From: Salinibacter grassmerensis
Lineage (GTDB): Bacteria; Bacteroidota; Rhodothermia; Rhodothermales; Salinibacteraceae
Direction of reading: 5' to 3'
Assembly (NCBI RefSeq): GCF_947077765.1
Contig: NZ_CAMTTF010000005.1
Location: 119,501-183,500, forward strand
Length of the DNA stretch: 64,000 nucleotides
The notes under the pieces are model-generated. The model was not told where the DNA came from. It saw nothing but the letters and a program-made list of their open reading frames with translations, and searched no databases. This document shows positions 1 to 64,000 of the stretch, piece by piece (within the stretch, counting starts at the first letter, position 1; every line of letters starts with the position of its first letter). The position numbers and the translations under genes are program-made.

Positions 1-544
1 TGGGCGCCACTCGCTCGTCGGACAGGGCCGTCTCCACCTCCACGACGCCGTCCGCGGCCATGCGGCGGACAAGGGCGAGCGGCACGGCGGGACCCACCCG
101 CTTGCGGACCGCCGCGAGGGTCGTCTCGCCGCGCTCCGCCAGGTCGTCGAGGACGGCCCGTCCTCCCTCGTGGTCCATCCAGGCGTCCGGCGCGGCGTCG
201 GTGCGGGCTAGGCGGTGCTCCGTCTCGACGGTGGTGCCGGCCGGGAGGACGGCCTTCAGCGCCTCCCCCCAGGGACAGACGTAATAGTCGGCGATCCACT
301 TCGTCAGCTCCAACAGTTCGTTCGTGCAGACCGGCACGTCGTCGAGCACGTCCAGGACCGCCTTCACCTCAAAGCTGAGCGTCTCGGCCGCCGGCCCCTC
401 GCCCGCGATCACGCCGGTCAGGCGCCGGTTGCGAAACGGCACCAGCACCCGTGCCCCCGTCTGGACCGTCCCGGCTAGGGCCTCCGGCACGCGGTACGTG
501 TAGGCCTGATCGAGCGGAAGGGGCAGGACGACATTGACGGTCAC
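1..544 (-). CDS. priA: Primosomal protein N' (PriA), N-terminal part, runs off the left edge
   Basis: PriA is the 3'-to-5' helicase that restarts collapsed replication forks by loading DnaB. Only the first 181 codons are in the window; the helicase and zinc-binding domains lie beyond base 1. The N-terminus VNVVLPLPLDQAYTYRVP is the conserved beginning of the PriA 3'-DNA-binding domain, followed by GARVLVPF and, near residue 84, LTKWIADYYVCPWGEAL, both typical of the family. I chose the GTG at 544 because it sits just before the conserved N-terminus; no strong ribosome-binding site is visible. The preceding gene on the same strand, the NusG-like factor, ends 110 bases upstream. Identification is good, the exact start less certain. 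Confidence 0.85.
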   Translation of the reverse strand, partial: MTVNVVLPLPLDQAYTYRVPEALAGTVQTGARVLVPFRNRRLTGVIAGEGPAAETLSFEVKAVLDVLDDVPVCTNELLELTKWIADYYVCPWGEALKAVLPAGTTVETEHRLARTDAAPDAWMDHEGGRAVLDDLAERGETTLAAVRKRVGPAVPLALVRRMAADGVVEVETALSDERVAP

Positions 545-654
545 CGGAGCAGACAGGACGGTTTTGAAAGTGAATCCGCTCCCCGCTGTACGGACCGCTG
601 GTGTGCGGGTGCCGGACCGCCCCCAATCGCCCCGCTGCACCTCAGGCCTGATCG

Positions 655-1182
655 CTACGTGTTGGACGTCGTCTGGACCCAGTCCGCCGCGACCTCGATC
701 TTGACGGCCTGCCGCACGGCCTGCACCTGCACCAGCAGGTAGGTCTGCCCCCGGTGCTGCAATACCTCCCCCGTCAGGCCCTGCAGGCGCTCGGGCCCCC
801 CCGTAATCGTGACGGTCTCCCCCACCGAGGGGCGGAGATCCGCCGTCGAGAGCCGCTCGGGCACCGCCTGGGCCTTCTGGAGCCGCTCGACTGTCTCCTC
901 GCGGAGGCGAGCCGGCTCGCCATCAAAGTGCACGCAGCGCACGATGCCGTTCGTGCGGAGCACGCGCAGGCGGTCTCGCTCGTCGACCCGGGCAAAGAGG
1001 TAATTGCGGAAGAGCGGCTCGGTGACCTCTTTCGTGCGGTCGGACCACTGCCGCACCTCCGTCTTCTTCGGCACCATCACGTCGATGCGCCGCTCGTCCA
1101 GGCGGGTTTCGCACTTCTTTTCGGCCCGGGCCCGGGTGTAGAAAACACGCCAGACGCGGTTGTCGTCGGGGGATGTGGTCAT
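655..1182 (-). CDS. NusG-like transcription antiterminator, UpxY/RfaH type
   Basis: The 175-residue protein has a NusG N-terminal domain (about residues 9-105, starting WRVFYTRARAEKKCETRL and containing FRNYLFARVD) and a C-terminal KOW domain (about residues 124-165, VGETVTITGGPERLQGLTGEVL). This two-domain layout is that of NusG paralogues. The N-terminal sequence is closest to the UpxY/LoaP/RfaH-like specialised factors, which promote readthrough of long operons, often for surface polysaccharides. In Bacteroidetes such genes normally head a capsule locus. Here the next gene on the strand is priA and no polysaccharide genes are in view, so its target is unknown. It is probably not the housekeeping NusG, which usually lies near secE and rplK. 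Confidence 0.75.
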   Translation of the reverse strand: MTTSPDDNRVWRVFYTRARAEKKCETRLDERRIDVMVPKKTEVRQWSDRTKEVTEPLFRNYLFARVDERDRLRVLRTNGIVRCVHFDGEPARLREETVERLQKAQAVPERLSTADLRPSVGETVTITGGPERLQGLTGEVLQHRGQTYLLVQVQAVRQAVKIEVAADWVQTTSNT

Positions 1183-1399
1183 GACGCGGGCGATCGCTGG
1201 AGGGAACGTTGAGTGACCGACGGGGATGCGTAGGCGGCGCCACGGCCCTCATGCGGGGACGAGTGAAAAGGGTTCCTTCGTCTTGTCTTTTTCTCCGTCG
1301 ATTGCAACGCGGGGACATCATCTCTGTCTCGACCACCGAGCCACTACAATTCTCTTTGGGGGCAAACGCAACCGTCAGACAGACCTGGGCGTCGCTCCG

Positions 1400-3937
1400 C
1401 TACACGTCCGCGTCCATCCGCGCCTTCGTGGTGTGGGTCGCGGGGGCGTTGATCGGGTCCTCGGGCCAGTAGTGCTTTGGGTAGCGCCCCCGCATGTCTT
1501 TCCGCACGTCGTGGTAGGTGCCTCGCCAGAAGCCTTCGAGGTCCTGCGTGATTTGGACCGGGCGCTGGGCTGGTGACAAGAGGTGAAGCGTCAAGGGCAC
1601 ACGCCCGCTGGCGATGCGCGGCGTCTCGGTGAGCCCGAACAGTTCTTGGACACGCACGGCGAGGACGGGCGCCTCGGGGGTAGAGTAGTCGATGGACCGG
1701 TCGTACCCGCTGGGCACCGTAACGTGGGTGGGGGCCCACGCCGTCAGGCGGTCGCGCTGGTCGTAGGAGAGCTGGTCACGCAGAATCTGAGGGAGGTTGA
1801 GCTGCTGGAGGTCGTCGGCCCGCCTCATGCCGTACAGGTGGGGCAGGAGCCAGTCCCCCAGCGTATCGAGCAGCGGCGCGTCGCGCACGTCGGGCCAGTC
1901 GTCTCCCAGATGGTGATGCAGAAACTGAATGCGGTGCTGGAGCTGACGGGCGTGGTCGGTCCACGGCAGCAGGTCCAGACCTGCCTCCCGAATGCCATCC
2001 ACCAGCGCCTCGGCCACCGCCGTGGGATCGGGGTCCTCAACGGGTCCCTCCGTGAGCGTAAGGGCGCCAAGCTGCTCGCGGCGGCGGGCCCGCACTCGCT
2101 CCCGCGTCGCGTCCCACGCCACCCTCGTTTCGGTCTCGATCTGCTCACCAAAGTAGTCGACGATCTCGTCTTCGGAGAGGGGCGCGGCTAGGAAGATGCG
2201 GTTTTCCTGCCGTCGGGCGTCCACGTGGGCCGCCACCAGGTGATCGGCGTCCGACAGCAGTTGGGGCCGTGGCAGCTTGGCGGCGCGGCCGGTGCGGAGC
2301 CGGAAGCGTCCGCTCTGCCCCTCGCGCCGCTGCGCAAGACGGTCCGGGTAGGCGAAGGCCGTCAGCAGGCCCGCCACTTCCACGTCGCCCTCCGTCTCCC
2401 GGTCGACCCCCAGCTTGGCCCGCCAGTGGTCGGCCACCTTGCGGACATGGCCGACGGCGCCGTAGGGGACCACGTAGCTTCGGGCGTGGCTCGGGGTGGG
2501 CCGTTCCCCGCGGCGCAGGCGGTGGAGCGCCTCCAGGCGCAACCGGAGATCTATGTCCGGCGCCTCGCCCTGTCCCTTAAAGATGTCGCGCTCGCTGAGC
2601 AGGGCCGCCAGGTCGCACGCCACGGGCCCGTGGCCCAGGGCCTGAGCGTTGAGAAGCATGTGGGCGAGGCGGGGATGCAGCCCGAGGTCGGCCATTTCGC
2701 GGCCGTGGTCGGTAATCGCGCCGTCGCCATCGACGGCCCCGAGGCGCCGCAGGAGGTCTTGTGCCTGCTGGTAGGTGTCGTCGGGGGGCGGGTCGAGCCA
2801 GCGGAGCGCCGACGGGTCGGGCGTGCCCCACATCGCCAGCTCGAGGGCGAGGGGCGCGAGGTCGGCGTTCTCGATCTCCGGCGCGGTGTGCGGATCGAGG
2901 TGGTGCTGCGTGCGCCTCGTCCAGAGCCGGTGGCACGTGCCGGGCGCCACGCGTCCGGCCCGGCCCGCACGCTGGTCGGCGGAGGCCTGCGAGACGCGGA
3001 CTGTCTCTAAGCGCGTCATGCCGGTCGTGGCGTCGAACCGCGGGGCGCGGCGGAGGCCGCTGTCCACCACCACGCGGACGCCCTCGATGGTGAGGCTCGT
3101 CTCGGCGATGTCGGTGGCCAGGACGACCTTGCGCTCGCCGTCCGGGCTCGGCGCGATGGCCGCGTCCTGCTCGGCCGGGGGCAGGTTGCCAAAGAGGGGA
3201 TGCAGCGTCACGTCGCCAGGCACATCGCCCTCCAGCCGCGATTCGGTGCGCCGAATTTCTCCCGCTCCGGGCAGGAAGACGAGCACATCCCCCTCGGTGT
3301 CGCGGAGCACCTCCTGGACCGTCGCCGCCACGGGGGGCGCAATGCGATCCCCCGGGCTGAGTGGTTGATCGGCGTGGTGCACGTCCACCGGGTAGCTGCG
3401 GCCTTCGCTCTGGATGAGGGGGGCATCGTCCACGAGCCCCGCGATGGGCCCGGTGTCGAGCGTGGCGCTCATGACAAGCACCCGCAGGTCGGGCCGGAAG
3501 ACCTCGCGCGCCTGCAGCGTGAGGGCGAGCCCGAGGTCGGCCTGCAGGTTGCGCTCGTGGAACTCGTCCAACAGCACCGCCCCTACGCCCTCCAAGGCGG
3601 GATCGTCCTGCAGCATGCGCGTGAGCACGCCCTCCGTGACGACCTCGATCCGGGTACGGCTGCTCACCTGTGTGTCCATGCGCACCCGGTAGCCCACCGT
3701 CTCACCGGCGTCCTCGCCGAGCTGCTTCGCCATGTACTGCGCGGCGGAGCGGGCCGCCAGCCGCCGCGGCTCCAGCATGAGGAGACGATCGCCGCCAAGC
3801 CACTCCTCTCCCAGCAGGGCCAGCGGCACGCGGGTCGTCTTGCCCGCCCCCGTCGGGGCCTGCAGCACCGCCTCCGTCCGCTCGCGAAGCGCGGCCGTCA
3901 GGTCCGGCAGTACGTCGTTGATCGGAAGGTCCGGCAT
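1400..3937 (-). CDS. hrpB: ATP-dependent helicase HrpB
   Basis: This is an 845-residue DEAH-family (SF2) RNA helicase-like protein with the full HrpB architecture. It has Walker A GAGKTT at residues 30-35, a DEFH box near residue 122, SATL shortly after, and a GRAGRVAPG motif VI. These are followed by the helicase-associated HA2 region and the HrpB-specific C-terminal domain ending in WRGTYHDVRKDMRGRYPKHYWP. The length matches the family (about 800-850). I start at the ATG at 3937 (MPDLPINDVLP), because the 29 additional codons possible upstream to 4024 are Cys/Arg-rich and unlike the family. HrpB's physiological role is poorly defined in bacteria. Confidence 0.92.
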   Translation of the reverse strand: MPDLPINDVLPDLTAALRERTEAVLQAPTGAGKTTRVPLALLGEEWLGGDRLLMLEPRRLAARSAAQYMAKQLGEDAGETVGYRVRMDTQVSSRTRIEVVTEGVLTRMLQDDPALEGVGAVLLDEFHERNLQADLGLALTLQAREVFRPDLRVLVMSATLDTGPIAGLVDDAPLIQSEGRSYPVDVHHADQPLSPGDRIAPPVAATVQEVLRDTEGDVLVFLPGAGEIRRTESRLEGDVPGDVTLHPLFGNLPPAEQDAAIAPSPDGERKVVLATDIAETSLTIEGVRVVVDSGLRRAPRFDATTGMTRLETVRVSQASADQRAGRAGRVAPGTCHRLWTRRTQHHLDPHTAPEIENADLAPLALELAMWGTPDPSALRWLDPPPDDTYQQAQDLLRRLGAVDGDGAITDHGREMADLGLHPRLAHMLLNAQALGHGPVACDLAALLSERDIFKGQGEAPDIDLRLRLEALHRLRRGERPTPSHARSYVVPYGAVGHVRKVADHWRAKLGVDRETEGDVEVAGLLTAFAYPDRLAQRREGQSGRFRLRTGRAAKLPRPQLLSDADHLVAAHVDARRQENRIFLAAPLSEDEIVDYFGEQIETETRVAWDATRERVRARRREQLGALTLTEGPVEDPDPTAVAEALVDGIREAGLDLLPWTDHARQLQHRIQFLHHHLGDDWPDVRDAPLLDTLGDWLLPHLYGMRRADDLQQLNLPQILRDQLSYDQRDRLTAWAPTHVTVPSGYDRSIDYSTPEAPVLAVRVQELFGLTETPRIASGRVPLTLHLLSPAQRPVQITQDLEGFWRGTYHDVRKDMRGRYPKHYWPEDPINAPATHTTKARMDADV

Positions 3938-4174
3938 TCGCGTCCAGGGGCACCCGTTCAAACATCTGCCGCAGGGCTTGTAGCCACGGGCCGAGCGGCG
4001 GGTTTCGGGACACGTGTCCTCCACACGCTTCCAGCAACGACACGTCCCGTCCCGTGCCCGAGCTACGGAATGGGACGAGGACGGCCCTCCGCCGGACGAG
4101 CCGTTTCGGATTGGGACGCCCCCCTGTGGCCGCCCGCCACGTTCTCGCCCAAAGCAGGAGGATGACTCACCTCC

Positions 4175-4834
4175 TCACGCCTCCTCCCTGGACTCCCAAT
4201 CCACCTGGAGCCCGGCTTCCTCCGTACGCACGTCAAGCGCACTGACGTGCGGGATCACCGCCGTGGCCTCCGCAAGGGCACTGGGGGAGGTTGAGGTTGC
4301 TACCCCCAGGACCAACGCGCCGGCTCGACGGGCCGATTCTACACCCGCCGGGGCATCTTCGAGGACGACCGCCCGATCGGGCCCCACCCCGAGCCGATCG
4401 GCGGCCTGCTGATACGGCTCGGGATCCGGCTTGCCCTGGTCCACGTCGTCGGCCGTCACAAGCACCTTCGGCTCCGGAAGCCTGACGTGCGCCATCCGCG
4501 AGGTGGCCGTGTGGTGGCGCCCACTGGTGGCAATGGCCCACCGGTCTTGGGGCAGACGGTTGAGGAGCGCCTTCGCCCCGTCGAACGCCTCCAGTCCCTC
4601 CGTATCGGTGGCCATCTCGTCCCCCAGCCGGTCGATCTCAGTCTCGGGGTCGAGGTGGGGGGCCACTTCTTCAATCACCTCAATCGCCGGACGCCCCGTG
4701 TTGACGGCCTCGACCTCCTCGAACGGAATGCCTCGATCCTCCGCCCAGCGCTTCCAGCGCCGCTTGATCACCGCGTCGGAGTCGATAAGGACGCCGTCGA
4801 GATCAAAAATGATGGCATCGCACGAGAGAGCCAT
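4175..4834 (-). CDS. HAD-superfamily phosphatase, subfamily IA
   Basis: The 219-residue protein carries all four haloacid-dehalogenase motifs: DLDGVLIDSD (motif I, nucleophile Asp at residue 11), ATSGRH (motif II), GKPDPEPY with the motif III Lys, and VLEDAPAGVESARRAG (motif IV). The helical cap between motifs I and II places it with beta-phosphoglucomutase-like and sugar-phosphate or glycerol-phosphate phosphatases (DOG/GPP type). The substrate cannot be read from sequence. It is transcribed divergently from the metalloprotease gene at 5196; a 361-base region separates the starts. Confidence 0.85.
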   Translation of the reverse strand: MALSCDAIIFDLDGVLIDSDAVIKRRWKRWAEDRGIPFEEVEAVNTGRPAIEVIEEVAPHLDPETEIDRLGDEMATDTEGLEAFDGAKALLNRLPQDRWAIATSGRHHTATSRMAHVRLPEPKVLVTADDVDQGKPDPEPYQQAADRLGVGPDRAVVLEDAPAGVESARRAGALVLGVATSTSPSALAEATAVIPHVSALDVRTEEAGLQVDWESREEA

Positions 4835-5195
4835 GGGACCGGAGGAATCAGGGAAAGGGGGCTGGGACCCGTGCCTGTGGGCGGCAACAGATTTTCCAAA
4901 CTCCGTCTGTGGGGCCGGGTTCGGTTTTGGTCGACTTGAAAGGGCTTTCTACGAGCGTGCTTCACGAGCGCTTTTTCTTTCCCCTCCCCCCTCTTCGCCC
5001 CGCCCAACACGGCAACCGTTCCCACTCATCCCTCCCGCGTGCGATTCACGGCAGTCCGCCGCCTGGCGTTTGCGTTCGTCCACCGAGATTTGCTTTATGT
5101 GATTAGTTCAAATTGCTTTTCGACGAGCAACCGTGCCTACGTCTTCGGGCAACTGTCTCCATTCTTCTCTGCATGTCCTCCTCGCCTGTACTGCT
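4835..5195. other. Divergent intergenic region, 361 bp
   Basis: This non-coding stretch separates two divergent genes (HAD phosphatase and metalloprotease) and must hold both promoters. The right half, around 5085-5130, is locally AT-rich (TTTGCTTTATGTGATTAG), but I could not place a convincing promoter box. No RNA gene or repeat was seen. Confidence 0.5.
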
Positions 5196-7709
5196 ATGCC
5201 CTCAATGTCCTCCACCCGCGGCCCGCTGCTCATCGCCGCGCTCCTGCTGGCCGGCCTCTTCGTAGGCTGCGCGAGCTCTCAGTCCACGACGGCGCCCACC
5301 CCGGATAGCGCTGAGCAGGCCCAGTCGTCCGCCCAAAACAAGACGGGCGGGGACGGCCTCAAGCCCTTCGGCGACGTCATCCCCGACACGGCCCGGACCG
5401 ACTCCGGCCTGCTTACGACGCACCGCTTCGACGGCAAGCTGTACGTCGAGCTCCCCGACTCGCTCATCGGGCAGGAATTGCTGATGGTCTCCCGCGCCGC
5501 CCGGACGCCCGACGGCTTCGGGTATGGCGGCGAGAAAACCGGCACACGGGTGCTTCGCTGGCAGCGGCGCGGCGACCAGTTGTACCTCCGCGTGGTCAGC
5601 CACGAAGAGACGGCCGAGGAGGACGACCCCGTCTACCGGGCCGTGCAGAACTCCAACCTGGAGCCCATCATCCAGTCCTTCTCCATCGAGGCCCACAACG
5701 AGGACTCGACCGGCGTCGTCGCGGAGGTGACGGACCTCTTCACCTCCGACGTGCCCTCCATAGGGATTCCGAGCGCGGCGCGGGAGGAATACCGGGTCCG
5801 CCGGCTCGACGGGGACCGGACCTACATCAAGGACGTCGAGAGCTTTCCGCAGAACACGGACATCGAGACCGTCCTGACGTACCAGGCCGAAAATCCCCCG
5901 TCCAACGCCTCGACGAAAACCTTGACGGTGGAGATGAACCACTCGATGGTGCTGCTGCCGGAGGAGCCGATGCAACCCCGTCTCTGTGACGACCGGGTGG
6001 GATACTTCAGCGTCGAACAGGTCAACTACAGCTCCGACGAGCAGCGGGCGACCGAGGAGTGCTTCATCACGCGCTGGCGACTGGAACCGGAAGACCCGGA
6101 GGCGTACGCCCGGGGCGAGCTCGTCGAGCCGAAGGACCCGATCGTGTACTACATCGATCCGGCCACCCCCGAGAAGTGGCGCCCCTACCTCAAGCAGGGC
6201 GTCGAAGATTGGCGGTCTACCTTCCGCGAGGCCGGCTTCAAGAACGCGATTATTGCCAAAGACCCGCCGAGCCCAGGGGAGGACTCCACCTTCGACGCGG
6301 ACGACATTCGCTACTCGACGATCCGCTATTTCGCCTCGGAGACCCAGAACGCCTACGGCCCGCATGTCCACGACCCTCGCTCCGGCGAGATCCTAGAGAG
6401 CGACATCGGCTGGTACCACAACGTGATGAACCTGCTGCGCAACTGGTACTTCGTCCAGACCGCGGCGGTCAATCCGGAGGCCCGAAAGCCGGTCTTCTCG
6501 ACGGAGGTGATGGGGGAGCTCATTCGCTTCGTCGCCGCCCACGAGGTGGGGCACACGCTGGGGCTGCCCCACAACATGGGCTCCAGCAACGCCGTCCCAG
6601 TCGACTCTCTTCGCTCGCCCTCCTACACGGAAGACCACGGCACCGCCCCCTCCATCATGGACTACGCCCGGTTCAACTATGTGGCCCAGCCGGGCGACGG
6701 CGTCGACAACTTCATGCCCCAGATTGGCCCCTACGACGAGTGGTCCGTGCAGTGGGGATACACGCGCCGCCCCAGCGGCTCGCCGGAGCAGCAGGCCCAG
6801 ACGCTCGACGAGATGATCGTGGAGCGGGCCGACGACCCGCGCTACTTCTTCGGGGCGTCCGGCTCAATCGACCCGCGCTCGCAGTCCGAGGACCTGGGAC
6901 GCAACGCGATGGAGGCCAGTCGGCTCGGCATCGCGAACCTGAAGCGCATCCTCCCCAACCTCGTCACCTGGACCAGTGAAGACGGAGAGGGCTACGGGAC
7001 CCTTGAGGAGCTATACGGCGCGGTGGTAAACCAGTGGCAGCGCTACATGGGCCACGTCAGTCAGCACCTCGGCGGCGTGCACGAGACGCCAAAGACCTAC
7101 GACCAGGAGGGCCCGGTATACGAGCCGGTTCCGGCCTCAGATCAGGAGCAGGCGGTGGACTTCCTCCTCGACCACGCGTTCGAGACGCCGACCTGGATGG
7201 TCGAGGCCGACGTGCTGCGCCGCATCGAGCACGCCGGGGCGCTGGAGCGCGTGCGTGGGGCGCAGGTGAGCGTCCTCGAGGGCGTGCTCGACCCGGAGCG
7301 CATGGCCCGCATGCTGGAAGCGGAGGCGATGAGCGAAGACGACGTGTACAGCGTGGGCGACCTGTTTGGGGACCTGCGGGGCGGCGTCTGGGCCGAGCTG
7401 GAGTCCGGCACGGCCATCGACCCGTATCGGCGCAACCTGCAGCGGGGCTACCTGGAGCGGCTGGACTACCTGATGACGGCGGAGGTGGACGCCCCGCCGC
7501 CGGAGTACCGGCAGTACATCGACTATACGCCGGTCAACGTAAGCCAGTCGGACATCCGGCCGTACGTCCGGGCTGAGCTCAAGACGCTGCGGGAAGACGT
7601 CCAGCAGGGCCTCCGCCGCACGACCGACGAAACGACCGAGATGCACCTGCAGGACGTGCTCGCCCGGATTGACCAGACCCTCAACGGAAACGAGAGTGCC
7701 GACGCGTAG
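5196..7709 (+). CDS. Zinc-dependent metalloprotease lipoprotein (DUF5117/DUF4953 family)
   Basis: This is a large secreted metallopeptidase of about 837 residues. The N-terminus has a lipoprotein signal (hydrophobic LLIAALLLAGLFVGC, with the lipobox Cys near residue 25), so the mature protein is probably anchored in the outer membrane or periplasmic face. The catalytic zinc site HEVGHTLGLPHN starts at residue 449; it is the extended HExxHxxGxxH metzincin motif. SIMDYARFNYVAQPGDG follows about 35 residues later, consistent with a metzincin Met-turn. Such proteins are common in Bacteroidetes and Rhodothermota. Substrate is unknown. The start at 5196 (or 5205) is preferred because upstream codons give no signal peptide. 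Confidence 0.88.
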   Translation: MPSMSSTRGPLLIAALLLAGLFVGCASSQSTTAPTPDSAEQAQSSAQNKTGGDGLKPFGDVIPDTARTDSGLLTTHRFDGKLYVELPDSLIGQELLMVSRAARTPDGFGYGGEKTGTRVLRWQRRGDQLYLRVVSHEETAEEDDPVYRAVQNSNLEPIIQSFSIEAHNEDSTGVVAEVTDLFTSDVPSIGIPSAAREEYRVRRLDGDRTYIKDVESFPQNTDIETVLTYQAENPPSNASTKTLTVEMNHSMVLLPEEPMQPRLCDDRVGYFSVEQVNYSSDEQRATEECFITRWRLEPEDPEAYARGELVEPKDPIVYYIDPATPEKWRPYLKQGVEDWRSTFREAGFKNAIIAKDPPSPGEDSTFDADDIRYSTIRYFASETQNAYGPHVHDPRSGEILESDIGWYHNVMNLLRNWYFVQTAAVNPEARKPVFSTEVMGELIRFVAAHEVGHTLGLPHNMGSSNAVPVDSLRSPSYTEDHGTAPSIMDYARFNYVAQPGDGVDNFMPQIGPYDEWSVQWGYTRRPSGSPEQQAQTLDEMIVERADDPRYFFGASGSIDPRSQSEDLGRNAMEASRLGIANLKRILPNLVTWTSEDGEGYGTLEELYGAVVNQWQRYMGHVSQHLGGVHETPKTYDQEGPVYEPVPASDQEQAVDFLLDHAFETPTWMVEADVLRRIEHAGALERVRGAQVSVLEGVLDPERMARMLEAEAMSEDDVYSVGDLFGDLRGGVWAELESGTAIDPYRRNLQRGYLERLDYLMTAEVDAPPPEYRQYIDYTPVNVSQSDIRPYVRAELKTLREDVQQGLRRTTDETTEMHLQDVLARIDQTLNGNESADA

Positions 7710-7718
7710 CCTCTACAC

Positions 7719-7770
7719 AGAGCCACGCCGCACGCGGCACGAACGTCGTCGCTGCGCCCGGCGTGGCTCT
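7719..7770. terminator. Long-loop inverted repeat between convergent genes
   Basis: A perfect 12-bp inverted repeat, AGAGCCACGCCG at 7719-7730 and its complement at 7759-7770, is separated by 28 bases. It sits exactly between the stop codons of the convergent metalloprotease and MlaC-like genes. There is no T-tract on either strand, so it may be a bidirectional transcript-end or RNA-stabilising hairpin rather than a classic terminator. Confidence 0.55.
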
Positions 7771-7784
7771 CGGGGGCGTTGGGG

Positions 7785-8420
7785 CTAGCGCCCGGCCTCG
7801 GACGGGCCGGTCACCTCGTCCCGCTTCTTGCGGAGGCTTTTCATGAGGGAGTCGAAGCCCCGCTTCCGAACGACCGTCTGGAACGAGCGGGCGTAGCCCT
7901 CCACGGTGCTCACCCCGTCGATGATAATGTCCTCGGCCCGCCACTCCTCCCCGCGGCGTTCCAGGACGTACTCGACGGGCGTGGTGCGGCCTTCGTACTT
8001 CGTCTGGGTACGCGCGAAGGCACTGTCGCGCTGTACGTCGATCTGGTCGTAGGTGACCGCAGAACTGTACACCCCGAGGTCGCTCATGGACTGCGCGCGC
8101 ACCACCTCGCGGAAGACGGAGACGAACTCGTCCCGCTGCTCCTCCCCTAGGTCCTCCCAGTGCGGCCCCAGGGCCCGCTGGCCCATCACCCGAAAGTCGA
8201 TCACGCCGTTGACCAGCTCCTTCAGCTGGGCGCGCTGCTCGGCGGTGTAGTCGTCCGCCTCGCCGAGAATGGACTTGATCTCCTGGTCTCGTTGCTCCAG
8301 CATTTGCCGGATCTCGGCCGCTGTGGCGCTTTCGCCCTGCCCGAACGCGGTGGATGCGCCCCCGCTCAGGAGCAGAAGCGCAGTGAGCATGACGGAGAGA
8401 GATCGGCGAAGACGAGTCAT
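7785..8420 (-). CDS. MlaC-like periplasmic phospholipid-transport protein (Ttg2D family)
   Basis: The 211-residue protein begins with a clear Sec signal peptide (LSVMLTALLLLSGGASTAFGQ), so it is periplasmic. The mature part matches the MlaC/Ttg2D family (toluene-tolerance auxiliary component), with FRVMGQRALGPHW, an EEQRDEFVSVFREVV helix, and a C-terminal EWRAEDIIIDGVSTVEGYARSF segment. MlaC proteins carry phospholipids between the outer membrane and the inner-membrane MlaFEDB ABC transporter. No mlaB, D, E or F gene is nearby. The gene lies 123 bases downstream of the tolC-like gene on the same strand and could be co-transcribed with it. Confidence 0.82.
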   Translation of the reverse strand: MTRLRRSLSVMLTALLLLSGGASTAFGQGESATAAEIRQMLEQRDQEIKSILGEADDYTAEQRAQLKELVNGVIDFRVMGQRALGPHWEDLGEEQRDEFVSVFREVVRAQSMSDLGVYSSAVTYDQIDVQRDSAFARTQTKYEGRTTPVEYVLERRGEEWRAEDIIIDGVSTVEGYARSFQTVVRKRGFDSLMKSLRKKRDEVTGPSEAGR

Positions 8421-8543
8421 TGGGGTAGTGTCAATGATGAATAGAACTGTTCAGCGAAAATCTGTGCGTGTTCGGAGCGGGGGGACAATCGGTCGCGTTT
8501 TCCGACGGGCCGTCGCGCATCTCGCGCGCGAACCCGGCCCTGC

Positions 8544-10010
8544 CTACTCCTGGGCATCCATGGTATCAAGAAGCGTACCGCTCCGCGCCCGGTCGGCGAG
8601 CGTGCCGGTGGCGCGCAGGAGATCGAGCACGGCCACGTTGTACCGACGCACCGCCTGGAGATACTGTGCCTGCGCCTGCAGGTCGGCCCGCACCGCCTTC
8701 ACCAGATCCTCGGTGTTGCCTAGGTCGAGGTCGAAGTTAACCTGTTCGGTCCGGAGCCATTCGCCGGCGATGGTGGTGGAGCGGTCGCGGGACTCAACGG
8801 CCGCCTTGGCCGTGAGGAGCGAGCGGTAGGCGTCCTCGACCTCAAAGCGCACGAGCTGCTCGGCCGCGGTGCGCTGGTACTGCACCGCGTCGAGCTCCGC
8901 CTCCGCCTGCTCCACCTGGGCGCGCGTCTGCCCGAAGTTGAGGTTCTGCTGGATGCCGATGCCGCTGCGCGTGCCCGTCCCCATGAACGAGTCGCCCACG
9001 AAGGCATTGTCGGGATTGGGGCGCTCCGGCAGCGTGATGCTCTGGGACAGGGTGGCCTGCACGCCGATCGTGGGGTAGTACTCGGACCGGGCCACGTCCA
9101 CGAGCGCCCGGCGCGCCTCCACCCCCGCCTCGGCCTGCTCCACCTCCGGACGGTTCTGCAGTGCCCGCCCGATGTAGTAGTCAAGCGAATCGGGGTGGAT
9201 GGCGAACGAGAGGGGCTGTAGCTCCTCGGCCACCGGCTCTACGTGCATCCGGTCCGACAGGAACAGCTGGCGCCGCAGGGCCGCGCGGGCCGTCTTCTGA
9301 TTCTGCTCGATCTCGACGATGCGGCGCTTGGTTTCCTCCTCGGTCAGGCGCGTCTGGAAGAGGTCCGACTGGCTCACCCCCTCGTCGCCCTCGTCGAGCA
9401 GGCGGTTGATCTCCCGCTTCGCCCGGTCGATGACCTCCTGCGTCTGGTCGGCAAGGCGGTCGAGGGCCTCCGTGAGGATCAGGCCGTAGTAGGTCTCGCC
9501 CGCCCGGACCGCCACCTCTAGGGCCTTCTGCTCCACACGAGCGGCCTCCACGTCGACCCCGCGCCGGGCCGCCTCGATGGAGCCCGACAGCTCGCCCCCG
9601 GTCCAGAGGGGCTGCTGGACCGCAATCTCAAACCGGCTGAACGGACGGAGGGCACCGGGCGACCAGTCGTTGGTCACACCGGGCTCCAGGTACAGCCGAT
9701 CCCCCGAAACGTCGTCGGGGACATTGTCCAGCCCCGGCGCAAACGAGTGCGCCGTACTCAGGGAGATGTCGGTGAGGAACCGATTCGCGCGGGCCTCCTC
9801 ACTTCGGGCCGTCGCAAACTGCTTTTGGGCCCGGCGCTGGTCCACCTCCGGGCTCTCTTCCAGGGCACGGATGATCGTTTCCGTGAGGTCCACCGCCACG
9901 GTGTCCATGGGGGCGGGGGGCCCGGACTGCGCAGCAGCGGGGCCGGTTACAGACAAGAGCCCAGCGAGGGCGACGCCCCCGAACAAACGAGCAAGAGAGG
10001 AGACGGTCAT
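8544..10010 (-). CDS. TolC-family outer-membrane efflux protein
   Basis: The 488-residue product has a signal peptide (MTVSSLARLFGGVALAGLL to PAAAQ) and two repeated outer-membrane efflux (OEP) domains with long heptad-like helices. The repeat halves are visible as ARSEEARANRFL and LDAVQYQRTAAEQLVRFEVEDAYRSLL. TolC proteins form the trimeric outer-membrane and periplasmic tunnel used by RND, ABC or type I export systems. No inner-membrane pump or adaptor is adjacent; the only co-directional neighbour is the mlaC-like gene. The start at 10010 is chosen because the signal peptide begins there, whereas 54 upstream codons have no signal character. Confidence 0.88.
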   Translation of the reverse strand: MTVSSLARLFGGVALAGLLSVTGPAAAQSGPPAPMDTVAVDLTETIIRALEESPEVDQRRAQKQFATARSEEARANRFLTDISLSTAHSFAPGLDNVPDDVSGDRLYLEPGVTNDWSPGALRPFSRFEIAVQQPLWTGGELSGSIEAARRGVDVEAARVEQKALEVAVRAGETYYGLILTEALDRLADQTQEVIDRAKREINRLLDEGDEGVSQSDLFQTRLTEEETKRRIVEIEQNQKTARAALRRQLFLSDRMHVEPVAEELQPLSFAIHPDSLDYYIGRALQNRPEVEQAEAGVEARRALVDVARSEYYPTIGVQATLSQSITLPERPNPDNAFVGDSFMGTGTRSGIGIQQNLNFGQTRAQVEQAEAELDAVQYQRTAAEQLVRFEVEDAYRSLLTAKAAVESRDRSTTIAGEWLRTEQVNFDLDLGNTEDLVKAVRADLQAQAQYLQAVRRYNVAVLDLLRATGTLADRARSGTLLDTMDAQE

Positions 10011-10194
10011 TCCGGAGAGACCAGGGTTGCACACGGGAGAACACCGATCATGTAGGCGACAAGTCCTGACGACAACAGGGCCGCCCACCACCGGACGAAG
10101 GTAACGCCCTCGCTTTGGCCGCCCCGGCACATGCTGAGGCGTCCGGCGTAGGAGGGATAAACTCGCGCACACCCCTGATTATTTTGTCGTCCCC

Positions 10195-10485
10195 ATGCCT
10201 ACCGACGGCCCGCGTTCCCTCGGAGAGGTTCTCAAGGAGGTCATCGACGAACTGGGCGTTCAGGAGGAGGTCGACGAGGCCCGCGTCGTCGAGACGTGGG
10301 CAAGCCTCGCGGGCGAGAAAATCAACAGTGTGACCGAGTCGGCCTGGATGAAGGACTCGACGCTGTACGTGAAGATCACCTCGGCCGCCTGGCGCCAAGA
10401 ACTGCACATGAACCGGCGCAAGTGGCGCGAGCGCCTCAACGGCACGCTCGAGGCGGAACTGGTCGACGAGATCGTCTTCCGGTAA
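10195..10485 (+). CDS. DUF721 / DciA-like protein
   Basis: This is a 96-residue DUF721 family protein. The recognisable features are an early SLGEVLKEVIDELG helix, VVETWASLAGEKI (the conserved W-x3-VG-like region) and LYVKITSAAWRQELHMNRRKW. In many bacteria lacking DnaC, DUF721/DciA proteins promote loading of the replicative helicase DnaB; whether this short version does so is an inference. It is divergent from the tolC-like gene and converges on fabF with only 30 bases between stops. Confidence 0.78.
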   Translation: MPTDGPRSLGEVLKEVIDELGVQEEVDEARVVETWASLAGEKINSVTESAWMKDSTLYVKITSAAWRQELHMNRRKWRERLNGTLEAELVDEIVFR

Positions 10486-10515
10486 GGGCCGACGAGGAAT
10501 CTAGACGCCGGGGCG

Positions 10516-11775
10516 TTACTCGTCGTAGGCACGGAGGGCGAGAGATGTGTTGTGCCCGCCGAACCCGAAGGCATTGGACAGGGCCACGCTCACGGGCCGC
10601 TCCTCGACCTCGTTGAACGTGTAGTCCAGGTCGCACGCCGGGTCGGCCTCCTCAAAGTTGATCGTCGGCGGGACCATGTTGTGCCGGAGGGCCTGGATGA
10701 CGGCGATGGCCTCGATGGCGCCCGCGGCCCCGAGGAGGTGTCCCGTCATGCTCTTCGTGGAGGACACGTTCAGATCGTACGCGTGGTCGCCGAACACCTT
10801 CTTGAGGGCCTCTGTCTCCGCCTCGTCGCCAAGGGGGGTGGACGTGCCGTGGGCGTTGATGTAGTCGACGTCGGTCGGCTCAAGGCCGGCATTGTCGAGC
10901 ACACGGTTGAGCGCGAGACGCACGCCACCGCCCTCCGGGTCGGGCGCCGTCAAGTGATGAGCATCGGCGGACATGCCAATGCCTTCAATCTCCGCGTAGA
11001 TGTTGGCGCCACGGGCTTTGGCCCGCTCCAGGTCTTCGATGAACAGCGCGCCGGCCCCCTCGCCCATCACGAACCCGTCCCGGTGCGCGTCGAACGGCCG
11101 CGACGCCCGCGTCGGGTCATCATTGCGCGTCGAGAGGGCCCGCATGCTCGCAAAGCCTGCGATGCCGAGCCGCGTCACGCAGGCGTCGGTGCCCCCACAG
11201 ACGGCGGCGTCCATGTCGCCCCGCTGAATCATGTGGTAGGCCTCCCCGATGTTGTGGTTGCCCGTGGCACAGGCCGACACCGTCGCGTGGTTGGGCCCCC
11301 GAAAGCCGTGCGCCATCGCAATTTGGCCGGCCGCGATGTCGGGAATCAGCGTCGGAATGAAGAAGGGCGATGTGCGCTTTTCGTCCCCCTCGATGAACTC
11401 CTCCGCCTGGTCCCGGAAGGTCTTGATGCCCCCGATGCCGGTGCCATAGACAACCCCGACGCGATCCTTTTCGTCCTGGGACATCCCCTCGGGGTCGAGG
11501 CCGGCGTCCGCCACCGCCTGGTCCGCTGTGACGAGGGCGTACTGGCTGAACGGATCGACACGCCGGGCCTGCTTGGCCGGGAGGTGGTCCTCCGGGTCGA
11601 AGCCATCAAGCTCACAGGCGAAGGTGACCCGGAGGCCCTCCGGATCGAAGGACTCGATCGTGGCGGCGCCGCTGTCCCCCGCCCGGAGCCCGTCCCAGTA
11701 CTCGTCCACCGAGAGCCCGAGAGGGGTAAGCGCCCCCATACCCGTAACGACGACGCGACGTGACGTGCCTGCCAT
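10516..11775 (-). CDS. fabF: 3-oxoacyl-[acyl-carrier-protein] synthase II
   Basis: FabF elongates acyl-ACP in type II fatty-acid synthesis by decarboxylative condensation with malonyl-ACP. The 419-residue sequence starts RRVVVTGMGALTPLG and has the catalytic triad in context: Cys in VSACATG, His in NAHGTSTPLGD and His in TKSMTGHLLGAAGA. The C-terminus SNAFGFGGHNTSL is the usual glycine-rich oxyanion region. I start at the ATG at 11775; the 25 upstream codons open to 11850 are unrelated to KAS enzymes. The gene follows acpP (137 bases) in the usual acpP-fabF order. Confidence 0.95.
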   Translation of the reverse strand: MAGTSRRVVVTGMGALTPLGLSVDEYWDGLRAGDSGAATIESFDPEGLRVTFACELDGFDPEDHLPAKQARRVDPFSQYALVTADQAVADAGLDPEGMSQDEKDRVGVVYGTGIGGIKTFRDQAEEFIEGDEKRTSPFFIPTLIPDIAAGQIAMAHGFRGPNHATVSACATGNHNIGEAYHMIQRGDMDAAVCGGTDACVTRLGIAGFASMRALSTRNDDPTRASRPFDAHRDGFVMGEGAGALFIEDLERAKARGANIYAEIEGIGMSADAHHLTAPDPEGGGVRLALNRVLDNAGLEPTDVDYINAHGTSTPLGDEAETEALKKVFGDHAYDLNVSSTKSMTGHLLGAAGAIEAIAVIQALRHNMVPPTINFEEADPACDLDYTFNEVEERPVSVALSNAFGFGGHNTSLALRAYDE

Positions 11776-11912
11776 ATCTTCGTGTAGTTGCGACTGCCTG
11801 TACAGTGTACGTGGCCCACACCCAACCCGGCCGAGTGTCCCAAAATACAAACGTCCGGCGAGCCGTCCGGCTCTTCCGGAACGGAGCCCACCGGAACGCA
11901 GGAGCAGAGGGA

Positions 11913-12149
11913 CTACGCCTTCTCCTCGAGGTACCCCACGGCGTCGCCGACCGTCGCGATCTCTTCGGCCTCCTCGTCCGGGATCGTCAGGTCGAACTCC
12001 TTCTCAAATTCCATGATGAGCTCGACGGTGTCGAGCGAGTCCGCGCCCAGGTCGTTGGTAAAGGAAGCGTCCGACGTCACGTCGTCCTCGTCAACGCCCA
12101 GTTTGTCGACAATGATCGACTTGACCGTCTCTTCGATGTCGCTGGCCAT
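11913..12149 (-). CDS. acpP: Acyl carrier protein
   Basis: This is a 78-residue acidic acyl carrier protein. The phosphopantetheine attachment serine is Ser38 in [11 protein letters not shown]. The helix II sequence [22 protein letters not shown] is canonical. It carries growing acyl chains for the fatty-acid synthase. It lies directly upstream of fabF and is probably co-transcribed with it. Confidence 0.96.
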
Positions 12150-12538
12150 GATTGGCAGGTTCGTTGGTGAAAAGTAGGCAGATGAGTAAATACGTGGTCC
12201 CTTGCCCCGAAAAACGAAAGCCTCCGTCGGGAGGACCGAGGCCCGAATGCAACTCGGGCGGGCTGGGGCAAGGGGTATTCAGCCACGCTAAACTACAATG
12301 GGACCCGTGGAGACGCAACGTTTGATGCAAGCTTCGCACTCGTGCGATCCCACCGCGGGCCGTGTTGGGCGTGTCTTTACAATCCAGCGTTGGCAATCAC
12401 ACCCCCGGGGCTTATGTTATCGACTGGTTCTCGAAACTTTCCTCCTTCCTCTGCTTTGAGCGTAGTCATTTGCTCCTTCCTGGGAGCGGAGCCGCTCTTT
12501 CGAGACGGCGCGTCTTTCTCACGGACTGATTGTTGTTC
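12150..12538. other. Divergent intergenic region acpP / metK, 389 bp
   Basis: The region separates the divergent acpP and metK starts and should contain both promoters. A short dyad, CCTCC-gtc-GGGAGG, is present near 12219-12232. I looked for a SAM riboswitch upstream of metK and did not recognise any of the known SAM-sensing consensus elements. No gene is apparent. Confidence 0.5.
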
Positions 12539-13699
12539 ATGGCTTACCTCTACACCTCCGAGTCGGTCTCGGAGGGCCACCCCGACAAGATTGCTGATCA
12601 AATTTCGGACGCCATCCTCGACGCCCACCTGGCCGAAGACCGGAACAGCCGCGTGGCCGCCGAGACGCTCGTGACGTCCGGGCTCGTCGTGCTTAGCGGC
12701 GAGATCACGTCCACGGCCCGCGTGGAACCGCGGGAAATCGCCCGCGAGGTCATCCGTGACATCGGATACACCGACCCTCGCATCCGGTTCGACGCCGAAT
12801 CATGTGGGGTCATCAGCAGCCTCCACGAACAGAGCGGCGACATTAGCCAGGGCGTCGACGGCGGGGAGGAGCAGGGCGCTGGCGACCAGGGCCTCATGTT
12901 CGGCTACGCCTGCCGGGAGACCGACGAGTTGATGCCCATGCCCATCACGTTCTCCCACCGGCTCGTGCAGGAGCTCGCCCACATCCGCAAGGAGACGGAC
13001 AAGATGCCCTACCTGCGGCCCGACTCGAAGAGCCAAGTCACCATCGAGTACAAGGAGGACCGCATGACTCCGCGGCGGGTGCACACCGTGGTGGTCTCCA
13101 CCCAGCACGACGAGGGAGTCCCCCAGAAGAAGATCCGGGAGGATGTACGTGACGTGCTTCTCCCCCGCGCCCTTCCCACCGAGCTTCTGGACGACGACCT
13201 CATTCTCCACGTCAACCCCACGGGCCGGTTCGTGACCGGTGGGCCGCACGGGGACACGGGCCTTACGGGCCGCAAGATTATCGTGGACACCTACGGCGGC
13301 AAGGGAGCGCACGGGGGCGGGGCCTTTAGCGGAAAGGACCCCTCGAAGGTGGACCGGAGCGCCACCTACGCCGCCCGACACGTCGCCAAAAACCTGGTCG
13401 CGGCGGAGCTCTGCGACGAAGCCGAGGTGCAGCTCGCCTACGCCATTGGCGTGGCCGAGCCCGTGTCGATCGACGTCTCGACGAGCGGCACTGGCGTCCT
13501 GCCCGACACGGCGCTCTGCGACCTGGTGCGGGAGCACTTCGAGCTGTCCCCCTCCGCCATCATCGACCGGCTTGACCTGTTGAAGCCTCGCTACCAGGAA
13601 ACCGCCGCGTACGGCCACTTTGGGCGCGCGGACTTTCCCTGGGAGGAGCTGACCCATGTGGAAGCGCTGAAGCGGGATGCCCCTGCGGTCGCCTCCTAG
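12539..13699 (+). CDS. metK: S-adenosylmethionine synthetase
   Basis: MetK makes S-adenosylmethionine from methionine and ATP in the cytosol. The 386-residue sequence carries the hallmark segments [20 protein letters not shown] near the N-terminus, [12 protein letters not shown] (the MetK hexapeptide region), [15 protein letters not shown], and [17 protein letters not shown] (the P-loop-like motif). Length matches the family. The ATG at 12539 directly precedes the conserved N-terminus. A strong terminator follows at 13750. Confidence 0.97.
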
Positions 13700-13749
13700 C
13701 TAACCGCCGTCTCTCGCTCGCCCCCGGGCGAGCTGATTCCCAGTTTCCT

Positions 13750-13785
13750 GCCCTCGTCGCCCCTGGCGGCGAGGGCTTTTTGTGT
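13750..13785 (+). terminator. Rho-independent terminator after metK
   Basis: A 12-bp stem (GCCCTCGTCGCC paired with GGCGGCGAGGGC, one mismatch) with a three-base loop is followed immediately by TTTTTGTGTTT. It lies about 50 bases after the metK stop. Confidence 0.9.
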
Positions 13786-14000
13786 TTGGGGGCTGTCTAC
13801 GGGGCGGAAAATCCATTTCTACATGTTTTCTTCACCTCTTTTGCCTGTAACCCTGCCCGGACAGGCTCGTCCACTGTCCGCAAATGACCCAGCGACCGGG
13901 AGCCCAGGACCGAGTTCGAGACGCAACCGGGTCCTGAGTGCCCGAACGAAATCGCTGCTTTCGTGCATTCGCGCCCTCTTCCACGATTTGACTGAATCCC

Positions 14001-14642
14001 ATGAATCGTTTTTTCCTCTCCCTTCTGCTTTCCTTCGCCGTCGCCGTTGGACTTCTGGTCGGGTGCGACTCGGCTGGCACCTCGATGGAGACCACCTCCG
14101 ACGATGGATCTACGACGTTGCAGATGAGCCTGACGGATGCTCCGGGTGACGTTACGAAAGCAAGCGTGATTATCGACAGCGTGTCCGTCATTGGTCGGGT
14201 CCCTGTCGAAGGCGACACGACGAACGAAGACTCGACCGACGTGAACCTATCGGTCCTGAGCGGGAAAAGCTTCGAGGCCGACCTGACCCAACTGGAGGGA
14301 GCAGTCGACACCCTTATGGGGAAGATCGACATCGAGCCAGGCACATACAGCCAGGTTCGTTTGGTGACGGCCAATCCCGACAGATTCGACGTACGGTACG
14401 AGACGACCCAGGACGACACGGCCCAGGCCAACCTCTTCATTCCCAGTGGTGAACAAACTGGCATCAAGGTCAACTTCGACTCGCCGCTGACCGTGGACAC
14501 GTCCATGGATACGGTGGACGTCACCCTGGACTTCGACGCCGGAGAATCCTTTGTTTCTCGAGGCCGCGCCGGACAGACGAGCGACTACAACTTTAAGCCG
14601 ACGGTCCAGGCAAGCGTCGATATCACCGGTGGTGAGAATTAG
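14001..14642 (+). CDS. DUF4382 domain lipoprotein
   Basis: The 213-residue product has a signal peptide with a lipobox (AVGLLVGC, Cys22), predicting a lipid-anchored envelope protein. The mature region begins with TTLQMSLTDAPGDVTKASVIIDSVSV, the typical DUF4382 opening (LTDAP...), continues as an all-beta domain, and is very acidic. DUF4382 proteins are of unknown function and are widespread in Bacteroidetes and halophiles. It ends 229 bases before the ECF sigma gene, so co-regulation with that cluster is possible but unproven. Confidence 0.82.
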   Translation: MNRFFLSLLLSFAVAVGLLVGCDSAGTSMETTSDDGSTTLQMSLTDAPGDVTKASVIIDSVSVIGRVPVEGDTTNEDSTDVNLSVLSGKSFEADLTQLEGAVDTLMGKIDIEPGTYSQVRLVTANPDRFDVRYETTQDDTAQANLFIPSGEQTGIKVNFDSPLTVDTSMDTVDVTLDFDAGESFVSRGRAGQTSDYNFKPTVQASVDITGGEN

Positions 14643-14871
14643 TTTTCGTCCTGGATGCCTGTCCCTTTGAAGGACCGACGCGCGGCCGGTCGCCGGAGTG
14701 GCGGCCGGCCCACGGTCCTGAAAGCATCAGGCGATACTCTATTTGGGCAATCGAGAGCGCAAAATGACGTGACGGACGAATGTGGCACACATTCTGCGCC
14801 AGGCCTCATGATCGGCAAGTGCGCCGAAAGAGAGCGCTTTCGTCTGTTGTTTCGCCCGACCCGCGTTTCGC

Positions 14872-15447
14872 ATGTCCCACGACGCCCCGGACGGCACGTA
14901 CGCCCGTCGCGTACAGGACGGGGACCGGTCGGCCTTCCAGGTTCTCGTCGAGCGGTACGAGGGCATGGTGTTCGATCTTGCGCACCAGTACGCCGATGGC
15001 CCCGAGGCCGCCGAAGACCTGGCCCAGGACGTGTTTCTCACGGCCTACCGCCGGATCGACGACCTCCAGGCCCCGGACCGGTTCGCGTCGTGGCTCTACG
15101 GCATTGCCCTCAACCGTGGGCGCGACTACGCCAAGAACGTCCGGCGGGATACCTACCCGTTCAGCCGCTCGGACCAGGAGGACTCCGCCATTCTGGACAA
15201 CGGAACGGCGGCGCAGGACGAGCAGCTCATCGCCGACGAGCTCGGGGATCAGTTGTGGGAGGCCCTGGACGAGCTGTCGCCGACCTACGCGACCCCCTTC
15301 CTACTCAAGTACCGGGACGGCCTGACGTACAAGGCCATGTCGAAACGGCTCGACGTGTCCGTAAGTGCACTGAAAGTGCGTGTGCACCGCGCTCGCAAAA
15401 AGCTCCGAACCTTGCTGGCCTCCTATCATGAAAAATCTCGATCCTGA
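14872..15447 (+). CDS. ECF-type RNA polymerase sigma factor
   Basis: This is a 191-residue extracytoplasmic-function sigma factor. Region 2 spans about residues 20-90 (FQVLVERYEGMVFDLAHQY, then AAEDLAQDVFLTAYRRI and FASWLYGIALNRGRDYAKN). Region 4 spans about residues 125-185 (ELSPTYATPFLLKYRDGLTYKAMSKRL followed by VSALKVRVHRARKKLRTLL). It would redirect RNA polymerase to a dedicated promoter set. Its last 20 bases overlap the next gene, which encodes a membrane protein with an anti-sigma-like N-terminus, so the two are almost certainly translationally coupled sigma and anti-sigma. Confidence 0.92.
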   Translation: MSHDAPDGTYARRVQDGDRSAFQVLVERYEGMVFDLAHQYADGPEAAEDLAQDVFLTAYRRIDDLQAPDRFASWLYGIALNRGRDYAKNVRRDTYPFSRSDQEDSAILDNGTAAQDEQLIADELGDQLWEALDELSPTYATPFLLKYRDGLTYKAMSKRLDVSVSALKVRVHRARKKLRTLLASYHEKSRS

Positions 15448-16138
15448 CACGATCGCCCGCCGGTTTATCGACGGGGACCTCTCCGACGAGGAGGTCCAGG
15501 CGGCCCTGCACCACATCGCCGACGACCCGGAGGCCCGCTCTCTGCTCCAGTTTGAGCTCCAAATGACGCAGAACCTGGCCGCCTCTCGGGCCCCACAGCC
15601 GGCCTCGGACTTCGCGACGCGCACGATGGAACAGCTGGACGAAGCGGAGGCCTCGCCTCGCCCGCTCGCCCATCGCCTTCGCGACTGGTGGGCGGCCATC
15701 AGACGCCCCCTCATCACCGTCCCCGTGCGCCCGGCCCACACGGTGGCCACCCTCGCCCTGGTCGTCGCGATCGGGTGGTTGGCCTGGCCGTCGGGGCCGT
15801 CCTCCGTTTCTCCGAATTCGCGAATGGGGGCGTCCGCGTCGGTCCAGCCCGCTGCGACCGCCTCTTCGCGGGCGGGGACCGTATTGACGCGGTTCGTTTA
15901 CACGAACGATACGGCCGACTCGGTGGCCGTGGCGGGCGACTTTAGCGACTGGAATCCCATTCCGCTCTCCCCACACATCGTGAACGGCGAGACGGTCTGG
16001 ACCGGCCTGGTGCCGGTGTCTCGCGGCGAACACGAGTACCAGTTCGTCATCAATGGCGAACGGTGGGTGACCGACCCGCTCGCCCCGGTGAAACAGGACG
16101 ACGGGTTCGGCGCGAAGAACGCGGTTCTCAAGCTTTAG
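15428..16138 (+). CDS. Predicted anti-sigma factor with C-terminal glycogen-binding (AMPK/CBM48-type) domain
   Basis: The 236-residue protein has three parts. A cytoplasmic N-terminus (1-95) includes DTIARRFIDGDLSDEEVQAAL, resembling anti-sigma N-domains but without zinc-ligand cysteines. A single transmembrane helix lies at about 104-120 (TVATLALVVAIGWLAW). A periplasmic C-terminal domain (about 153-236) resembles the AMPK beta / CBM48 carbohydrate-binding fold: DSVAVAGDFSDWNPIPL, EHEYQFVINGERWVTDPLAP, and a final DDGFGAKNAVLKL. The start at 15428 overlaps the sigma gene by 20 bases. Known anti-sigmas usually end in other sensor domains. A sugar- or polysaccharide-sensing role is my inference. 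Confidence 0.78.
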   Translation: MKNLDPDTIARRFIDGDLSDEEVQAALHHIADDPEARSLLQFELQMTQNLAASRAPQPASDFATRTMEQLDEAEASPRPLAHRLRDWWAAIRRPLITVPVRPAHTVATLALVVAIGWLAWPSGPSSVSPNSRMGASASVQPAATASSRAGTVLTRFVYTNDTADSVAVAGDFSDWNPIPLSPHIVNGETVWTGLVPVSRGEHEYQFVINGERWVTDPLAPVKQDDGFGAKNAVLKL

Positions 16139-16183
16139 CGTGCCATGCCGCCGCACGCTCTCTGATTTGACGTTGCTCATTCC

Positions 16184-17377
16184 ATGTGGCGGATTCTTCT
16201 CGGACTTTCGTGCCTCCTGGGGCTTCTGCCCCAGTCTGGCTCGGCCCAGCAGTGGACCGGCACCGCCACCTTCGGCCTGACCGGCGGCTACCAAACCAAT
16301 ACCTACCTCGATCCCGTGCTTCGCTCCTGGAACAACCGGTCCTCCACCCCGGGCCTCGCGGCCTTGACGCCGCGGGTCGGGGTTGCGCGTGAGGCACGCC
16401 GCACGCGCCTCGCCGCCACGGTTCGGACCCGACTGTATCCGCGCCGCGCCGGGATGCCCCAGTTCGTACGGGGCCATGCCCAGGCGCGGTACCGCCTGTC
16501 GCCGTCGTGGTCGGTAGGCGCCAGCGGCGGCGGGACACGCCTTCGCCTCGGCTCGTCGGAGGAGAGCTGGTGGGCGCTGCCCTCTGTGCAATGGACGCCC
16601 ACATCCAGCACGACCGTTACGGCGCGTGGCGGCCTCACCCAACGCTACGTCGATACGGACCAGGGGGCCACTGCTCGTCAGGACAGCAGGCTTGCCATGC
16701 TGAATGTGGCGTCCTGGCTTACCGATCGGTTTCGCACGGAAGGACGTGCGTACTGGAGCAATGGACGGACCCCCACCACGGGGGCCACCTTCGGGGGAAT
16801 GGGCGTGTCTGTGCGCGGGGTGTACTGGCCCACCGGCCAGTGGTCCGTGGAGGCCCAAGTGGGGGTCGAGCAGGTGCAGTACGAAACGAGGTCCCCCCGC
16901 TCCCGCTTCGGCCGGGGCGGCCTCAAAGTGGCGTGGCATCCCCGCACGGCGGTCACGGTCTTCGCCCAGGCCCGAGCATCAACGGCACGCCTCGTCAACG
17001 GGTCGAGTACAGACACGCACGTCGCGGCTGGGGTTCGTCTCCGGGCCCAGCGCGTACTGGGCGGAACCTCTACCTCGCCTCCACGCCGCCGCGTCTGTCG
17101 GGCGGTCGAAGATGGAGTGCAGGTCCAAATTCCCTACGACGGCCCCGGGACGCCTCACGTGACGGGTGACTTCAACGGATGGGCATTGCCCGGCACGTCC
17201 CTCACGCAGACCGACGATGGCACCTGGACGACGACCTTGTCGATGCCGTCCGGCGAATACGCGTACCGGATCCGCATCGTCGACGGCGACGAACGGAGGT
17301 GGCTCAGCCTTCCCTCCTACGCAGACACCGCCAGCGATGCATTCGGCGGCACGAACGGCGTATGCACAGTTCCCTAG
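16184..17377 (+). CDS. Outer-membrane beta-barrel-like protein with C-terminal glycogen-binding domain
   Basis: The 397-residue protein has a signal peptide (residues 1-21, ending SGSAQQ). About 280 residues of alternating short beta-strand sequence rich in Arg, Thr, Gly and aromatic residues follow (for example WSVGASGGGTRLRLG, WSVEAQVGVEQVQYET), as expected for an outer-membrane barrel. The last 94 residues (about 304-397) form a second AMPK/CBM48-like domain: PHVTGDFNGWALPG, TTTLSMPSGEYAYRIRIVDG, and DAFGGTNGVCTVP. The domain pairs with the one on the anti-sigma protein 45 bases upstream. Two Cys (in VCRAV and GVCTVP) flank the domain and could form a disulfide. Function is unknown; a surface sensor or receptor is a reasonable guess. 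Confidence 0.7.
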   Translation: MWRILLGLSCLLGLLPQSGSAQQWTGTATFGLTGGYQTNTYLDPVLRSWNNRSSTPGLAALTPRVGVAREARRTRLAATVRTRLYPRRAGMPQFVRGHAQARYRLSPSWSVGASGGGTRLRLGSSEESWWALPSVQWTPTSSTTVTARGGLTQRYVDTDQGATARQDSRLAMLNVASWLTDRFRTEGRAYWSNGRTPTTGATFGGMGVSVRGVYWPTGQWSVEAQVGVEQVQYETRSPRSRFGRGGLKVAWHPRTAVTVFAQARASTARLVNGSSTDTHVAAGVRLRAQRVLGGTSTSPPRRRVCRAVEDGVQVQIPYDGPGTPHVTGDFNGWALPGTSLTQTDDGTWTTTLSMPSGEYAYRIRIVDGDERRWLSLPSYADTASDAFGGTNGVCTVP

Positions 17378-17381
17378 CCCC

Positions 17382-18395
17382 ATGGCCCGCCTTCCCGGTC
17401 CCATACAGACACTCCGCGGCCTCTGGCCCGGGCTCGGCACCGCCCTCCTGGTCCTCCTGATCGGGGGTAGTGTCCCGCTCCAGGGCGCACTCGGCCAGCC
17501 GACCGATGTGCAGGCCCTCCTCGAACAGGGGGCCGCCGCCGGGGTGAATGTCGAACAAATGCGCACCGTGGCCGAGCGGGCCCGACAGGCCGGGTTGAGT
17601 GAGGGCGCGGCGGCGGCGTTGTTGGAGCCGGCCGTTGCCCTCGCAAAGCAAGACCTCCCGACGGATCCTCTGCTCTCCAAAACGCTCGAGGGCCTCGCCA
17701 AGCAGGTTCCCTCCTCCCGCATGCAGCCGGTGCTCCAGCAGTATCGCACCCGTACCGAGCAGGCCGGACAATTCGTCACCCAGTGGGCACGGCGCGACGA
17801 GGTGCGTCAGCTTCTCGGCACCGAGGATGCCCCCTCCGAGGCCAATCCTCAAACAAATGACCGGGCCTCGTTGGTCGCCGCAGTCGCGGAGGCCCGCCAG
17901 CAAGGGGTAGCCGCCGGGCACGTCGAGTCATTTTTGTCGGGGCTTCCGAACGGGGTGGAGCGCCGGCCTGTGTCGATGACCGAAGTGGCGGCGGCCGTCA
18001 ACGTACTCCCAGATCTTCCGGGCAACGGCGCATCGCCGGAAACGACCACGCAACTGGTCACCGCCGCCCTGGATGCCGGGTATAGCCCCGAATCGCTCCG
18101 CCAGCTTCCCTCCGCCCTGCGAAGTGCCCGCCAGAACAGCAATCGCCCCGTCGACGCCCTTGCGCAGGGCACTGCACAGGCGATCACGCGCGGGACCCCC
18201 GCCGCATCGGTTCTGCAGAGCCTTTTTCAGGGCGCCTTTCCCGGCGGCGGCCCCCCTTCCGGCGTCGGGAACGGCCCCCCCGGTAACGGCCCGCCTGGCA
18301 ACGGCCCCGGCACCGGCAAACCGCCCGAGACAGGCCCGCCCGACGACCCGCCCGGCGGAAATGGACCGCCCGGAAATTCAGGCGGAGGTCCGTAG
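17382..18395 (+). CDS. Secreted helical protein with Gly/Pro-rich collagen-like tail, unknown function
   Basis: I do not recognise a family for this 337-residue protein. It has an N-terminal hydrophobic signal segment (TALLVLLIGGSVPLQGALG). A long Ala-rich, mostly helical body follows, with repeating units of the form VQALLEQGAAAGVN, ALLEPAVALAKQ and VAAVAEARQQGVAAGHV that look like tandem helical hairpins. From about residue 284 comes a low-complexity tail of repeated GPPGNGPPGN-type units. It begins four bases after the stop of the barrel gene, so it belongs to the same operon as the sigma factor and the two glycogen-binding-domain proteins. The tail suggests an extended or surface-exposed role. 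The start at 17382 is chosen because it creates the signal peptide. Confidence 0.7.
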   Translation: MARLPGPIQTLRGLWPGLGTALLVLLIGGSVPLQGALGQPTDVQALLEQGAAAGVNVEQMRTVAERARQAGLSEGAAAALLEPAVALAKQDLPTDPLLSKTLEGLAKQVPSSRMQPVLQQYRTRTEQAGQFVTQWARRDEVRQLLGTEDAPSEANPQTNDRASLVAAVAEARQQGVAAGHVESFLSGLPNGVERRPVSMTEVAAAVNVLPDLPGNGASPETTTQLVTAALDAGYSPESLRQLPSALRSARQNSNRPVDALAQGTAQAITRGTPAASVLQSLFQGAFPGGGPPSGVGNGPPGNGPPGNGPGTGKPPETGPPDDPPGGNGPPGNSGGGP

Positions 18396-18412
18396 CGTTC
18401 GCCCCCCGCACC

Positions 18413-19447
18413 TCACTCGTCGGCCGCCGCGTCGAAGATGCGGACCGCCGTGTTGCCGTCCGGATCGACGTAGGCCCGAAACATGCCGCCGGTGCTGAAG
18501 GGCGTAGCGATGTTGCCGTCGCGATCAAGTGCAATAACTCCCCCGACCCCGCCAAGCTCTTCGATCTCGTCGACCGTACGCTGTGCCGCCTCGCCGAGCG
18601 GACGATCCCCGAACCGCATGCGCGAGGCCACACTGTGGGCCGCCACGCCGCGAATAAAGAACTCGCCCTGCCCCGTGGCCGACACCGCACACGACGCGTT
18701 GTGGGCGTACGTCCCGGCCCCAATGATTGGGGAATCACCTACGCGCCCGAACTCCTTGTCCGAGATGCCCCCCGTGGAGGTCCCCGCCGCCAAATTGCCC
18801 TCCGCATCGAGCGCAACGGCCCCCACCGTGCCGTACTTCTCGTCCGGCCCTTGTGCCTCAGGGGGATCGGCCGGCGCCTTGCCCTCCCCGGAGCGACGGG
18901 CATCTGTGATGAAGTAGTCGTTGTCCACGAGATCAAGTCCCTGCTGCTCAGCAAATGCCTCAGCCCCCTCCTGCGCGAACATCACGTGGTAGGACTCCTC
19001 CATGATGGACCGGGCGAGCCGGATCGGATGCTTAACCGTTTGCACCCCCGTGAGGGCCCCGGCATTTCGGGTGGCCCCGTCCATGATGGCGGCGTCAAGC
19101 TCCACTGCGCCCTCACTCGTGAGGACCGCGCCGCGGGCTGCGTTGAAGAGGGTGTCGGTTTCCATGGTCGTGATGGCGGCTTGGACGGCCTCAAGCGCGC
19201 TGCCACCGTCCCGGAGCACCGCGTTGCCCTCCTGCAGCGCGGTATGGAGGGCCGATCGGTACGCCTCCTCCCGGTCGTCACTCATCTCGTCGGCACTCAG
19301 CGACCCGGCCCCGCCGTGAATGACAAGGGCTGTTTCCGAGGCCGGATCGTCTTGTGCCTGCACCGTAACAGGGACTAGGCATGCCCAACCAAGAAGCACT
19401 CCTGCAACGAGAACGGCACTGGGGATTCGCACGGGAAGGTCGCACAT
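18413..19447 (-). CDS. Isoaspartyl peptidase / L-asparaginase, Ntn-hydrolase type, secreted
   Basis: This 344-residue plant-type asparaginase/isoaspartyl dipeptidase cleaves beta-aspartyl bonds after autoproteolytic activation. The nucleophile Thr follows the processing Gly in KYGTVGAVALD. Upstream, ALVIHGGAGSLSADEM and DGGSALEAVQAAI are family hallmarks, and GDSPIIGAGTYA supplies the substrate-site region. A signal peptide (LVAGVLLGWACLVPVTVQAQ) predicts a periplasmic location. The ATG at 19447 gives this signal; codons further upstream do not. It is convergent with the Gly/Pro-tail gene, 17 bases apart. Confidence 0.92.
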   Translation of the reverse strand: MCDLPVRIPSAVLVAGVLLGWACLVPVTVQAQDDPASETALVIHGGAGSLSADEMSDDREEAYRSALHTALQEGNAVLRDGGSALEAVQAAITTMETDTLFNAARGAVLTSEGAVELDAAIMDGATRNAGALTGVQTVKHPIRLARSIMEESYHVMFAQEGAEAFAEQQGLDLVDNDYFITDARRSGEGKAPADPPEAQGPDEKYGTVGAVALDAEGNLAAGTSTGGISDKEFGRVGDSPIIGAGTYAHNASCAVSATGQGEFFIRGVAAHSVASRMRFGDRPLGEAAQRTVDEIEELGGVGGVIALDRDGNIATPFSTGGMFRAYVDPDGNTAVRIFDAAADE

Positions 19448-19839
19448 GGGTGTGTACAAAGAACATATGTGTTGAATATTTTGCGCAACGCTGCTGCAAA
19501 TAGAAGAACAGAGCAGAGAATTGCCACTCGAATTCCGCCTGACGCCCCGACGAATCGACGGGCACACTGCTCCCTTTCTGCCTTATTTCCTGTCGTTATG
19601 ACGGAAGTTGCACTCCCTTCACACAATCTTGGGGGCTGCTTTCCAAAAAACCCCCGCCTGGACCGCATTTTGCCGCACAATAATTACGCGACGCCGTGCG
19701 TTTGGGAACACGCAGCTACGTAGCTTATTTGTGGCATTTTCCGCTTGCGACTCAGCGGAATCCTTCCCACATTATATCTTCCAGGACGTCACTCCTTGAC
19801 GCTCGGCACTCCTCCCACACAGAACAACCCCCCACATAC
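19448..19839. other. Divergent intergenic region, 392 bp
   Basis: Non-coding DNA between the divergent isoaspartyl peptidase and ECF sigma genes, less GC-rich than the flanks. A 12-mer GTTGAATATTTT at 19471-19482 recurs at 37684-37695, also upstream of a minus-strand gene. No promoter was confidently placed and no RNA gene was seen. Confidence 0.45.
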
Positions 19840-20505
19840 ATGGCGAAGGACAAGGCAGAAGTCGTCACCAAAAAGACCGCCTCGTCGGACAAGAATGCCT
19901 TCAACCAGCATGAGGCCCTTCAGGAGATGAGCGACGAGGACCTCATGTCCCAGTTTCAGGCTGGCACCGTGGAGGCCTTCAACATCCTCGTGGAACGGTA
20001 CTCCGACCGTTTGATGCAGTACCTCTACCGCTTCCTGGGTGACAAAAAGCGGTGCGAGGACCTGCTTCAGGAGACGTTCCTGCGCGTCCACCGGAATCGG
20101 CACTCCTACCGGCGCATTGCTAAGTTTTCGACGTGGCTCTACACCATTGCCGGAAACCTGGCGCGCTCCGAGTACCGGAAGCGGAAGCGGCGGCGCATGC
20201 AGTCGATCCAGTCCGTCAACCGCGACAACGAGGAGTACGAGATGGAGATCCCGGACGAGTCGTTCTCGCCGGACAAGCACGCGGAGAGCACCATTCAGGA
20301 CCACTACATTCAGGAGGCCATGAACGAGATCCCGCCGGCCTTCCGTGAGGTCGTGGTGCTGCGTGACATCCAGCAGCTCGCGTACGATGAGATTGCGGAG
20401 ATTACGGGCCTGCCGATGGGCACCGTCAAGAGCCGCATCAACCGTGGACGGACGAAGCTGCAGGCGCTGCTCCAAGACGTGTATCCGTTCCAGGAAGAGG
20501 AGTAG
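19840..20505 (+). CDS. ECF-type RNA polymerase sigma factor (SigW-like)
   Basis: This is a 221-residue sigma-70 family ECF factor. Region 2 includes FNILVERYSDRLMQYLYRFLGD, CEDLLQETFLRVHRNRHSY and FSTWLYTIAGNLARSEYRKRKRRR. Region 4 includes IPPAFREVVVLRDIQQLAYDEIAEI and LPMGTVKSRINRGRTKLQALL. A charged 30-residue N-terminal extension precedes region 2. No anti-sigma gene is adjacent; a terminator follows at 20567, so it is transcribed alone. The target regulon is unknown. Confidence 0.93.
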   Translation: MAKDKAEVVTKKTASSDKNAFNQHEALQEMSDEDLMSQFQAGTVEAFNILVERYSDRLMQYLYRFLGDKKRCEDLLQETFLRVHRNRHSYRRIAKFSTWLYTIAGNLARSEYRKRKRRRMQSIQSVNRDNEEYEMEIPDESFSPDKHAESTIQDHYIQEAMNEIPPAFREVVVLRDIQQLAYDEIAEITGLPMGTVKSRINRGRTKLQALLQDVYPFQEEE

Positions 20506-20566
20506 TCACGCTCTCGGCCAGAACGGTCCGTGAGGTTGGTTTGTCGGTTATGTCAGATAATACTAC

Positions 20567-20600
20567 GCCGGATCCCTACAGGGGTCCGGCATTTTTATTT
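20567..20600 (+). terminator. Rho-independent terminator after the ECF sigma gene
   Basis: A 10-bp stem, GCCGGATCCC paired with GGGGTCCGGC (one mismatch) around a TACA loop, is followed by ATTTTTATTT. It lies 62 bases beyond the sigma-factor stop. Confidence 0.88.
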
Positions 20601-20650
20601 CGCTGAGCCCTGCCGTCTCTTCTCCCCACACGCAATCGGTTCCCTCCCAA

Positions 20651-20974
20651 ATGAACACGCCCGAGCCGAGCCGGCTCCAGGTCGACACGAGTGCCCAGAC
20701 CCTCACGGTGGACTGGTCAGACGGACACACCTCGACGTTTCCGCTCGCGCGCCTCCGGGCGGCCTGCCCGTGTGCCGAGTGCCAGGGCGATGCAGTTGAC
20801 CGGATTGATCCGCCCGCCCCCGACGCCGGACCGTCCGACGCCCCCCCGCAATGGACGGATCTCGAAATCGAGCCCGCCGGGAGCGTCGGCATCCGCATCA
20901 CGTGGGACGACGGTCACAACGCCGGCATCTTCCGGTGGGACCGGCTCTGGGACCTACAACCGCCCGGTGCGTGA
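20651..20974 (+). CDS. DUF971 domain protein
   Basis: This small 107-residue protein matches DUF971 (gamma-butyrobetaine-hydroxylase N-terminal-like domain). The N-terminal part reads LTVDWSDGHTSTFPLARLRAACPCAEC, with the Cys-rich ACPCAEC typical of the family. The C-terminal part has VGIRITWDDGHNAGIFRWDRLWDL. Members bind metal through these residues. In bacteria they are found alone or fused to iron-sulfur or ParA-like proteins. Its specific job here is unknown. Confidence 0.85.
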   Translation: MNTPEPSRLQVDTSAQTLTVDWSDGHTSTFPLARLRAACPCAECQGDAVDRIDPPAPDAGPSDAPPQWTDLEIEPAGSVGIRITWDDGHNAGIFRWDRLWDLQPPGA

Positions 20975-21000
20975 ACAGACCTCCCCGGCGCTCCCCATCC

Positions 21001-21096
21001 TTATCCGGTGACCTGAGCGATGGCGACGAACAGGAGAATGATGCCGGCGAAGACCCCGAGGGCAATTAGGATCTGACGCGTCACGCGACGATTCAT
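21001..21096 (-). CDS. Possible 31-residue single-span membrane protein
   Basis: A short reading frame encodes an Arg-rich N-terminus (MNRRVTRQ) followed by one strongly hydrophobic helix (ILIALGVFAGIILLFVAIA) and a short tail. This is the layout of a small inner-membrane peptide with a positive-inside N-terminus. No clear ribosome-binding site precedes the ATG, and the frame is also open upstream to 21216. It lies between the DUF971 and SF2 helicase genes. Real or not, it deserves a look in transcript or proteome data. Confidence 0.4.
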   Translation of the reverse strand: MNRRVTRQILIALGVFAGIILLFVAIAQVTG

Positions 21097-21225
21097 GGCG
21101 AACGGGAGAAGGGACGGGGGACTGACGAGGTTGCACGGCGTGGGCGGACCGGGTATCGCCGCCTTTGGCTTTTGCCTGCACTTGTTAAGATCGGGTAAAC
21201 CGACCGTCTTTGTCAAGGCCGGGGC

Positions 21226-22962
21226 CTACACCAGCCGCTTGCTCCGAAGGCACCGCTTGAGCCATTTCTTTTTGCGCTTCAACAGTTTCAGGCTCATGTC
21301 AGACTGGGCCTTGCGGAAGCGATCCTTGGCTCTGGCGTGCACGTCGCGCATGTGAACGTCCATGCCACGGTTCTGCAGGGCGTAGGCCACCTGCGTCGCA
21401 AGCTCCGAGCATTCTTGGCGGAGCTCTTCCTCCTGCGCCGAGAGGTCGAGCGTATCGGAGTCCGGCTCCTCAAAGGGCTGGCGCTGCACCTGGAGGTTGG
21501 AGTCCCGTCCGTTGTCTTCGAGCTCCAACCGGTGGGTCTCGATCTCGCCCTCGTTGACGCCCGTCAGCGCCCACTCGGAGCGGTCGTCGGTCTGCTCGGA
21601 CTTTTCGGGCGAGGTGCCCTCCTCCGTTCGTCGGCGGAGGCCCTCCTGCACCTCTCGCGTCATCCAGGCCAGCGTTTCGGAAAGGCCCAGGTCACCGGAC
21701 GTGAACACGTCACACACGTTGGGCTCCTCCCCCCACGCGTCGTAGTAGCGCATGCCCCGAAAGATCTGCTGGAGCGTCTTGGAACGGGCACTCACGAGGT
21801 CGAGCTTGGCGATGACGCTGATGGTCTTGATGTCGGTGCCCTCCCCAATCATGTCCACCTGCACCATCACGTCCACCTCGCCGTTGCGGTAGGCCTCCAG
21901 GCGCTCCTCCCGCTCGTCGCGCGGCACGTCCTGCCCGATGCGGGTGGCGCTAAGCCAGCCGTAGCGCCGCTCCATAAAGTCGAGCACGTCGGCGGCGTGG
22001 CGGTTGCTCATGCAGGTGACGAGCATCTGGTGGTTGCGTCCATCCCCGGCACCAATCTGGCCGGCCCGCTTCTTCTGGAGGCGCCCCACGGCCGGACCCA
22101 ACAGCGTGTCGAGATAGACGTCGTGGAAGCGAAGACTGCGGCGGGCAAAGTAGCGGTCGAGGTTCGACGTATCCCGTCCCACTTCGCTCTTCAGGTCCTC
22201 CAGGCTCACCTCCACCTCCTCGCCGGTGTCCTCCTCCACCATCGTAATGGTGTAGTCGATCACGTGCGCCTCGATGCGCTTCAGGATCTGCCCCTCGGCG
22301 TGGGCGTCGCGCAGGCTCACCTCGTGGAGGGCGCGGTAGTGGAGCCGCTCCCGACCGTCGTCGCCCGTCACCACGTCGTGCGGCACCCCGAAGAGGGGCT
22401 GGCCGTCGCTCCGGAGGGGCGTGCCGGACAGGCCGATGAGCGAGTCGTAGGACAGGCGCCCCACGGCCTGCGACCAGGTGCCCTCCTCCGGGAGGTGGTG
22501 AATCTCGTCGAGGACAAAGAGCGGCGAGCCCTGGTTGCAGTAGCGCTGCAGGTCGCGGTTGCCCGACTGCCCGCAGGCGTACTGGTAGGTGGCGATGACG
22601 ATCGGGATCTCCGGGTTCTTGACGAACACGCGGTCCGCATCGGCCACACAGAAGGGCATGCGCGGCGCCCCGATCCAGCGCAGCATGCGCGCCATCTCGT
22701 CGGCGTCGGCGTACTGCTCCTGCAGGTTGCTCCGCGGTACGAACACGACGAGCTTGTCGCTCACGCCCATCGCCCGCGCCACGGCGAAGGAGGCGAGGGC
22801 CGTCAGCGTCTTGCCGTAGCCGGGAACGAAGACGCCGAGGTGGTCGGTGCGGCCGTCCTGATACGCCTTCGCGAGCTTGGCGAGAAAGGCGAGCTGGCCG
22901 TCGCGGAACGAGAAGTCGTCGGCCGGATCGAGACCAGGAAGGTCGGCGGCGGAGACGGACAT
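21226..22962 (-). CDS. Superfamily II DEAD/DEAH-type helicase (type III restriction/RadD-like core)
   Basis: The 578-residue protein has an SF2 core: a Q-like FRDGQLAFL at residues 19-27, an unusual Walker A PGYGKT at 47-52, Walker B LDEIHH near residue 150, SGTPLRSDG as motif III, and QIFRGMRYY as motif VI. The acidic C-terminal ~140 residues show no recognisable domain and end in a very basic KLLKRKKKWLKRCLRSKR tail, probably for nucleic-acid binding. No methylase, nuclease or other defence gene is adjacent, so it is not an obvious restriction component. A start at 22962 is preferred over the longer frame to 23049. Confidence 0.75.
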   Translation of the reverse strand: MSVSAADLPGLDPADDFSFRDGQLAFLAKLAKAYQDGRTDHLGVFVPGYGKTLTALASFAVARAMGVSDKLVVFVPRSNLQEQYADADEMARMLRWIGAPRMPFCVADADRVFVKNPEIPIVIATYQYACGQSGNRDLQRYCNQGSPLFVLDEIHHLPEEGTWSQAVGRLSYDSLIGLSGTPLRSDGQPLFGVPHDVVTGDDGRERLHYRALHEVSLRDAHAEGQILKRIEAHVIDYTITMVEEDTGEEVEVSLEDLKSEVGRDTSNLDRYFARRSLRFHDVYLDTLLGPAVGRLQKKRAGQIGAGDGRNHQMLVTCMSNRHAADVLDFMERRYGWLSATRIGQDVPRDEREERLEAYRNGEVDVMVQVDMIGEGTDIKTISVIAKLDLVSARSKTLQQIFRGMRYYDAWGEEPNVCDVFTSGDLGLSETLAWMTREVQEGLRRRTEEGTSPEKSEQTDDRSEWALTGVNEGEIETHRLELEDNGRDSNLQVQRQPFEEPDSDTLDLSAQEEELRQECSELATQVAYALQNRGMDVHMRDVHARAKDRFRKAQSDMSLKLLKRKKKWLKRCLRSKRLV

Positions 22963-23407
22963 AGATGCTACGTTGGACCGGGAGAGCACGAGACGGAGGT
23001 CGGGCGCGACGGTCTCCGACACTAACACCGGCGTGAACGTAGGGGCCACGTGTTGAAGGCGAAAGCCCCCAACGGCAATCTCACATTCGCGACTGAGCGG
23101 ACCAGGAGAGGGGAAATGGGAGCGCGGGTGTTCTGAGGACGACGAACGTATGGAGACGCTCGCGCTCCGTATTTCACGTCTCCCGCCTTCCCTTCATGCA
23201 TCAGTAGTGCCCGGACCCAGTGGCTCTACCCTCGGGGATCAGTCCGGTACAGGATCAAGAAATCTATTCGGGGCAGAGTCACTCTGGCGAAGCGCATCCA
23301 CGAAGCCCCCCGGGACATTCCCGCCTCTGGTCAGATCTAAAGACCTTTAGAACCCAAGGAGACCGACTGAATGTGCACCTTTTCCCAGACAAGTGGTCAC
23401 CTGCCAC
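22963..23407. other. Intergenic region, 445 bp
   Basis: Between two minus-strand genes (outer-membrane protein upstream on that strand at 24061 and SF2 helicase) I see no convincing coding frame, RNA gene or repeat. It should contain the helicase promoter and, near 23408, the end of the preceding gene. Confidence 0.4.
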
Positions 23408-24061
23408 TCAGAAGTAGACGGACACGCCAAGGCGCGCTCGGCCTGAGCTCAACCGGAAGAAATTTTCTGTTTGATCTTCCCGGTCCTCAAACGCCACCCG
23501 ATGTTGCTGAAAACGAAGGGACGTTTCGTACGTCCCGTTAAGGCTAATTCTCGAGTGGACGAACCACTCCGCCCCAATGGTTCCGGACGCGCCAAGGCCC
23601 CACTGCCACCTCGTTCTATCCTCGTCCGTTCCCTCTATGCTGGTTAGGTCGAATGAAACCAGAGGACCGGCCCCCAAGAAAAGCTGGACGGTCTCTGAGT
23701 CCTGATCTCCAAGCAGGGGATACGCAAGGTAGCGGGTGGTGATCTCGATGCCTCCCTGGTCGCGAGAGCGGCCCTCGTTGCGCCCGGATGCCACGAACGT
23801 ATTCACCCCCAGCCCAAACTGCCACGCACGGGCCGCCGATGTGTGTTTCTTGGCCGAGATTGTGGACCCGATCAAGGAGGCAAGTGTGAGGTTCTCCCCC
23901 GCCGCAAACTGAAGGGCCCATGCTCCCTCTTCAAGTGGAATCGCGGTTTCTTCCGATGTCTCCTGCGCTTGCACTTGGGACATGCCCAGGCCCCCAAACC
24001 CCAAGATGAACACAGCAAGAAAGAGTGACCGAAAGTATGGAGTGGACGCACGGTACAACAT
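23408..24061 (-). CDS. Small outer-membrane beta-barrel-like protein
   Basis: This 217-residue protein has a signal peptide (RSLFLAVFILGFGGLGMSQVQAQ) and a mature part of alternating beta-strand segments (WALQFAAGENLTLASLIG, ARAWQFGLGVNTF, TVQLFLGAGPLVSF, LSSGRARLGVSVYF). The final residue is Phe, as in many outer-membrane barrels recognised by the BAM machinery. An 8- to 10-strand OmpA/OmpW-like barrel is plausible. Function is unknown. Base composition is slightly less GC-rich than neighbouring genes. Confidence 0.65.
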   Translation of the reverse strand: MLYRASTPYFRSLFLAVFILGFGGLGMSQVQAQETSEETAIPLEEGAWALQFAAGENLTLASLIGSTISAKKHTSAARAWQFGLGVNTFVASGRNEGRSRDQGGIEITTRYLAYPLLGDQDSETVQLFLGAGPLVSFDLTSIEGTDEDRTRWQWGLGASGTIGAEWFVHSRISLNGTYETSLRFQQHRVAFEDREDQTENFFRLSSGRARLGVSVYF

Positions 24062-24313
24062 GGTTAGAAGAGACTTGAATCACACTGACGAGCAGAGAAG
24101 GGCGGTTGGGATTCCCCGCAAGAGGATTAGAGTCCCTTGCAGTACGATAAACGATCGGTTACATCCAGTTCCTCTCGCTCAAGTGGTCCCGATCAGCGGT
24201 CCCTTGGGAACTCGTCAGTGAACCGCGAACCGCGCTTCGCTCAGTAGTGTCAGGGTACGTAGAATCCGTCCGGGTCCGGGAATTCACCCCTGAAGCACCT
24301 CCGGGCCCGAACC

Positions 24314-26965
24314 TCAGGGCCGCTCGCTCGCAGGTGCTTCTTGCTGAAGGGGCGTCACGTTCGGGCGGTCTCGCCCGTCGCCCAAGAGGTGTTCGGCGAA
24401 GTACTCGGCCCGGAGCCAGAACCAGTAGTCGCCCATGCTGCCGTACCCGTGCCGCTGGCCGGGGAAGACGAAGAGGTCGAACCGCTTGCCGGCCTCAATC
24501 AGCGCCTTCGCCATCCGGTAGGTGTTGGCCGGGTGCACGTTGTTATCGATTGTGCCCGTCGTTAGCAGAAGGTCGCCCTCCAGGTTGCCGGCGAGCTCCG
24601 AGTTTTTTCCGACGGAGATGTCGAAAGACACCTCTCCGGAGTCGTTCTCGGTCGGCTCCACACCGTGATGCGTCTCCGACCACCAGCGGTTGTACACGTT
24701 GTTCTCGTGGTTGCCGGAGGAGGCGACACCTACGTCGAACACGTCCGGATACTGTAGCAGGGATGTCGTCGTCAAAAAGCCGCCGCCGGAGTGCCCGTAG
24801 ATGCCCACACGATCCCCGTCGATGAAGTCGTGACGGGCCGCGAGCTGCTCAATCGTGGCCTTCTTGTCCGCGAGCGGATAGTCCCGCAGGTTGCCGTAGC
24901 CGTAGGTGTGGTACCACCGCGAGCGGTCGGGGTGGCCGCCCCGGTGCCCCGCCACCACCACGATAAAGCCCAGCTGGGCGAGGCCGACCTCGTCCCCGCT
25001 CGGGGCAAAGGCCTTCGGCACCGCCTCCGTCTGCGGGCCCGGATAGACGTAGGTGATGACCGGATACTCCTTCTCCGGATCGAAGTCGAACGGCTTGTAC
25101 ATCACGCCGTGGAGGTCCGTCACCCCGTCGGCGGCCGTCACCGAAAAGGGCTCCGGCATCTGCCAGCCCGCCTCGTTCAGGCTGCTCAGGTCGGCCGTCT
25201 GCAGCTCCGTCACCACCTCTCCCTTGGCGTCTCGGAGGACGGCCTGGGGCGCCGTATCCACCCGGCTGTGGTTGTCGACGAAGAACCGGGCCGACTCGTT
25301 CATCGCCACACTGTGGTCGGCGTCGCCGGGATTCACCAGCTCGGCGCCCGACCCGTCCAGCGCAACCCGGTAGAGATGATCGTAGTACGGGTCCTCCCCG
25401 TCCTCCCGGCCGTTGCCGGAGACGTAGACGACGCCCTCCTCCTCGTCAATCGCCTCCACCGCATCGACGTGCCAGTCGCCCGCGGTGAGCTGCTCCTTCA
25501 CCGTGCCGTCCGGCCCATAGCGGTACAGGTGCGACCACCCGTCCCGCTCGGACAGCCAGAGCACGTCGCCGTCGGACAGCAGTTCGGGGCGTTGCGTGTG
25601 GAAGTACTTGTTGAACCGCTCCTCGACGACAGTCCGCGTCACCTCGCCCGTCTCGGCGTCGGCCACGCGCAGATCGGCCTCCGTGCGGTCGCGACTGTGG
25701 CGCTCGTACCAGAGCTCACCGGATCCCTCCGAGAGCCACACCCGGCGGCGCGGCGCCTCGGAGCCGGGATAGCGAAACTGCCGGTCGTCGATGATCGAGA
25801 GGCTCTGATCGGTCCAGCTCGTATCCGTGACCCGGGTTTTCTCCAGTGCCTCCAGGTCGTAGACCCAGAGCTCGTCGCGCCCGACGCTGTCCTCACCGGG
25901 CATCGGGTATTTGAAGGTCTCCAGCTCGGGCCGGTCGTTGCCGGTCGAGTGCACGACCCACAGCTCCTCGACATCGCGCAGGTCCGACCGGACGAGAGCA
26001 AAGCGGCGGGAATCCTTCGCCCAGGAGATGTCGACCGCCTTGCGCTCTCCGCGCTCCTCCTGCTTCTCCTGGTCCGTTTGCCCCCGTCCGTCGTTGTTGG
26101 CCGCGTAGCTGTAGTACTTCTCCCCGTCCTCGGTAAGCCGCGTCTCGTCGAGGTCGAGCTCCTCGACGGCTTCCTCCGCGTCTTCTCCGTCCTCACCCCG
26201 GCGGGCATCGAGCACCTTCTCGTACGCCTCACCGGACATCATCCAGAGGTCGTAGTTGCGGGCAAAGACGACCGTCTCACCGTCCGGGGAGACATTGGCC
26301 CAGCCGGGATGGTCATCCGGCTCTTCGTAGTCCTCGAGCTCACGAAGCGTCTGGGTCGTGACGTCGTACTCGAAATGGAAGACCTTCTGCTCGGTCTCCT
26401 CGTCCGCCCCAGCGTCCTCTATGTCTTGCTCTTGCTGCTGCTCGTCGACCTCGTCCTCCACCTTCTGGGAGGAGGTCACGTCGAACTGAAGGGTGTTTTC
26501 GTCGACGAAGCGGATGTTCTCGATGGGCAGGTGCTTGGCGTCCCACGGGTCCTGCGTGATGCGCGTGAGCTCGGACGCCAGGCGCTCACGGTCGAACAGC
26601 TCTCGCTGCGTGCCGTCCTCGGGGTCGACGATCCAGTAGCGCGTGCCCTCGGCAGTTTCGAAGTCGTACCAGAACCCCTCTCGGCCCTCGATCCACTGCG
26701 GATCGACGGTCAGGTCGTAGGCCATGTCCTCGATCTTGTACGGGGCAAAGCGCTCGGCGAGCTCGTAGTTGGCCGCCCCTGGACCGCCGACGCGGCCCTC
26801 CTCATCGGCGGCCTCTTGCCCGAACGCGGGCGCCGCGGGTCGCACCGCGAGCACGGCCCCCAACACCGCGCCGGTAAGGAGCAACAAACGCGTGGATAAA
26901 TGAGCAGGCGAGCGACGGGAGGGGAGGAAACCCCAAACGATCGAGAGATTCATCGACGACAACAC
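24314..26965 (-). CDS. S9 family (dipeptidyl-peptidase IV-like) secreted serine peptidase
   Basis: The 883-residue protein has a signal peptide (LLLLTGAVLGAVLAVRPAAPAFGQ), an N-terminal beta-propeller region (about residues 100-600) and a C-terminal alpha/beta-hydrolase peptidase domain. The catalytic triad can be placed: Ser726 in GHSGGGF, Asp807 in GTIDNNVHP and His839 in GQRHGYG. The Ser-Asp-His spacing (81 and 32 residues) matches the DPP IV family closely. A strongly acidic low-complexity insert (near 190-210) fits a halophile. It likely cleaves peptides in the periplasm. The start could also be the ATG four codons later. Confidence 0.93.
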   Translation of the reverse strand: MLSSMNLSIVWGFLPSRRSPAHLSTRLLLLTGAVLGAVLAVRPAAPAFGQEAADEEGRVGGPGAANYELAERFAPYKIEDMAYDLTVDPQWIEGREGFWYDFETAEGTRYWIVDPEDGTQRELFDRERLASELTRITQDPWDAKHLPIENIRFVDENTLQFDVTSSQKVEDEVDEQQQEQDIEDAGADEETEQKVFHFEYDVTTQTLRELEDYEEPDDHPGWANVSPDGETVVFARNYDLWMMSGEAYEKVLDARRGEDGEDAEEAVEELDLDETRLTEDGEKYYSYAANNDGRGQTDQEKQEERGERKAVDISWAKDSRRFALVRSDLRDVEELWVVHSTGNDRPELETFKYPMPGEDSVGRDELWVYDLEALEKTRVTDTSWTDQSLSIIDDRQFRYPGSEAPRRRVWLSEGSGELWYERHSRDRTEADLRVADAETGEVTRTVVEERFNKYFHTQRPELLSDGDVLWLSERDGWSHLYRYGPDGTVKEQLTAGDWHVDAVEAIDEEEGVVYVSGNGREDGEDPYYDHLYRVALDGSGAELVNPGDADHSVAMNESARFFVDNHSRVDTAPQAVLRDAKGEVVTELQTADLSSLNEAGWQMPEPFSVTAADGVTDLHGVMYKPFDFDPEKEYPVITYVYPGPQTEAVPKAFAPSGDEVGLAQLGFIVVVAGHRGGHPDRSRWYHTYGYGNLRDYPLADKKATIEQLAARHDFIDGDRVGIYGHSGGGFLTTTSLLQYPDVFDVGVASSGNHENNVYNRWWSETHHGVEPTENDSGEVSFDISVGKNSELAGNLEGDLLLTTGTIDNNVHPANTYRMAKALIEAGKRFDLFVFPGQRHGYGSMGDYWFWLRAEYFAEHLLGDGRDRPNVTPLQQEAPASERP

Positions 26966-27191
26966 AGAATCGAAGAGAAGCTACAGAAACAGGATGTGGG
27001 CCGAGGGCCGCGCACAATCTACATGAGAGCCTCCTCAGAATGCAACCGCCGACGCGCGCCGTCCATCCACCGCACCGGTCTCCGAATCAGTCACGCCGGT
27101 AGCCCACGGGGGCGAACCTGCCTCAGACCCCGGGCCCTGACAGCCGAGACGCACAGCAGCATCGCCGCGTCGCTGCCCTCTGTGCCCGTTC

Positions 27192-28085
<894 letters not shown>

Positions 28086-28153
28086 GCGGGACTGTGGGTT
28101 TGTGCAGATGAGAATGCGTCGAGCGGACGCGTCGCCGTCCAGTGAGGGGCCGT

Positions 28154-29251
28154 CTATGACTGTGGCGGCGCTGCGCCCGTGAACCAGCGGCGCAGGACCT
28201 GTTCGGCGGGCTTGCCCTGCGGGGTGAAGGCGGTTGGCCCCTCCACCTCGGCCGGCGGGTGCCACTTCCAGACAATGCCGCCCTTCAGCCAGGGCGCCCG
28301 GCCCACGGTGGACAGGAAGGCCTGGTAGCAGCGAGCCTGGAGGGATGGGTCGGGCGCCGCGCCGTCGTCGCGCTCCGGCCACTCCCAGGGCCGCGCCGCC
28401 GCCCCTTCAGCACTCCGGTAGCCGACCTCCGTCAGGAGCACGGGGCGCCCGGTGCGCTCGTGGATCTTGGCCAGGGCCGCCCGGTGGGACCCCCATCCTG
28501 CCTGGAGCATCTCGAGCGACGGGTCCGCGGCGTCTGTAAGCGGGAAGTAGGCCTGCACGCCGACGTAGTCGAGGACCTCCCAGAACTGGACGTTCTCGTA
28601 CGCCTCGTGCCAGTTGGCCGCGTAGGTGAGGTTTCCGTCGTAGACGGTGCGGGCCTCCTCCGCGAGGGCCCGCCAGAAGGCAGGGCGCTCGGTCGCCGAC
28701 CGGGTAAGTTCGGTCCCCAGCACGAGCGCATCGGCGTCCACCTCCGCGGCGAGGCGGGCGTAGAGCATGAGAAAGCGGCGGTAGTCGGCCTCCCATTCCG
28801 CCCACCCGGACTCGGTATCGAAGCCGATGTCGCTCCGGTCCTGGGCCGCATCGTACCCCCCCACCCAGAGGTGCGGCTTTAGGATGACGCCCATCCCCAG
28901 CGCGTCGGCCTGGCGGGCGAGGGTGCGGATGCCGCGGTGCGACTCGCTGTACCAGCCGTCGCCCGTGTCGGCCCGGACGGTGGGCGCGTCGGGCGCCTTC
29001 TGCCACCCGAATGCCACCAAGGTAAGGTGCGTCACGCCCAGGTCGCGGAGCCGCACGAGCAGGCTGGAGTCGGGGCGGGTTCGGGCATCCAGCGTCACGG
29101 AGCGCACGTCGAAGACGGGCTCCGACGGCGAAAGCGTATCGGCGGTCGCCGACGGGGCCCCATCCGTGGTACCACACCCGGCGCCGCCGGCGAAGAGCAC
29201 GCCGAAGGCGAGCCCAGTCGCGAGACACAGGCAGTGAAGAGGCTGGCGCAC
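28154..29251 (-). CDS. GH113-like (beta-mannanase-type) glycosidase lipoprotein
   Basis: The 365-residue protein has a lipoprotein-type signal (GLAFGVLFAGGAGC, Cys26, with a non-standard lipobox). A TIM-barrel domain resembling glycoside hydrolase family 113 follows: GVTHLTLVAFGWQ, GMGVILKPHLWVGGYD, VLGTELTRS with the likely acid/base Glu, NLTYAANWHEAYENVQFWEVLDYVGVQAYFP, and PVLLTEVGYRS with the likely nucleophile Glu. GH113 enzymes hydrolyse beta-mannans, but several GH113-like proteins have unknown substrates. It is upstream of menB on the same strand and divergent from the L-2-hydroxyglutarate oxidase gene. Confidence 0.8.
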   Translation of the reverse strand: MRQPLHCLCLATGLAFGVLFAGGAGCGTTDGAPSATADTLSPSEPVFDVRSVTLDARTRPDSSLLVRLRDLGVTHLTLVAFGWQKAPDAPTVRADTGDGWYSESHRGIRTLARQADALGMGVILKPHLWVGGYDAAQDRSDIGFDTESGWAEWEADYRRFLMLYARLAAEVDADALVLGTELTRSATERPAFWRALAEEARTVYDGNLTYAANWHEAYENVQFWEVLDYVGVQAYFPLTDAADPSLEMLQAGWGSHRAALAKIHERTGRPVLLTEVGYRSAEGAAARPWEWPERDDGAAPDPSLQARCYQAFLSTVGRAPWLKGGIVWKWHPPAEVEGPTAFTPQGKPAEQVLRRWFTGAAPPQS

Positions 29252-29475
29252 GGGACGGAGGACGCTGATTCGAAGACACGCCGTCTAAACTCTCCGCGGG
29301 CTCGGGTGTTGCCTCCTTGGTAGCCCTCTGTCGCTCCCGCCCGGCAGACCGATGGGCACTCGTCGCGGGGCGCCACGCACTTTTCAGTTTGCTTCGTCTT
29401 TGTACCTTGAGGAACACGTCCTCGGGGCCGTCCGGGGGCGCCTCACGGTCTTCTCACAGCATCGATCGTTGCCGT

Positions 29476-30714
29476 ATGCCGACCTACGACGTTGCAATCA
29501 TTGGGGGCGGAATCGTGGGCCTCGCCACGGCCTACCGCCTCACGGAGCAGTACCCCGACGCGGCCGTCACCATACTGGAGAAGGAAGACCGGGTGGCGGC
29601 CCATCAGACGAGCCACAACTCCGGGGTCATTCACTCGGGCATCTTTTACGAACCCGGCTCGCTGAAGGCGGAGAACTGCCGGACCGGCAAGCGCGCCCTC
29701 GTCGAGTTTTGCGAGCGCGAGGGCGTGGACTACGAAATGTGTGGCAAGGTCATCGTGGCCACCGACGAGAGTGAGGTGCCCGAACTGGAGCGAATCGAAG
29801 CGAAGGGCCATCAGAACCAGGTGGACTGTACCCGCATCGGCCCGGAGCGCCTGCACGAGTTGGAGCCCCACGTGCAGGGCGTGGCGGGGCTCCACGTGCC
29901 GGCGGCCGGCATCGTCGACTACGAGGCAGCGGCCGAGGCCCTGGCGGATCGCGTCGAGGCCCGCGGGCACCCGATCCAGACCGGGGCTGCCGTGCGCGAC
30001 CTGCACGTGACCCCGAACCACGTGACGGTCGACACCACGACCGGCGCCGTCCAGGCCCGCCACGCCGTTAATTGCGCCGGCCTCTACGCCGACCGCATCG
30101 CCGAGATGAGCGGCCAGGACCTGGACACGAAGATCGTGCCGTTTCGCGGCGAGTACTACGAGCTCGTGCCGGAGCGGCGGTCCCTCTGCGAGCGCCTCGT
30201 CTATCCGGTGCCCGACCCGGCCTTCCCGTTCCTGGGGGTTCACTTTACCCCGACGGTCGACGGGCGCGTGGAGTGTGGACCGACTGCCGTTCTCGCATTC
30301 GCCCGCGAGGGGTACGGCCTCACGAACATTGACTGGGGGGAGCTCCTGGAGATTCTCACGTATCCGGGCTTCCAGAAATTGTCCGCGCGCCACTGGCGAA
30401 AGGGCCTCCGCGAGTTGCTTCAGTCCATGAGCAAGCGGGTCTACCTGCGGGCCGCCCGCCAGCTCATCCCCGAGGTGCAACGGAGCGACTTCACCGCCCC
30501 GTGGGCCGGGGTGCGGGCCCAGGCCCTTCGGCGCGACGGCACCCTCGTCGACGACTTCCTGATCCGGGAAACCGACCGGGTCGTGAACGTCATCAACGCC
30601 GCCTCGCCCGCCGCGACCTCGGCGCTCAACATCGGGGCGCTCATCGTGGAGAACCATTTGGACGATCGGTTGACGGACCTCCACATTTCAGGCGGGGCTC
30701 TGGAGAGTGGGTAA
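29476..30714 (+). CDS. lhgO: L-2-hydroxyglutarate oxidase
   Basis: LhgO is an FAD enzyme that oxidises L-2-hydroxyglutarate to 2-oxoglutarate, feeding electrons to the quinone pool. The 412-residue sequence opens with the dinucleotide-binding motif YDVAIIGGGIVGLATAYRL and contains HQTSHNSGVIHSGIFYEPGS, FRGEYYELVP, VHFTPTVDGRVECGPTAVLA and a C-terminal VNAASPAATSALNIG-like segment, all characteristic of LhgO. The ATG at 29476 is six codons before the FAD motif. The menaquinone gene menB is close by on the other strand, which fits a quinone-linked enzyme. Confidence 0.93.
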   Translation: MPTYDVAIIGGGIVGLATAYRLTEQYPDAAVTILEKEDRVAAHQTSHNSGVIHSGIFYEPGSLKAENCRTGKRALVEFCEREGVDYEMCGKVIVATDESEVPELERIEAKGHQNQVDCTRIGPERLHELEPHVQGVAGLHVPAAGIVDYEAAAEALADRVEARGHPIQTGAAVRDLHVTPNHVTVDTTTGAVQARHAVNCAGLYADRIAEMSGQDLDTKIVPFRGEYYELVPERRSLCERLVYPVPDPAFPFLGVHFTPTVDGRVECGPTAVLAFAREGYGLTNIDWGELLEILTYPGFQKLSARHWRKGLRELLQSMSKRVYLRAARQLIPEVQRSDFTAPWAGVRAQALRRDGTLVDDFLIRETDRVVNVINAASPAATSALNIGALIVENHLDDRLTDLHISGGALESG

Positions 30715-30822
30715 TCACCGCTTTCCCTGCCCGGCGCACCGGTACGGGGCCTCGTAACTGTAAAGGCGTAGCCGGAACACATGGCCCCGCGTGCTTGCCC
30801 TTTCCCCCTCCCCCGCAACCTC

Positions 30823-31383
30823 ATGGCCTGGATCGACGTCATTGACCCCGCGGACGCCACCGGCGACCTGAAGGCCCTCTACGACACGATCGCCGAAAAG
30901 CGGGGCAAGGTCTCCAACGTCCTGACGGTACACAGCCAGAACCCCGCGGCGCTGAAGGAGCACCTTGACCTCTACGACGCCGTCCTGTTTGGGTCCTCTC
31001 CCCTGAGCCGGGCCGACCGCGAGGCGATCGCCGTGGTCGTCTCCGCCGCCAACGAATGCGACTATTGTGTACGGCACCACGCCGAGGCACTCCAGGCCTA
31101 CTGGCGCGACGAGGATCGCGTACACCAGTTGGCCGACGACTACACCGCGCTCAACGACCTCGACGATCGGCTCCGCACGGCGTGCGCCATGGCCGAGAAG
31201 CTGACCACCGCTCCCGGCGCCATGGCCGAGGCGGACGTGCACACCCTGCGCGACGTCGGGTGGTCCGACCGTGCCGTGCTCGACATTGTGCTCGTGACGT
31301 CGTACTTCAACTTCGTGAACCGCATCACCAATGGCCTCGGCGTGGAGGCAACCGAGGACGAAGCGACCGGCTACAACTACTGA
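30823..31383 (+). CDS. AhpD-like / carboxymuconolactone-decarboxylase-family protein
   Basis: The 186-residue protein is a CMD-fold member with the peroxidase-type active site ECDYCVRHH (Cys79, Cys82, His86), matching the AhpD E-x-CxxC-x3-H pattern. AhpD-like proteins reduce peroxiredoxin partners or disulfides. The surrounding helices (LSRADREAIAVVVSAAN and YFNFVNRITNGLGVE) are as in uncharacterised peroxidase-related proteins of about 190 residues. It follows lhgO by 108 bases. A related gene lies at 33071. The start at 30823 (MAWIDVI) is preferred over an upstream in-frame ATG at 30781. Confidence 0.85.
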   Translation: MAWIDVIDPADATGDLKALYDTIAEKRGKVSNVLTVHSQNPAALKEHLDLYDAVLFGSSPLSRADREAIAVVVSAANECDYCVRHHAEALQAYWRDEDRVHQLADDYTALNDLDDRLRTACAMAEKLTTAPGAMAEADVHTLRDVGWSDRAVLDIVLVTSYFNFVNRITNGLGVEATEDEATGYNY

Positions 31384-32340
31384 TTTTCCTTGTCCCGGCC
31401 GGGCCCCCATCCATACATGTCGCCTCTACGGCCTCCAGGCCCCCGCTCCGCGTGGGGCCCCCGAGCCAGACCTCTTTGTGGCAAGACCCACGCGGCACCG
31501 CCCGCGGACGCCGAGTACCGAGCCACGGTGTTCGTCTCCGAATGCATCCCCCGACGCCGGCTTGATTGTGCCCCGTATGGTTCTTGTGGGCACGTTTCCG
31601 GGCCGTTCGTCAACCACGCGGGGGCATCCAGGCTGATAGTAAACCGACAACGAAGGGTCTATCAGGGCATCTCAGCGTCACACTCCTCGTGATGGTCTGC
31701 GGGGGACCGCTCCCGCTCTTTGGGCGGAGCGCCCCCGCGTACCATCCCGAAACGATCCGCCCTGACTTCGCCGCATATACCCAACAGGCGCCGAATCGCG
31801 CCTTTGCCTCAGGTCGTGACGGATGGGGAGGCGCCCACAGACAGCCGTCTCCCCAAAAAGCCTGGAGCATTGCCCTCTCCAACTGCCGAGAATTTGTGGA
31901 TCAGTGTGTCGTGATCGCCGAGAACGACGAGATTGTACGCCCCGAGGATCTGTTCCCCGACGCCTCCGGCCATTCCTCCGCACTGGAGTCCCCGACGGAG
32001 TGGTCCGGGAAACTGTCTTTCTCCTCGCTATGGTCGGCCTCGCAGTACTCGTGGGCGGCACCGTCTTTTCCAGGCGGTACCCACTGCATCTGTTTTCCAC
32101 CGGTCTCTCCGATGGCGGGAACGGCTCTTCAACCGTTTCGAAGTCAACTGAAGGAGCACGGGCCCTACACCGTGACGCCTGGGGGACGGCCCTTCGAGTG
32201 TCTCCCTGAGCAGAGGGCGCACGCTCCCTCGCAGCTCTACGGACGATCCCGGCACCACACGCATCATAGGAACCGCACTCAACACCTGCACGTCCACTGC
32301 CGTGGAGCTTACTGACTGGTAAATCAAAATCGCGGCCGAC
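31384..32340. pseudogene. Gene-free 957-bp stretch with a possible decayed regulator remnant
   Basis: No intact gene is evident. At 31863-31960 the plus-strand frame reads NCREFVDQCVVIAEN followed by DEIVRPEDLFP. This resembles the end of the AAA+ domain of NtrC-type sigma-54 activators (WPGNVREL...ERAVVLA...I.PEDLP), with a few residues missing. About 40 bases further on, in a different frame (32003-32077), is a hydrophobic FLLAMVGLAVLVGGTVF segment. The pattern could be a frameshifted relic, but the match is short and may be chance. Confidence 0.25.
32308..32323. promoter_or_regulatory. Predicted TetR operator (site 1)
   Basis: The dyad TTAC-TGACTG-GTAA (32309-32322), with flanking C and A, ends 18 bases before the TetR ATG. 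It shares TTACnnACTnGTAA with the site at 32992-33005 upstream of the AhpD-like gene. It is likely an autoregulatory operator. Confidence 0.6.
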
Positions 32341-32934
32341 ATGCAGACCCCATCCAGCGCGCCGACAGAATCTGACACTACCGCCAATCAGATTCTCGAC
32401 GTGGCCGAGGCGCATATCCAGCGCCGCGGGTACAACGCCGTCAGTTACGGGGACCTCGCCGACGAACTGGATCTCACCACGGCGGCCATTCACTATCACT
32501 TTCCCTCGAAGGCCGACCTCGGACAGGCACTGGTGCGCCGGTACCGCCAGGGGAGCCTCCAGAAACGAGCGGCATTCGACGAGCAGCACGCGGCTCTCCG
32601 CGAGCGGCTCCTGGCGTACGTCGATCTCTTTTCGGGCATCATGGAGGACGGTGGGCTCTGCCTCTGCGGGATTCTTGCGGCCGACGCGGAGACGCTTCCG
32701 AACGAGGTGCGCCAGGAGGTCCAGCAATTCTTTGCCGAACAAGAAGACTGGCTCACGACGATCATCGGGGCCGGCACAACCAGCGGGGCGGGCCTGCAGG
32801 GCTGCACCTCTCCCCGAGACGTGGCCCGCGTGCTCCTGGCCGCGGTTGAAGGCGCCATGCTCACGACCCCACATCGGGATCCGGAGACGTACGCCGACAC
32901 GCTCCGCCGTCTCGTCGACTCGATTGTAACGTAG
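32341..32934 (+). CDS. TetR/AcrR-family repressor, possibly cysteine-based sensor
   Basis: The 197-residue regulator has a TetR helix-turn-helix N-domain (residues 15-62: ILDVAEAHIQRRGYNAVSYGDLA then LDLTTAAIHYHFPSKADLG). Its ligand domain has an unusual Cys pair in GGLCLCGILAAD (Cys107, Cys109) plus Cys155. Cysteines at this position are found in some TetR regulators that sense electrophiles or oxidants. The downstream gene encodes an AhpD-like CxxC protein and two MsrA genes follow, so a redox-sensing role is a reasonable inference. Matching dyads lie just upstream of this gene and of the AhpD-like gene. Confidence 0.88.
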   Translation: MQTPSSAPTESDTTANQILDVAEAHIQRRGYNAVSYGDLADELDLTTAAIHYHFPSKADLGQALVRRYRQGSLQKRAAFDEQHAALRERLLAYVDLFSGIMEDGGLCLCGILAADAETLPNEVRQEVQQFFAEQEDWLTTIIGAGTTSGAGLQGCTSPRDVARVLLAAVEGAMLTTPHRDPETYADTLRRLVDSIVT

Positions 32935-32990
32935 CCGGCAGCTCTTCCACCGACGAACGGAAGAGGAAACCTCTCGTTGCCCTGAGTGTG

Positions 32991-33006
32991 CTTACCTACT
33001 AGTAAG
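32991..33006. promoter_or_regulatory. Predicted TetR operator (site 2)
   Basis: The dyad TTAC-CTACTA-GTAA (32992-33005), flanked by C and G, lies 65 bases before the AhpD-like gene at 33071. The shared sequence with site 1 suggests that the TetR protein encoded between them represses both genes. Confidence 0.6.
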
Positions 33007-33070
33007 TATATTGGTGAAGACGCTCCGATACCCGCGCACACGTCCACAAATTCATTCCTCTAACCGCGTT

Positions 33071-33595
33071 ATGGCTACGACCACCGCTGAAGAGACTGCC
33101 ACCGAACAGGTGCACGAGAAGGCTGAGCAGGCGCTCGGCTTCGTGCCCAACCTCATCACAGAAATCACGGGGGAGAACCCCGCCGTCGCGGACGCTTACC
33201 TGACCGCCACGGGCATCGTGGAGGACGGGGGTGTCCTTTCCGGCGCCGAGCAGCAGGCCGTCGTTCTCGCCGCGTCCAGCTACAACGATTGCCACTACTG
33301 CACGAAGGCCCACGCTGTAGCCGGCCAGCAGGCTGGGCTCGACGCCGAGACGACCGAAACGATCAACGAGGGCGGCCTTCCGTCCGATGATCGCCTGAAG
33401 AGCCTCGTCCGCGCCACGCGCCGCATCCTCGGCAAGCGCGGCTGGCTCTCCGACGCCGACGAGGCGGAATTCGCCGATCTTGGCCTGGAGCGGCCGGAAC
33501 TCTACGAGATTGTTGCGCTCGTCGGCATCAAGACGATCAGCAACTACGTAAACCACATTGCCGACACAGAAGTCGACGAACCGTTTCAGGCATAA
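33071..33595 (+). CDS. AhpD-like / carboxymuconolactone-decarboxylase-family protein
   Basis: This is a 174-residue CMD-family protein with the redox motif YNDCHYCTKAH (Cys74, Cys77, His81). The N-terminus (AEQALGFVPNLITEITGENPAVADAYL) is typical of the alkylhydroperoxidase-like subfamily regulated by TetR proteins. It is preceded by a TetR-operator-like dyad and followed by a strong terminator at 33677, so it is its own transcription unit. It probably acts in peroxide or electrophile defence, although the substrate is unknown. Confidence 0.87.
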   Translation: MATTTAEETATEQVHEKAEQALGFVPNLITEITGENPAVADAYLTATGIVEDGGVLSGAEQQAVVLAASSYNDCHYCTKAHAVAGQQAGLDAETTETINEGGLPSDDRLKSLVRATRRILGKRGWLSDADEAEFADLGLERPELYEIVALVGIKTISNYVNHIADTEVDEPFQA

Positions 33596-33676
33596 GTCCA
33601 AGTCCTGACACGTTGCGTCGGAAGCCACTTGACGCCCCCACCAAGACGGCGGCGATGAATCGCCGCCGACCGAGTG

Positions 33677-33715
33677 CGCCGGCCCCTTCCTCTAGGAGGG
33701 GCCGGCGTTTTTGTT
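33677..33715 (+). terminator. Rho-independent terminator after the AhpD-like gene
   Basis: An 11-bp perfect stem, CGCCGGCCCCT (33677-33687) with its complement AGGGGCCGGCG (33697-33707), and a nine-base loop are followed by TTTTTGTT. This is the strongest terminator in the window. Confidence 0.93.
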
Positions 33716-33812
33716 GGGACAACGACCAATGCACACGGGCGGAAGGGACTCCGGCCGGGCCGTGCAATCAACGTCACCGCTCGCACGTTCGACGGGTAGA
33801 TCATCGTTTACG

Positions 33813-34523
33813 ATGCCGCCCCCGCCCCACGCATCGATGCAGCCGCCCCCGATGGACCAGACGGCCCCCGAAGCGACCGAGGCCACTACCGTCGCCCTTG
33901 GGTGCTTCTGGGGCGTGGAGGCCGCTTTCGGGGCGCTGGACGGCGTGGTCCGCACCACGGTCGGCTTTGCCGGAGGGCAGTCTGCCGCCCCGACGTACGC
34001 CACGATTGGGGACCACGCTGAGGCGGTACAGGTCGAGTACGATCCGGATCGGCTCCGCTACACCGCGCTCCTGGATCGCTTCTGGTCCGTGTTCGATCCG
34101 ACCCTGACGCCCGCCAAGCGTCGATACCAGCCCCTGCTCGTGCCCCAGAACCCAGAACAGATGGATCACGCGCGGGCCTCGCGGGCCGACGCCGTCGCGC
34201 AGGACGAACGGGCCGGGCGTGTCGAGATCGTTGATGATGGTGATTTTTGTGCCGCCGCACTCCGGCACCAGAAGCACGTGCTCCGCCGGTACGACGACGT
34301 GACGGCCGCACTCCGGGCCCGCCTTCCGGGCGAGCGAGCGCTGGCCCGGTCCCCCGCGGCCACACTCGCCACTGGCTACATCGGGGGCTACCGCGACCCA
34401 GCCCGCCTCGCCGACGATCGGGACCGCCTCGGGCTGCCCGACAGTGCCCTTTCGACGCTGCGGGCAGCAGCACGGCGGCACGGCAACTGGAACGTCTTCG
34501 TGCGGGCGGACCAGTCTGCGTAG
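33813..34523 (+). CDS. Divergent peptide methionine sulfoxide reductase A, copy 1
   Basis: The 236-residue MsrA-family protein repairs methionine-S-sulfoxide in the family norm. The catalytic Cys31 is in LGCFWG, followed by VRTTVGFAGG and GDHAEAVQVEYDP with the conserved Glu. The usual QGxDxGxQYRS motif is replaced by TPAKRRYQPLL, so the conserved Asp is absent although the Tyr remains. The normal AExYHQ motif reads ALRHQKH, losing Glu and Tyr. It is a diverged partner of the next gene, 101 bases away. The start at 33813 aligns with the start of that paralogue. Confidence 0.82.
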   Translation: MPPPPHASMQPPPMDQTAPEATEATTVALGCFWGVEAAFGALDGVVRTTVGFAGGQSAAPTYATIGDHAEAVQVEYDPDRLRYTALLDRFWSVFDPTLTPAKRRYQPLLVPQNPEQMDHARASRADAVAQDERAGRVEIVDDGDFCAAALRHQKHVLRRYDDVTAALRARLPGERALARSPAATLATGYIGGYRDPARLADDRDRLGLPDSALSTLRAAARRHGNWNVFVRADQSA

Positions 34524-34624
34524 CGCCGGCGCTTCTCCCTCTCATCTCCGTGGCCTCGTCGACCTCTCGCCGGGACCGCCGCGGTGGTTTCTCGTATTTT
34601 ATTGCCTATCCCTCCCCATTCCCC

Positions 34625-35314
34625 ATGTCTTCTTCAACCTCCCCCGTCGACGCCTCGATGGACGTACCGCCCATGGACCGCCGTGCCCCAGCCGATTGTG
34701 CCCACGCCGCCTTCGCGCTGGGATGCTTCTGGGGCCCGGATGCTCTCTTTGGTGCCCAGGAGGGGGTGGTGCGCACCACGGTGGGATACGCCGGCGGCGG
34801 GACCCCCAATCCCACCTACGAAGACATTGGTGACCACATCGAGACCGTCCGCGTGGAGTACGATCCGGCCCACATTTCCTATACGGACCTGCTGGACCTC
34901 TTCTGGGCCGCGCACGCCCCCACACGAGCGCCGCTCAAGCGGCAGTACCAGTCGGCCCTCTTCCCGGCCACCCCCGAGCAGGCCGAGCAGGCTCGTGCAT
35001 CGAAGACCGACGTCGCCGCCGAACACGACGGGCCCCTCAGCACCGAACTCATCGCGGACGCCTCCTTCACCCGCGCCGAGCCCTACCATCAGAAGCACAA
35101 GCTCCGCCGCCACTCCGCGGTCGCCGACCCGTTGCGGGCCGTCTATCCGGAGGACCAGGCCTTTGCCGACGCGCCCGCCGCGGCCCTCGCAAACGGCTAC
35201 ATCGGCGGCCACCGGGCCCCGGCGCGGCTCGACGACGACGCGTCCCGCCTCGGCCTGCCCACGGAGGCGACGGAGGCGCTCCGCACGATCGCGGAGGATC
35301 GCCATCGGGCGTGA
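34625..35314 (+). CDS. Divergent peptide methionine sulfoxide reductase A, copy 2
   Basis: This 229-residue protein is a tandem paralogue of the preceding gene. Catalytic Cys34 is in LGCFWGPDALFG; VRTTVGYAGGGTPNPTYEDIGDH and VRVEYDP follow. Like its neighbour it has PLKRQYQSALF in place of QGxDxGxQYRS, so the conserved Asp is missing. It keeps FTRAEPYHQKHKLRRH, including the Glu and Tyr that copy 1 has lost. It therefore looks the more active of the two. From memory, this subfamily resembles haloarchaeal MsrA-like proteins, which would fit gene exchange in brines; that needs a tree. Confidence 0.85.
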   Translation: MSSSTSPVDASMDVPPMDRRAPADCAHAAFALGCFWGPDALFGAQEGVVRTTVGYAGGGTPNPTYEDIGDHIETVRVEYDPAHISYTDLLDLFWAAHAPTRAPLKRQYQSALFPATPEQAEQARASKTDVAAEHDGPLSTELIADASFTRAEPYHQKHKLRRHSAVADPLRAVYPEDQAFADAPAAALANGYIGGHRAPARLDDDASRLGLPTEATEALRTIAEDRHRA

Positions 35315-35338
35315 GTGAAACCTCCTCGTCCGGCGAGA

Positions 35339-36772
35339 TCATCCGGCGAGCAGGCCCGCCACGACGAACGCGACGGCGGCCAGCCCGGCCTGCACAAGGG
35401 CGTAGGGCATCTGCGTGTTGACGTGGTCCACGTGGTCGGACGCCGCCGCCATCGACGAGATAATGGAGGTGTCGGAGAGCGGTGAGGTGTGATCCCCGAA
35501 AATGCCGCCGGACAACACGGCCCCCAGCATGAGGGACGACGGGAGGGCCACCTTGACGGCCAGCGGCATCACCACAGGGATGAGAATCGCGAAGGCGGTC
35601 CACGACGACCCGAGCGTGAACGCCACGAAGCTCGATACCGCGAAGACGAGCACGGGCATCCACCAGGCCGGGCCCTGCTCGCCGACAATCTGCACCACGT
35701 AGTCGCCCATCTCGAGCGCCTGGGACACCTGCCCGAGCGCGAACGCGAGCACCAGTAGCAGCGTGACGGGTACGAGGCCGGACGCGCCCTTCACGATCCA
35801 GTCCATCGACGTGCCCGGCGTCAGGGTGGCGCGCCCCTCCCGGAGCGGACGCGGGATGGCGTAGAGCAGCAACGCCGCCCCCAGGGCCGTCCCCACGGCC
35901 CACAGCACGGCCGTCGAGCCGCTCCCTTCCATGAGATTGCCCCCGCCGGTGACGTACAGCCCCACGAAGATCATCGCCACCATGACGGCGACGGGGAGCA
36001 GCAGGTTGCGCGCCTGTGGCGTCACGTGGTCCGGCGGCTCGATGCGGGCCACGTCTTCCTCAATCATCGGCTGGGCGTCGGGGCGGAGGACCTGCCCGGT
36101 GTCCGCCGCCCGCTCCTCCGCCCGTCGCATGGCCCCGAAGCCCCAGCCCGTTAGCGCCAGCACGAGCGAGAACCCAATCGCGAAGAGGGCAAAGAAATTG
36201 AAGAGCACCGCCTCGGCCAGCACGGCCACGGCGTTCTGCGACAGCTCCTGGGCCCCGACCAGGCCCAGGACGAAGGCCCCCCACCCGTTGAGCGGAATCG
36301 ACATGCAGACGGGCGCGCAGGTGGCGTCGCAGTAGTAGGCCAGCTTCTCGCGGGGAAGATTGAGTCGATCGAACAGCGGACGGCTTACCGCCCCGACGGT
36401 GAGGGACGAGATGTTCGACTCGACGAAGATGACCATGCCAATGCCCCACGCCAGTAGCTCGGCCCCGCGCCGGCTCTCCCCCCAGCCACGGGCCCGCGCC
36501 CACTTGATAAAGCCCTGCACCCCGCCGGAGGCCTGAACCAGCGCTACGAGCCCACCCACCAGCAGACAAAACACAAGGATGCGGGCGTTGCTCTCGGTCG
36601 TGAAGACCGTCACGATCTGGCTGGCCAGTTCGCGGAGGCCCAACACCGGATTGCCCCCGGTGAGGATGGTGGTGCCCAGCCAGAGCCCGGCGAAGAGCGA
36701 CAGGTAGATTTGCCGAGTCCACATCGCAAGTCCAATCGCCACGACGGGCGGCAGCAGAACGATCCAGTCCAT
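35339..36772 (-). CDS. NhaC-family Na+/H+ antiporter
   Basis: The 477-residue integral membrane protein has about 11-12 predicted helices. Family signatures are ILVFCLLVGGLVALVQASGG in the N-half, FVESNISSLTVGAVSRPLFD, and in the C-half FTLGSSWTAFAILIPVVMP and GGIFGDHTSPLSDTSIISSMAA. The last is the characteristic NhaC substrate-binding segment with Asp and Ser residues. It would expel sodium in exchange for protons, useful in a halophile. It lies 87 bases downstream of an SDR gene on the same strand and converges on msrA copy 2. Confidence 0.9.
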   Translation of the reverse strand: MDWIVLLPPVVAIGLAMWTRQIYLSLFAGLWLGTTILTGGNPVLGLRELASQIVTVFTTESNARILVFCLLVGGLVALVQASGGVQGFIKWARARGWGESRRGAELLAWGIGMVIFVESNISSLTVGAVSRPLFDRLNLPREKLAYYCDATCAPVCMSIPLNGWGAFVLGLVGAQELSQNAVAVLAEAVLFNFFALFAIGFSLVLALTGWGFGAMRRAEERAADTGQVLRPDAQPMIEEDVARIEPPDHVTPQARNLLLPVAVMVAMIFVGLYVTGGGNLMEGSGSTAVLWAVGTALGAALLLYAIPRPLREGRATLTPGTSMDWIVKGASGLVPVTLLLVLAFALGQVSQALEMGDYVVQIVGEQGPAWWMPVLVFAVSSFVAFTLGSSWTAFAILIPVVMPLAVKVALPSSLMLGAVLSGGIFGDHTSPLSDTSIISSMAAASDHVDHVNTQMPYALVQAGLAAVAFVVAGLLAG

Positions 36773-36859
36773 TCAGACACTACTTCCGTGGAAGAGTCCC
36801 GTCAACGAGGCCAGTGCCGCCGGGGTCAGCGAGGAGGCAAATGACCGTCACGAGAGACG

Positions 36860-37546
36860 CTATGACGTTGCGCGGACTTTCAGCTCCGGCACATGACCAC
36901 GCGGGCTGCGGGTGGCGGTGTAGAGCATCGCGTCGGCCAACTCGCGCGGGTCGACCCAGGTGGACGGGTCGGCGTCCGGCATCGCCTCGCGGTTGTCCGG
37001 CGTGTCGACGACCCCCATCGGGTAGAGGACGGTCGTGCGCAGGCCTGCGCTTTTTTCCTCCAGCTCCAGGGACTTGATGTAGGACGCCACGGCGGCCTTC
37101 GACGCCCCGTAGAGGCCGGCCTCAGCCTGGCCCTCTAATGCCGCTGGCGCGGACACGCCGAGCAGAAAGCTACTGTCCGCCCGCGTGAGGAAGGGCACCG
37201 CCGCACGGGCCGTGTTGAAAAGAGTGCGGAAGTTGAGTTCCATCATGTGAGCGTAGTCGTCGGTCGTCGACTCAACGGCCTGTTGCATCGCAAAGCCGCC
37301 CGCAATGGCGAGGACGGCGTCGAGCGCCGCCTGCTCCTCCCAGAGATCCGCGAACGTCTCCATCGTGGCGTCCTCGTCGGTCAGATCGGTGTCGAACACC
37401 TGCGCATCCGGAAAGGACGCCTCCAGGGTGGCACGGTTTTCCTCCCCGTAGTCGATGAGGACGAGGTCCCAGCCCGCGTCGTCGAAGACCTCGGCGGTCA
37501 CGGAGCCGATGACGCCGGCGGCACCAGTAATGGCTGCAGTGGGCAT
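36860..37546 (-). CDS. Short-chain dehydrogenase/reductase
   Basis: This is a 228-residue SDR with the Rossmann motif TGAAGVIG near the N-terminus, an Asp after beta-2 (LVLIDYGEE, suggesting NAD preference), AIAGGF in place of NNAG, Ser in FLLGVSAP, and the catalytic YGASKAA. The substrate is unknown. The start at 37546 is four codons before the Rossmann strand; the much longer upstream frame has no domain. It may be co-transcribed with the NhaC gene downstream. Confidence 0.87.
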   Translation of the reverse strand: MPTAAITGAAGVIGSVTAEVFDDAGWDLVLIDYGEENRATLEASFPDAQVFDTDLTDEDATMETFADLWEEQAALDAVLAIAGGFAMQQAVESTTDDYAHMMELNFRTLFNTARAAVPFLTRADSSFLLGVSAPAALEGQAEAGLYGASKAAVASYIKSLELEEKSAGLRTTVLYPMGVVDTPDNREAMPDADPSTWVDPRELADAMLYTATRSPRGHVPELKVRATS

Positions 37547-37949
37547 GGCGGTCGAATTTTGGGTCTGTGCAGTAGTGCGTGTGCTCCTAACGTACCGACT
37601 GGAACGGTTCGGGTCAACGAGCCGGGGCCTCCGTGTCAGAGACACCGAAGACGACGCAGCAGAGCAGTCGGATGCAGGAAAACGTTGAATATTTTTATAA
37701 CGCTGTGCAGCGAGACCTCGTACTGAGCCTACCATTCTCTCACTTCATATTCACACCTGTATGAAGGTCTGTAACAATCCGAGATATGGGAGACAAGTCG
37801 CCCGACACGGTGGTTACTCGTCGAGAGAACCTATACGTTTGGTTGTGGTCTCGCAGAGATGGGGGTTCCCTCTTCTGCCGGACCGCGTACGCCGGACCAC
37901 GAGCAGTCGTGCGGCACGGATTCTTTCCAATCATACCGACTCTCAACGG
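37547..37949. other. Divergent intergenic region, 403 bp
   Basis: Region between divergent SDR and sodium-symporter genes. On the plus strand, TACGTTTG at 37834-37841 fits the Bacteroidetes -7 consensus TAnnTTTG, about 110 bases before the symporter start, but no good -33 element is in register. The AT-rich GTTGAATATTTTTATAA at 37684 also lies here. No gene is evident. Confidence 0.35.
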
Positions 37950-39578
37950 ATGAGTGAGTTAGCGATCTACTGGATCTTTGCGGGCGCCTTCCTGGCGGGC
38001 ATGGTGGCCATCGGCGCGTACCAGTTCATTGGCCTCCGAACCGTGGACGACCGGGGCGAGCGAGCCTTCGACTTCTGGATCGGCGAGGGAACGGTGCCGG
38101 GCTGGTGGACGGCGGCCTCCCTCGCGGCCGGATGGCTCCTGCTCGGCTGGATGACCTGGCAGATGTACCTCTGGTACGCCTACGGCCTCGGGGCCATCTG
38201 GATCTTCACGATCCCCTGGATCCTGTGCACCGTCGGGCTCCTGTTCGTGCCCAAGCTGTTTCGGCGGTTCCCAGGCGTCTCGATTCCCGAGATCCTCCGC
38301 TTCCGCTTCAACCGCATGACGCAGACGCTCCTGGGACCCGTGCAGAGCTTCGCGTACCTCACGTGGCTGGCCGCCGAGATCTACGTGCTGAGCGCCGTGC
38401 TGTCGAAGCCGCTGGAGGTGGGCATCGTGACGATGGCCATCATCGTGAGCATCACGTTCGGCATCTACGTTACGCTCGGGGGCTTCCGCTCCGTCCTGCG
38501 CACGGACCTGATCCAGTTCGTCTGCGCGGCGATCATGCTCGTGGCGCTCTCGGTGTTTGGCATCATGGAGGCCGCGTCCATCTCGGGCGGGTTTGGACAA
38601 ATCGTCTCTCAGATCAACGAGACGCCCCCCATCTACGCCGACCACTTCTGGGACTGGGACTCGCCGGGCTACTCCTACATGTTCGCCGCAGTCTTGATCT
38701 ACACGCCCGGCTTCATCACCCTGCAGGGGGCGTGGCAGCGCGTGATGGCCACCTCCACGGAGGAAGAGGCCCAGAAGGGAATGTGGTGGAACGTGACGTT
38801 CAACATCGCCATCGTGGTTCTCATGCCGACCATCATCGCCATCTCTGCCCTGGTCGTGTTCCCCCCTGTCGGCGGCGAAATTCCGAGCGAGGTCGGGAGC
38901 TTCGGCTACTTCATCTTCTCGTCGATGATCACGGAGCTGTTTAGCAATCCAATCGTTGCCGGGGCGCTCATCGTGGCCCTTATGGGGATGGCGCTCTCGT
39001 CGGTCGACACTTACGTGAACGTCTGCGCCATGAACCTAACGAAGGACGTGCTGGAGCCGCTCGTCTTTGAGCGGTACGACGTGAGCGGGTACGCTCGCCT
39101 CAACGCTGGGCGGGCCGTCACGGCCGGCTTCATTGGGCTCTCGCTTCTCTGGGCGTTTGAGTTCCCGGGGCTGTTCGACATGTACTTCCTATCGAGCGCG
39201 CTCATCTCGGCGACAACGGCCGTCGCCACGTTCAGCGCGTTTTCCAAAAAGCCGACGACGCTCTCCGCCTACCTGGCCATCATCTTCGGCACCGTCGGCA
39301 TCTTCCTGTTCTTCTTCCTCGGCAAGTACGAAATGCTGGGGTGGTTGCCAACGTGGCTCACCAATTCGGGCCTGGCCTACGGCGTGATCGGGCTCGCCCT
39401 TTCCATCGTGGGCATCTTCGTCGGCATCGCCTTCGGCAAGCCCCCGAGCGATCGGGTGCTGGAGCGCTACGATGGTGAGTACTACTCGGGGCGCCGCGAG
39501 ATGTACGAGCTGAACCAGCAGCTGAAGCAGGAGGAGAAGGAGGAGCGAGAGAAAGCCGCGGCGGCTCCCTCCGCATAG
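37950..39578 (+). CDS. Sodium:solute symporter (SSS family)
   Basis: The 542-residue transporter has about 13 hydrophobic helices with the SSS arrangement: an early FWIGEGTVPGWWTAASLAAGW, then ITFGIYVTLGGFRSVLRTDLIQF (the conserved GG-x3-V-x-TD-x2-Q motif), and ALMGMALSSVDTYVNV, where the Na2-site Ser residues reside. The C-terminus is a charged cytoplasmic coil (QQLKQEEKEEREKAAAA). It imports an unknown solute with sodium. The ATG at 37950 starts the first helix; the longer upstream frame is unlikely to be translated. Confidence 0.9.
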   Translation: MSELAIYWIFAGAFLAGMVAIGAYQFIGLRTVDDRGERAFDFWIGEGTVPGWWTAASLAAGWLLLGWMTWQMYLWYAYGLGAIWIFTIPWILCTVGLLFVPKLFRRFPGVSIPEILRFRFNRMTQTLLGPVQSFAYLTWLAAEIYVLSAVLSKPLEVGIVTMAIIVSITFGIYVTLGGFRSVLRTDLIQFVCAAIMLVALSVFGIMEAASISGGFGQIVSQINETPPIYADHFWDWDSPGYSYMFAAVLIYTPGFITLQGAWQRVMATSTEEEAQKGMWWNVTFNIAIVVLMPTIIAISALVVFPPVGGEIPSEVGSFGYFIFSSMITELFSNPIVAGALIVALMGMALSSVDTYVNVCAMNLTKDVLEPLVFERYDVSGYARLNAGRAVTAGFIGLSLLWAFEFPGLFDMYFLSSALISATTAVATFSAFSKKPTTLSAYLAIIFGTVGIFLFFFLGKYEMLGWLPTWLTNSGLAYGVIGLALSIVGIFVGIAFGKPPSDRVLERYDGEYYSGRREMYELNQQLKQEEKEEREKAAAAPSA

Positions 39579-40171
39579 GGGGTCGGTGGGGGGACGGCGC
39601 TGACTCGTGGGGCGCGCCTACGCCACGGTGACCCGTCCCCCAGCGTCACTACCGGGTGTGTCTGCTCATGCCCCCGTCTGTACGGGCATTGCCCCACTGA
39701 ACTCATCCACATTGCGGTCGCGCTCCTGTCGCGGGACATTCCAGTCCCGGGGCGTTCATGCCCCTGGGGCGAGGCCAACCGCGATGCCCGCCCTCGTGAC
39801 CCCGGTGGCATCCATCTTCGATGGCACGAGCCGGGACGGGGGTACGTGGTGGGCTCGGCATCTTCGCTGAGCGGACCTGGCTCTCTCAATCGTGCCAGCG
39901 GTTGCGAAGCGACGGTCGCTTGGGCCCTGGTAACGAGACTCGACGCCGACGACGGTTCCCGCACCACCGCTCCGCCGCCATGCCTCACCGGCTCAGGGGA
40001 ACGGAGGAATGCCTCGTCGTCCGGGGCCTGTCGCACTGATATGATCCCTGCACAAAGTCCGGGCACTGCCGGATCCTACCGCTACCATCTCTCCTTACAG
40101 TACTTCTGTCCCTGGTATCTTGCCCAGGAACGTGCCCTCCGCTCGTTTTACTCATTTCCAGCTTTCTCTTC
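39579..40171. other. Intergenic region, 593 bp
   Basis: Apart from the possible TnpB remnant at 39600-39760 there is no convincing gene. A short hairpin (GCCCCCGT-ctgt-ACGGGC, 39669-39687) lies in it. The stretch separates two plus-strand genes and should contain the promoter of the SDR at 40172. Confidence 0.4.
39600..39760 (-). mobile_element. Possible decayed TnpB (IS200/IS605-type) C-terminal remnant
   Basis: Reading the minus strand from about 39750 to the stop at 39666 gives RDWNVPRQERDRNVDEFSGA followed by MPVQTGA and a stop. This resembles the end of IS605-family TnpB proteins (W-x-CP-x-CG ... HDRDVNAA ... ), with the zinc-ribbon cysteines lost. No intact transposase, flanking repeats or tnpA is present. 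It is a weak match and could be coincidence. Confidence 0.3.
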
Positions 40172-40921
40172 ATGACCGACCTTAGTGGTACCTCCGCCAT
40201 CGTCACAGGAGCGTCGAGCGGCATTGGCGAAGCCACCGCGCACCGCCTTGTCCAGGACGGCGCGTCCGTGGCGCTCGCCGCCCGCCGCGAGGAACGCCTT
40301 GACTCCCTCCGCGACGACATTGAAGCCGAGGGCGGCACCGCCATCGTCTGCCCCACCGACGTGACCGACCGGGACCAGGTGCAGGCCCTCGCCGACGCCA
40401 CCCTCGACGCGTTCGGGAGCATCGACATCCTGGTCAACAACGCCGGCATCATGCCCCTCTCCCTCATGGAGAACCTCCACGAGGACGAGTGGGAGCAGAT
40501 GGTAGACGTAAATGTGAAAGGGGTGCTCCACGCCGTGGGCGCCGTACTGCCCGCCATGATGGAGCAGGAGCAGGGGCACATCGTCAACATTTCCTCCGTG
40601 GCGGGGCGCCGCACCTTCCCCGGAAGCGCCGTGTACTCGGGCACCAAATTCTTCGTTCGGGCGCTGTCGGAGCGCATGCGCAACGAGTTGGCGCCCACCC
40701 ACAACATCCGGGTCACGTCCATCGAGCCCGGCGCCGTCGACACGGAGCTAACCAATACCATCACCGACGAGGACATTCTGGCGGGGATGGGAGACATGCA
40801 GGACGAGATGCAGATGATGGAGTCCGCGGACATCGCGGACACGATCCATTACGCCTTGACGGCCCCCGAGCACGTGGACGTGGAGGAGCTTCTCGTGATG
40901 CCGACCGACCAGCAGGGGTAG
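40172..40921 (+). CDS. SDR-family oxidoreductase
   Basis: This 249-residue classical SDR has TGASSGIGEATA at residues 12-23, an Arg-rich beta-2 end (LAARREERLD, NADP preference), NNAGIMPL, Ser in NISSVAGRR, and the catalytic YSGTK. It closely resembles the YdfG/YciK-like NADP-dependent serine or 3-hydroxy acid dehydrogenase group. The substrate is not known. It is convergent with the DoxX gene. Confidence 0.9.
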   Translation: MTDLSGTSAIVTGASSGIGEATAHRLVQDGASVALAARREERLDSLRDDIEAEGGTAIVCPTDVTDRDQVQALADATLDAFGSIDILVNNAGIMPLSLMENLHEDEWEQMVDVNVKGVLHAVGAVLPAMMEQEQGHIVNISSVAGRRTFPGSAVYSGTKFFVRALSERMRNELAPTHNIRVTSIEPGAVDTELTNTITDEDILAGMGDMQDEMQMMESADIADTIHYALTAPEHVDVEELLVMPTDQQG

Positions 40922-40952
40922 GCGCGCCGGCGCCCCCAAGCCCCCCGGCCCG

Positions 40953-41321
40953 TCACGTCTCAACTCGGAGCCCAAGGGCCCAGTAGATCCAGCCGATGAG
41001 AGCGAACTGGAGCGGCAGGCGCAGATAGAGCGCCCACGCCGGAATGCGCCCAAAGTCCGCCGGGTGGAGGGCCATGTGCACGTTGGCGGGAAACACGGCC
41101 AGCAGGAGCACGATGAGGCCCCACCCGGCGTACCCGCGCAGTTCAGGGACAACCACCCCGAGGGCCCCCAGCAGTTCAGCGGCTCCACTCGCGTACACCA
41201 GCGCGTGGGGGGCCGGCAGGTACGGCGGCACGAGGCGCACGAAGGCCGACGGCCACACGAAGTGGGCCGTGCCCGCCGTGGTAAAGAGCAGGGCAATCAG
41301 GTAGACGGAGGGGCGGTGCAT
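40953..41321 (-). CDS. DoxX-family membrane protein
   Basis: This 122-residue protein has four hydrophobic segments (VYLIALLFTTAGTAHFV, AAELLGALGVVVPEL, GWGLIVLLLAVFPANVHMAL and LRLPLQFALIGWIYWAL). The sequence LFTTAGTAHFVWPSAFVRLVPPYLP followed by GAAELLGALG is typical of small DoxX-like proteins. Some members take part in redox or membrane-stress responses, but this one's role is unknown. A perfect TTGACA-N3-TGTCAA dyad lies 137 bases upstream of its start. Confidence 0.85.
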   Translation of the reverse strand: MHRPSVYLIALLFTTAGTAHFVWPSAFVRLVPPYLPAPHALVYASGAAELLGALGVVVPELRGYAGWGLIVLLLAVFPANVHMALHPADFGRIPAWALYLRLPLQFALIGWIYWALGLRVET

Positions 41322-41457
41322 GGCGGTGGACCGAACGTACGTGGGGTACAGGGTCTAAGGCCTTCCCTGAAGTCTGGGGATCGTACCAGCACGTCCGCGG
41401 AGGGTGCCCGATCCGGGAGCGCCCCAGTGCGGATTGGCCAGACCAGTGCACGGCGTT

Positions 41458-41472
41458 TTGACATTCTGTCAA
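41458..41472. promoter_or_regulatory. Perfect TTGACA-N3-TGTCAA operator-like palindrome
   Basis: A 6-3-6 perfect inverted repeat, extended by partly complementary GGCG and CGCC flanks, sits between the divergent DoxX and 5'-nucleotidase genes. Related imperfect copies cluster around the TetR gene at 45282, making it a candidate target of that regulator. Confidence 0.5.
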
Positions 41473-41603
41473 CGCCGAGATGCCCTGTATTTTCCCGCCT
41501 GATCGTTTCGTAACGAAGCAATCCGGAGACCCCCGCGTTTGTGGGAGATCCGGTCAGACGTTCCACCCCATCGCCGCGCCTTTTTTCCGACCTGCTTCGT
41601 TTC

Positions 41604-43097
41604 ATGGACGCCACCGATTCCTCCCGGGGCCTCTTCTGCAACCGTACCCTCAACCTGCGGGGGATTCAGGCCATCGGGTACGACATGGACTACACGCTCA
41701 TCCACTACCACATGCGCAAGTGGGAGAAACGAGCCTACACGTTCATCCGGGAGGGCCTTCAGGAACAGGGCTGGCCGGTGGATGATCTGCAGTTCGACCC
41801 GGAGCTGGCCATCCGCGGCCTCGTGATCGACGCTGAGCGTGGCAACGTCGTGAAGGCCAACCGCTTCGGATACGTCAAGCGGGCCTTCCACGGCACCGAT
41901 CCTCTCGGCTACGAGCGGCAACGCGACGAGTATCAGCGGACGCTCGTGGACCTCGGGGAGGACCGGTGGCACTTCCTCAACACCCTCTTCTCCATCTCGT
42001 CGGCCTGCATGTACATGCAGCTGGTGGACCTGCTCGACGCCAATGCGCTGGAGGGCTCCATGGGCTACACCGATCTGTGGGAGCGCGTACAGCGGACCCT
42101 CGACGAGGCCCACATGGAGGGGCGGCTCAAGGAGGCCATCGTCCAGCACCCGGAGCGCTTCGTGAACCTCGACCCGCAAATGCCCCTCACCCTTCTCGAC
42201 CAGAAGCGTGCGGGGAAGAAGCTGCTGCTGATCACCAACTCCGAGTGGAGCTACGCCCAGCCGATGCTGGCGTACGCCTTCGACGACTTTCTCCCCGACG
42301 ACATGACGTGGCGGGACCTCTTCGACCTGTCTATCGTGGGTGCGCGGAAGCCGGACTTCTTCTCGGTCGACATGCCGGCCTTCCGCATCGAGCGCGACGA
42401 CGGCCTGCTGCGGGAGCACAAGAACGGCCCACTGGAGGAGGACAGCGTGTACGTGGGCGGTAACGCCCCACTCGTGGAGCGGACTCTCGGGCTGCGGGGC
42501 GAGGAGATCCTCTACGTGGGCGACCACCTGTTCGTGGACGTCAACGTATCGAAGAAGGTGCTGCGGTGGCGCACGGCCCTCGTGGTGCGGGAGTTGGAGC
42601 AGGAGATCGAGGCGTTCCGGTCGTTCGCCGACGCGCAGGCCCGTCTCTCGCGGCTGATGGAGCAGAAGGAGCAGCTGGAGGCGGAGTTCTCGGCGAAACG
42701 CCTGCAGCGTCAGCGCCTGCACGAGAGCTACGGCGAGACGGACGGCCATGAGGTCGAGGCCCTCGAACAAGAGATGTCGGCCCTCCGCACGCGTCTCACC
42801 GCACTCGACGAGGACATCGCCCCCCTCGCCAAGGCCTCCAGCCAACTCGTCAACGAGAACTGGGGCCCCCTCATGCGCACCGGCAAGGACAAGAGCCTCT
42901 TCGCGCGACAGGTGGAGCGCTACGCCGACGTCTACACCGGGCGCGTCTCCAACTTTCTCCACCACACGCCCTTCACGTACCTGCGCTCGCACCGTGGCAG
43001 CCTGCCCCACGACGAGGCCGCCGAGCGGGACCCGCAGTACGAGTCGCTGACCTCGGGCTACGAGTGGGACGAAACGACCGCCAAAGAGCGCGGGTAG
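41604..43097 (+). CDS. HAD-IG family 5'-nucleotidase
   Basis: The 497-residue protein belongs to the HAD-superfamily cytosolic purine 5'-nucleotidase group (NT5C2-like). Motif I is YDMDYTLIHY near residue 27, motif II is LLITNSEWSYAQPML, and the C-terminal motifs are IVGARKPDFF (Lys) and ILYVGDHLFVDVN. A long charged coiled-coil (QKEQLEAEFSAKRLQRQRLHES) is inserted between motif IV and the C-terminus, as in the family. It probably dephosphorylates IMP/GMP-type nucleotides. The start at 41604 precedes LFCNRTLNLRGIQAIGYDMD. Confidence 0.88.
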   Translation: MDATDSSRGLFCNRTLNLRGIQAIGYDMDYTLIHYHMRKWEKRAYTFIREGLQEQGWPVDDLQFDPELAIRGLVIDAERGNVVKANRFGYVKRAFHGTDPLGYERQRDEYQRTLVDLGEDRWHFLNTLFSISSACMYMQLVDLLDANALEGSMGYTDLWERVQRTLDEAHMEGRLKEAIVQHPERFVNLDPQMPLTLLDQKRAGKKLLLITNSEWSYAQPMLAYAFDDFLPDDMTWRDLFDLSIVGARKPDFFSVDMPAFRIERDDGLLREHKNGPLEEDSVYVGGNAPLVERTLGLRGEEILYVGDHLFVDVNVSKKVLRWRTALVVRELEQEIEAFRSFADAQARLSRLMEQKEQLEAEFSAKRLQRQRLHESYGETDGHEVEALEQEMSALRTRLTALDEDIAPLAKASSQLVNENWGPLMRTGKDKSLFARQVERYADVYTGRVSNFLHHTPFTYLRSHRGSLPHDEAAERDPQYESLTSGYEWDETTAKERG

Positions 43098-43181
43098 CGG
43101 CCGTCCGTCGAAGAGGGAGGTACGGACCGGAGTCCGCATTCCGACCCCTGCACGCCCAGTCACTCTCTTGCCTCTTGGGCC

Positions 43182-44219
43182 CTACAGGCCGACCGCTCCG
43201 AAGAGCACGACGCCGAGGGCGATCAGGATGGCGTTCGCGAGGGAAATGGGCAGCAGGTACTTCCAGCCCACCTTCATGAGCTGGTTGTACTTGAAGCGCG
43301 GGAACGTCCACCGCACCCAGATGAAGAGGAAGGAGAAGAAGCCGACCTTCAGCATCAGGCTCACGAACTGAAGCAGGGTGAGCAGGGTCGAGCCCTCCAG
43401 CGCCGGAAACAAGGCAATCAGCTGCGGCTCGAAGGGCACCAGGTAGCCCCCAAAGAAGAGCGTCACGATAAAGAAGGAGGCGATGAACCAGTTCACGTAT
43501 TCGGCGAGGAAGAACATGCCGAATTTCATCCCGCTGTACTCGGTGTGGTAGCCGGCCACCAGTTCCTCCTCCGCCTCCGGCAGGTCGAAGGGCGCACGGT
43601 TCGTCTCGGCGAAGGCGGTCACGATGAAGATGAGACAGCCGATCGGATTGCGCACCGCGTTCCAGCCCAGCAGCGCGCCCCCCGAACTCTGGTGCTCTAC
43701 GATTTCCATGAAGTTGAGCGACCCGGCGATGAGAACCACAGAGATGACCGCCAGGCCCATCGAGAGCTCGTAGGAGACCATCTGTGCCGCCGACCGCAGC
43801 CCGCCGAGCAGCGAGAACTTGCTGTTGGAGCTCCAGCCCGCCAGCGTCACGCCGTAGACGCTAATGGAGGTGAGCGCCAGCAGCATGATAACGCCCACGT
43901 TCAGATCGGCCACGACGACTCCCTCGGCAAACGGAATCAGTGCCGCGGTGGTCATGGCGATGACGACCATGACGACGGGCGCCATCGAGTGGATGAACTT
44001 GTTCGACTGCGCGGGCTGAACGTCCTCCTTTAGCACAAACTTGAGCACGTCGGCGAACGGCTGCAGGAGGCCGAGCGGCCCCACCCGGTTCGGCCCTGGA
44101 CGGTTCTGAATGAAGGCCGAGACGCGCCGCTCCGCAAATACCAGCAGCGACGCCGAGAGCAGCATCGCGTTGATGACGAGGAAGGCGCCGAGGGCCGTCC
44201 AAACCATTGAGGGGATCAT
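43182..44219 (-). CDS. nuoH: NADH-quinone oxidoreductase subunit H
   Basis: NuoH (345 residues, eight or nine membrane helices) is the complex I subunit at the quinone-binding site joining the peripheral and membrane arms. Diagnostic segments are FAERRVSAFIQNRPGPNRVG, LLQPFADVLKFVLKED, AETNRAPFDLPEAEEELVAG and FFLAEYVNWF. The gene is alone: the neighbours are a 5'-nucleotidase (convergent) and a 1-kb gene-free stretch, with no other nuo gene in the window. It is intact. The ATG at 44219 starts the first helix. Confidence 0.96.
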   Translation of the reverse strand: MIPSMVWTALGAFLVINAMLLSASLLVFAERRVSAFIQNRPGPNRVGPLGLLQPFADVLKFVLKEDVQPAQSNKFIHSMAPVVMVVIAMTTAALIPFAEGVVVADLNVGVIMLLALTSISVYGVTLAGWSSNSKFSLLGGLRSAAQMVSYELSMGLAVISVVLIAGSLNFMEIVEHQSSGGALLGWNAVRNPIGCLIFIVTAFAETNRAPFDLPEAEEELVAGYHTEYSGMKFGMFFLAEYVNWFIASFFIVTLFFGGYLVPFEPQLIALFPALEGSTLLTLLQFVSLMLKVGFFSFLFIWVRWTFPRFKYNQLMKVGWKYLLPISLANAILIALGVVLFGAVGL

Positions 44220-45281
44220 GTCCGCACGGGTGGGTTCGGGGGACGTGGGCGAGAGGAGCAAGACTCCAGCATCTCAAACGTACTCGTTGCCGGCGACGGG
44301 CGCAAGCAATCTTGGAGTGCCCGGTCCTCAAGGCCTACGGGAAGATCACTGTTTTCGGGAGAGTTCACGGCCCGTCTGGCTCGGTCTCCCACTGTCCATC
44401 GACTTTGTGATCTTTATTTCGTTCCGCCCCTCAGACTTCCGCAATCGTCCACGAAGACGGTTGGGGCTTCTGGAAGGTGCTATCGACTCGTTCCTTCTCT
44501 GGCACAGCCGGTGTAGATGCCAGAAGACAGTAGAGCCCCCGTGTCCGGTTGGGATCCTTTGTTCGCCCCCTGGTGGGAGCCTCTGCCTGAACGATCGCAC
44601 AGAGCCGCCCCCTCACGGACAGTAGATCGTTGCCCTGTTCCATTCTGAGGCGGCACACGCAGCTACGTCCCGCAGCGGCAACGGTATGGCTCGTCCAGAT
44701 TTCGGTCCGGAGTTGCCTCCGGAACGACTCCCCCAAGCACAGCGGCGTCGGGCGTCCAGCATCTCACCGTCACCCGTGTTCACGGAGCCGCCCTCGTCCA
44801 CCCTGGTGAACGACGCGCGAAATCTCTGGTCCCCACAGCCAGCACGAAATCCGGACAGGGCCTACACAGCATGGCGCTTCCCTGTACAGAATGAAAGGCG
44901 GATTCGTACTACATCCGGGAAGGCAAGTTGTGGGAAAAGGGCCTATATCCATCCGGGGTATACATCTTCGGGACGCGGCACCCAGGACTCATCATGAATA
45001 ACACTCCGTCAAAGAAAAGTCCTCCAGACGAGCAAGAGGGCTCGAGACGCACCTCGAAACCGCTGCTCTCACTCTTGCTCGGCGAAGAGAAATAGATTCC
45101 TTCTGCTCGGGACCCGGACCGGTCCGGGCTTTCTGCATCCCCATGTCTTGACAGAGTGACAAGTTTCAGCTTCACGGGACGAGCATAAGATATTTGCCCT
45201 CTCGGCTCTTGCCCGCGCCATTCTGAAGCAGACAGTATGCACGTTGACACTTTGTTACCGACGAGCTCACTTGACAACTCG
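44220..45281. other. Gene-poor 1.06-kb stretch
   Basis: Only short, compositionally unlikely reading frames occur; none resembles a known protein. The right part has lower GC content than the neighbouring genes. TTGACA-type half-dyads occur at 45148-45162, 45244-45258 and 45271-45285. It should contain the nuoH promoter on the left. It may be a decayed region. Confidence 0.45.
45148..45162. promoter_or_regulatory. TTGACA-type dyad downstream of TetR gene
   Basis: TTGACA-GAG-TGACAA matches the perfect palindrome at 41458 in 11 of 12 arm positions. It is 120 bases beyond the TetR stop codon. Function as an operator is inferred only from similarity. Confidence 0.35.
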
Positions 45282-45938
45282 TCACGATGAGTCTTCGTCG
45301 GAAGAGTCCGCAAGGGCTCGGCCGAGGAAGTCAAGCCCGCTGTCGACGAGGGAGCCGGGATCCAAGTTGTATCGCTTCTCGAGACCGCTTCCTTTGTTGG
45401 CCGCAAGTTGAATAAGCCCGTGCGTGGAGCCCCAGAGCGTCACGGCCGTCTGCCGCGGGTCAAGGTCTGGGTGAATCGAGCCGTCATCAATGCCGGCCCG
45501 GATGGCGGTGCTCATGACCTGTAAGCCCCGGTCTGCCTCGGCAAGGCACTGGCGCACCCGCTCGGAGGACGCGTCAGGGTCGGCGGCACGAGACTCAAAC
45601 TGGGCAACGAGCCGAAAGTGGGTGGGCTTTTCTCGGGAAAACCGGACGTACGCGTCACCGATCGCCCGGATCTGGGCACGTCCCGTCTCGTGTTGCTGCG
45701 CAGCGGTCTCAAATCGCTCCCGCATTGCGCGGAAGCACCGGTGCGTTACCCCGAGCACGATGTCGTCCATGTCCTCGAAGTAGACGTAGAGGAGACTTCG
45801 ACTTATTTGTGCCTCCTCGGCAATGTCGGCCATCGTCATGTCGTCCCGTCCCTTTTCCCGGAGCACGGTCCCAGCGGCATCGAGGATGGTGTGGCGGCGC
45901 TGTCTTTTGTCTTCGCGCTGTCGGTCATCGATGGACAT
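45282..45938 (-). CDS. TetR-family transcriptional regulator
   Basis: The 218-residue regulator has the TetR DNA-binding domain at residues 14-62 (RRHTILDAAGTVLREKGRDDMTMADIAEEA then ISRSLLYVYFEDMDDIVLG). The ligand-binding C-domain (AIGDAYVRFSREKPTHFRLVAQF and the TLWGSTHGLIQLAANKG end) resembles the WHG-type TetR C-terminal domain. No neighbour gives its role: it is isolated, with over 0.7 kb of gene-free DNA on each side. Several TTGACA-N3-TGTCAA-like dyads surround it, including one 40 bases upstream of its start, consistent with autoregulation. Confidence 0.9.
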   Translation of the reverse strand: MSIDDRQREDKRQRRHTILDAAGTVLREKGRDDMTMADIAEEAQISRSLLYVYFEDMDDIVLGVTHRCFRAMRERFETAAQQHETGRAQIRAIGDAYVRFSREKPTHFRLVAQFESRAADPDASSERVRQCLAEADRGLQVMSTAIRAGIDDGSIHPDLDPRQTAVTLWGSTHGLIQLAANKGSGLEKRYNLDPGSLVDSGLDFLGRALADSSDEDSS

Positions 45939-45977
45939 GGGGGGAGTGCAGTATTGAACATATTACACTAGAATCGC

Positions 45978-45992
45978 ACGACACGCTGTCAA
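45978..45992. promoter_or_regulatory. TTGACA-type dyad upstream of TetR gene
   Basis: ACGACA-CGC-TGTCAA (10 of 12 arm positions of the perfect palindrome) lies 40 bases upstream of the TetR start. It is the best candidate for an autoregulatory operator. Confidence 0.4.
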
Positions 45993-46112
45993 CGTACAGG
46001 TGTTCTGACGCTTCGACTCACGCCGAACATCCATCCGTCTTGACGCTACGTCATGGCTTCCGACTGATCTCTGAGGACCGATCTGCTCTCCTCTCGGGTG
46101 CACCTCAATACT

Positions 46113-46127
46113 TTGACATAGCGTCAG
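46113..46127. promoter_or_regulatory. TTGACA-type dyad in gene-free stretch
   Basis: TTGACA-TAG-CGTCAG matches 10 of 12 arm positions. A further weaker copy, TTGACG-CTA-CGTCAT, lies at 46040-46054. No gene start is adjacent on either side. Confidence 0.25.
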
Positions 46128-46730
46128 CTGGTTTCGGATATTCCCTCAGTCGTGTCGAGTGGAGAAGGAGCACCGTTTTCCAGGCGAAGTTCCTCATTAG
46201 GTTTAGAGAACTTGCATGGCCATGTGCGTGCGAGCACTTGGCTGGATTGACATACTGTTTCGAAGGCTTCATTCCCGCCACGTGCTTCGTCGATGACACA
46301 TTGACAATGATCGACCAGACAGTGTCACGACGAACATCCAGTCGTTCATTCGGACGGCGACCTCTACGGAGCAACGAGCAGATCATCGGGATTAGGGGGG
46401 ATCACGCAGCTCACAGTCCTCGTGGATCGGCCTTCAGGCACAGATCACTGAGGGGGTCCGTGAAGGGGTACCGGTTGTCACACACCCGGGCGATCAGCTC
46501 TCGGACGGAGACCGTGTGGAGGCCCGATTACCCCGCGTCGGTTCCGGGCGTACCCGAATGGCCGTCCACGCCTGGAACAGGTCTGCGCGCAGATCGACGA
46601 GGGCTGCTGCCCGTCGTCCCGGTCCCCGAACAAATGCGCCCCGAATTTTCCCCCCGCACCGAACACGTGGCGGGCCGACCGGTCCAATTCGCAGCATTTC
46701 GCCGCCTTCCTGCTCATTTCGTTCTCCTCT

Positions 46731-47714
46731 ATGCCAACCGACGCGACCCTCCGCTCCGCGCAGCCCGACACCCTACCGCCGTCCCCGTTTCCTACCGACG
46801 ATCCCATCCTGGGACAGATCGGCGGCACACCCATGCTGTCGTATCCTGGGGCGGAGGATGGCCGACTGCTTTGCAAGATGGAGTCGGCGAACCCCACCCG
46901 TTCGATGAAGGACCGGATCGCCATGGGCATTTTGACGGAGGCACTTCAGAATGGGGCGCACGACCGGGTCGTGGAGGCTAGCTCCGGCAACACGGCGGGC
47001 GCCGTCGCCCTCGTTGCGAATCGGCTGGGCTTTCCCTGCACGCTGACGTGTCCGGAAGGGACGAGTCCGCACAAGATCGGCTACATGAAGGCATTCGGCG
47101 CGGAGGTGCGAACGTGTCCCGACGTGGACTCGGACCATCCCGACCACTACCGAGCGGTCGCCCAGCGCATCGCCGAGGACACCGGCGCGTTTTTGGTTGA
47201 CCAGTACCACAACCAGTCCAATCCAGGGGTCCACTACCAGTGGACGGGGCCCGAAATTTGGGCGCAGGCCGGCGCCGACATCACTCACCTCGTCAGCGCG
47301 ATGGGCACGGGCGGCCTTGTGAGCGGAACGGCCCGGCACATTAAAGAGCAGGCCGAAGACGTGGGGCGAGACGTGACCGTTGTGGGCGTTGACGCCGAGC
47401 ACTCTAACATCTCCACCTCGTTTTATGGCGCCGACGCGGTTCCCTACGACACCTGCGTGGAGGGGCTGGGCAAGGGCGGCGAACTTCCCACCATGTGGTT
47501 CGATCACGTCGACGAGATGCGCGACGTGGCCGACGGGGAGGCCTTCCGACAGGCCCGCGAGGCCGCTCAGACCCACGGAATGCCCATCGGGCCAAGCGCC
47601 GGGGCCGCCCTTTCCGTCGCTCAGGACATTCACGACGAGCAGCCGGACGCAACGGTTGTCATGATCGTCTGTGACGGCGGCGAGCAGTACTTCGACACGC
47701 TGTTCGACGTGTAG
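46731..47714 (+). CDS. Cysteine synthase / PLP-dependent beta-replacement family enzyme
   Basis: The 327-residue fold-type II PLP enzyme carries the Lys-binding motif PTRSMKDRIAMG, the phosphate-binding SSGNTAGA, TGTGG-like SAMGTGGLVSGTARH, and a C-terminal IGPSAGAALSVAQ. These are the marks of CysK/CysM/cystathionine beta-synthase-like enzymes. It most likely makes cysteine from O-acetylserine and sulfide, but serine or homocysteine substrates are possible. A 30-residue N-terminal extension precedes the conserved IGGTPML. No cys genes adjoin. Confidence 0.88.
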   Translation: MPTDATLRSAQPDTLPPSPFPTDDPILGQIGGTPMLSYPGAEDGRLLCKMESANPTRSMKDRIAMGILTEALQNGAHDRVVEASSGNTAGAVALVANRLGFPCTLTCPEGTSPHKIGYMKAFGAEVRTCPDVDSDHPDHYRAVAQRIAEDTGAFLVDQYHNQSNPGVHYQWTGPEIWAQAGADITHLVSAMGTGGLVSGTARHIKEQAEDVGRDVTVVGVDAEHSNISTSFYGADAVPYDTCVEGLGKGGELPTMWFDHVDEMRDVADGEAFRQAREAAQTHGMPIGPSAGAALSVAQDIHDEQPDATVVMIVCDGGEQYFDTLFDV

Positions 47715-47729
47715 CCTTCTGCTGCTTCT

Positions 47730-47789
47730 GGCCTCAAGCGGCGTGCAGTGAGCCTGCGAGCCTCATGTTGGCCCACCCTGCTTGAGGCC
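47730..47789. terminator. Long-loop inverted repeat between convergent genes
   Basis: A perfect 10-bp repeat, GGCCTCAAGC at 47730-47739 and GCTTGAGGCC at 47780-47789, with a 40-base loop, lies between the convergent cysteine-synthase-like and response-regulator genes. There is no T-tract. It resembles the arrangement at 7719-7770. Confidence 0.45.
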
Positions 47790-47871
47790 TACGTGAACGA
47801 ACCCCTCGGAGAAGAGCGTGGGCACCGCGAGAACGAGCCACCGCGGGATGGGCTGCCCCCCGTCGCGGGCA

Positions 47872-48561
47872 CTATTCTGTGTCTGTCTGCTCGCGCGTTC
47901 CCTGCTCCACCCACTGTACGGCGTGCCGTAGCAGGTCCTCCACGGTGTCGTGGCCGAGCTTTTCCTTCGCGCGTCGCCGGTAGGTCTCAATCGTTTTCCG
48001 ATTCAGGTCGAGCTGGCCGGCAATCTGGCGCACGCTGTGTCCCTCGCCGATTTTCCGAAAGACGGTCAACTCCCGATCGGTAAGTTTTTCGAGCGGCGAC
48101 GTCTCCGCATCGCCGCTGCCACGCACCAACCGGCTCAGGATGCGGGACGAGACGTGCCGACTCAGAAACACCTGTCCCTCACTGACGAGCTCGATGGCCC
48201 GCATCACTTCCTCGGTGGGCTCTGTCTTCATGATGTAGCCTGAGGCTCCTGCCTCGACGGCGCGCTCCGCGTACAGGTCCTCGTTGTACTTCGAGAAGAC
48301 GAGGATGCGGACCTCCGGCACCTTGGAGCGAATTTCCTGAATAAGCGTCAGCCCGTCGGCGTCGCCCAGCGAAATTTCCACGACCACCACGTCGGGATCG
48401 TGTTGCTCAACGAGGGTGAGGGCCTCCTTCGAATTTGCAGATTCCGCCTCCAGCTGCATCTCTGGACGGTCCTCAATCCTGGACCGTAGAACCTCCCGGA
48501 TGGCTGGGTGCTTGTCAACGACGATAATCTGCGTCTTATCGCGGACCGCTTCGGAGCTCAT
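47872..48561 (-). CDS. LuxR-type response regulator without a phospho-acceptor aspartate
   Basis: The 229-residue protein has a receiver domain (10-125) and a NarL/FixJ-type LuxR helix-turn-helix (about 160-215, LTDRELTVFRKIGEGHSVRQIAGQL and LNRKTIETYRRRAKEKLG). The conserved phosphorylated Asp is Glu62 (VVVVEISLGDADGL), and the acidic pair reads VDKHP instead of VDDHP. The switch Ser (FSKY) and Lys (IMKTEP) remain. Glu often mimics the phosphorylated state, so this may be constitutively active or phosphorylation-independent. It lies about 600 bases downstream of its canonical paralogue on the same strand. Confidence 0.92.
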   Translation of the reverse strand: MSSEAVRDKTQIIVVDKHPAIREVLRSRIEDRPEMQLEAESANSKEALTLVEQHDPDVVVVEISLGDADGLTLIQEIRSKVPEVRILVFSKYNEDLYAERAVEAGASGYIMKTEPTEEVMRAIELVSEGQVFLSRHVSSRILSRLVRGSGDAETSPLEKLTDRELTVFRKIGEGHSVRQIAGQLDLNRKTIETYRRRAKEKLGHDTVEDLLRHAVQWVEQGTREQTDTE

Positions 48562-49172
48562 TCGCCTAGAATTGGGATGACTGGTGATGTGGAAATCTCA
48601 GACTGGGATGGATGCCTCGGTGGCTCCTCCCCCAAGTGACGGCGAAAGCGAGTAACGTCGAACGGGTTGCGTACAGGTCTTCCTCGTTCAGGGACGTTTG
48701 CCAATGCCCCTCGTCTCGCGCACATCCTCCTATACACGACCCGTCTGCGTCTCGTCTATTCCACCCGACCTCGCCCGAACGGGTCTGTAAGGGCTTTGCA
48801 AACGGGCCGCGGGTCTACTGGTGGGGAATAGCCTTTCACGTGGCACGCGAAAAACGTAGCGTCCCGTCGTGCAAACGCCACTGCTCATCCAATGGCACTG
48901 TCTTTACCGGAGCACCGTGCCAAAATTTTTGGTAGAGTGCTCCCTCATGAAGACAAGGCAGGTGCAGTATCTAAGTACAGAGATATGCGCCTGGAATGTC
49001 TACCGTATCGGCGCAGGCGCATGTTGCGGAAACGGATTATCTTGACTTAATCTGTTGGAGCACCATGCGTCGTTGCCGGGCGCCAAGCCTTTCACTTCTG
49101 GTGGGGTGGCGACCGCAGAGACTTTGGCGGGGAGTCTCTTGGAGGCCTCCCGCTGAATCCAGAGCCCCGAAC
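48562..49172. other. Intergenic region, 611 bp, with two hairpins
   Basis: This stretch between two response regulators has no good gene. Two inverted repeats sit in it: GGAGCAC...GTGCTCC at 48909-48943, enclosing the inner dyad CCAAAA-T-TTTTGG, and ATGCGCCTG...CAGGCGCAT at 48985-49022. They may form RNA structures or operators of the downstream regulator. Confidence 0.45.
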
Positions 49173-49934
49173 TTATTGGTCGGTTTTCTTCTCTGCGTCT
49201 TCGCCCGAAGTCTCTTCATCGGCAGACGTGTCCTCGTCTCCGTCGGGCATTCCCGAGACCTTCTTACCAGCCCCCGGTGCGGACGCCCACTGTACTGCAA
49301 ACTGGAGCAGCTTCGACACGGAGTCAAACCCGAGCTTCTCCTTCGCCCGCCGCCGGTACGTCTCCACGGTCTTCCGTGCCAAGTTCAGCCGGTCCTGAAT
49401 CTCTTCAATACTGCACCCCTCCCCGAGCATCTGAAAGACGGCCAGTTCCCGGTCGGTGAACTCCTCGATTGGGAAGCTCGGCTCGGAGGACTCTCCACGG
49501 GCCACCTTGTTCAGAATCTGTGAGGCCATCTCTCGACTCAGGAACACCTCCCCCTCGTTCACCACCCGGATCGCCTCAATGAGGTCTTCGGTGGGCTGAT
49601 CCTTCATCAAGTAGCCGGACGCCCCAGCCTGGATGGCCCGTTCCGCGTAGACCATCTCGTCGTACATCGAATATACCACGACCTGCACCTCCGGACACTG
49701 CGACTGGAGGTTTTGTACCAGGTCCAGCCCATGGGCGTCCTCCAGTGAAATGTCGACGACGGCAGTATCCGGCGCCATGTCCTCAATCTTTCGGAATGCC
49801 TCGTCCGAGGAGGTTGCCATTCCACACACCTCTACGTCAAGGGTATCGTCGATGCGATTGCGAATCGCCTCCAGGATCGCCGGGTGGTCGTCGACGAGGA
49901 AGGTCCGAATGTGGTTTGTAGACTGATCCGACAT
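49173..49934 (-). CDS. LuxR-type response regulator (canonical)
   Basis: The 253-residue NarL/FixJ-family regulator has a complete receiver domain: acidic pair VDDHP, phospho-acceptor Asp61 in AVVDISLEDAHGL, Ser in VYSMYD and Lys in YLMKDQP. A LuxR helix-turn-helix follows at about 150-208 (FTDRELAVFQMLGEGCSIEEIQDRL and ARKTVETYRRRAKEKLGFDSV). It ends in an acidic, Ser-rich 40-residue tail that its paralogue lacks. The histidine kinase gene is 158 bases upstream, so the two probably form a pair. Confidence 0.93.
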   Translation of the reverse strand: MSDQSTNHIRTFLVDDHPAILEAIRNRIDDTLDVEVCGMATSSDEAFRKIEDMAPDTAVVDISLEDAHGLDLVQNLQSQCPEVQVVVYSMYDEMVYAERAIQAGASGYLMKDQPTEDLIEAIRVVNEGEVFLSREMASQILNKVARGESSEPSFPIEEFTDRELAVFQMLGEGCSIEEIQDRLNLARKTVETYRRRAKEKLGFDSVSKLLQFAVQWASAPGAGKKVSGMPDGDEDTSADEETSGEDAEKKTDQ

Positions 49935-50092
49935 GTGGATCGCGGAGACAATGAGAAAGACGACGCGGACAGAACACGAATGCCCGACCTTCAGAACTGC
50001 GGTAAAGAAGTGCGCTTTTTTTAAACGTATGTACGGGCGTGCACGGGCACAACCTCGACTTCGAGACCGACACGGGCATGGCCGCCTCGCCC

Positions 50093-50794
50093 CTACGAAT
50101 GATTCGCGGACACGGACGCCGCCGGAAGAATGAGGGTAAAGGTGCTCCCCCTCTCCTGCTCCGTTTCGACATCTACCTCTCCGTCGTGACGACTAATAAT
50201 CTCGTTCACGAGGTAGAGCCCCAACCCCAGCGACACCTCTCCGTCTGTAGGCTGCTGGCCAAGGCGTTGAAACGGCTTGAACAGTCGATCCAGGTCGTCT
50301 TCTTGGAGTCCAGGCCCGCTGTCGGACACGGCAAAACGCACCTCCTCCTCGGTCTTCTGAACCTGCACGTCGACCGTCTCGCCGTGAGGCGAGTACTTGA
50401 GCGCGTTGTTCACAATGTTCTTCATGGCCTCCAGGAGTCGTACCTTGTCCCCAATGACCATGGCGTCGTCGGCAAACTCGGCCCGGCGCAGCGTCTGATC
50501 CTTGTACTCGGCGTGGGGCTGGAAGCTTTCGACCACCTGCTCGGCCAGGGCCGAAACGTCGACCGGCGCGAAAGAAAAATCATCGGCAAGGACCGGCGGG
50601 GAGGAAAAGTCCAGATCGTCAAGGTAACTGGAGGCCTCCTTCGCCGACGTGTAGATCAACTCAATTTTGCGCTTGGTATCACTGGAGAACTGCTGATCGT
50701 TCTCAAGCAGAATATCGGACAGACGCTCGATGGCCAGAATGGGGTTCTTCAACTCGTGCAGTACGGCGGAGAGCTGTCTCGAATCGTTACTCAT
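50093..50794 (-). CDS. Sensorless cytoplasmic histidine kinase
   Basis: This is a compact 233-residue histidine kinase with no N-terminal sensor or membrane helix. The phospho-acceptor His13 is in LSAVLHELKNPILAIERL. The ATPase domain has NIVNNALKYSP (N box), SDSGPGL (G1), LFKPFQRLG and SLGLGLYLVNEI (G2). Having only the dimerisation and catalytic core, it must take its signal from a partner protein or intracellular conditions. It is upstream of the two response regulators on the same strand. Confidence 0.9.
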   Translation of the reverse strand: MSNDSRQLSAVLHELKNPILAIERLSDILLENDQQFSSDTKRKIELIYTSAKEASSYLDDLDFSSPPVLADDFSFAPVDVSALAEQVVESFQPHAEYKDQTLRRAEFADDAMVIGDKVRLLEAMKNIVNNALKYSPHGETVDVQVQKTEEEVRFAVSDSGPGLQEDDLDRLFKPFQRLGQQPTDGEVSLGLGLYLVNEIISRHDGEVDVETEQERGSTFTLILPAASVSANHS

Positions 50795-51305
50795 CGCACT
50801 CCCTGAAATTGGAAACCGTCAATGTCTACAGCCTACGCGGGCCTCTCGCCGTACCCCAGATACCTTGATGGGGAAACGACAAAAAAACAACAGTCATGCG
50901 CTTCTGCTCGTCGAACGAGCGCCGGACGTCCGCCCACAACTATGTCCGAAAACAATGTGCCACAAATGCCTGCACGGGCCGATATGAGTATTTCTTGTGG
51001 GAAGCCACCCTCTGAGCCGAACAGCTTCTAAAGCTTCGCCCGCTCGACATTCCTGAACGGGTCTCTGGCGGCTCGGCAAGCCCTTCAGGCGCTCAAAGGC
51101 TCTTGTATGGCAGGCCATATATGATTCTGATGTAAAGTACCGTGTAAACTTTTCGATTTCAAGGTACGGGTTTTCGGATAATACCTCCTTAACCGGTCCG
51201 GAATTGATGTCCATCACGGGTGTGAGGGGAACGTTCTCGACCCGGCCGGGCATGCATCGGGTCGGATTGCCCGCCTCTAGAAGACGGACGAGAACTTTTA
51301 AACGC
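50795..51305. other. Intergenic region, 511 bp
   Basis: Between coaE and the histidine kinase, both minus strand. A minus-strand frame (50894-51253, 119 codons) is open but resembles nothing I know. The sequence TAAGGAGG on the minus strand near 51185 looks like a ribosome-binding site, but no proper start codon follows. I do not call a gene. Confidence 0.4.
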
Positions 51306-51932
51306 TCATTGGTCGTTCACGACGGCCCAGTATAACTCTGTGCTCTTCTGGCGCAGGTCATTAAGGGTTCCGTCATTCTCGAGCACGTGGTCGGCCCGTC
51401 CGCGAAGTTCGTCCTGGGAGAGCTGATGCTGCATGCGGGCCCGGACCTGCCCCGGAGACACGTCGTCGCGGGCCGTCACCCATGTGATGCGGTCGGCCTC
51501 CGGGGCCACAACGGCGGCCGTAACGTCGACATGCTCATCGCCACCCGCCTCGAAGAGAAGTGCTGCCTCGTGGACGAGCAGGGACACCTCCTCGTCTATC
51601 GCCCGCTCCTTTGCCGCCTCGAACGCGTCGAAGACATGGGGGTGGACGATGGCGTTCAGTTGCTCTACGCGCCCGGCATCTCCGAAGACCTGCTCGGCGA
51701 GGTACTCTCGGTTCAGGGCATCATCTTCACGGTAGGCCTCGGCCCCAAATTCATCGACGATGGCGGCCCGCACGCCGGCATCCTCGCGCATGAGCCGCTT
51801 CGCCTCAATATCGGCGTAGAAAACGCGGGCTCCTTTCTCTTCCAGAAATCCACAGACCGTTGTCTTTCCACTTCCAATGCCCCCTGTCACACCCAAGGTG
51901 GTCACGGTGACAAAGCACAAATGTACAGACAT
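51306..51932 (-). CDS. coaE: Dephospho-CoA kinase
   Basis: CoaE phosphorylates dephospho-CoA in the last step of coenzyme A synthesis. The 208-residue sequence has the P-loop GVTGGIGSGKTT near the N-terminus, ADIEAKRLM, LNAIVHPHVFDAF (CoA-domain motif), and ALLFEAGGDEHVD. The lid region AEADRITWVTARDDVS follows. The true start could be a GTG nine codons inside (51905), which places the P-loop closer to the N-terminus. Confidence 0.92.
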   Translation of the reverse strand: MSVHLCFVTVTTLGVTGGIGSGKTTVCGFLEEKGARVFYADIEAKRLMREDAGVRAAIVDEFGAEAYREDDALNREYLAEQVFGDAGRVEQLNAIVHPHVFDAFEAAKERAIDEEVSLLVHEAALLFEAGGDEHVDVTAAVVAPEADRITWVTARDDVSPGQVRARMQHQLSQDELRGRADHVLENDGTLNDLRQKSTELYWAVVNDQ

Positions 51933-51987
51933 CGACGCTCGAATGACGGACGGCCGCCCGCTCTTCTCGCGGGGTGCCGTCGCCCGA

Positions 51988-52332
51988 TCACCCTGGGGGC
52001 CAGCTCATGCGGCGCCCTCCGAGGAGATGGAGATGGAGGTGCCACACCGACTGTCCACCGTCGTCTCCACAATTGATGACCGTGCGGTAGCCATCACGCA
52101 GCCCTTCCTCCTGGGCCAGTTCCCGGGCCACTACAAATAGGTGCCCGACCAGGTCTTTGTCCTCCGTGTCCAGGTCGTCGAGCGACGGAATCGGCTTGCG
52201 GGGAACGATGAGGATGTGCGTGGGCGCCTCCGGATTGATATCGTGAAAGGCCACGCACCGGTCGTCCTCGTGGACGATATCGGCGTCTTCTTCACCGTCA
52301 ATGATGCGTTGGAAGATGGTCTTCTCGGACAT
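51988..52332 (-). CDS. HIT-family (histidine triad) nucleotide hydrolase
   Basis: This is a 114-residue HinT-like protein. The catalytic triad HLHLHLL lies near the C-terminus (QSVWHLHLHLLGGRRMSWPPG), and the N-terminal half has IFQRIIDGE, VAFHDINPEAPTHILIVPRK, all characteristic of HinT. It hydrolyses purine-nucleoside phosphoramidates. The start at 52332 (MSEKTIF) fits the family; the longer frame upstream does not. It is just downstream-adjacent to coaE on the same strand (55 bases to coaE's start). Confidence 0.92.
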   Translation of the reverse strand: MSEKTIFQRIIDGEEDADIVHEDDRCVAFHDINPEAPTHILIVPRKPIPSLDDLDTEDKDLVGHLFVVARELAQEEGLRDGYRTVINCGDDGGQSVWHLHLHLLGGRRMSWPPG

Positions 52333-52591
52333 GGGATCGGTCCACAGTCCGTGAGCGGGATCGAATGGACGGCCTCTTGTGCAGATGCCGTGCCACCACA
52401 ATATAGATGCGGCGGCCGAATCACAAGGGCCCCGTCGGCCCAGAGTGGCCCGTTTTGCGACGCCTCCGATACATGTGCGAACAGATTGACAACTATGCAC
52501 CCGTTTATTCCTGCTAAACAACACCAAGCGGAGTGGTCGGTACGCACGGGCATGGTGATTGCGCTCAGCTCTTTTTGAACATCCTTTTGCT

Positions 52592-53005
52592 ATGTCCACC
52601 GTTTACATCACCCGTAAGGTCCACTTCAATGCCGCCCATCGGCTTCATAATCCTGAGAAGTCAGATGCGTGGAACGAGGAGACCTACGGAAAGGATAACA
52701 ATCCGAACTGGCACGGCCACAACTACGAGCTGGAAGTGACGGTGGCCGGCGAGCCAGACCCCGAGACCGGGTACGTGGTCGACCTGGGCATCCTGAAGGA
52801 CATTCTCCACGATCGGGTGCTCGACAAGGTAGACCACCAGAACCTGAACCTGGAGGTCGATTTCATGGACGGGGTGATCCCGTCGAGCGAAAACTTTGCG
52901 ATCGCCATCTGGAACGAAATTGAAGACGCACTTCCCAACGGGGAGCTCCACTGCGTACGACTGTACGAGACCCCTCGCAACTTCGTGGAATACCGGGGCG
53001 AGTAG
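52592..53005 (+). CDS. 6-pyruvoyl-tetrahydropterin synthase homologue with catalytic Cys replaced by Asp
   Basis: The 137-residue protein is close to the eukaryotic-type PTPS (PTPS-II): zinc ligands His16 (FNAAHRLHN), His41 and His43 (NWHGHNYELEV), then ETGYVVDLGILKD, DHQNLNLEV and a final YETPRNFVEYRG. PTPS-II enzymes have Cys-x5-HGH; here the position reads Asp35 in YGKDNNPNWHGH. The codon is plainly GAT. This removes the usual catalytic nucleophile or base. It may still catalyse a related reaction (6-carboxy- or 6-pyruvoyl-tetrahydropterin formation). It is 51 bases before folE. Confidence 0.85.
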   Translation: MSTVYITRKVHFNAAHRLHNPEKSDAWNEETYGKDNNPNWHGHNYELEVTVAGEPDPETGYVVDLGILKDILHDRVLDKVDHQNLNLEVDFMDGVIPSSENFAIAIWNEIEDALPNGELHCVRLYETPRNFVEYRGE

Positions 53006-53056
53006 CCACGCCGGGGTTCTCCTCCACACGCTCTCTCACCGCTCTCACTTTCTGCA

Positions 53057-53716
53057 ATGGCTGAGAAAAAGATTCAATCGAGCGGGCTGCGCACCAACGG
53101 CTCCGCCGACGGCATGCCGCCGAAGCTCTACGAGCGACGCGACATCTACGATGAAGAAACGTCCAAGGCCCTCGGCGAGCACATCGAGGCCATTCTCGAC
53201 ATCCTAGGCGAAGACACAGATCGGGAGGGCCTCGACGACACCCCTGAGCGCGTCGCCCGTGCCTACCAATTTTTGATGCACGGGTACGCCCTCGACCCGA
53301 AAGACATCCTGCGCCAGGCCCTCTTCGAAGAGGCCTACGACGAGATGATCCTCGTCAAGGACATCGAGGTGTACTCGATGTGCGAGCACCACATGCTGCC
53401 ATTCTACGGCAAGGCCCATGTGGCCTACATCCCGGACGGCCAGATTGTGGGGCTCAGCAAAATCCCGCGGACGGTTGAGGTCTTTGCCCGGCGCCTGCAG
53501 GTGCAGGAACGCCTCACCCTCCAGATCCGAAACGCCATCGACGAGGTGGTCGATCCCATGGGAACGGCCGTCGTCATTGAGGCGAAGCACCTCTGCATGA
53601 TGATGCGAGGGGCCGAAAAGCAGAACTCGGCGACCACGACCAGCTCGGTAAGCGGCGAGTTCAACAACCACGCCACCCGAGACGAGTTTATGCGTCTTAT
53701 CGGCGCCACCGAGTAG
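53057..53716 (+). CDS. folE: GTP cyclohydrolase I
   Basis: FolE converts GTP to 7,8-dihydroneopterin triphosphate, the entry to folate, biopterin and queuosine synthesis. The 219-residue sequence has [20 protein letters not shown], the zinc-binding [21 protein letters not shown] (Cys and His ligands), [22 protein letters not shown] and the second Cys in KHLCMMMRG. It lies between the PTPS homologue and an SDR, all in the same direction, suggesting a pterin operon. Confidence 0.96.
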
Positions 53717-53786
53717 CCCCACGATCGAGTGGGGTGGCAGGGCTGCTCAATCAATCGACTCGACCCCCACAAACCGCCTCTCAAAG

Positions 53787-54485
53787 ATGATCGCCGTCGT
53801 CACGGGCGCGAGCCAGGGCATCGGGCAGGCCATCGGGGAGGCCTTCGCCGAGCAATACGATGCACGAGTGGCCCTGGTGTCGCGGACCCGCACGGCACTG
53901 GAGCAGACTGCCGACGCCTGTCGGGCGCGGGGCGGCACGCCACTCGTGCTTCCGACCGACGTGACCGACGACGCGGCGGTGACCGACATGGCGGGGGCGG
54001 TGCACGAAGAGTGGGGCCCGCCGGACGTGCTGGTCAACAACGCCGGGGCGTTCACCCACGTGCCCCTCGACGAGCTGACCCTGGAGGGATTCCGCGATCA
54101 GATTGACGTCAACCTCACGAGCGCCTTCGCCGTGACGACGGCGTTCCTGCCCGCGATGCGCGAACGGGGCGAGGGGCACCTCTTCTTCATGGGCTCGGTG
54201 GCGTCCCTGATGGCCTACCCCGGCAACGCCGGTTACTGTGCCGCCAAACATGGCCTCCGCGGATTCGCCCGGACCGTGCGCGAGGAGACGAAGGACGAAG
54301 GCCTCCGCGTAACCACGGTGCTGCCCGGTGCCACCGACACGCCTACCTGGGCGGGAAGCGGCATTTCGAAGGATCGATTCATGGCCCCGGAGGACGTGGC
54401 CCAATCCGTGGTGGACGCCTACCGCCTCTCCGACCGCACGGTGCTCGAGGAGCTGCTCCTCCGGCCGCAGGAAGGAGACGTGTAG
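53787..54485 (+). CDS. SDR-family oxidoreductase in the pterin cluster
   Basis: The 232-residue classical SDR has TGASQGIGQAIGEAFA at residues 6-21, LVSRTRTALEQ, NNAGAFTHVPL, Ser in FFMGSVASLM and catalytic YCAAKHG. It follows GTP cyclohydrolase I by 70 bases, with a short CCCCAC/GTGGGG hairpin (53717-53734) between. Its position suggests a sepiapterin-reductase-like step, but sequence alone does not separate this from other SDRs. Confidence 0.85.
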   Translation: MIAVVTGASQGIGQAIGEAFAEQYDARVALVSRTRTALEQTADACRARGGTPLVLPTDVTDDAAVTDMAGAVHEEWGPPDVLVNNAGAFTHVPLDELTLEGFRDQIDVNLTSAFAVTTAFLPAMRERGEGHLFFMGSVASLMAYPGNAGYCAAKHGLRGFARTVREETKDEGLRVTTVLPGATDTPTWAGSGISKDRFMAPEDVAQSVVDAYRLSDRTVLEELLLRPQEGDV

Positions 54486-54491
54486 CCCACG

Positions 54492-55007
54492 TCAGCGCTC
54501 GCCCTCCTCCGCGAGCCGTTCCGCCGGCACCCACGCCCACGTCAAGGTGCCGGCGACGAGTGTCACATCCTCCTCTGGGGCCGTGAGCGTCACGTCCACC
54601 GCAATCTGACCCAGGGGACGGGAACGGATCTGGCCCGTTTCGTCGTCGGTGAGGGTCGCCTCCGCCTGGACGGACTCCCGCGCGAAGTTCTCGAACGATA
54701 TGTCCATCGTGCGCAGCAGGGGCGAGGAGCCGTCCGGCACGTTGAGGGCTACGACGAGCCCGGTCGCGGTTTCGGCCAGGAGGCCGAGGGCCGCGGCGTG
54801 GAGGCCGCCGAGGTGATTTTGGAGGCGCTCGTTGTTGTCGAGGCGGACGGCGACCCGACGCGGGGTGTACACCTCGACGAAGCACCCGGCGGTGTCGACG
54901 AACGGGATCACCTCCCCCACCGCCTGAGTGACGAGGGGAGGCCGCAGGTGGGATGGGGTCTCGCCGTATCGATCGGCAATTCGAACAAACGGATTGAGGG
55001 CTGCCAT
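54492..55007 (-). CDS. Hotdog-fold thioesterase-like protein (DUF4442)
   Basis: The 171-residue protein is a hotdog-fold (PaaI-like) member, with NPFVRIADRYGETPS at the N-terminus, NERLQNHLGGLHAAALGLLAETATG (the DUF4442 core helix), and MDISFENFARESVQAEATL. It probably hydrolyses acyl thioesters or binds acyl groups; the substrate is unknown. It converges on the pterin-cluster SDR with six bases between stops. Confidence 0.8.
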   Translation of the reverse strand: MAALNPFVRIADRYGETPSHLRPPLVTQAVGEVIPFVDTAGCFVEVYTPRRVAVRLDNNERLQNHLGGLHAAALGLLAETATGLVVALNVPDGSSPLLRTMDISFENFARESVQAEATLTDDETGQIRSRPLGQIAVDVTLTAPEEDVTLVAGTLTWAWVPAERLAEEGER

Positions 55008-55258
55008 CGGACAAGGATCTGCTTGTGAGAATTAAGAGAGGGTCTACCGGACGAACGCTGGCGATGACCGGGCAGAACGGGACGACACGTTTCCTGCTTT
55101 GGTAACGTATGGCCCGTTCGTCCCTCCAGCCTTCAAAACCACACGTTTCGCCTGGATAGATCCGACACAACAGAGAACGTATCCCCCCTCGGCTCGTAAG
55201 GAGACTCCGCTCATCTTAACCCGCTCCCCGGACCCTCGCCACGCAGGTTCCTCGCGTC

Positions 55259-55810
55259 ATGCCCAATCCGTCGCTCAAGGACACCGCTCTCGACGAACTG
55301 GAGCGCCTTATCACCGAGAAGATGCCCATTACGGAGCATCTCGAGTTCGAGCTTGCCGCGGACGAGCAGGGACGCCTGCGCGCCTCCGCGCCCCTGAAGC
55401 CGAACGCCAACCACATGGGCAGCGCGTTCGGGGGCAGCCTCAGCATGTTGGCCACGGTCACCGGCTGGGCGATGATGCACCAGCTCGTGCAGGACGCGAT
55501 GCACGACGCGATGGAGGACATGCGCGAACGGGTCGAGGTCATGATCCAGGAGAGTGACATCGAGTACCTCCAGCCCGTCTACGAAAACATCTCGGTGGTC
55601 TGCGAGCCCCCGGACGAGGACGCCCAAGAGCGGTTTCAGGAAATGCTGGACCGCTGGGGGCGGGCACGGATCGAGTTGGAGTGCAAGATCAACGAGGCGG
55701 GGGAGCGGGCCGTCACCTTCATCGGCCAATACGTGGCCCTCGACCGGGGCGAGGAGCAAGGCGACGGCGCTCCATTTCACATGGAGAGTTGTGACCCCGC
55801 AGACATGTAG
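55259..55810 (+). CDS. YiiD C-terminal-type thioesterase domain protein
   Basis: The 183-residue protein has a hotdog fold of the YiiD-C/PaaI kind: LEFELAADEQGRLRASAPLKPNANHMGSAFGGSLSMLATVTGWAMMH, with the NHMGSAFGGS segment as the core helix entry, and an acidic helical region. Possible thioesterase; the substrate is unknown. It converges on a GNAT gene with three bases between stops. Confidence 0.75.
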   Translation: MPNPSLKDTALDELERLITEKMPITEHLEFELAADEQGRLRASAPLKPNANHMGSAFGGSLSMLATVTGWAMMHQLVQDAMHDAMEDMRERVEVMIQESDIEYLQPVYENISVVCEPPDEDAQERFQEMLDRWGRARIELECKINEAGERAVTFIGQYVALDRGEEQGDGAPFHMESCDPADM

Positions 55811-55813
55811 CCT

Positions 55814-56299
55814 CTACAGCACCTCTTCGTACATCTGATACGGCGGCTCGCTCATCCCCAGTGTCTCGTACGCCGCCTGGGCCGCCGCGTTGTCCTGCTC
55901 TACATAGAGACGGAGCCCACACACGCCGTCGGCCGCACGGGCCCGCCGGCGCACCTCACGGTGAAGGGCGGAATAGACACCCGTCCGCCGCGACGAAGAA
56001 CGCACGTACACACTCTGAATCCACCAGAAGTCTGCGTTGCGCCAGTCGCTCCACTCGGTTGTGATCATCAGGCTTCCGACAATCGTCCCCTCCCGCTCCG
56101 CGACGAGATAGAATGCCTGCCCGGACGTGTCGAACACGGCCCGCACACCGGCCCGCACAGTCTCGGGGTCAAGCGTCTTGTCCTCGGTCTCTTCCGCCAT
56201 TGCCTCGTTGAAGTGCACGAGCGTCTCGGCGTCATCAAGAGTAGCGCGGCGTACGGCGGGGGCGTCCGGCATGACGGTGAAGCTGCGTGGGAGACTCAT
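55814..56299 (-). CDS. GNAT-family N-acetyltransferase
   Basis: The 161-residue acetyltransferase has the GNAT fold: VRRATLDDAETLVHFN at the start, GTIVGSLMITTEWSDWRNADFWWIQSVYV as beta-4/5, then RRTGVYSALHREVRRRARA (acetyl-CoA pyrophosphate loop, R-R-x-G) and LRLYVEQDNAAAQAAYETLGM. Acceptor substrate is unknown. An inner ATG at 56272 is a possible alternative start. Confidence 0.83.
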   Translation of the reverse strand: MSLPRSFTVMPDAPAVRRATLDDAETLVHFNEAMAEETEDKTLDPETVRAGVRAVFDTSGQAFYLVAEREGTIVGSLMITTEWSDWRNADFWWIQSVYVRSSSRRTGVYSALHREVRRRARAADGVCGLRLYVEQDNAAAQAAYETLGMSEPPYQMYEEVL

Positions 56300-56509
56300 A
56301 GTTCTGCGCGACGCGAAGACGGATCCATTCCTTCCGAGGGTCCGCTCCCATACTCGTGAAACCAACCCTCACCGTCAAGCCCTCCCTGGTTGAGGGTCTT
56401 GTCGCCGAGCGAGCACAGCGGCGCCGTCTCGCTTTTGTCGGAACCACGACCTACGTTGCCAATCCGTTCAGCGCGCCTCCCGCTCCCATCACGACGGTTC
56501 CGCGGACGC

Positions 56510-57676
56510 ATGTCTCTCAACATCGACCTCGATTCGGTCGGAGATCCGCTCGCCGACCTCGTGCGCATCGACTCGACAAACCCTGCGCTCGGGGCAGACG
56601 GACACGGAGCGGGGGAGACGGAACTCGCCGCCGCCATTGCCACGCGGATGCGCGACATCGGGCTTGAAGTGGACCACTGGGAACCAGCCCCCGGGCGTCC
56701 CAACGTCGTCGGGGTTCTTCCGGGGGACGGCGACGGCCGTTCATTGATGTGGAATGCCCATACGGACACCGTGGGCGTCGAGGGCATGGACACCCCTTTC
56801 ACCCCCGTCCGGCAGAACGGACGCCTCTACGGGCGCGGCGCCCAGGACATGAAGGGCAGCCTCGTGGCCCAATTGATCGCTGCACGTGTCCTCCGGGAGT
56901 CTGACGCGTCGCTCTCCGGGGATGTGATCGTCGCCGCGGTGGCCGACGAGGAGCACAAGAGCATCGGCACCGAGGCACTCCTGGGCCGCTACGACGTCGA
57001 CGGCGCCGTCGTCACGGAGCCGACGGACCTGGAGCTCGTCCGCGCCCACAAGGGCTTCGTATGGATTGACATCCGGACGCAGGGCCGCGCCGCGCATGGC
57101 TCGCGCCCCGCCGAGGGCGTCGACGCCAACATGCACATGGGCCGTGTTCTTTCGGAATTGGAGGCGCTCAACCAGTCTCTTTCCTCCGACGGGGACCACA
57201 CGCTCGTCGGCCCGCCCTCTCTCCACGCGGGCCCGCTCCGGGGCGGCAACGCCCCAAGCGTGTACGCGGCCGAGTGCCGTCTGCGGATGGAGCGCCGCAC
57301 CGTGCCGGGCGAGTCCGCCGGGGACGCTTTGGAAGAGGTCCAGGCCCTTCTGCACGAGCTCAGCGAAGCGGACGACGCCTTCGAGGCGGAGGCCAAAGTC
57401 GCGTTCTCGAGAGGGGCGCTCGAAACGCCCGCGGACGCCGCCATCGCCTCTGCCGCGCGTGCAGGTCTGGCTCGCACCCTCGATACCGATCCCCCTCCAG
57501 ACACGGGCGCGTCGTTCTGGACGGACGCGGCCCTCCTGGCCGCCGCCGGCACCGAGACCGTCGTCCTGGGCCCGAAAGGGGCCGGCCTCCACACCACGGA
57601 GGAGTGGGTTGACCTTGACTCGGTGGCGCAGCTCGCAGAGGTGCTGGTCCACACGGCCCGCCGGTACTGCGCGTAG
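56510..57676 (+). CDS. M20-family metallopeptidase (ArgE/DapE type)
   Basis: The 388-residue zinc peptidase has WNAHTDTVGV (first metal His and Asp), RLYGRGAQDMKGSL (bridging Asp), VAAVADEEHKSIGTEAL (catalytic Glu pair) and a C-terminal GLHTTEEWVDL (His). ArgE, DapE and CPG2-like enzymes share these. It resembles acetylornithine deacetylase/succinyl-diaminopimelate desuccinylase; specificity is uncertain. The dimerisation domain spans about residues 170-285. The start at 56510 begins 20 codons before the conserved core. Confidence 0.88.
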   Translation: MSLNIDLDSVGDPLADLVRIDSTNPALGADGHGAGETELAAAIATRMRDIGLEVDHWEPAPGRPNVVGVLPGDGDGRSLMWNAHTDTVGVEGMDTPFTPVRQNGRLYGRGAQDMKGSLVAQLIAARVLRESDASLSGDVIVAAVADEEHKSIGTEALLGRYDVDGAVVTEPTDLELVRAHKGFVWIDIRTQGRAAHGSRPAEGVDANMHMGRVLSELEALNQSLSSDGDHTLVGPPSLHAGPLRGGNAPSVYAAECRLRMERRTVPGESAGDALEEVQALLHELSEADDAFEAEAKVAFSRGALETPADAAIASAARAGLARTLDTDPPPDTGASFWTDAALLAAAGTETVVLGPKGAGLHTTEEWVDLDSVAQLAEVLVHTARRYCA

Positions 57677-57687
57677 CCTCCGTGGAC

Positions 57688-58356
57688 CTACCCGTCCGCC
57701 CGGCTCAGCTTGTGCGCCTGGCGGGTCGGCTCCGGAATCTTGTACCGAGGACTGCACTCCAGCATCAGGGCCGCCGCGCCGTCGAGCGTGCAGCGGTGGC
57801 CGATGCTCACGTAAACCGGGTTCACGTCCGTCCGCGTCCGGAGCACCGTCCCGATCGTCTCCCCGTCGTCGACCAACGGCACGCGACTGCCCTTCTCGGG
57901 GCTAAGCTCCCCCTGCGGCGCCCCAATCAGAATCGACTTCGCGACGCCGACCGCCGGCACGTCGAGCAGTACGCCGAGGTGGCAGGCCAGCCCAAAGCGA
58001 CGCGGATGGGCCGCCCCGTGGCTGTCGGTCACGAACACGTCCGGCGTCGCGCGAAGCCGCTCGAGCGCGGGGAGCACGGCCGGCATCTCGCGAAAGCTGA
58101 GCAGGCCCGGCACGTACGGAAACGGCACCTCGCAGCGGTGAACCGCCTCGTCGACCACGTTCAGCTCTGGCAACTGAAGCACGGAGACGGCCGCCTGAGC
58201 CATGTCGTCGCGCACGCTCACATCGATCCCAGCGACGGTCTCGACCCCGTCCGGCAGGGCCCTCTCAGTCACCTCCGACGCCAATCGGCGCTGGATGCGC
58301 TTGGCCTCATCGGTCGAGACATTCCAGTCGTGGGACTGCGGAAGGGACTCGTTCAT
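57688..58356 (-). CDS. nfi: Endonuclease V
   Basis: Endonuclease V nicks DNA one base 3' of deoxyinosine. The 222-residue sequence has VETVAGIDVSVRDD with the first active-site Asp, PFPYVPGLLSFREMPAVL (substrate-binding loop), and VFVTDSHGAAHPRRFGLACHLGVLLDVPAVGVAKS. The C-terminal VSIGHRCTLDGAAALML is also conserved. It converges on the M20 peptidase gene, 11 bases apart. Confidence 0.92.
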   Translation of the reverse strand: MNESLPQSHDWNVSTDEAKRIQRRLASEVTERALPDGVETVAGIDVSVRDDMAQAAVSVLQLPELNVVDEAVHRCEVPFPYVPGLLSFREMPAVLPALERLRATPDVFVTDSHGAAHPRRFGLACHLGVLLDVPAVGVAKSILIGAPQGELSPEKGSRVPLVDDGETIGTVLRTRTDVNPVYVSIGHRCTLDGAAALMLECSPRYKIPEPTRQAHKLSRADG

Positions 58357-58647
58357 GCGGAAACTGACATTGTGGAAAAGCCGCCGCCCGGTTACCTCGG
58401 CCGGTCGGGGAGAAAGAGACCTCTTTTGGGAAAGAAAGCCACTCTCGTCCTCCGGGGCAACCCTTCCCTCCCCCAGACCCTGCCCCCTGTACGCTGTTCA
58501 GTGCTCTAGGTGCGCCGTGCCCGCGGTCCCTGCCCGCCCGCCACGCAACGCAAGGTCAAAGTTTCGGTGAATCAAGACGAAAAGGAATCCTGACCGTAAT
58601 GCGAGCATTGATATTGGGTCCCAAACGACGCCGACAGGTTTCGGCTG

Positions 58648-58721
58648 GGGTCCATAGCTCAGTTGGTTAGAGCGCTACGTTGACATCGTAGAGGTCAGTG
58701 GTTCGAGTCCACTTGGACCCA
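58648..58721 (+). tRNA. tRNA-Val (GAC anticodon)
   Basis: A 74-base cloverleaf can be folded: acceptor GGGTCCA/TGGACCC, D-arm GCTC-AGTTGGTTA-GAGC, anticodon arm CTACG-TTGACAT-CGTAG with GAC at positions 34-36, and T-arm AGTGG-TTCGAGT-CCACT. The discriminator is A and CCA is not encoded. A terminator follows at 58727. Confidence 0.95.
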
Positions 58722-58723
58722 CT

Positions 58724-58761
58724 GCTGCCGCTCTCAGGAGGCTCCCTGGGGCGGCTTTTTT
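58724..58761 (+). terminator. Terminator after tRNA-Val
   Basis: A hairpin with GCCGC/GCGGC and CAGG/CCTG stem segments is followed by a run of six T. It ends the tRNA transcript just before thrS (start 58812). Confidence 0.85.
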
Positions 58762-58811
58762 GTTGGCGGTGCCCCCGCCCGTGCGCTGTTCACCGAGGAC
58801 CCCTCTGCCCC

Positions 58812-60782
<1,971 letters not shown>

Positions 60783-60890
60783 CCGACCGCCCGTCTCCCC
60801 CCGCAGACCGCTCCGATTCAGGCGACCTTCACTGAAACCTCAAAGGGTCGTTCGCGTGTGTGATTACAGCATCTGCTGACTCGGTCTTTC

Positions 60891-61493
60891 GTGCTGGAGC
60901 TCGACATTCGCTCCACACGGACCGAGTTTTTCACTATCCCCGAGTTCTTCTCTCGAAAAACCCCCAACCCCGCTATTGCTGACGTCGATAAACTCCGCGT
61001 AAACCAAGAAATTCGTGCCGACGAGGTCCGTGTAGTCGAGCCCGACGGCGACCACGACGTGGTCCCGACCGGAGAGGCCCTCGACCGCGCTCGCAACCAC
61101 GAACTCGATCTCGTGGAGGTTGCGCCGGACGCCGACCCGCCCGTCTGTAAGATCCTCGACTACGGCAAGTACCGCTACGAAAAGCAAAAGGAGGAGCAGC
61201 GGCGCCGGAAGAAGTCGAAGTCGATGGAGATGAAGGAGCTTCGCTTCCGGCCCCGGACCGAGGAGCACGACTTCAACTTCAAGGTCGATCACGCCCGCGA
61301 ATTCCTGGAAGACGGCAACAAGGTCAAGGCGTACGTCCAGTTCAAGGGGCGCGACATCGTCTACAAGGACCAGGGAATGGACCTGCTGCGCCGGATGATT
61401 GAGGAGCTCCAGGAGATTGCCCGCATCGACCAGCAGCCGGAAATGGAAGGCCGGCGGATGGTCATGATCCTCGCCCCACACAAGAACAAGTAG
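60891..61493 (+). CDS. infC: Translation initiation factor IF-3, possibly initiated at AUU
   Basis: IF-3 prevents premature 70S formation and proofreads initiation. Conserved segments are [41 protein letters not shown], and [41 protein letters not shown]. The frame is open from a GTG at 60891, but IF-3 proteins normally begin only a few residues before the (I/R)VNxEIR segment. An in-frame ATT at 60975 gives an N-terminus of the usual length (about 172 residues in total). AUU starts are typical of autoregulated infC genes. Either start may be correct. Confidence 0.93.
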
Positions 61494-61666
61494 GACAACC
61501 GTGCCTTCGGCGTGGGCCTGCGGCTCGTGTGCGGCCCCGACCGTGCTCGAGCACAGTGCCTCTTTGTGGACTCTGTGCGGACGGGAACGCACGAGCGCCC
61601 CTCTCATACACAGCGTGTTCGACTTCTGCGTACTTCGTGAATGAATCCCCTCGGGGTGTTGCTGCC

Positions 61667-61864
61667 ATGCCCAAGATGAAATCCCACAGCGGTGCCAAGA
61701 AGCGCTTTAAGACGACCGGAAACGGCAAGATCAAGCGCAAGAAGGCAAACAAGGGGCACCTGCTAACCAAGAAAAATGCGAAGCGCAAGCGCCAGCTGCG
61801 CAAGAGCGTAGTCGTCGATGACAAGGCGAACCGGGATCGGGTTAAGCGCATGCTGTCCACGTAG
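61667..61864 (+). CDS. rpmI: 50S ribosomal protein L35
   Basis: The 65-residue basic protein begins [24 protein letters not shown] and continues [16 protein letters not shown], the L35 signature. It sits in the conserved infC-rpmI-rplT order. The start at 61667 is the family N-terminus. Confidence 0.97.
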
Positions 61865-62020
61865 TCGCGCCGAAGATGCGGGACGGGCTATTCGATGGAG
61901 GGCCTTGTTCGGTCCTCCATCCGTTGTTTGTGGAGTCTTTCCCGGACACGTGTTGGCCTCCTGCTGGCGATCGACTAATTTATATCTTCGACTGTGTTGT
62001 CAAACTGACGTTCTGCTTTT

Positions 62021-62368
62021 ATGCCGCGCGCAACGAACAAGCCGGCGACCCGTCGGCGACGCAAGAAAATTCTGAATAAGGCGAAGGGCTACTGGGGCCG
62101 TCGGAGCAAGGTCTACAAGGTGGCCAAGCACGCGGTCGAAAAGGGCCTCCAGTACGCCTACCGGGACCGTCGCCAGAAGAAGCGCCGGTTTCGGCGGCTG
62201 TGGATCACCCGCATCAACGCCGCGACGCGCCAGCACGACGTGAGCTACTCCCAGTTCATGGGCCAGTACCGGAAGTCGGATCTGGACATGAACCGGAAGG
62301 TGCTTGCCGACCTGGCCGTTCATGACCCGGACGCCTTCGAGCAGGTTGTAGACCACGTGATGGAGTGA
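62021..62368 (+). CDS. rplT: 50S ribosomal protein L20
   Basis: The 115-residue protein starts [19 protein letters not shown], then [46 protein letters not shown], the standard L20 sequence. It ends the L35-L20 pair. In several bacteria L20 represses this operon by binding the leader; I did not identify that leader. Confidence 0.97.
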
Positions 62369-62381
62369 GCGGCGCGCGACA

Positions 62382-62443
62382 CGTGAGACGTGAAGAGCAG
62401 TACACGGGATCTGGAGAGTGGAAACCACGCATCACGTCTCACG
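62382..62443. repeat. Perfect 12-bp inverted repeat after rplT
   Basis: CGTGAGACGTGA at 62382-62393 is matched exactly by TCACGTCTCACG at 62432-62443, with 38 bases between. It lies between rplT and pheS and lacks a T-tract. It may be a stabilising hairpin or a copy of a dispersed intergenic repeat. Confidence 0.6.
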
Positions 62444-62574
62444 CCTCCTCTCCTTAGCTGTCCTGCTGCGATGTTGTCGATCCGTCCATCATTCCGGTTC
62501 GCCTTTGCGTTTCTGATCCCTTCGAGTCCGCAGGGGCGTTGAATGTCGACCGCCAATATTGCCGGTGACGTCGT

Positions 62575-62610
62575 CCCGCCCCTGCCCCACAGGCTCGGCG
62601 GGATTTTTTA
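62575..62610 (+). terminator. Terminator between rplT and pheS
   Basis: A hairpin with CCCGCC/GGCGGG and CCTG/CAGG stem parts is followed by ATTTTTTA. It lies 76 bases before pheS, so pheST is probably transcribed separately, or by readthrough. Confidence 0.8.
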
Positions 62611-62685
62611 TTGCGGCCTGCGTCTCGGGTCCTCGCCTCCGACGCCGCGTCGCTCTCCGTGACCCTTGACTCGCGACTCCCTTCC

Positions 62686-63696
62686 ATGCCCGACGAAATC
62701 GACCAGCTCCGTGAACAGATTGAGGCCGAATCGATCGAGAGCGCCGAGGACGCCGAGGCCTTTCGCATTGAGTACCTCGGTCGCAATCAGGGCGCAATCC
62801 CAGACCTGTTCGATCAGATCGGCGACCTTCCCCCGGAGGAACGCCCCGAGTTCGGAAGGCGCCTCAACGCCCTGAAGGACCGCGCTCAGGAGCGAATCGA
62901 CGAGGCGGAGGCGCGCCTTGAGCGTCAGAAGCAGGCGGGCGGGCCCGACATCGACCTCACCCTGCCGGGCCGACGCGGCTTCAGGGGATCGACGCATCCA
63001 CTCACGCAGACGCTCGACGAGATTCTGCGCATCCTGCGTGGGCTCGGTTTTTCCACCCACGAGGGGCCGGAGATCGAGACCGACTGGCACAACTTCACGG
63101 CCCTCAACTTTCCGCCCGACCACCCGGCGCGGGACATGCAGGACACCTTCTTCCTCGAAGACCCGCCCGAAGAGACGGAGCCCCGCGTCCTTCGCACCCA
63201 CACCTCGCCGGGCCAGATCCGGATCATGGAGACCCAGGCGCCGCCCATTCGGGTCGCGGTGCCGGGGCGCGTGTACCGCAACGAAGCGATTTCGTACAAG
63301 TCGTTCTGTCTCTTCCACCAGGTGGAGCTGCTGTACGTGGACGAGGACGTGACGATGGCTCAGCTCAAGCAGGTACTCTACAGCCTTGCCCGCGCGCTCT
63401 TCGGGGAGGACGTGACGCTTCGCTTCCGCCCCAGCTACTTTCCCTTCACCGAGCCGAGCGCTGAAGTGGACGTCTGGTGGGACGATGAGGACGACGAGGA
63501 CGGCGGACAGTGGATGGAAATTTTGGGCTGCGGCATGGTGCATCCCAACGTCTTCGAGTCGGTCGATGTGGACCCCGAGCGGTACACCGGCTACGCAGTG
63601 GGCATGGGCGTGGAGCGGATGGCCATGCTTCGGCACGGCATCGACGACATCCGGATCTTCTACGAGAATGATGTGCGGTTCCTAGAGCAATTCTAG
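62686..63696 (+). CDS. pheS: Phenylalanyl-tRNA synthetase alpha subunit
   Basis: The 336-residue catalytic subunit has the coiled-coil N-domain, then [49 protein letters not shown] (motif 2 region), [13 protein letters not shown], and [13 protein letters not shown] with [16 protein letters not shown] (motif 3). These are canonical PheS segments. The start at 62686 (MPDEIDQL) is the usual N-terminus. pheT follows. Confidence 0.97.
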
Positions 63697-63830
63697 CCGC
63701 TCACCGGGCGCAAAATCCGCCTCGGGAGGTCGTTTGCGGATTCCGTGCGTAGGGGGACGCCTGCGCAGCACGCATTACGAAATCCCCCGGTCCCTTGACG
63801 TTGACTGTTCTCATCCTGACGCGCTAACCC

Positions 63831-64000
63831 GTGGACATAAGCTACAACTGGCTAAATCAGTACGTCGACCACGACTGGCCCCCCGAGGACCTGGCCGAGC
63901 GCCTCACCATGGCCGGGCTTGAGGTGGAAACGGTCAGTCCGCTGGGGCAGTCGCTCGACGGCGTGGTGGTCGGCGAGGTGACCGCCGTCCGCGAGCACCC
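63831..64000 (+). CDS. pheT: Phenylalanyl-tRNA synthetase beta subunit, N-terminal part, cut by the right edge
   Basis: A GTG start at 63831 opens a frame reading DISYNWLNQYVDHDWPPEDLAERLTMAGLEVE, then DGVVVGEVTAV at the window end. This is the conserved PheT N-terminus (SYNWLxxYV ... L-x-GLEVE). Only 56 codons are present, so the complete subunit continues past 64000. pheS lies 134 bases upstream. Confidence 0.92.
   Translation, partial: MDISYNWLNQYVDHDWPPEDLAERLTMAGLEVETVSPLGQSLDGVVVGEVTAVREH

Follow-up and report, generated by a model that had tools for sequence, protein, structure and literature searches.

A conserved ECF sigma/anti-sigma module with two CBM48-type domains in Salinibacter grassmerensis and other bacteria

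Organization of the locus

The window, the whole 64-kb stretch of Salinibacter grassmerensis DNA that was analysed, carries four adjacent genes, designated SIG, ANTI, OMP and TAIL (Table 1). They all have the same orientation and start with ATG; SIG and ANTI overlap by 20 bases, while gaps of 45 and 4 bases separate ANTI from OMP and OMP from TAIL, respectively. Rechecking the ORF coordinates of this four-gene cluster returned the reading frames and spacings given in an earlier note on this DNA. Two further parts, both absent from that note, belong to the module: a conserved ECF-type promoter element at the head of the operon, and the upstream gene of a DUF4382 lipoprotein (lipobox LVGC, by eye). 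The element, GTAAC-N16-CGTC, is the sole exact copy on either strand of the window. SIG follows 1.0 kb further on, and a sigma-54-like element is closer to the gene.

Table 1 Features of the module, in window positions
Feature	Position	Strand	Basis
ECF-type promoter element GTAAC-N16-CGTC, operon head	13847..13871	+	Also found ahead of DUF4382 or SIG in relatives
DUF4382 (PF14321) lipoprotein gene, candidate regulon member and fifth module part	14001..14642	+	Pfam E 1.5e-24; promoter upstream
Sigma-54-like element TGGCACACATTCTGCG (GG-N10-GC), between DUF4382 and SIG	14783..14798	+	9/11 family loci
SIG (ECF sigma factor, 191 aa)	14872..15447	+	Pfam; sigma-factor tree including modules from other phyla
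ANTI (membrane anti-sigma factor, 236 aa)	15428..16138	+	RsiW profile match; family alignment
Predicted periplasmic domain of ANTI, CBM48/AMPK type (residues 154-232)	15887..16123	+	PF16561; AMPK beta chains
OMP, with signal peptide, a beta-barrel modelled with 14 strands (residues 24-292) and a CBM48-type domain at the C-terminus	16184..17377	+	Model; CymA/OmpG
CBM48/AMPK-type domain of OMP, residues 305-397	17096..17374	+	Pfam below cut-off; family profile; 33/34 members
TAIL: secreted all-helical protein, Gly/Pro/Asn-rich tail (tail about 18240-18392)	17382..18395	+	Model; homologues across phyla

The encoded proteins

According to Pfam, SIG consists of regions 2 and 4 only (Sigma70_r2, PF04542, and Sigma70_r4_2, PF08281, over the cut-off). 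The module sigma factors are separate from 19 of 20 other ECF sigma factors of three genomes in a tree whose bootstrap had not settled, and in which two label changes are needed because L259 (end branch 4.12) is placed among those of the module. The family profile of ANTI aligns with residues 9-77 of RsiW at a modest E value of 0.002. The window protein has one hydrophobic stretch (residues 103-123), which is borderline at 1.54 against a threshold of 1.6 over 19 residues and scores 1.86 over 17 residues; all nine ANTI orthologues at class level have one membrane span by the 19-residue threshold.

The C-terminus of ANTI matches PF16561 (AMPK1_CBM) with an E value of 7.2e-9 and 36.2 bits against a cut-off of 26.8, CBM_48 is also over its own cut-off, and profile comparison of the domain finds AMPK beta chains (E 3e-7). 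These two families are the only Pfam matches of the window ANTI at E <= 0.1, with no FecR or STN domain, and the RsgI family is absent among the Pfam matches of ANTI at the same threshold. The C-terminus of the window OMP is below the PF16561 cut-off (E 1.6e-4, 22.2 versus 26.8 bits), and the family is found at E <= 0.01 in 33 of 34 aligned OMPs, the window protein included (best member E 8.5e-9); the OMP family profile also matches AMPK beta-1 (E 1.7e-6). By sequence profile, both C-terminal domains are therefore of the AMPK/CBM48 type, as the earlier note had proposed.

The OMP model (pLDDT 86.2, pTM 0.68) has 14 barrel strands. Fold searches with it, which took in residues 19-292 (the barrel), gave as nearest solved folds CymA (Z 21.9, rmsd 3.2 over 252 residues, 7% identity) and OmpG (Z 19.9), both sugar channels. 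These porins share the 14-strand barrel and have no C-terminal CBM in the comparison, a likeness that does not imply function. No TonB-dependent receptor or plug family is present among the nine Pfam families matched by 34 OMP members. Because the number of modelled strands is even, the CBM48-type domain of OMP is most likely periplasmic, and the "cell surface" of the earlier description is therefore not implied, whereas its reading of the cluster as a signalling module is retained.

The barrel parts of Rhodothermia and Gemmatimonadota have no detectable relationship (E 0.13), and homology between them was set aside. In Nitrospirota the partner is a small CBM protein, with a lipobox-like cysteine in eight of the nine among those listed (by eye), and two of these loci (L125 and L135) have a separate barrel gene after TAIL. 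The anchor of the partner thus varies while its CBM is retained.

TAIL is modelled as all-helical (273 residues, pLDDT 91.8, pTM 0.87) and is homologous across phyla. Foldseek found no PDB match for it at E <= 0.001, and the best VIA-align Z, 8.1 to a designed repeat protein, is a value to be expected of helical models that have no relatives. A Pfam identity was rejected, since matches are only scattered and one family accounts for at most 4 of 57 members.

Conservation and promoter

Of 117 Rhodothermia genomes, 25 have a full-length ANTI match and the same 25 have a strong TAIL match, with neither gene found alone; the 25 ANTI sequences are the top 25 among the matches listed. For TAIL, 27 genomes of the class gave matches, of which two that were weak and partial (G037 and G179) were excluded. 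The four-gene order is conserved in 10/10 family loci carrying the anti-sigma factor and in 9/9 loci of other families in the class, so that the gene-order test set by the earlier note did not refute its reading.

A wider view was obtained from 80 named loci, the best 80 of at least 398 confirmed, which were picked by ANTI resemblance and grouped into phyla by record names. Several of their sequences (e.g. L073-L077 and L080) are identical to genome-derived loci, and the two sets are therefore not independent. An automatic rule found all four genes in order in 58 of these 80 loci; among the 60 with enough room, 50 are in order and 53 have all four gene kinds. The 60 uncut loci of the same best 80, from Rhodothermia, Gemmatimonadota, Nitrospirota, Myxococcota and Krumholzibacteriota, contain SIG in 57, TAIL, the most constant partner, in 59 and a second CBM gene in 55. 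No second CBM gene was found in the other five, so the pairing is not universal. SIG was missed by the rule in L108, L116 and L145 (by eye, it lies beyond the rule's view in L116 and out of order in L145), and the counts were left as the rule gave them. With its gene order retained between such distant lineages, the module is more than a chance arrangement.

The promoter element precedes SIG or, as in the window, the DUF4382 lipoprotein gene. In 31 of 72 named loci from the best 80 of at least 398 (Rhodothermia 27/34, Nitrospirota 3/9, Krumholzibacteriota 1/1), the exact form lies no more than 250 bases before SIG, and 14 further loci have the variant GTRAC-N16/17-CGTC, with 0/72 on the opposite strand. 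Neither form precedes SIG in 27 of the 72, partly because DUF4382 stands between. The element also precedes 16 of 27 DUF4382 genes (14 genomes), is missing before 11 and is found before none on the opposite strand, with distances taken relative to the beginning of the domain match instead of the gene start; the variant form before DUF4382 in L124 and L146 comes from a search without control.

GTAAC-N16-CGTC is not enriched genome-wide, with 41 sites versus 88 for a reversed-pattern control in ten genomes and 26 versus 58 in a second count of four genomes, and therefore only the positions of the motif are informative. A large regulon was rejected on these low counts, below the control. We infer that the module sigma factor reads this element.

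The sigma-54-like motif TGGCAY-N5-YTGC is found in 9/11 family loci, weakly in L037 (shuffle p 0.09) and not in L036 and L041, and an rpoN-type gene is present in the genome. Outside the family, no locus reached a shuffle p <= 0.05; the element is therefore local, and sigma-54 was rejected as a general regulator.

A proposed transenvelope switch

We propose that the module is an autoregulated ECF sigma/anti-sigma transenvelope switch, which would read the outer membrane and periplasm through two periplasmic CBM48 domains; we regard this as the most likely reading, at about even odds. Without signal, the anti-sigma factor would retain SIG at the inner membrane, and its periplasmic CBM48 would dock on the CBM48 held at the outer membrane, either directly or via a bridging alpha-glucan-like ligand, with TAIL sitting in the docked complex. 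A change in the ligand or in the state of the outer membrane would alter docking and lead to proteolysis of the anti-sigma factor; the freed sigma factor would then transcribe its own operon and the DUF4382 lipoproteins, which would be the output. Release may thus be triggered by sugar or by contact between the domains.

The role of sugar is where the main alternative departs: the CBM48 domains may bind none and serve purely for protein-protein docking, the switch reporting presence and correct assembly of the partner. We consider this possible, though rather unlikely. In residue counts whose rows include near relatives, the equivalents of W100 and W133 are found in 81/81 and 81/81 ANTI domains and in 65/65 and 62/65 partner domains, and that of N150 in 80/81 and 59/65, respectively. 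Sugar binding appears plausible because both stacking tryptophans are retained, their invariance in ANTI arguing against docking alone, and it is unproven because the equivalent of K126, a sugar contact in AMPK, is lost in 81/81 ANTI domains (Met in 70, Gln in 6; the partner has Lys in 26 and Arg in 9 of 65), as docking alone would allow. The neighbourhood also bears on both readings. An alpha-amylase-family gene near the module in L056 and L059 speaks for sugar, but is absent from the other five of the seven class loci read (in L053 its place is taken by a nucleotidyl transferase and an epimerase), and in loci outside the class, Pfam found no carbohydrate enzyme in the seven flanking genes checked; a constant neighbour of this kind was thus ruled out, in favour of docking. 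The likeness of the barrel to sugar channels points the other way, although a shared fold shows no function. For either reading, docking of this type has a precedent in FoxR/FoxA, where same-fold STN domains on the anti-sigma factor and the outer-membrane protein are reported to bind each other (PMC11637429, available part).

An envelope stress system similar to sigma-E/RseA, with TAIL as an RseB-like regulator and the CBM as a stabilising shield over the protease site, is improbable. The resemblance of the ANTI N-terminus to RsiW and the constancy of TAIL agree with it, and a regulon of DUF4382 lipoproteins would be in keeping with envelope repair, but TAIL has no sequence or fold match to RseB among the matches listed (an absence that does not exclude it), and a mere shield leaves the recurring second CBM gene unexplained. 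That the genes are chance or metK-synteny neighbours without common function was already disfavoured and is extremely improbable: metK and isoaspartyl peptidase neighbours are also largely conserved within the family, but the order is retained in other families and phyla with different neighbours, with the promoter in common and perfect ANTI/TAIL co-occurrence.

Relation to known systems

The proposed switch is closest in layout to TonB-dependent signalling (FecA/FecR/FecI and FoxA/FoxR/FoxI), which, in the available part of the source, likewise has an ECF sigma factor, a single-span anti-sigma factor and a co-regulated outer-membrane barrel, with same-fold domains at the C-terminus of the anti-sigma factor and in the periplasmic portion of the barrel protein (PMC11637429). 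In contrast, the module pair is CBM48 and not STN, there is no FecR domain, the barrel is modelled with 14 strands and no plug, the domain is at the barrel C-terminus, and TAIL and DUF4382 proteins are added. TonB-type cell-surface signalling was rejected as the class of the module, as barrel and domains differ.

A carbohydrate-binding anti-sigma factor is known in RsgI: in the accessible part of the account of SigI/RsgI of Clostridium thermocellum, it has a carbohydrate-binding module outside the membrane and senses polysaccharide, but the system is Gram-positive, with a SigI-type sigma factor, an autocleaving periplasmic domain, sensors of CBM3, CBM42, PA14 and other types, and no outer-membrane partner or TAIL (PMC12203970). 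ECF52 (SCO4117 of Streptomyces coelicolor) is likewise an ECF system with an extracytoplasmic carbohydrate-binding domain, which, in the accessible part of the account, is fused to the sigma factor itself, with no separate anti-sigma factor or barrel (PMC8999054). SusC/D systems tie ECF/anti-sigma control to glycans and outer-membrane transporters as well, but these are TonB-dependent, and the partial accounts available do not mention CBM48 on the anti-sigma factor. RsiW (5wuq), compared by sequence profile only, shares the cytoplasmic anti-sigma domain and lacks the CBM and the outer membrane. The glycogen-binding domain of AMPK beta (1z0m) is of the same family, with two sugar-stacking tryptophans, but belongs to a cytosolic kinase subunit, and ANTI differs from it at K126, L146 and T148 (PMC2642990, in part).

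No description of a CBM48 anti-sigma factor was found in open PubMed Central papers, as far as their available parts go. The earlier note knew of no described system with this set; sugar-binding anti-sigma factors (RsgI) and same-fold pairing (FoxR/FoxA) are, however, known from the same partial sources (PMC12203970, PMC11637429). What is new is this combination of a CBM48 anti-sigma factor with a CBM48 outer-membrane partner. More tentatively, it may represent an undescribed transenvelope class in six or seven bacterial phyla, as judged from record names, with an alpha-glucan-sensing domain pair (ANTI and an exchangeable outer-membrane anchor), a dedicated helical partner to which the searches of solved structures brought up no relative, and a very small regulon with DUF4382 lipoprotein output.

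For a conserved system of poorly studied phyla, the sigma factor and its anti-sigma factor, a candidate for the sensor domain, the promoter and a target gene are now defined, and each step is therefore directly testable. Cell-surface signalling would prove to follow the same logic, a meeting of same-fold domains in the periplasm, without being tied to TonB receptors or STN domains. DUF4382 and the TAIL family, which has no consistent Pfam family, would gain a first regulatory context. If the proposal is true, the CBM48 fold would act as a bacterial two-membrane sensor, with a logic comparable to the AMPK glycogen sensor, whose fold would thereby be brought into bacterial signalling.

Gene content and predicted structures of the module

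The open reading frames of the ECF sigma factor (SIG), the membrane anti-sigma factor (ANTI), the modelled barrel protein (OMP) and the secreted helical protein (TAIL), as well as the gaps between them, agree with the earlier note, which had described four genes with these spacings. Its assignment of AMPK/CBM48-type domains (hereafter CBM) to two of the C-termini was also borne out: PF16561 matches that of ANTI with E 7.2e-9, and that of OMP at E ≤ 0.01 in 33 of 34 aligned proteins, with the window copy below the Pfam cut-off. The family profile of the ANTI N-terminal part matches the RsiW anti-sigma domain (E 0.002), while the ANTI family profile matches AMPK beta chains (E 3e-7). SIG and ANTI are a standard sigma/anti-sigma pair, and what is unusual in the module is that the anti-sigma factor and its outer-membrane partner each carry a domain from the same fold family. 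For TAIL, Pfam gave no consistent family, either with the window protein or with family members.

Features of the module and its surroundings in the window
Feature	Position	Strand	Description
Element	13847-13871		GTAAC-N16-CGTC, upstream of the DUF4382 gene
DUF4382	14001-14642	+	lipoprotein gene (PF14321), upstream of SIG
Sigma-54-like element	14783-14798		before SIG
SIG	14872-15447	+	ECF sigma factor (Pfam)
ANTI	15428-16138	+	236 aa; RsiW-like N-terminal part, one hydrophobic stretch, C-terminal AMPK/CBM48 domain
OMP	16184-17377	+	signal peptide, modelled barrel, C-terminal CBM
TAIL	17382-18395	+	secreted, helical, Gly/Pro/Asn tail
Second ECF sigma gene	19843-20505		beyond an isoaspartyl peptidase gene

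The OMP model (pLDDT 86.2, pTM 0.68) has 14 barrel strands, followed by a beta domain starting at residue 305. The barrel is nearest to CymA, a cyclodextrin porin (Z 21.9, rmsd 3.2, 252 residues; Foldseek and VIA-align), and scores Z 19.9 against OmpG with the same tools; a predicted fold in common with these two proteins is no proof of a sugar channel in OMP. Such barrels as a rule have a periplasmic N-terminus, and an even number of strands brings the C-terminus to the periplasm too, so the even strand count of the model would place the OMP CBM in the same compartment as the ANTI CBM. The TAIL model (pLDDT 91.8, pTM 0.87) has 13 helices; Foldseek against the PDB returned nothing at E ≤ 0.001, and the top VIA-align match (Z 8.1) is to a designed repeat.

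Conservation of gene order and age of the set

Among 31 genomes around and including the window's own, full-length ANTI is found in the own genome, in 8/12 of the same genus and in 2/6 of the same family. The order SIG-ANTI-OMP-TAIL is intact in 10/10 of these relatives, and identical at 9/9 ANTI loci looked at in other families of Rhodothermia, where the OMP of L060 and L061 was recognized partly by eye. The earlier note had named conserved gene order in related genomes as support for a real module, and this is what was found. In 117 genomes of the class, each at least 90% complete, full-length ANTI and strong TAIL matches fall in the same 25, with neither alone in any; since the other 92 lack the module, its distribution within the class is patchy.

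With 19 ANTI sequences as queries against named genomes, the best 80 of 398 loci were kept: 37 Rhodothermia-type (NCBI Rhodothermota and Balneolota), 24 Gemmatimonadota, 10 Nitrospirota, 6 Deltaproteobacteria/Myxococcota, 1 Krumholzibacteriota, 1 Latescibacterota and 1 bacterium without assigned group. By automatic reading, 58 of these 80 have the four genes in order. Of the best 80, 60 loci lie whole within their contigs (26 Rhodothermia, 19 Gemmatimonadota, 8 Nitrospirota, 5 Myxococcota, 1 Krumholzibacteriota, 1 without group), and these contain SIG in 57, TAIL in 59 and a second CBM gene in 55, with all four gene kinds in 53 and the window's order in 50. One Gemmatimonadota contig (L145) has the order ANTI, CBM protein, SIG, TAIL, by rearrangement or assembly error, and on a Sandaracinaceae contig (L136) a TAIL-like gene precedes SIG instead of following the CBM protein. 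Extra TAIL copies lie downstream of the module in L094 (8175-9182) and L104 (4629-5612), and genomes G323 and G327 have two copies each.

A tree was built from 40 module sigma factors (seven NCBI phyla) and 20 other ECF sigmas from three of the same genomes. Nineteen of these 20 group together outside the module sigmas, and one, on a very long branch (4.12), is placed among them; the tree has two label changes versus a shuffled mean of 17.0, and 0/500 shuffles were as low. TAIL alignments built separately for Rhodothermia, Gemmatimonadota and Nitrospirota match one another with E-values of 8e-21, 5e-21 and 2e-23. These sequence comparisons indicate that SIG and TAIL are old companions rather than recent neighbours.

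A candidate promoter element and the DUF4382 genes

The candidate ECF-type promoter element GTAAC-N16-CGTC is upstream of SIG at 8/8 Balneolaceae loci displayed. Among 72 named loci from the best 80 of 398, the exact element occurs within 250 bases before SIG in Rhodothermia (27/34), Nitrospirota (3/9) and Krumholzibacteriota (1/1), and is absent from Gemmatimonadota (0/21), Myxococcota (0/5), Latescibacterota (0/1) and the bacterium without group (0/1). A looser form, GTRAC-N16/17-CGTC, is present in a further 14 loci (2 Rhodothermia, 9 Gemmatimonadota, 2 Myxococcota and 1 without group), and neither form is found on the opposite strand (0/72). The genome-wide number of sites is uninformative, because in ten Balneolaceae genomes a stricter pattern gave 41 sites versus 88 for the reversed pattern. 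In 9/10 Balneolaceae genomes the module lies between two sites that are 3.6-4.0 kb from each other, and the next gene beyond the second site encodes a DUF4382 lipoprotein at 7/7 loci inspected.

Members of the window's genus have the DUF4382 gene ahead of SIG, and there it carries the element itself, exact in 6/7 loci and with one mismatch, by eye, in L040; L038, L039 and L041 have no DUF4382 gene before SIG, and the element is upstream of SIG instead. A search of 14 genomes gave 27 DUF4382 genes, 16 of which carry the exact element on the coding strand no more than 400 bases ahead of the domain match (other strand, 0/27) and 11 of which do not. Six of the 16 lie away from the module (L216, L223, L227, L230, about 6 kb off, L231 and L233), so the association is more than mere synteny. 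Genome G001 has L216 and L227 as its only DUF4382 genes, with none next to SIG. The search included four genomes without the module; three of them (G006, G010 and G020) are also without DUF4382, and the single DUF4382 gene of G015 is not preceded by the element. In L124 and L146, where a DUF4382 gene precedes SIG, GTGAC-N17-CGTC lies upstream of that gene, a variant that has no control.

The sigma-54-like element is found before SIG in 9/11 family loci (one weak), and the genome has an rpoN-type gene; this may give the module another input, in Salinibacteraceae only. In some Fodinibius-type genomes (L053-L055), DUF4382 is followed by three genes whose N-terminal hydrophobic segments look pilin-like by eye; the one compared with Pfam, from L054, gave no match. 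DUF4382 is not confined to bacteria: among the glycoproteins listed in PMC8241124 is the DUF4382 lipoprotein HVO_1030 of Haloferax volcanii. Copies of the second ECF sigma gene, located in seven genus loci, share 94-99.5% identity, with 63-90% for the intervening peptidase gene and 49-84% for TAIL, which points to unusually strong constraint.

The two CBM domains and a proposed switch

The second CBM is anchored by the barrel in Rhodothermia, to which its Gemmatimonadota counterpart has no detectable relation (hhalign E 0.13). The Nitrospirota protein is short, with a lipobox-like cysteine, by eye, in 8/9 sequences (L143 is without), and its gene is downstream of ANTI in six loci and upstream of SIG in three; a barrel-like gene follows TAIL in L125 and L135, with PF10082 over the cut-off in the first and below it in the second. 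No second CBM was found in five of the 60 uncut loci (L108, L121, L126, L129 and L130). One anchor of the second CBM can be exchanged for another, and retention of the CBM while the anchor changes suggests that the CBM is the working part. Small stand-alone CBM48-type proteins (frames of about 100-140 aa; L043 5393-5860, from C9 of the own genome, L044 and L045) are encoded in the own genome and, judged by frame length, in many genomes of the class.

The sugar-binding face of the predicted domains appears partly retained. Equivalents of AMPK beta residues W100, W133 and N150, the last being a further sugar contact, are kept in 81/81, 81/81 and 80/81 ANTI domains and in 65/65, 62/65 and 59/65 partner domains. 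The K126 equivalent is kept in 0/81 ANTI domains (Met in 70, Gln in 6), and the partners have Lys (26/65) or Arg (9/65) there; ANTI has Phe at the L146 position in 81/81. In AMPK beta-1, according to the available text of PMC2642990, W100, K126, W133, L146 and T148 touch the sugar, and mutants lose glycogen binding. An alpha-amylase-family gene is near the module in 2/7 class loci inspected (L056 and L059), and is not a constant neighbour; L056 also has a family 2 glycosyltransferase gene nearby.

No description of a CBM48 anti-sigma factor was found among the titles and opening lines of abstracts that searches of the open literature returned. The words carbohydrate, CBM and glycogen never occur in PMC7406223 (class I anti-sigma domains) or PMC8103513 (ECF review); glycogen never occurs in PMC8999054 (review of non-canonical ECFs), whose sole carbohydrate-binding domain is that of ECF52. 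SIG may already be within a numbered ECF group.

The closest working precedent, from the available parts of PMC11637429, is FoxR/FoxA, in which the STN domain of the anti-sigma factor binds that of the receptor on the periplasmic side, and this shields the anti-sigma factor from proteolysis; both systems have same-fold domains on the anti-sigma factor and its outer-membrane partner, STN there and CBM48 here. RsgI is also an anti-sigma factor with a carbohydrate-binding module, which can act as a sensor (PMC12203970, in the part available). The module resembles either at most in its working, because it lacks defining features of both families. By analogy, the CBM48 domains of ANTI and its outer-membrane partner would play the STN role, a glucan possibly acting as bridge or competitor between them, TAIL would belong to the complex as well, and the DUF4382 lipoproteins would be the output of the switch. 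The module is highly testable.
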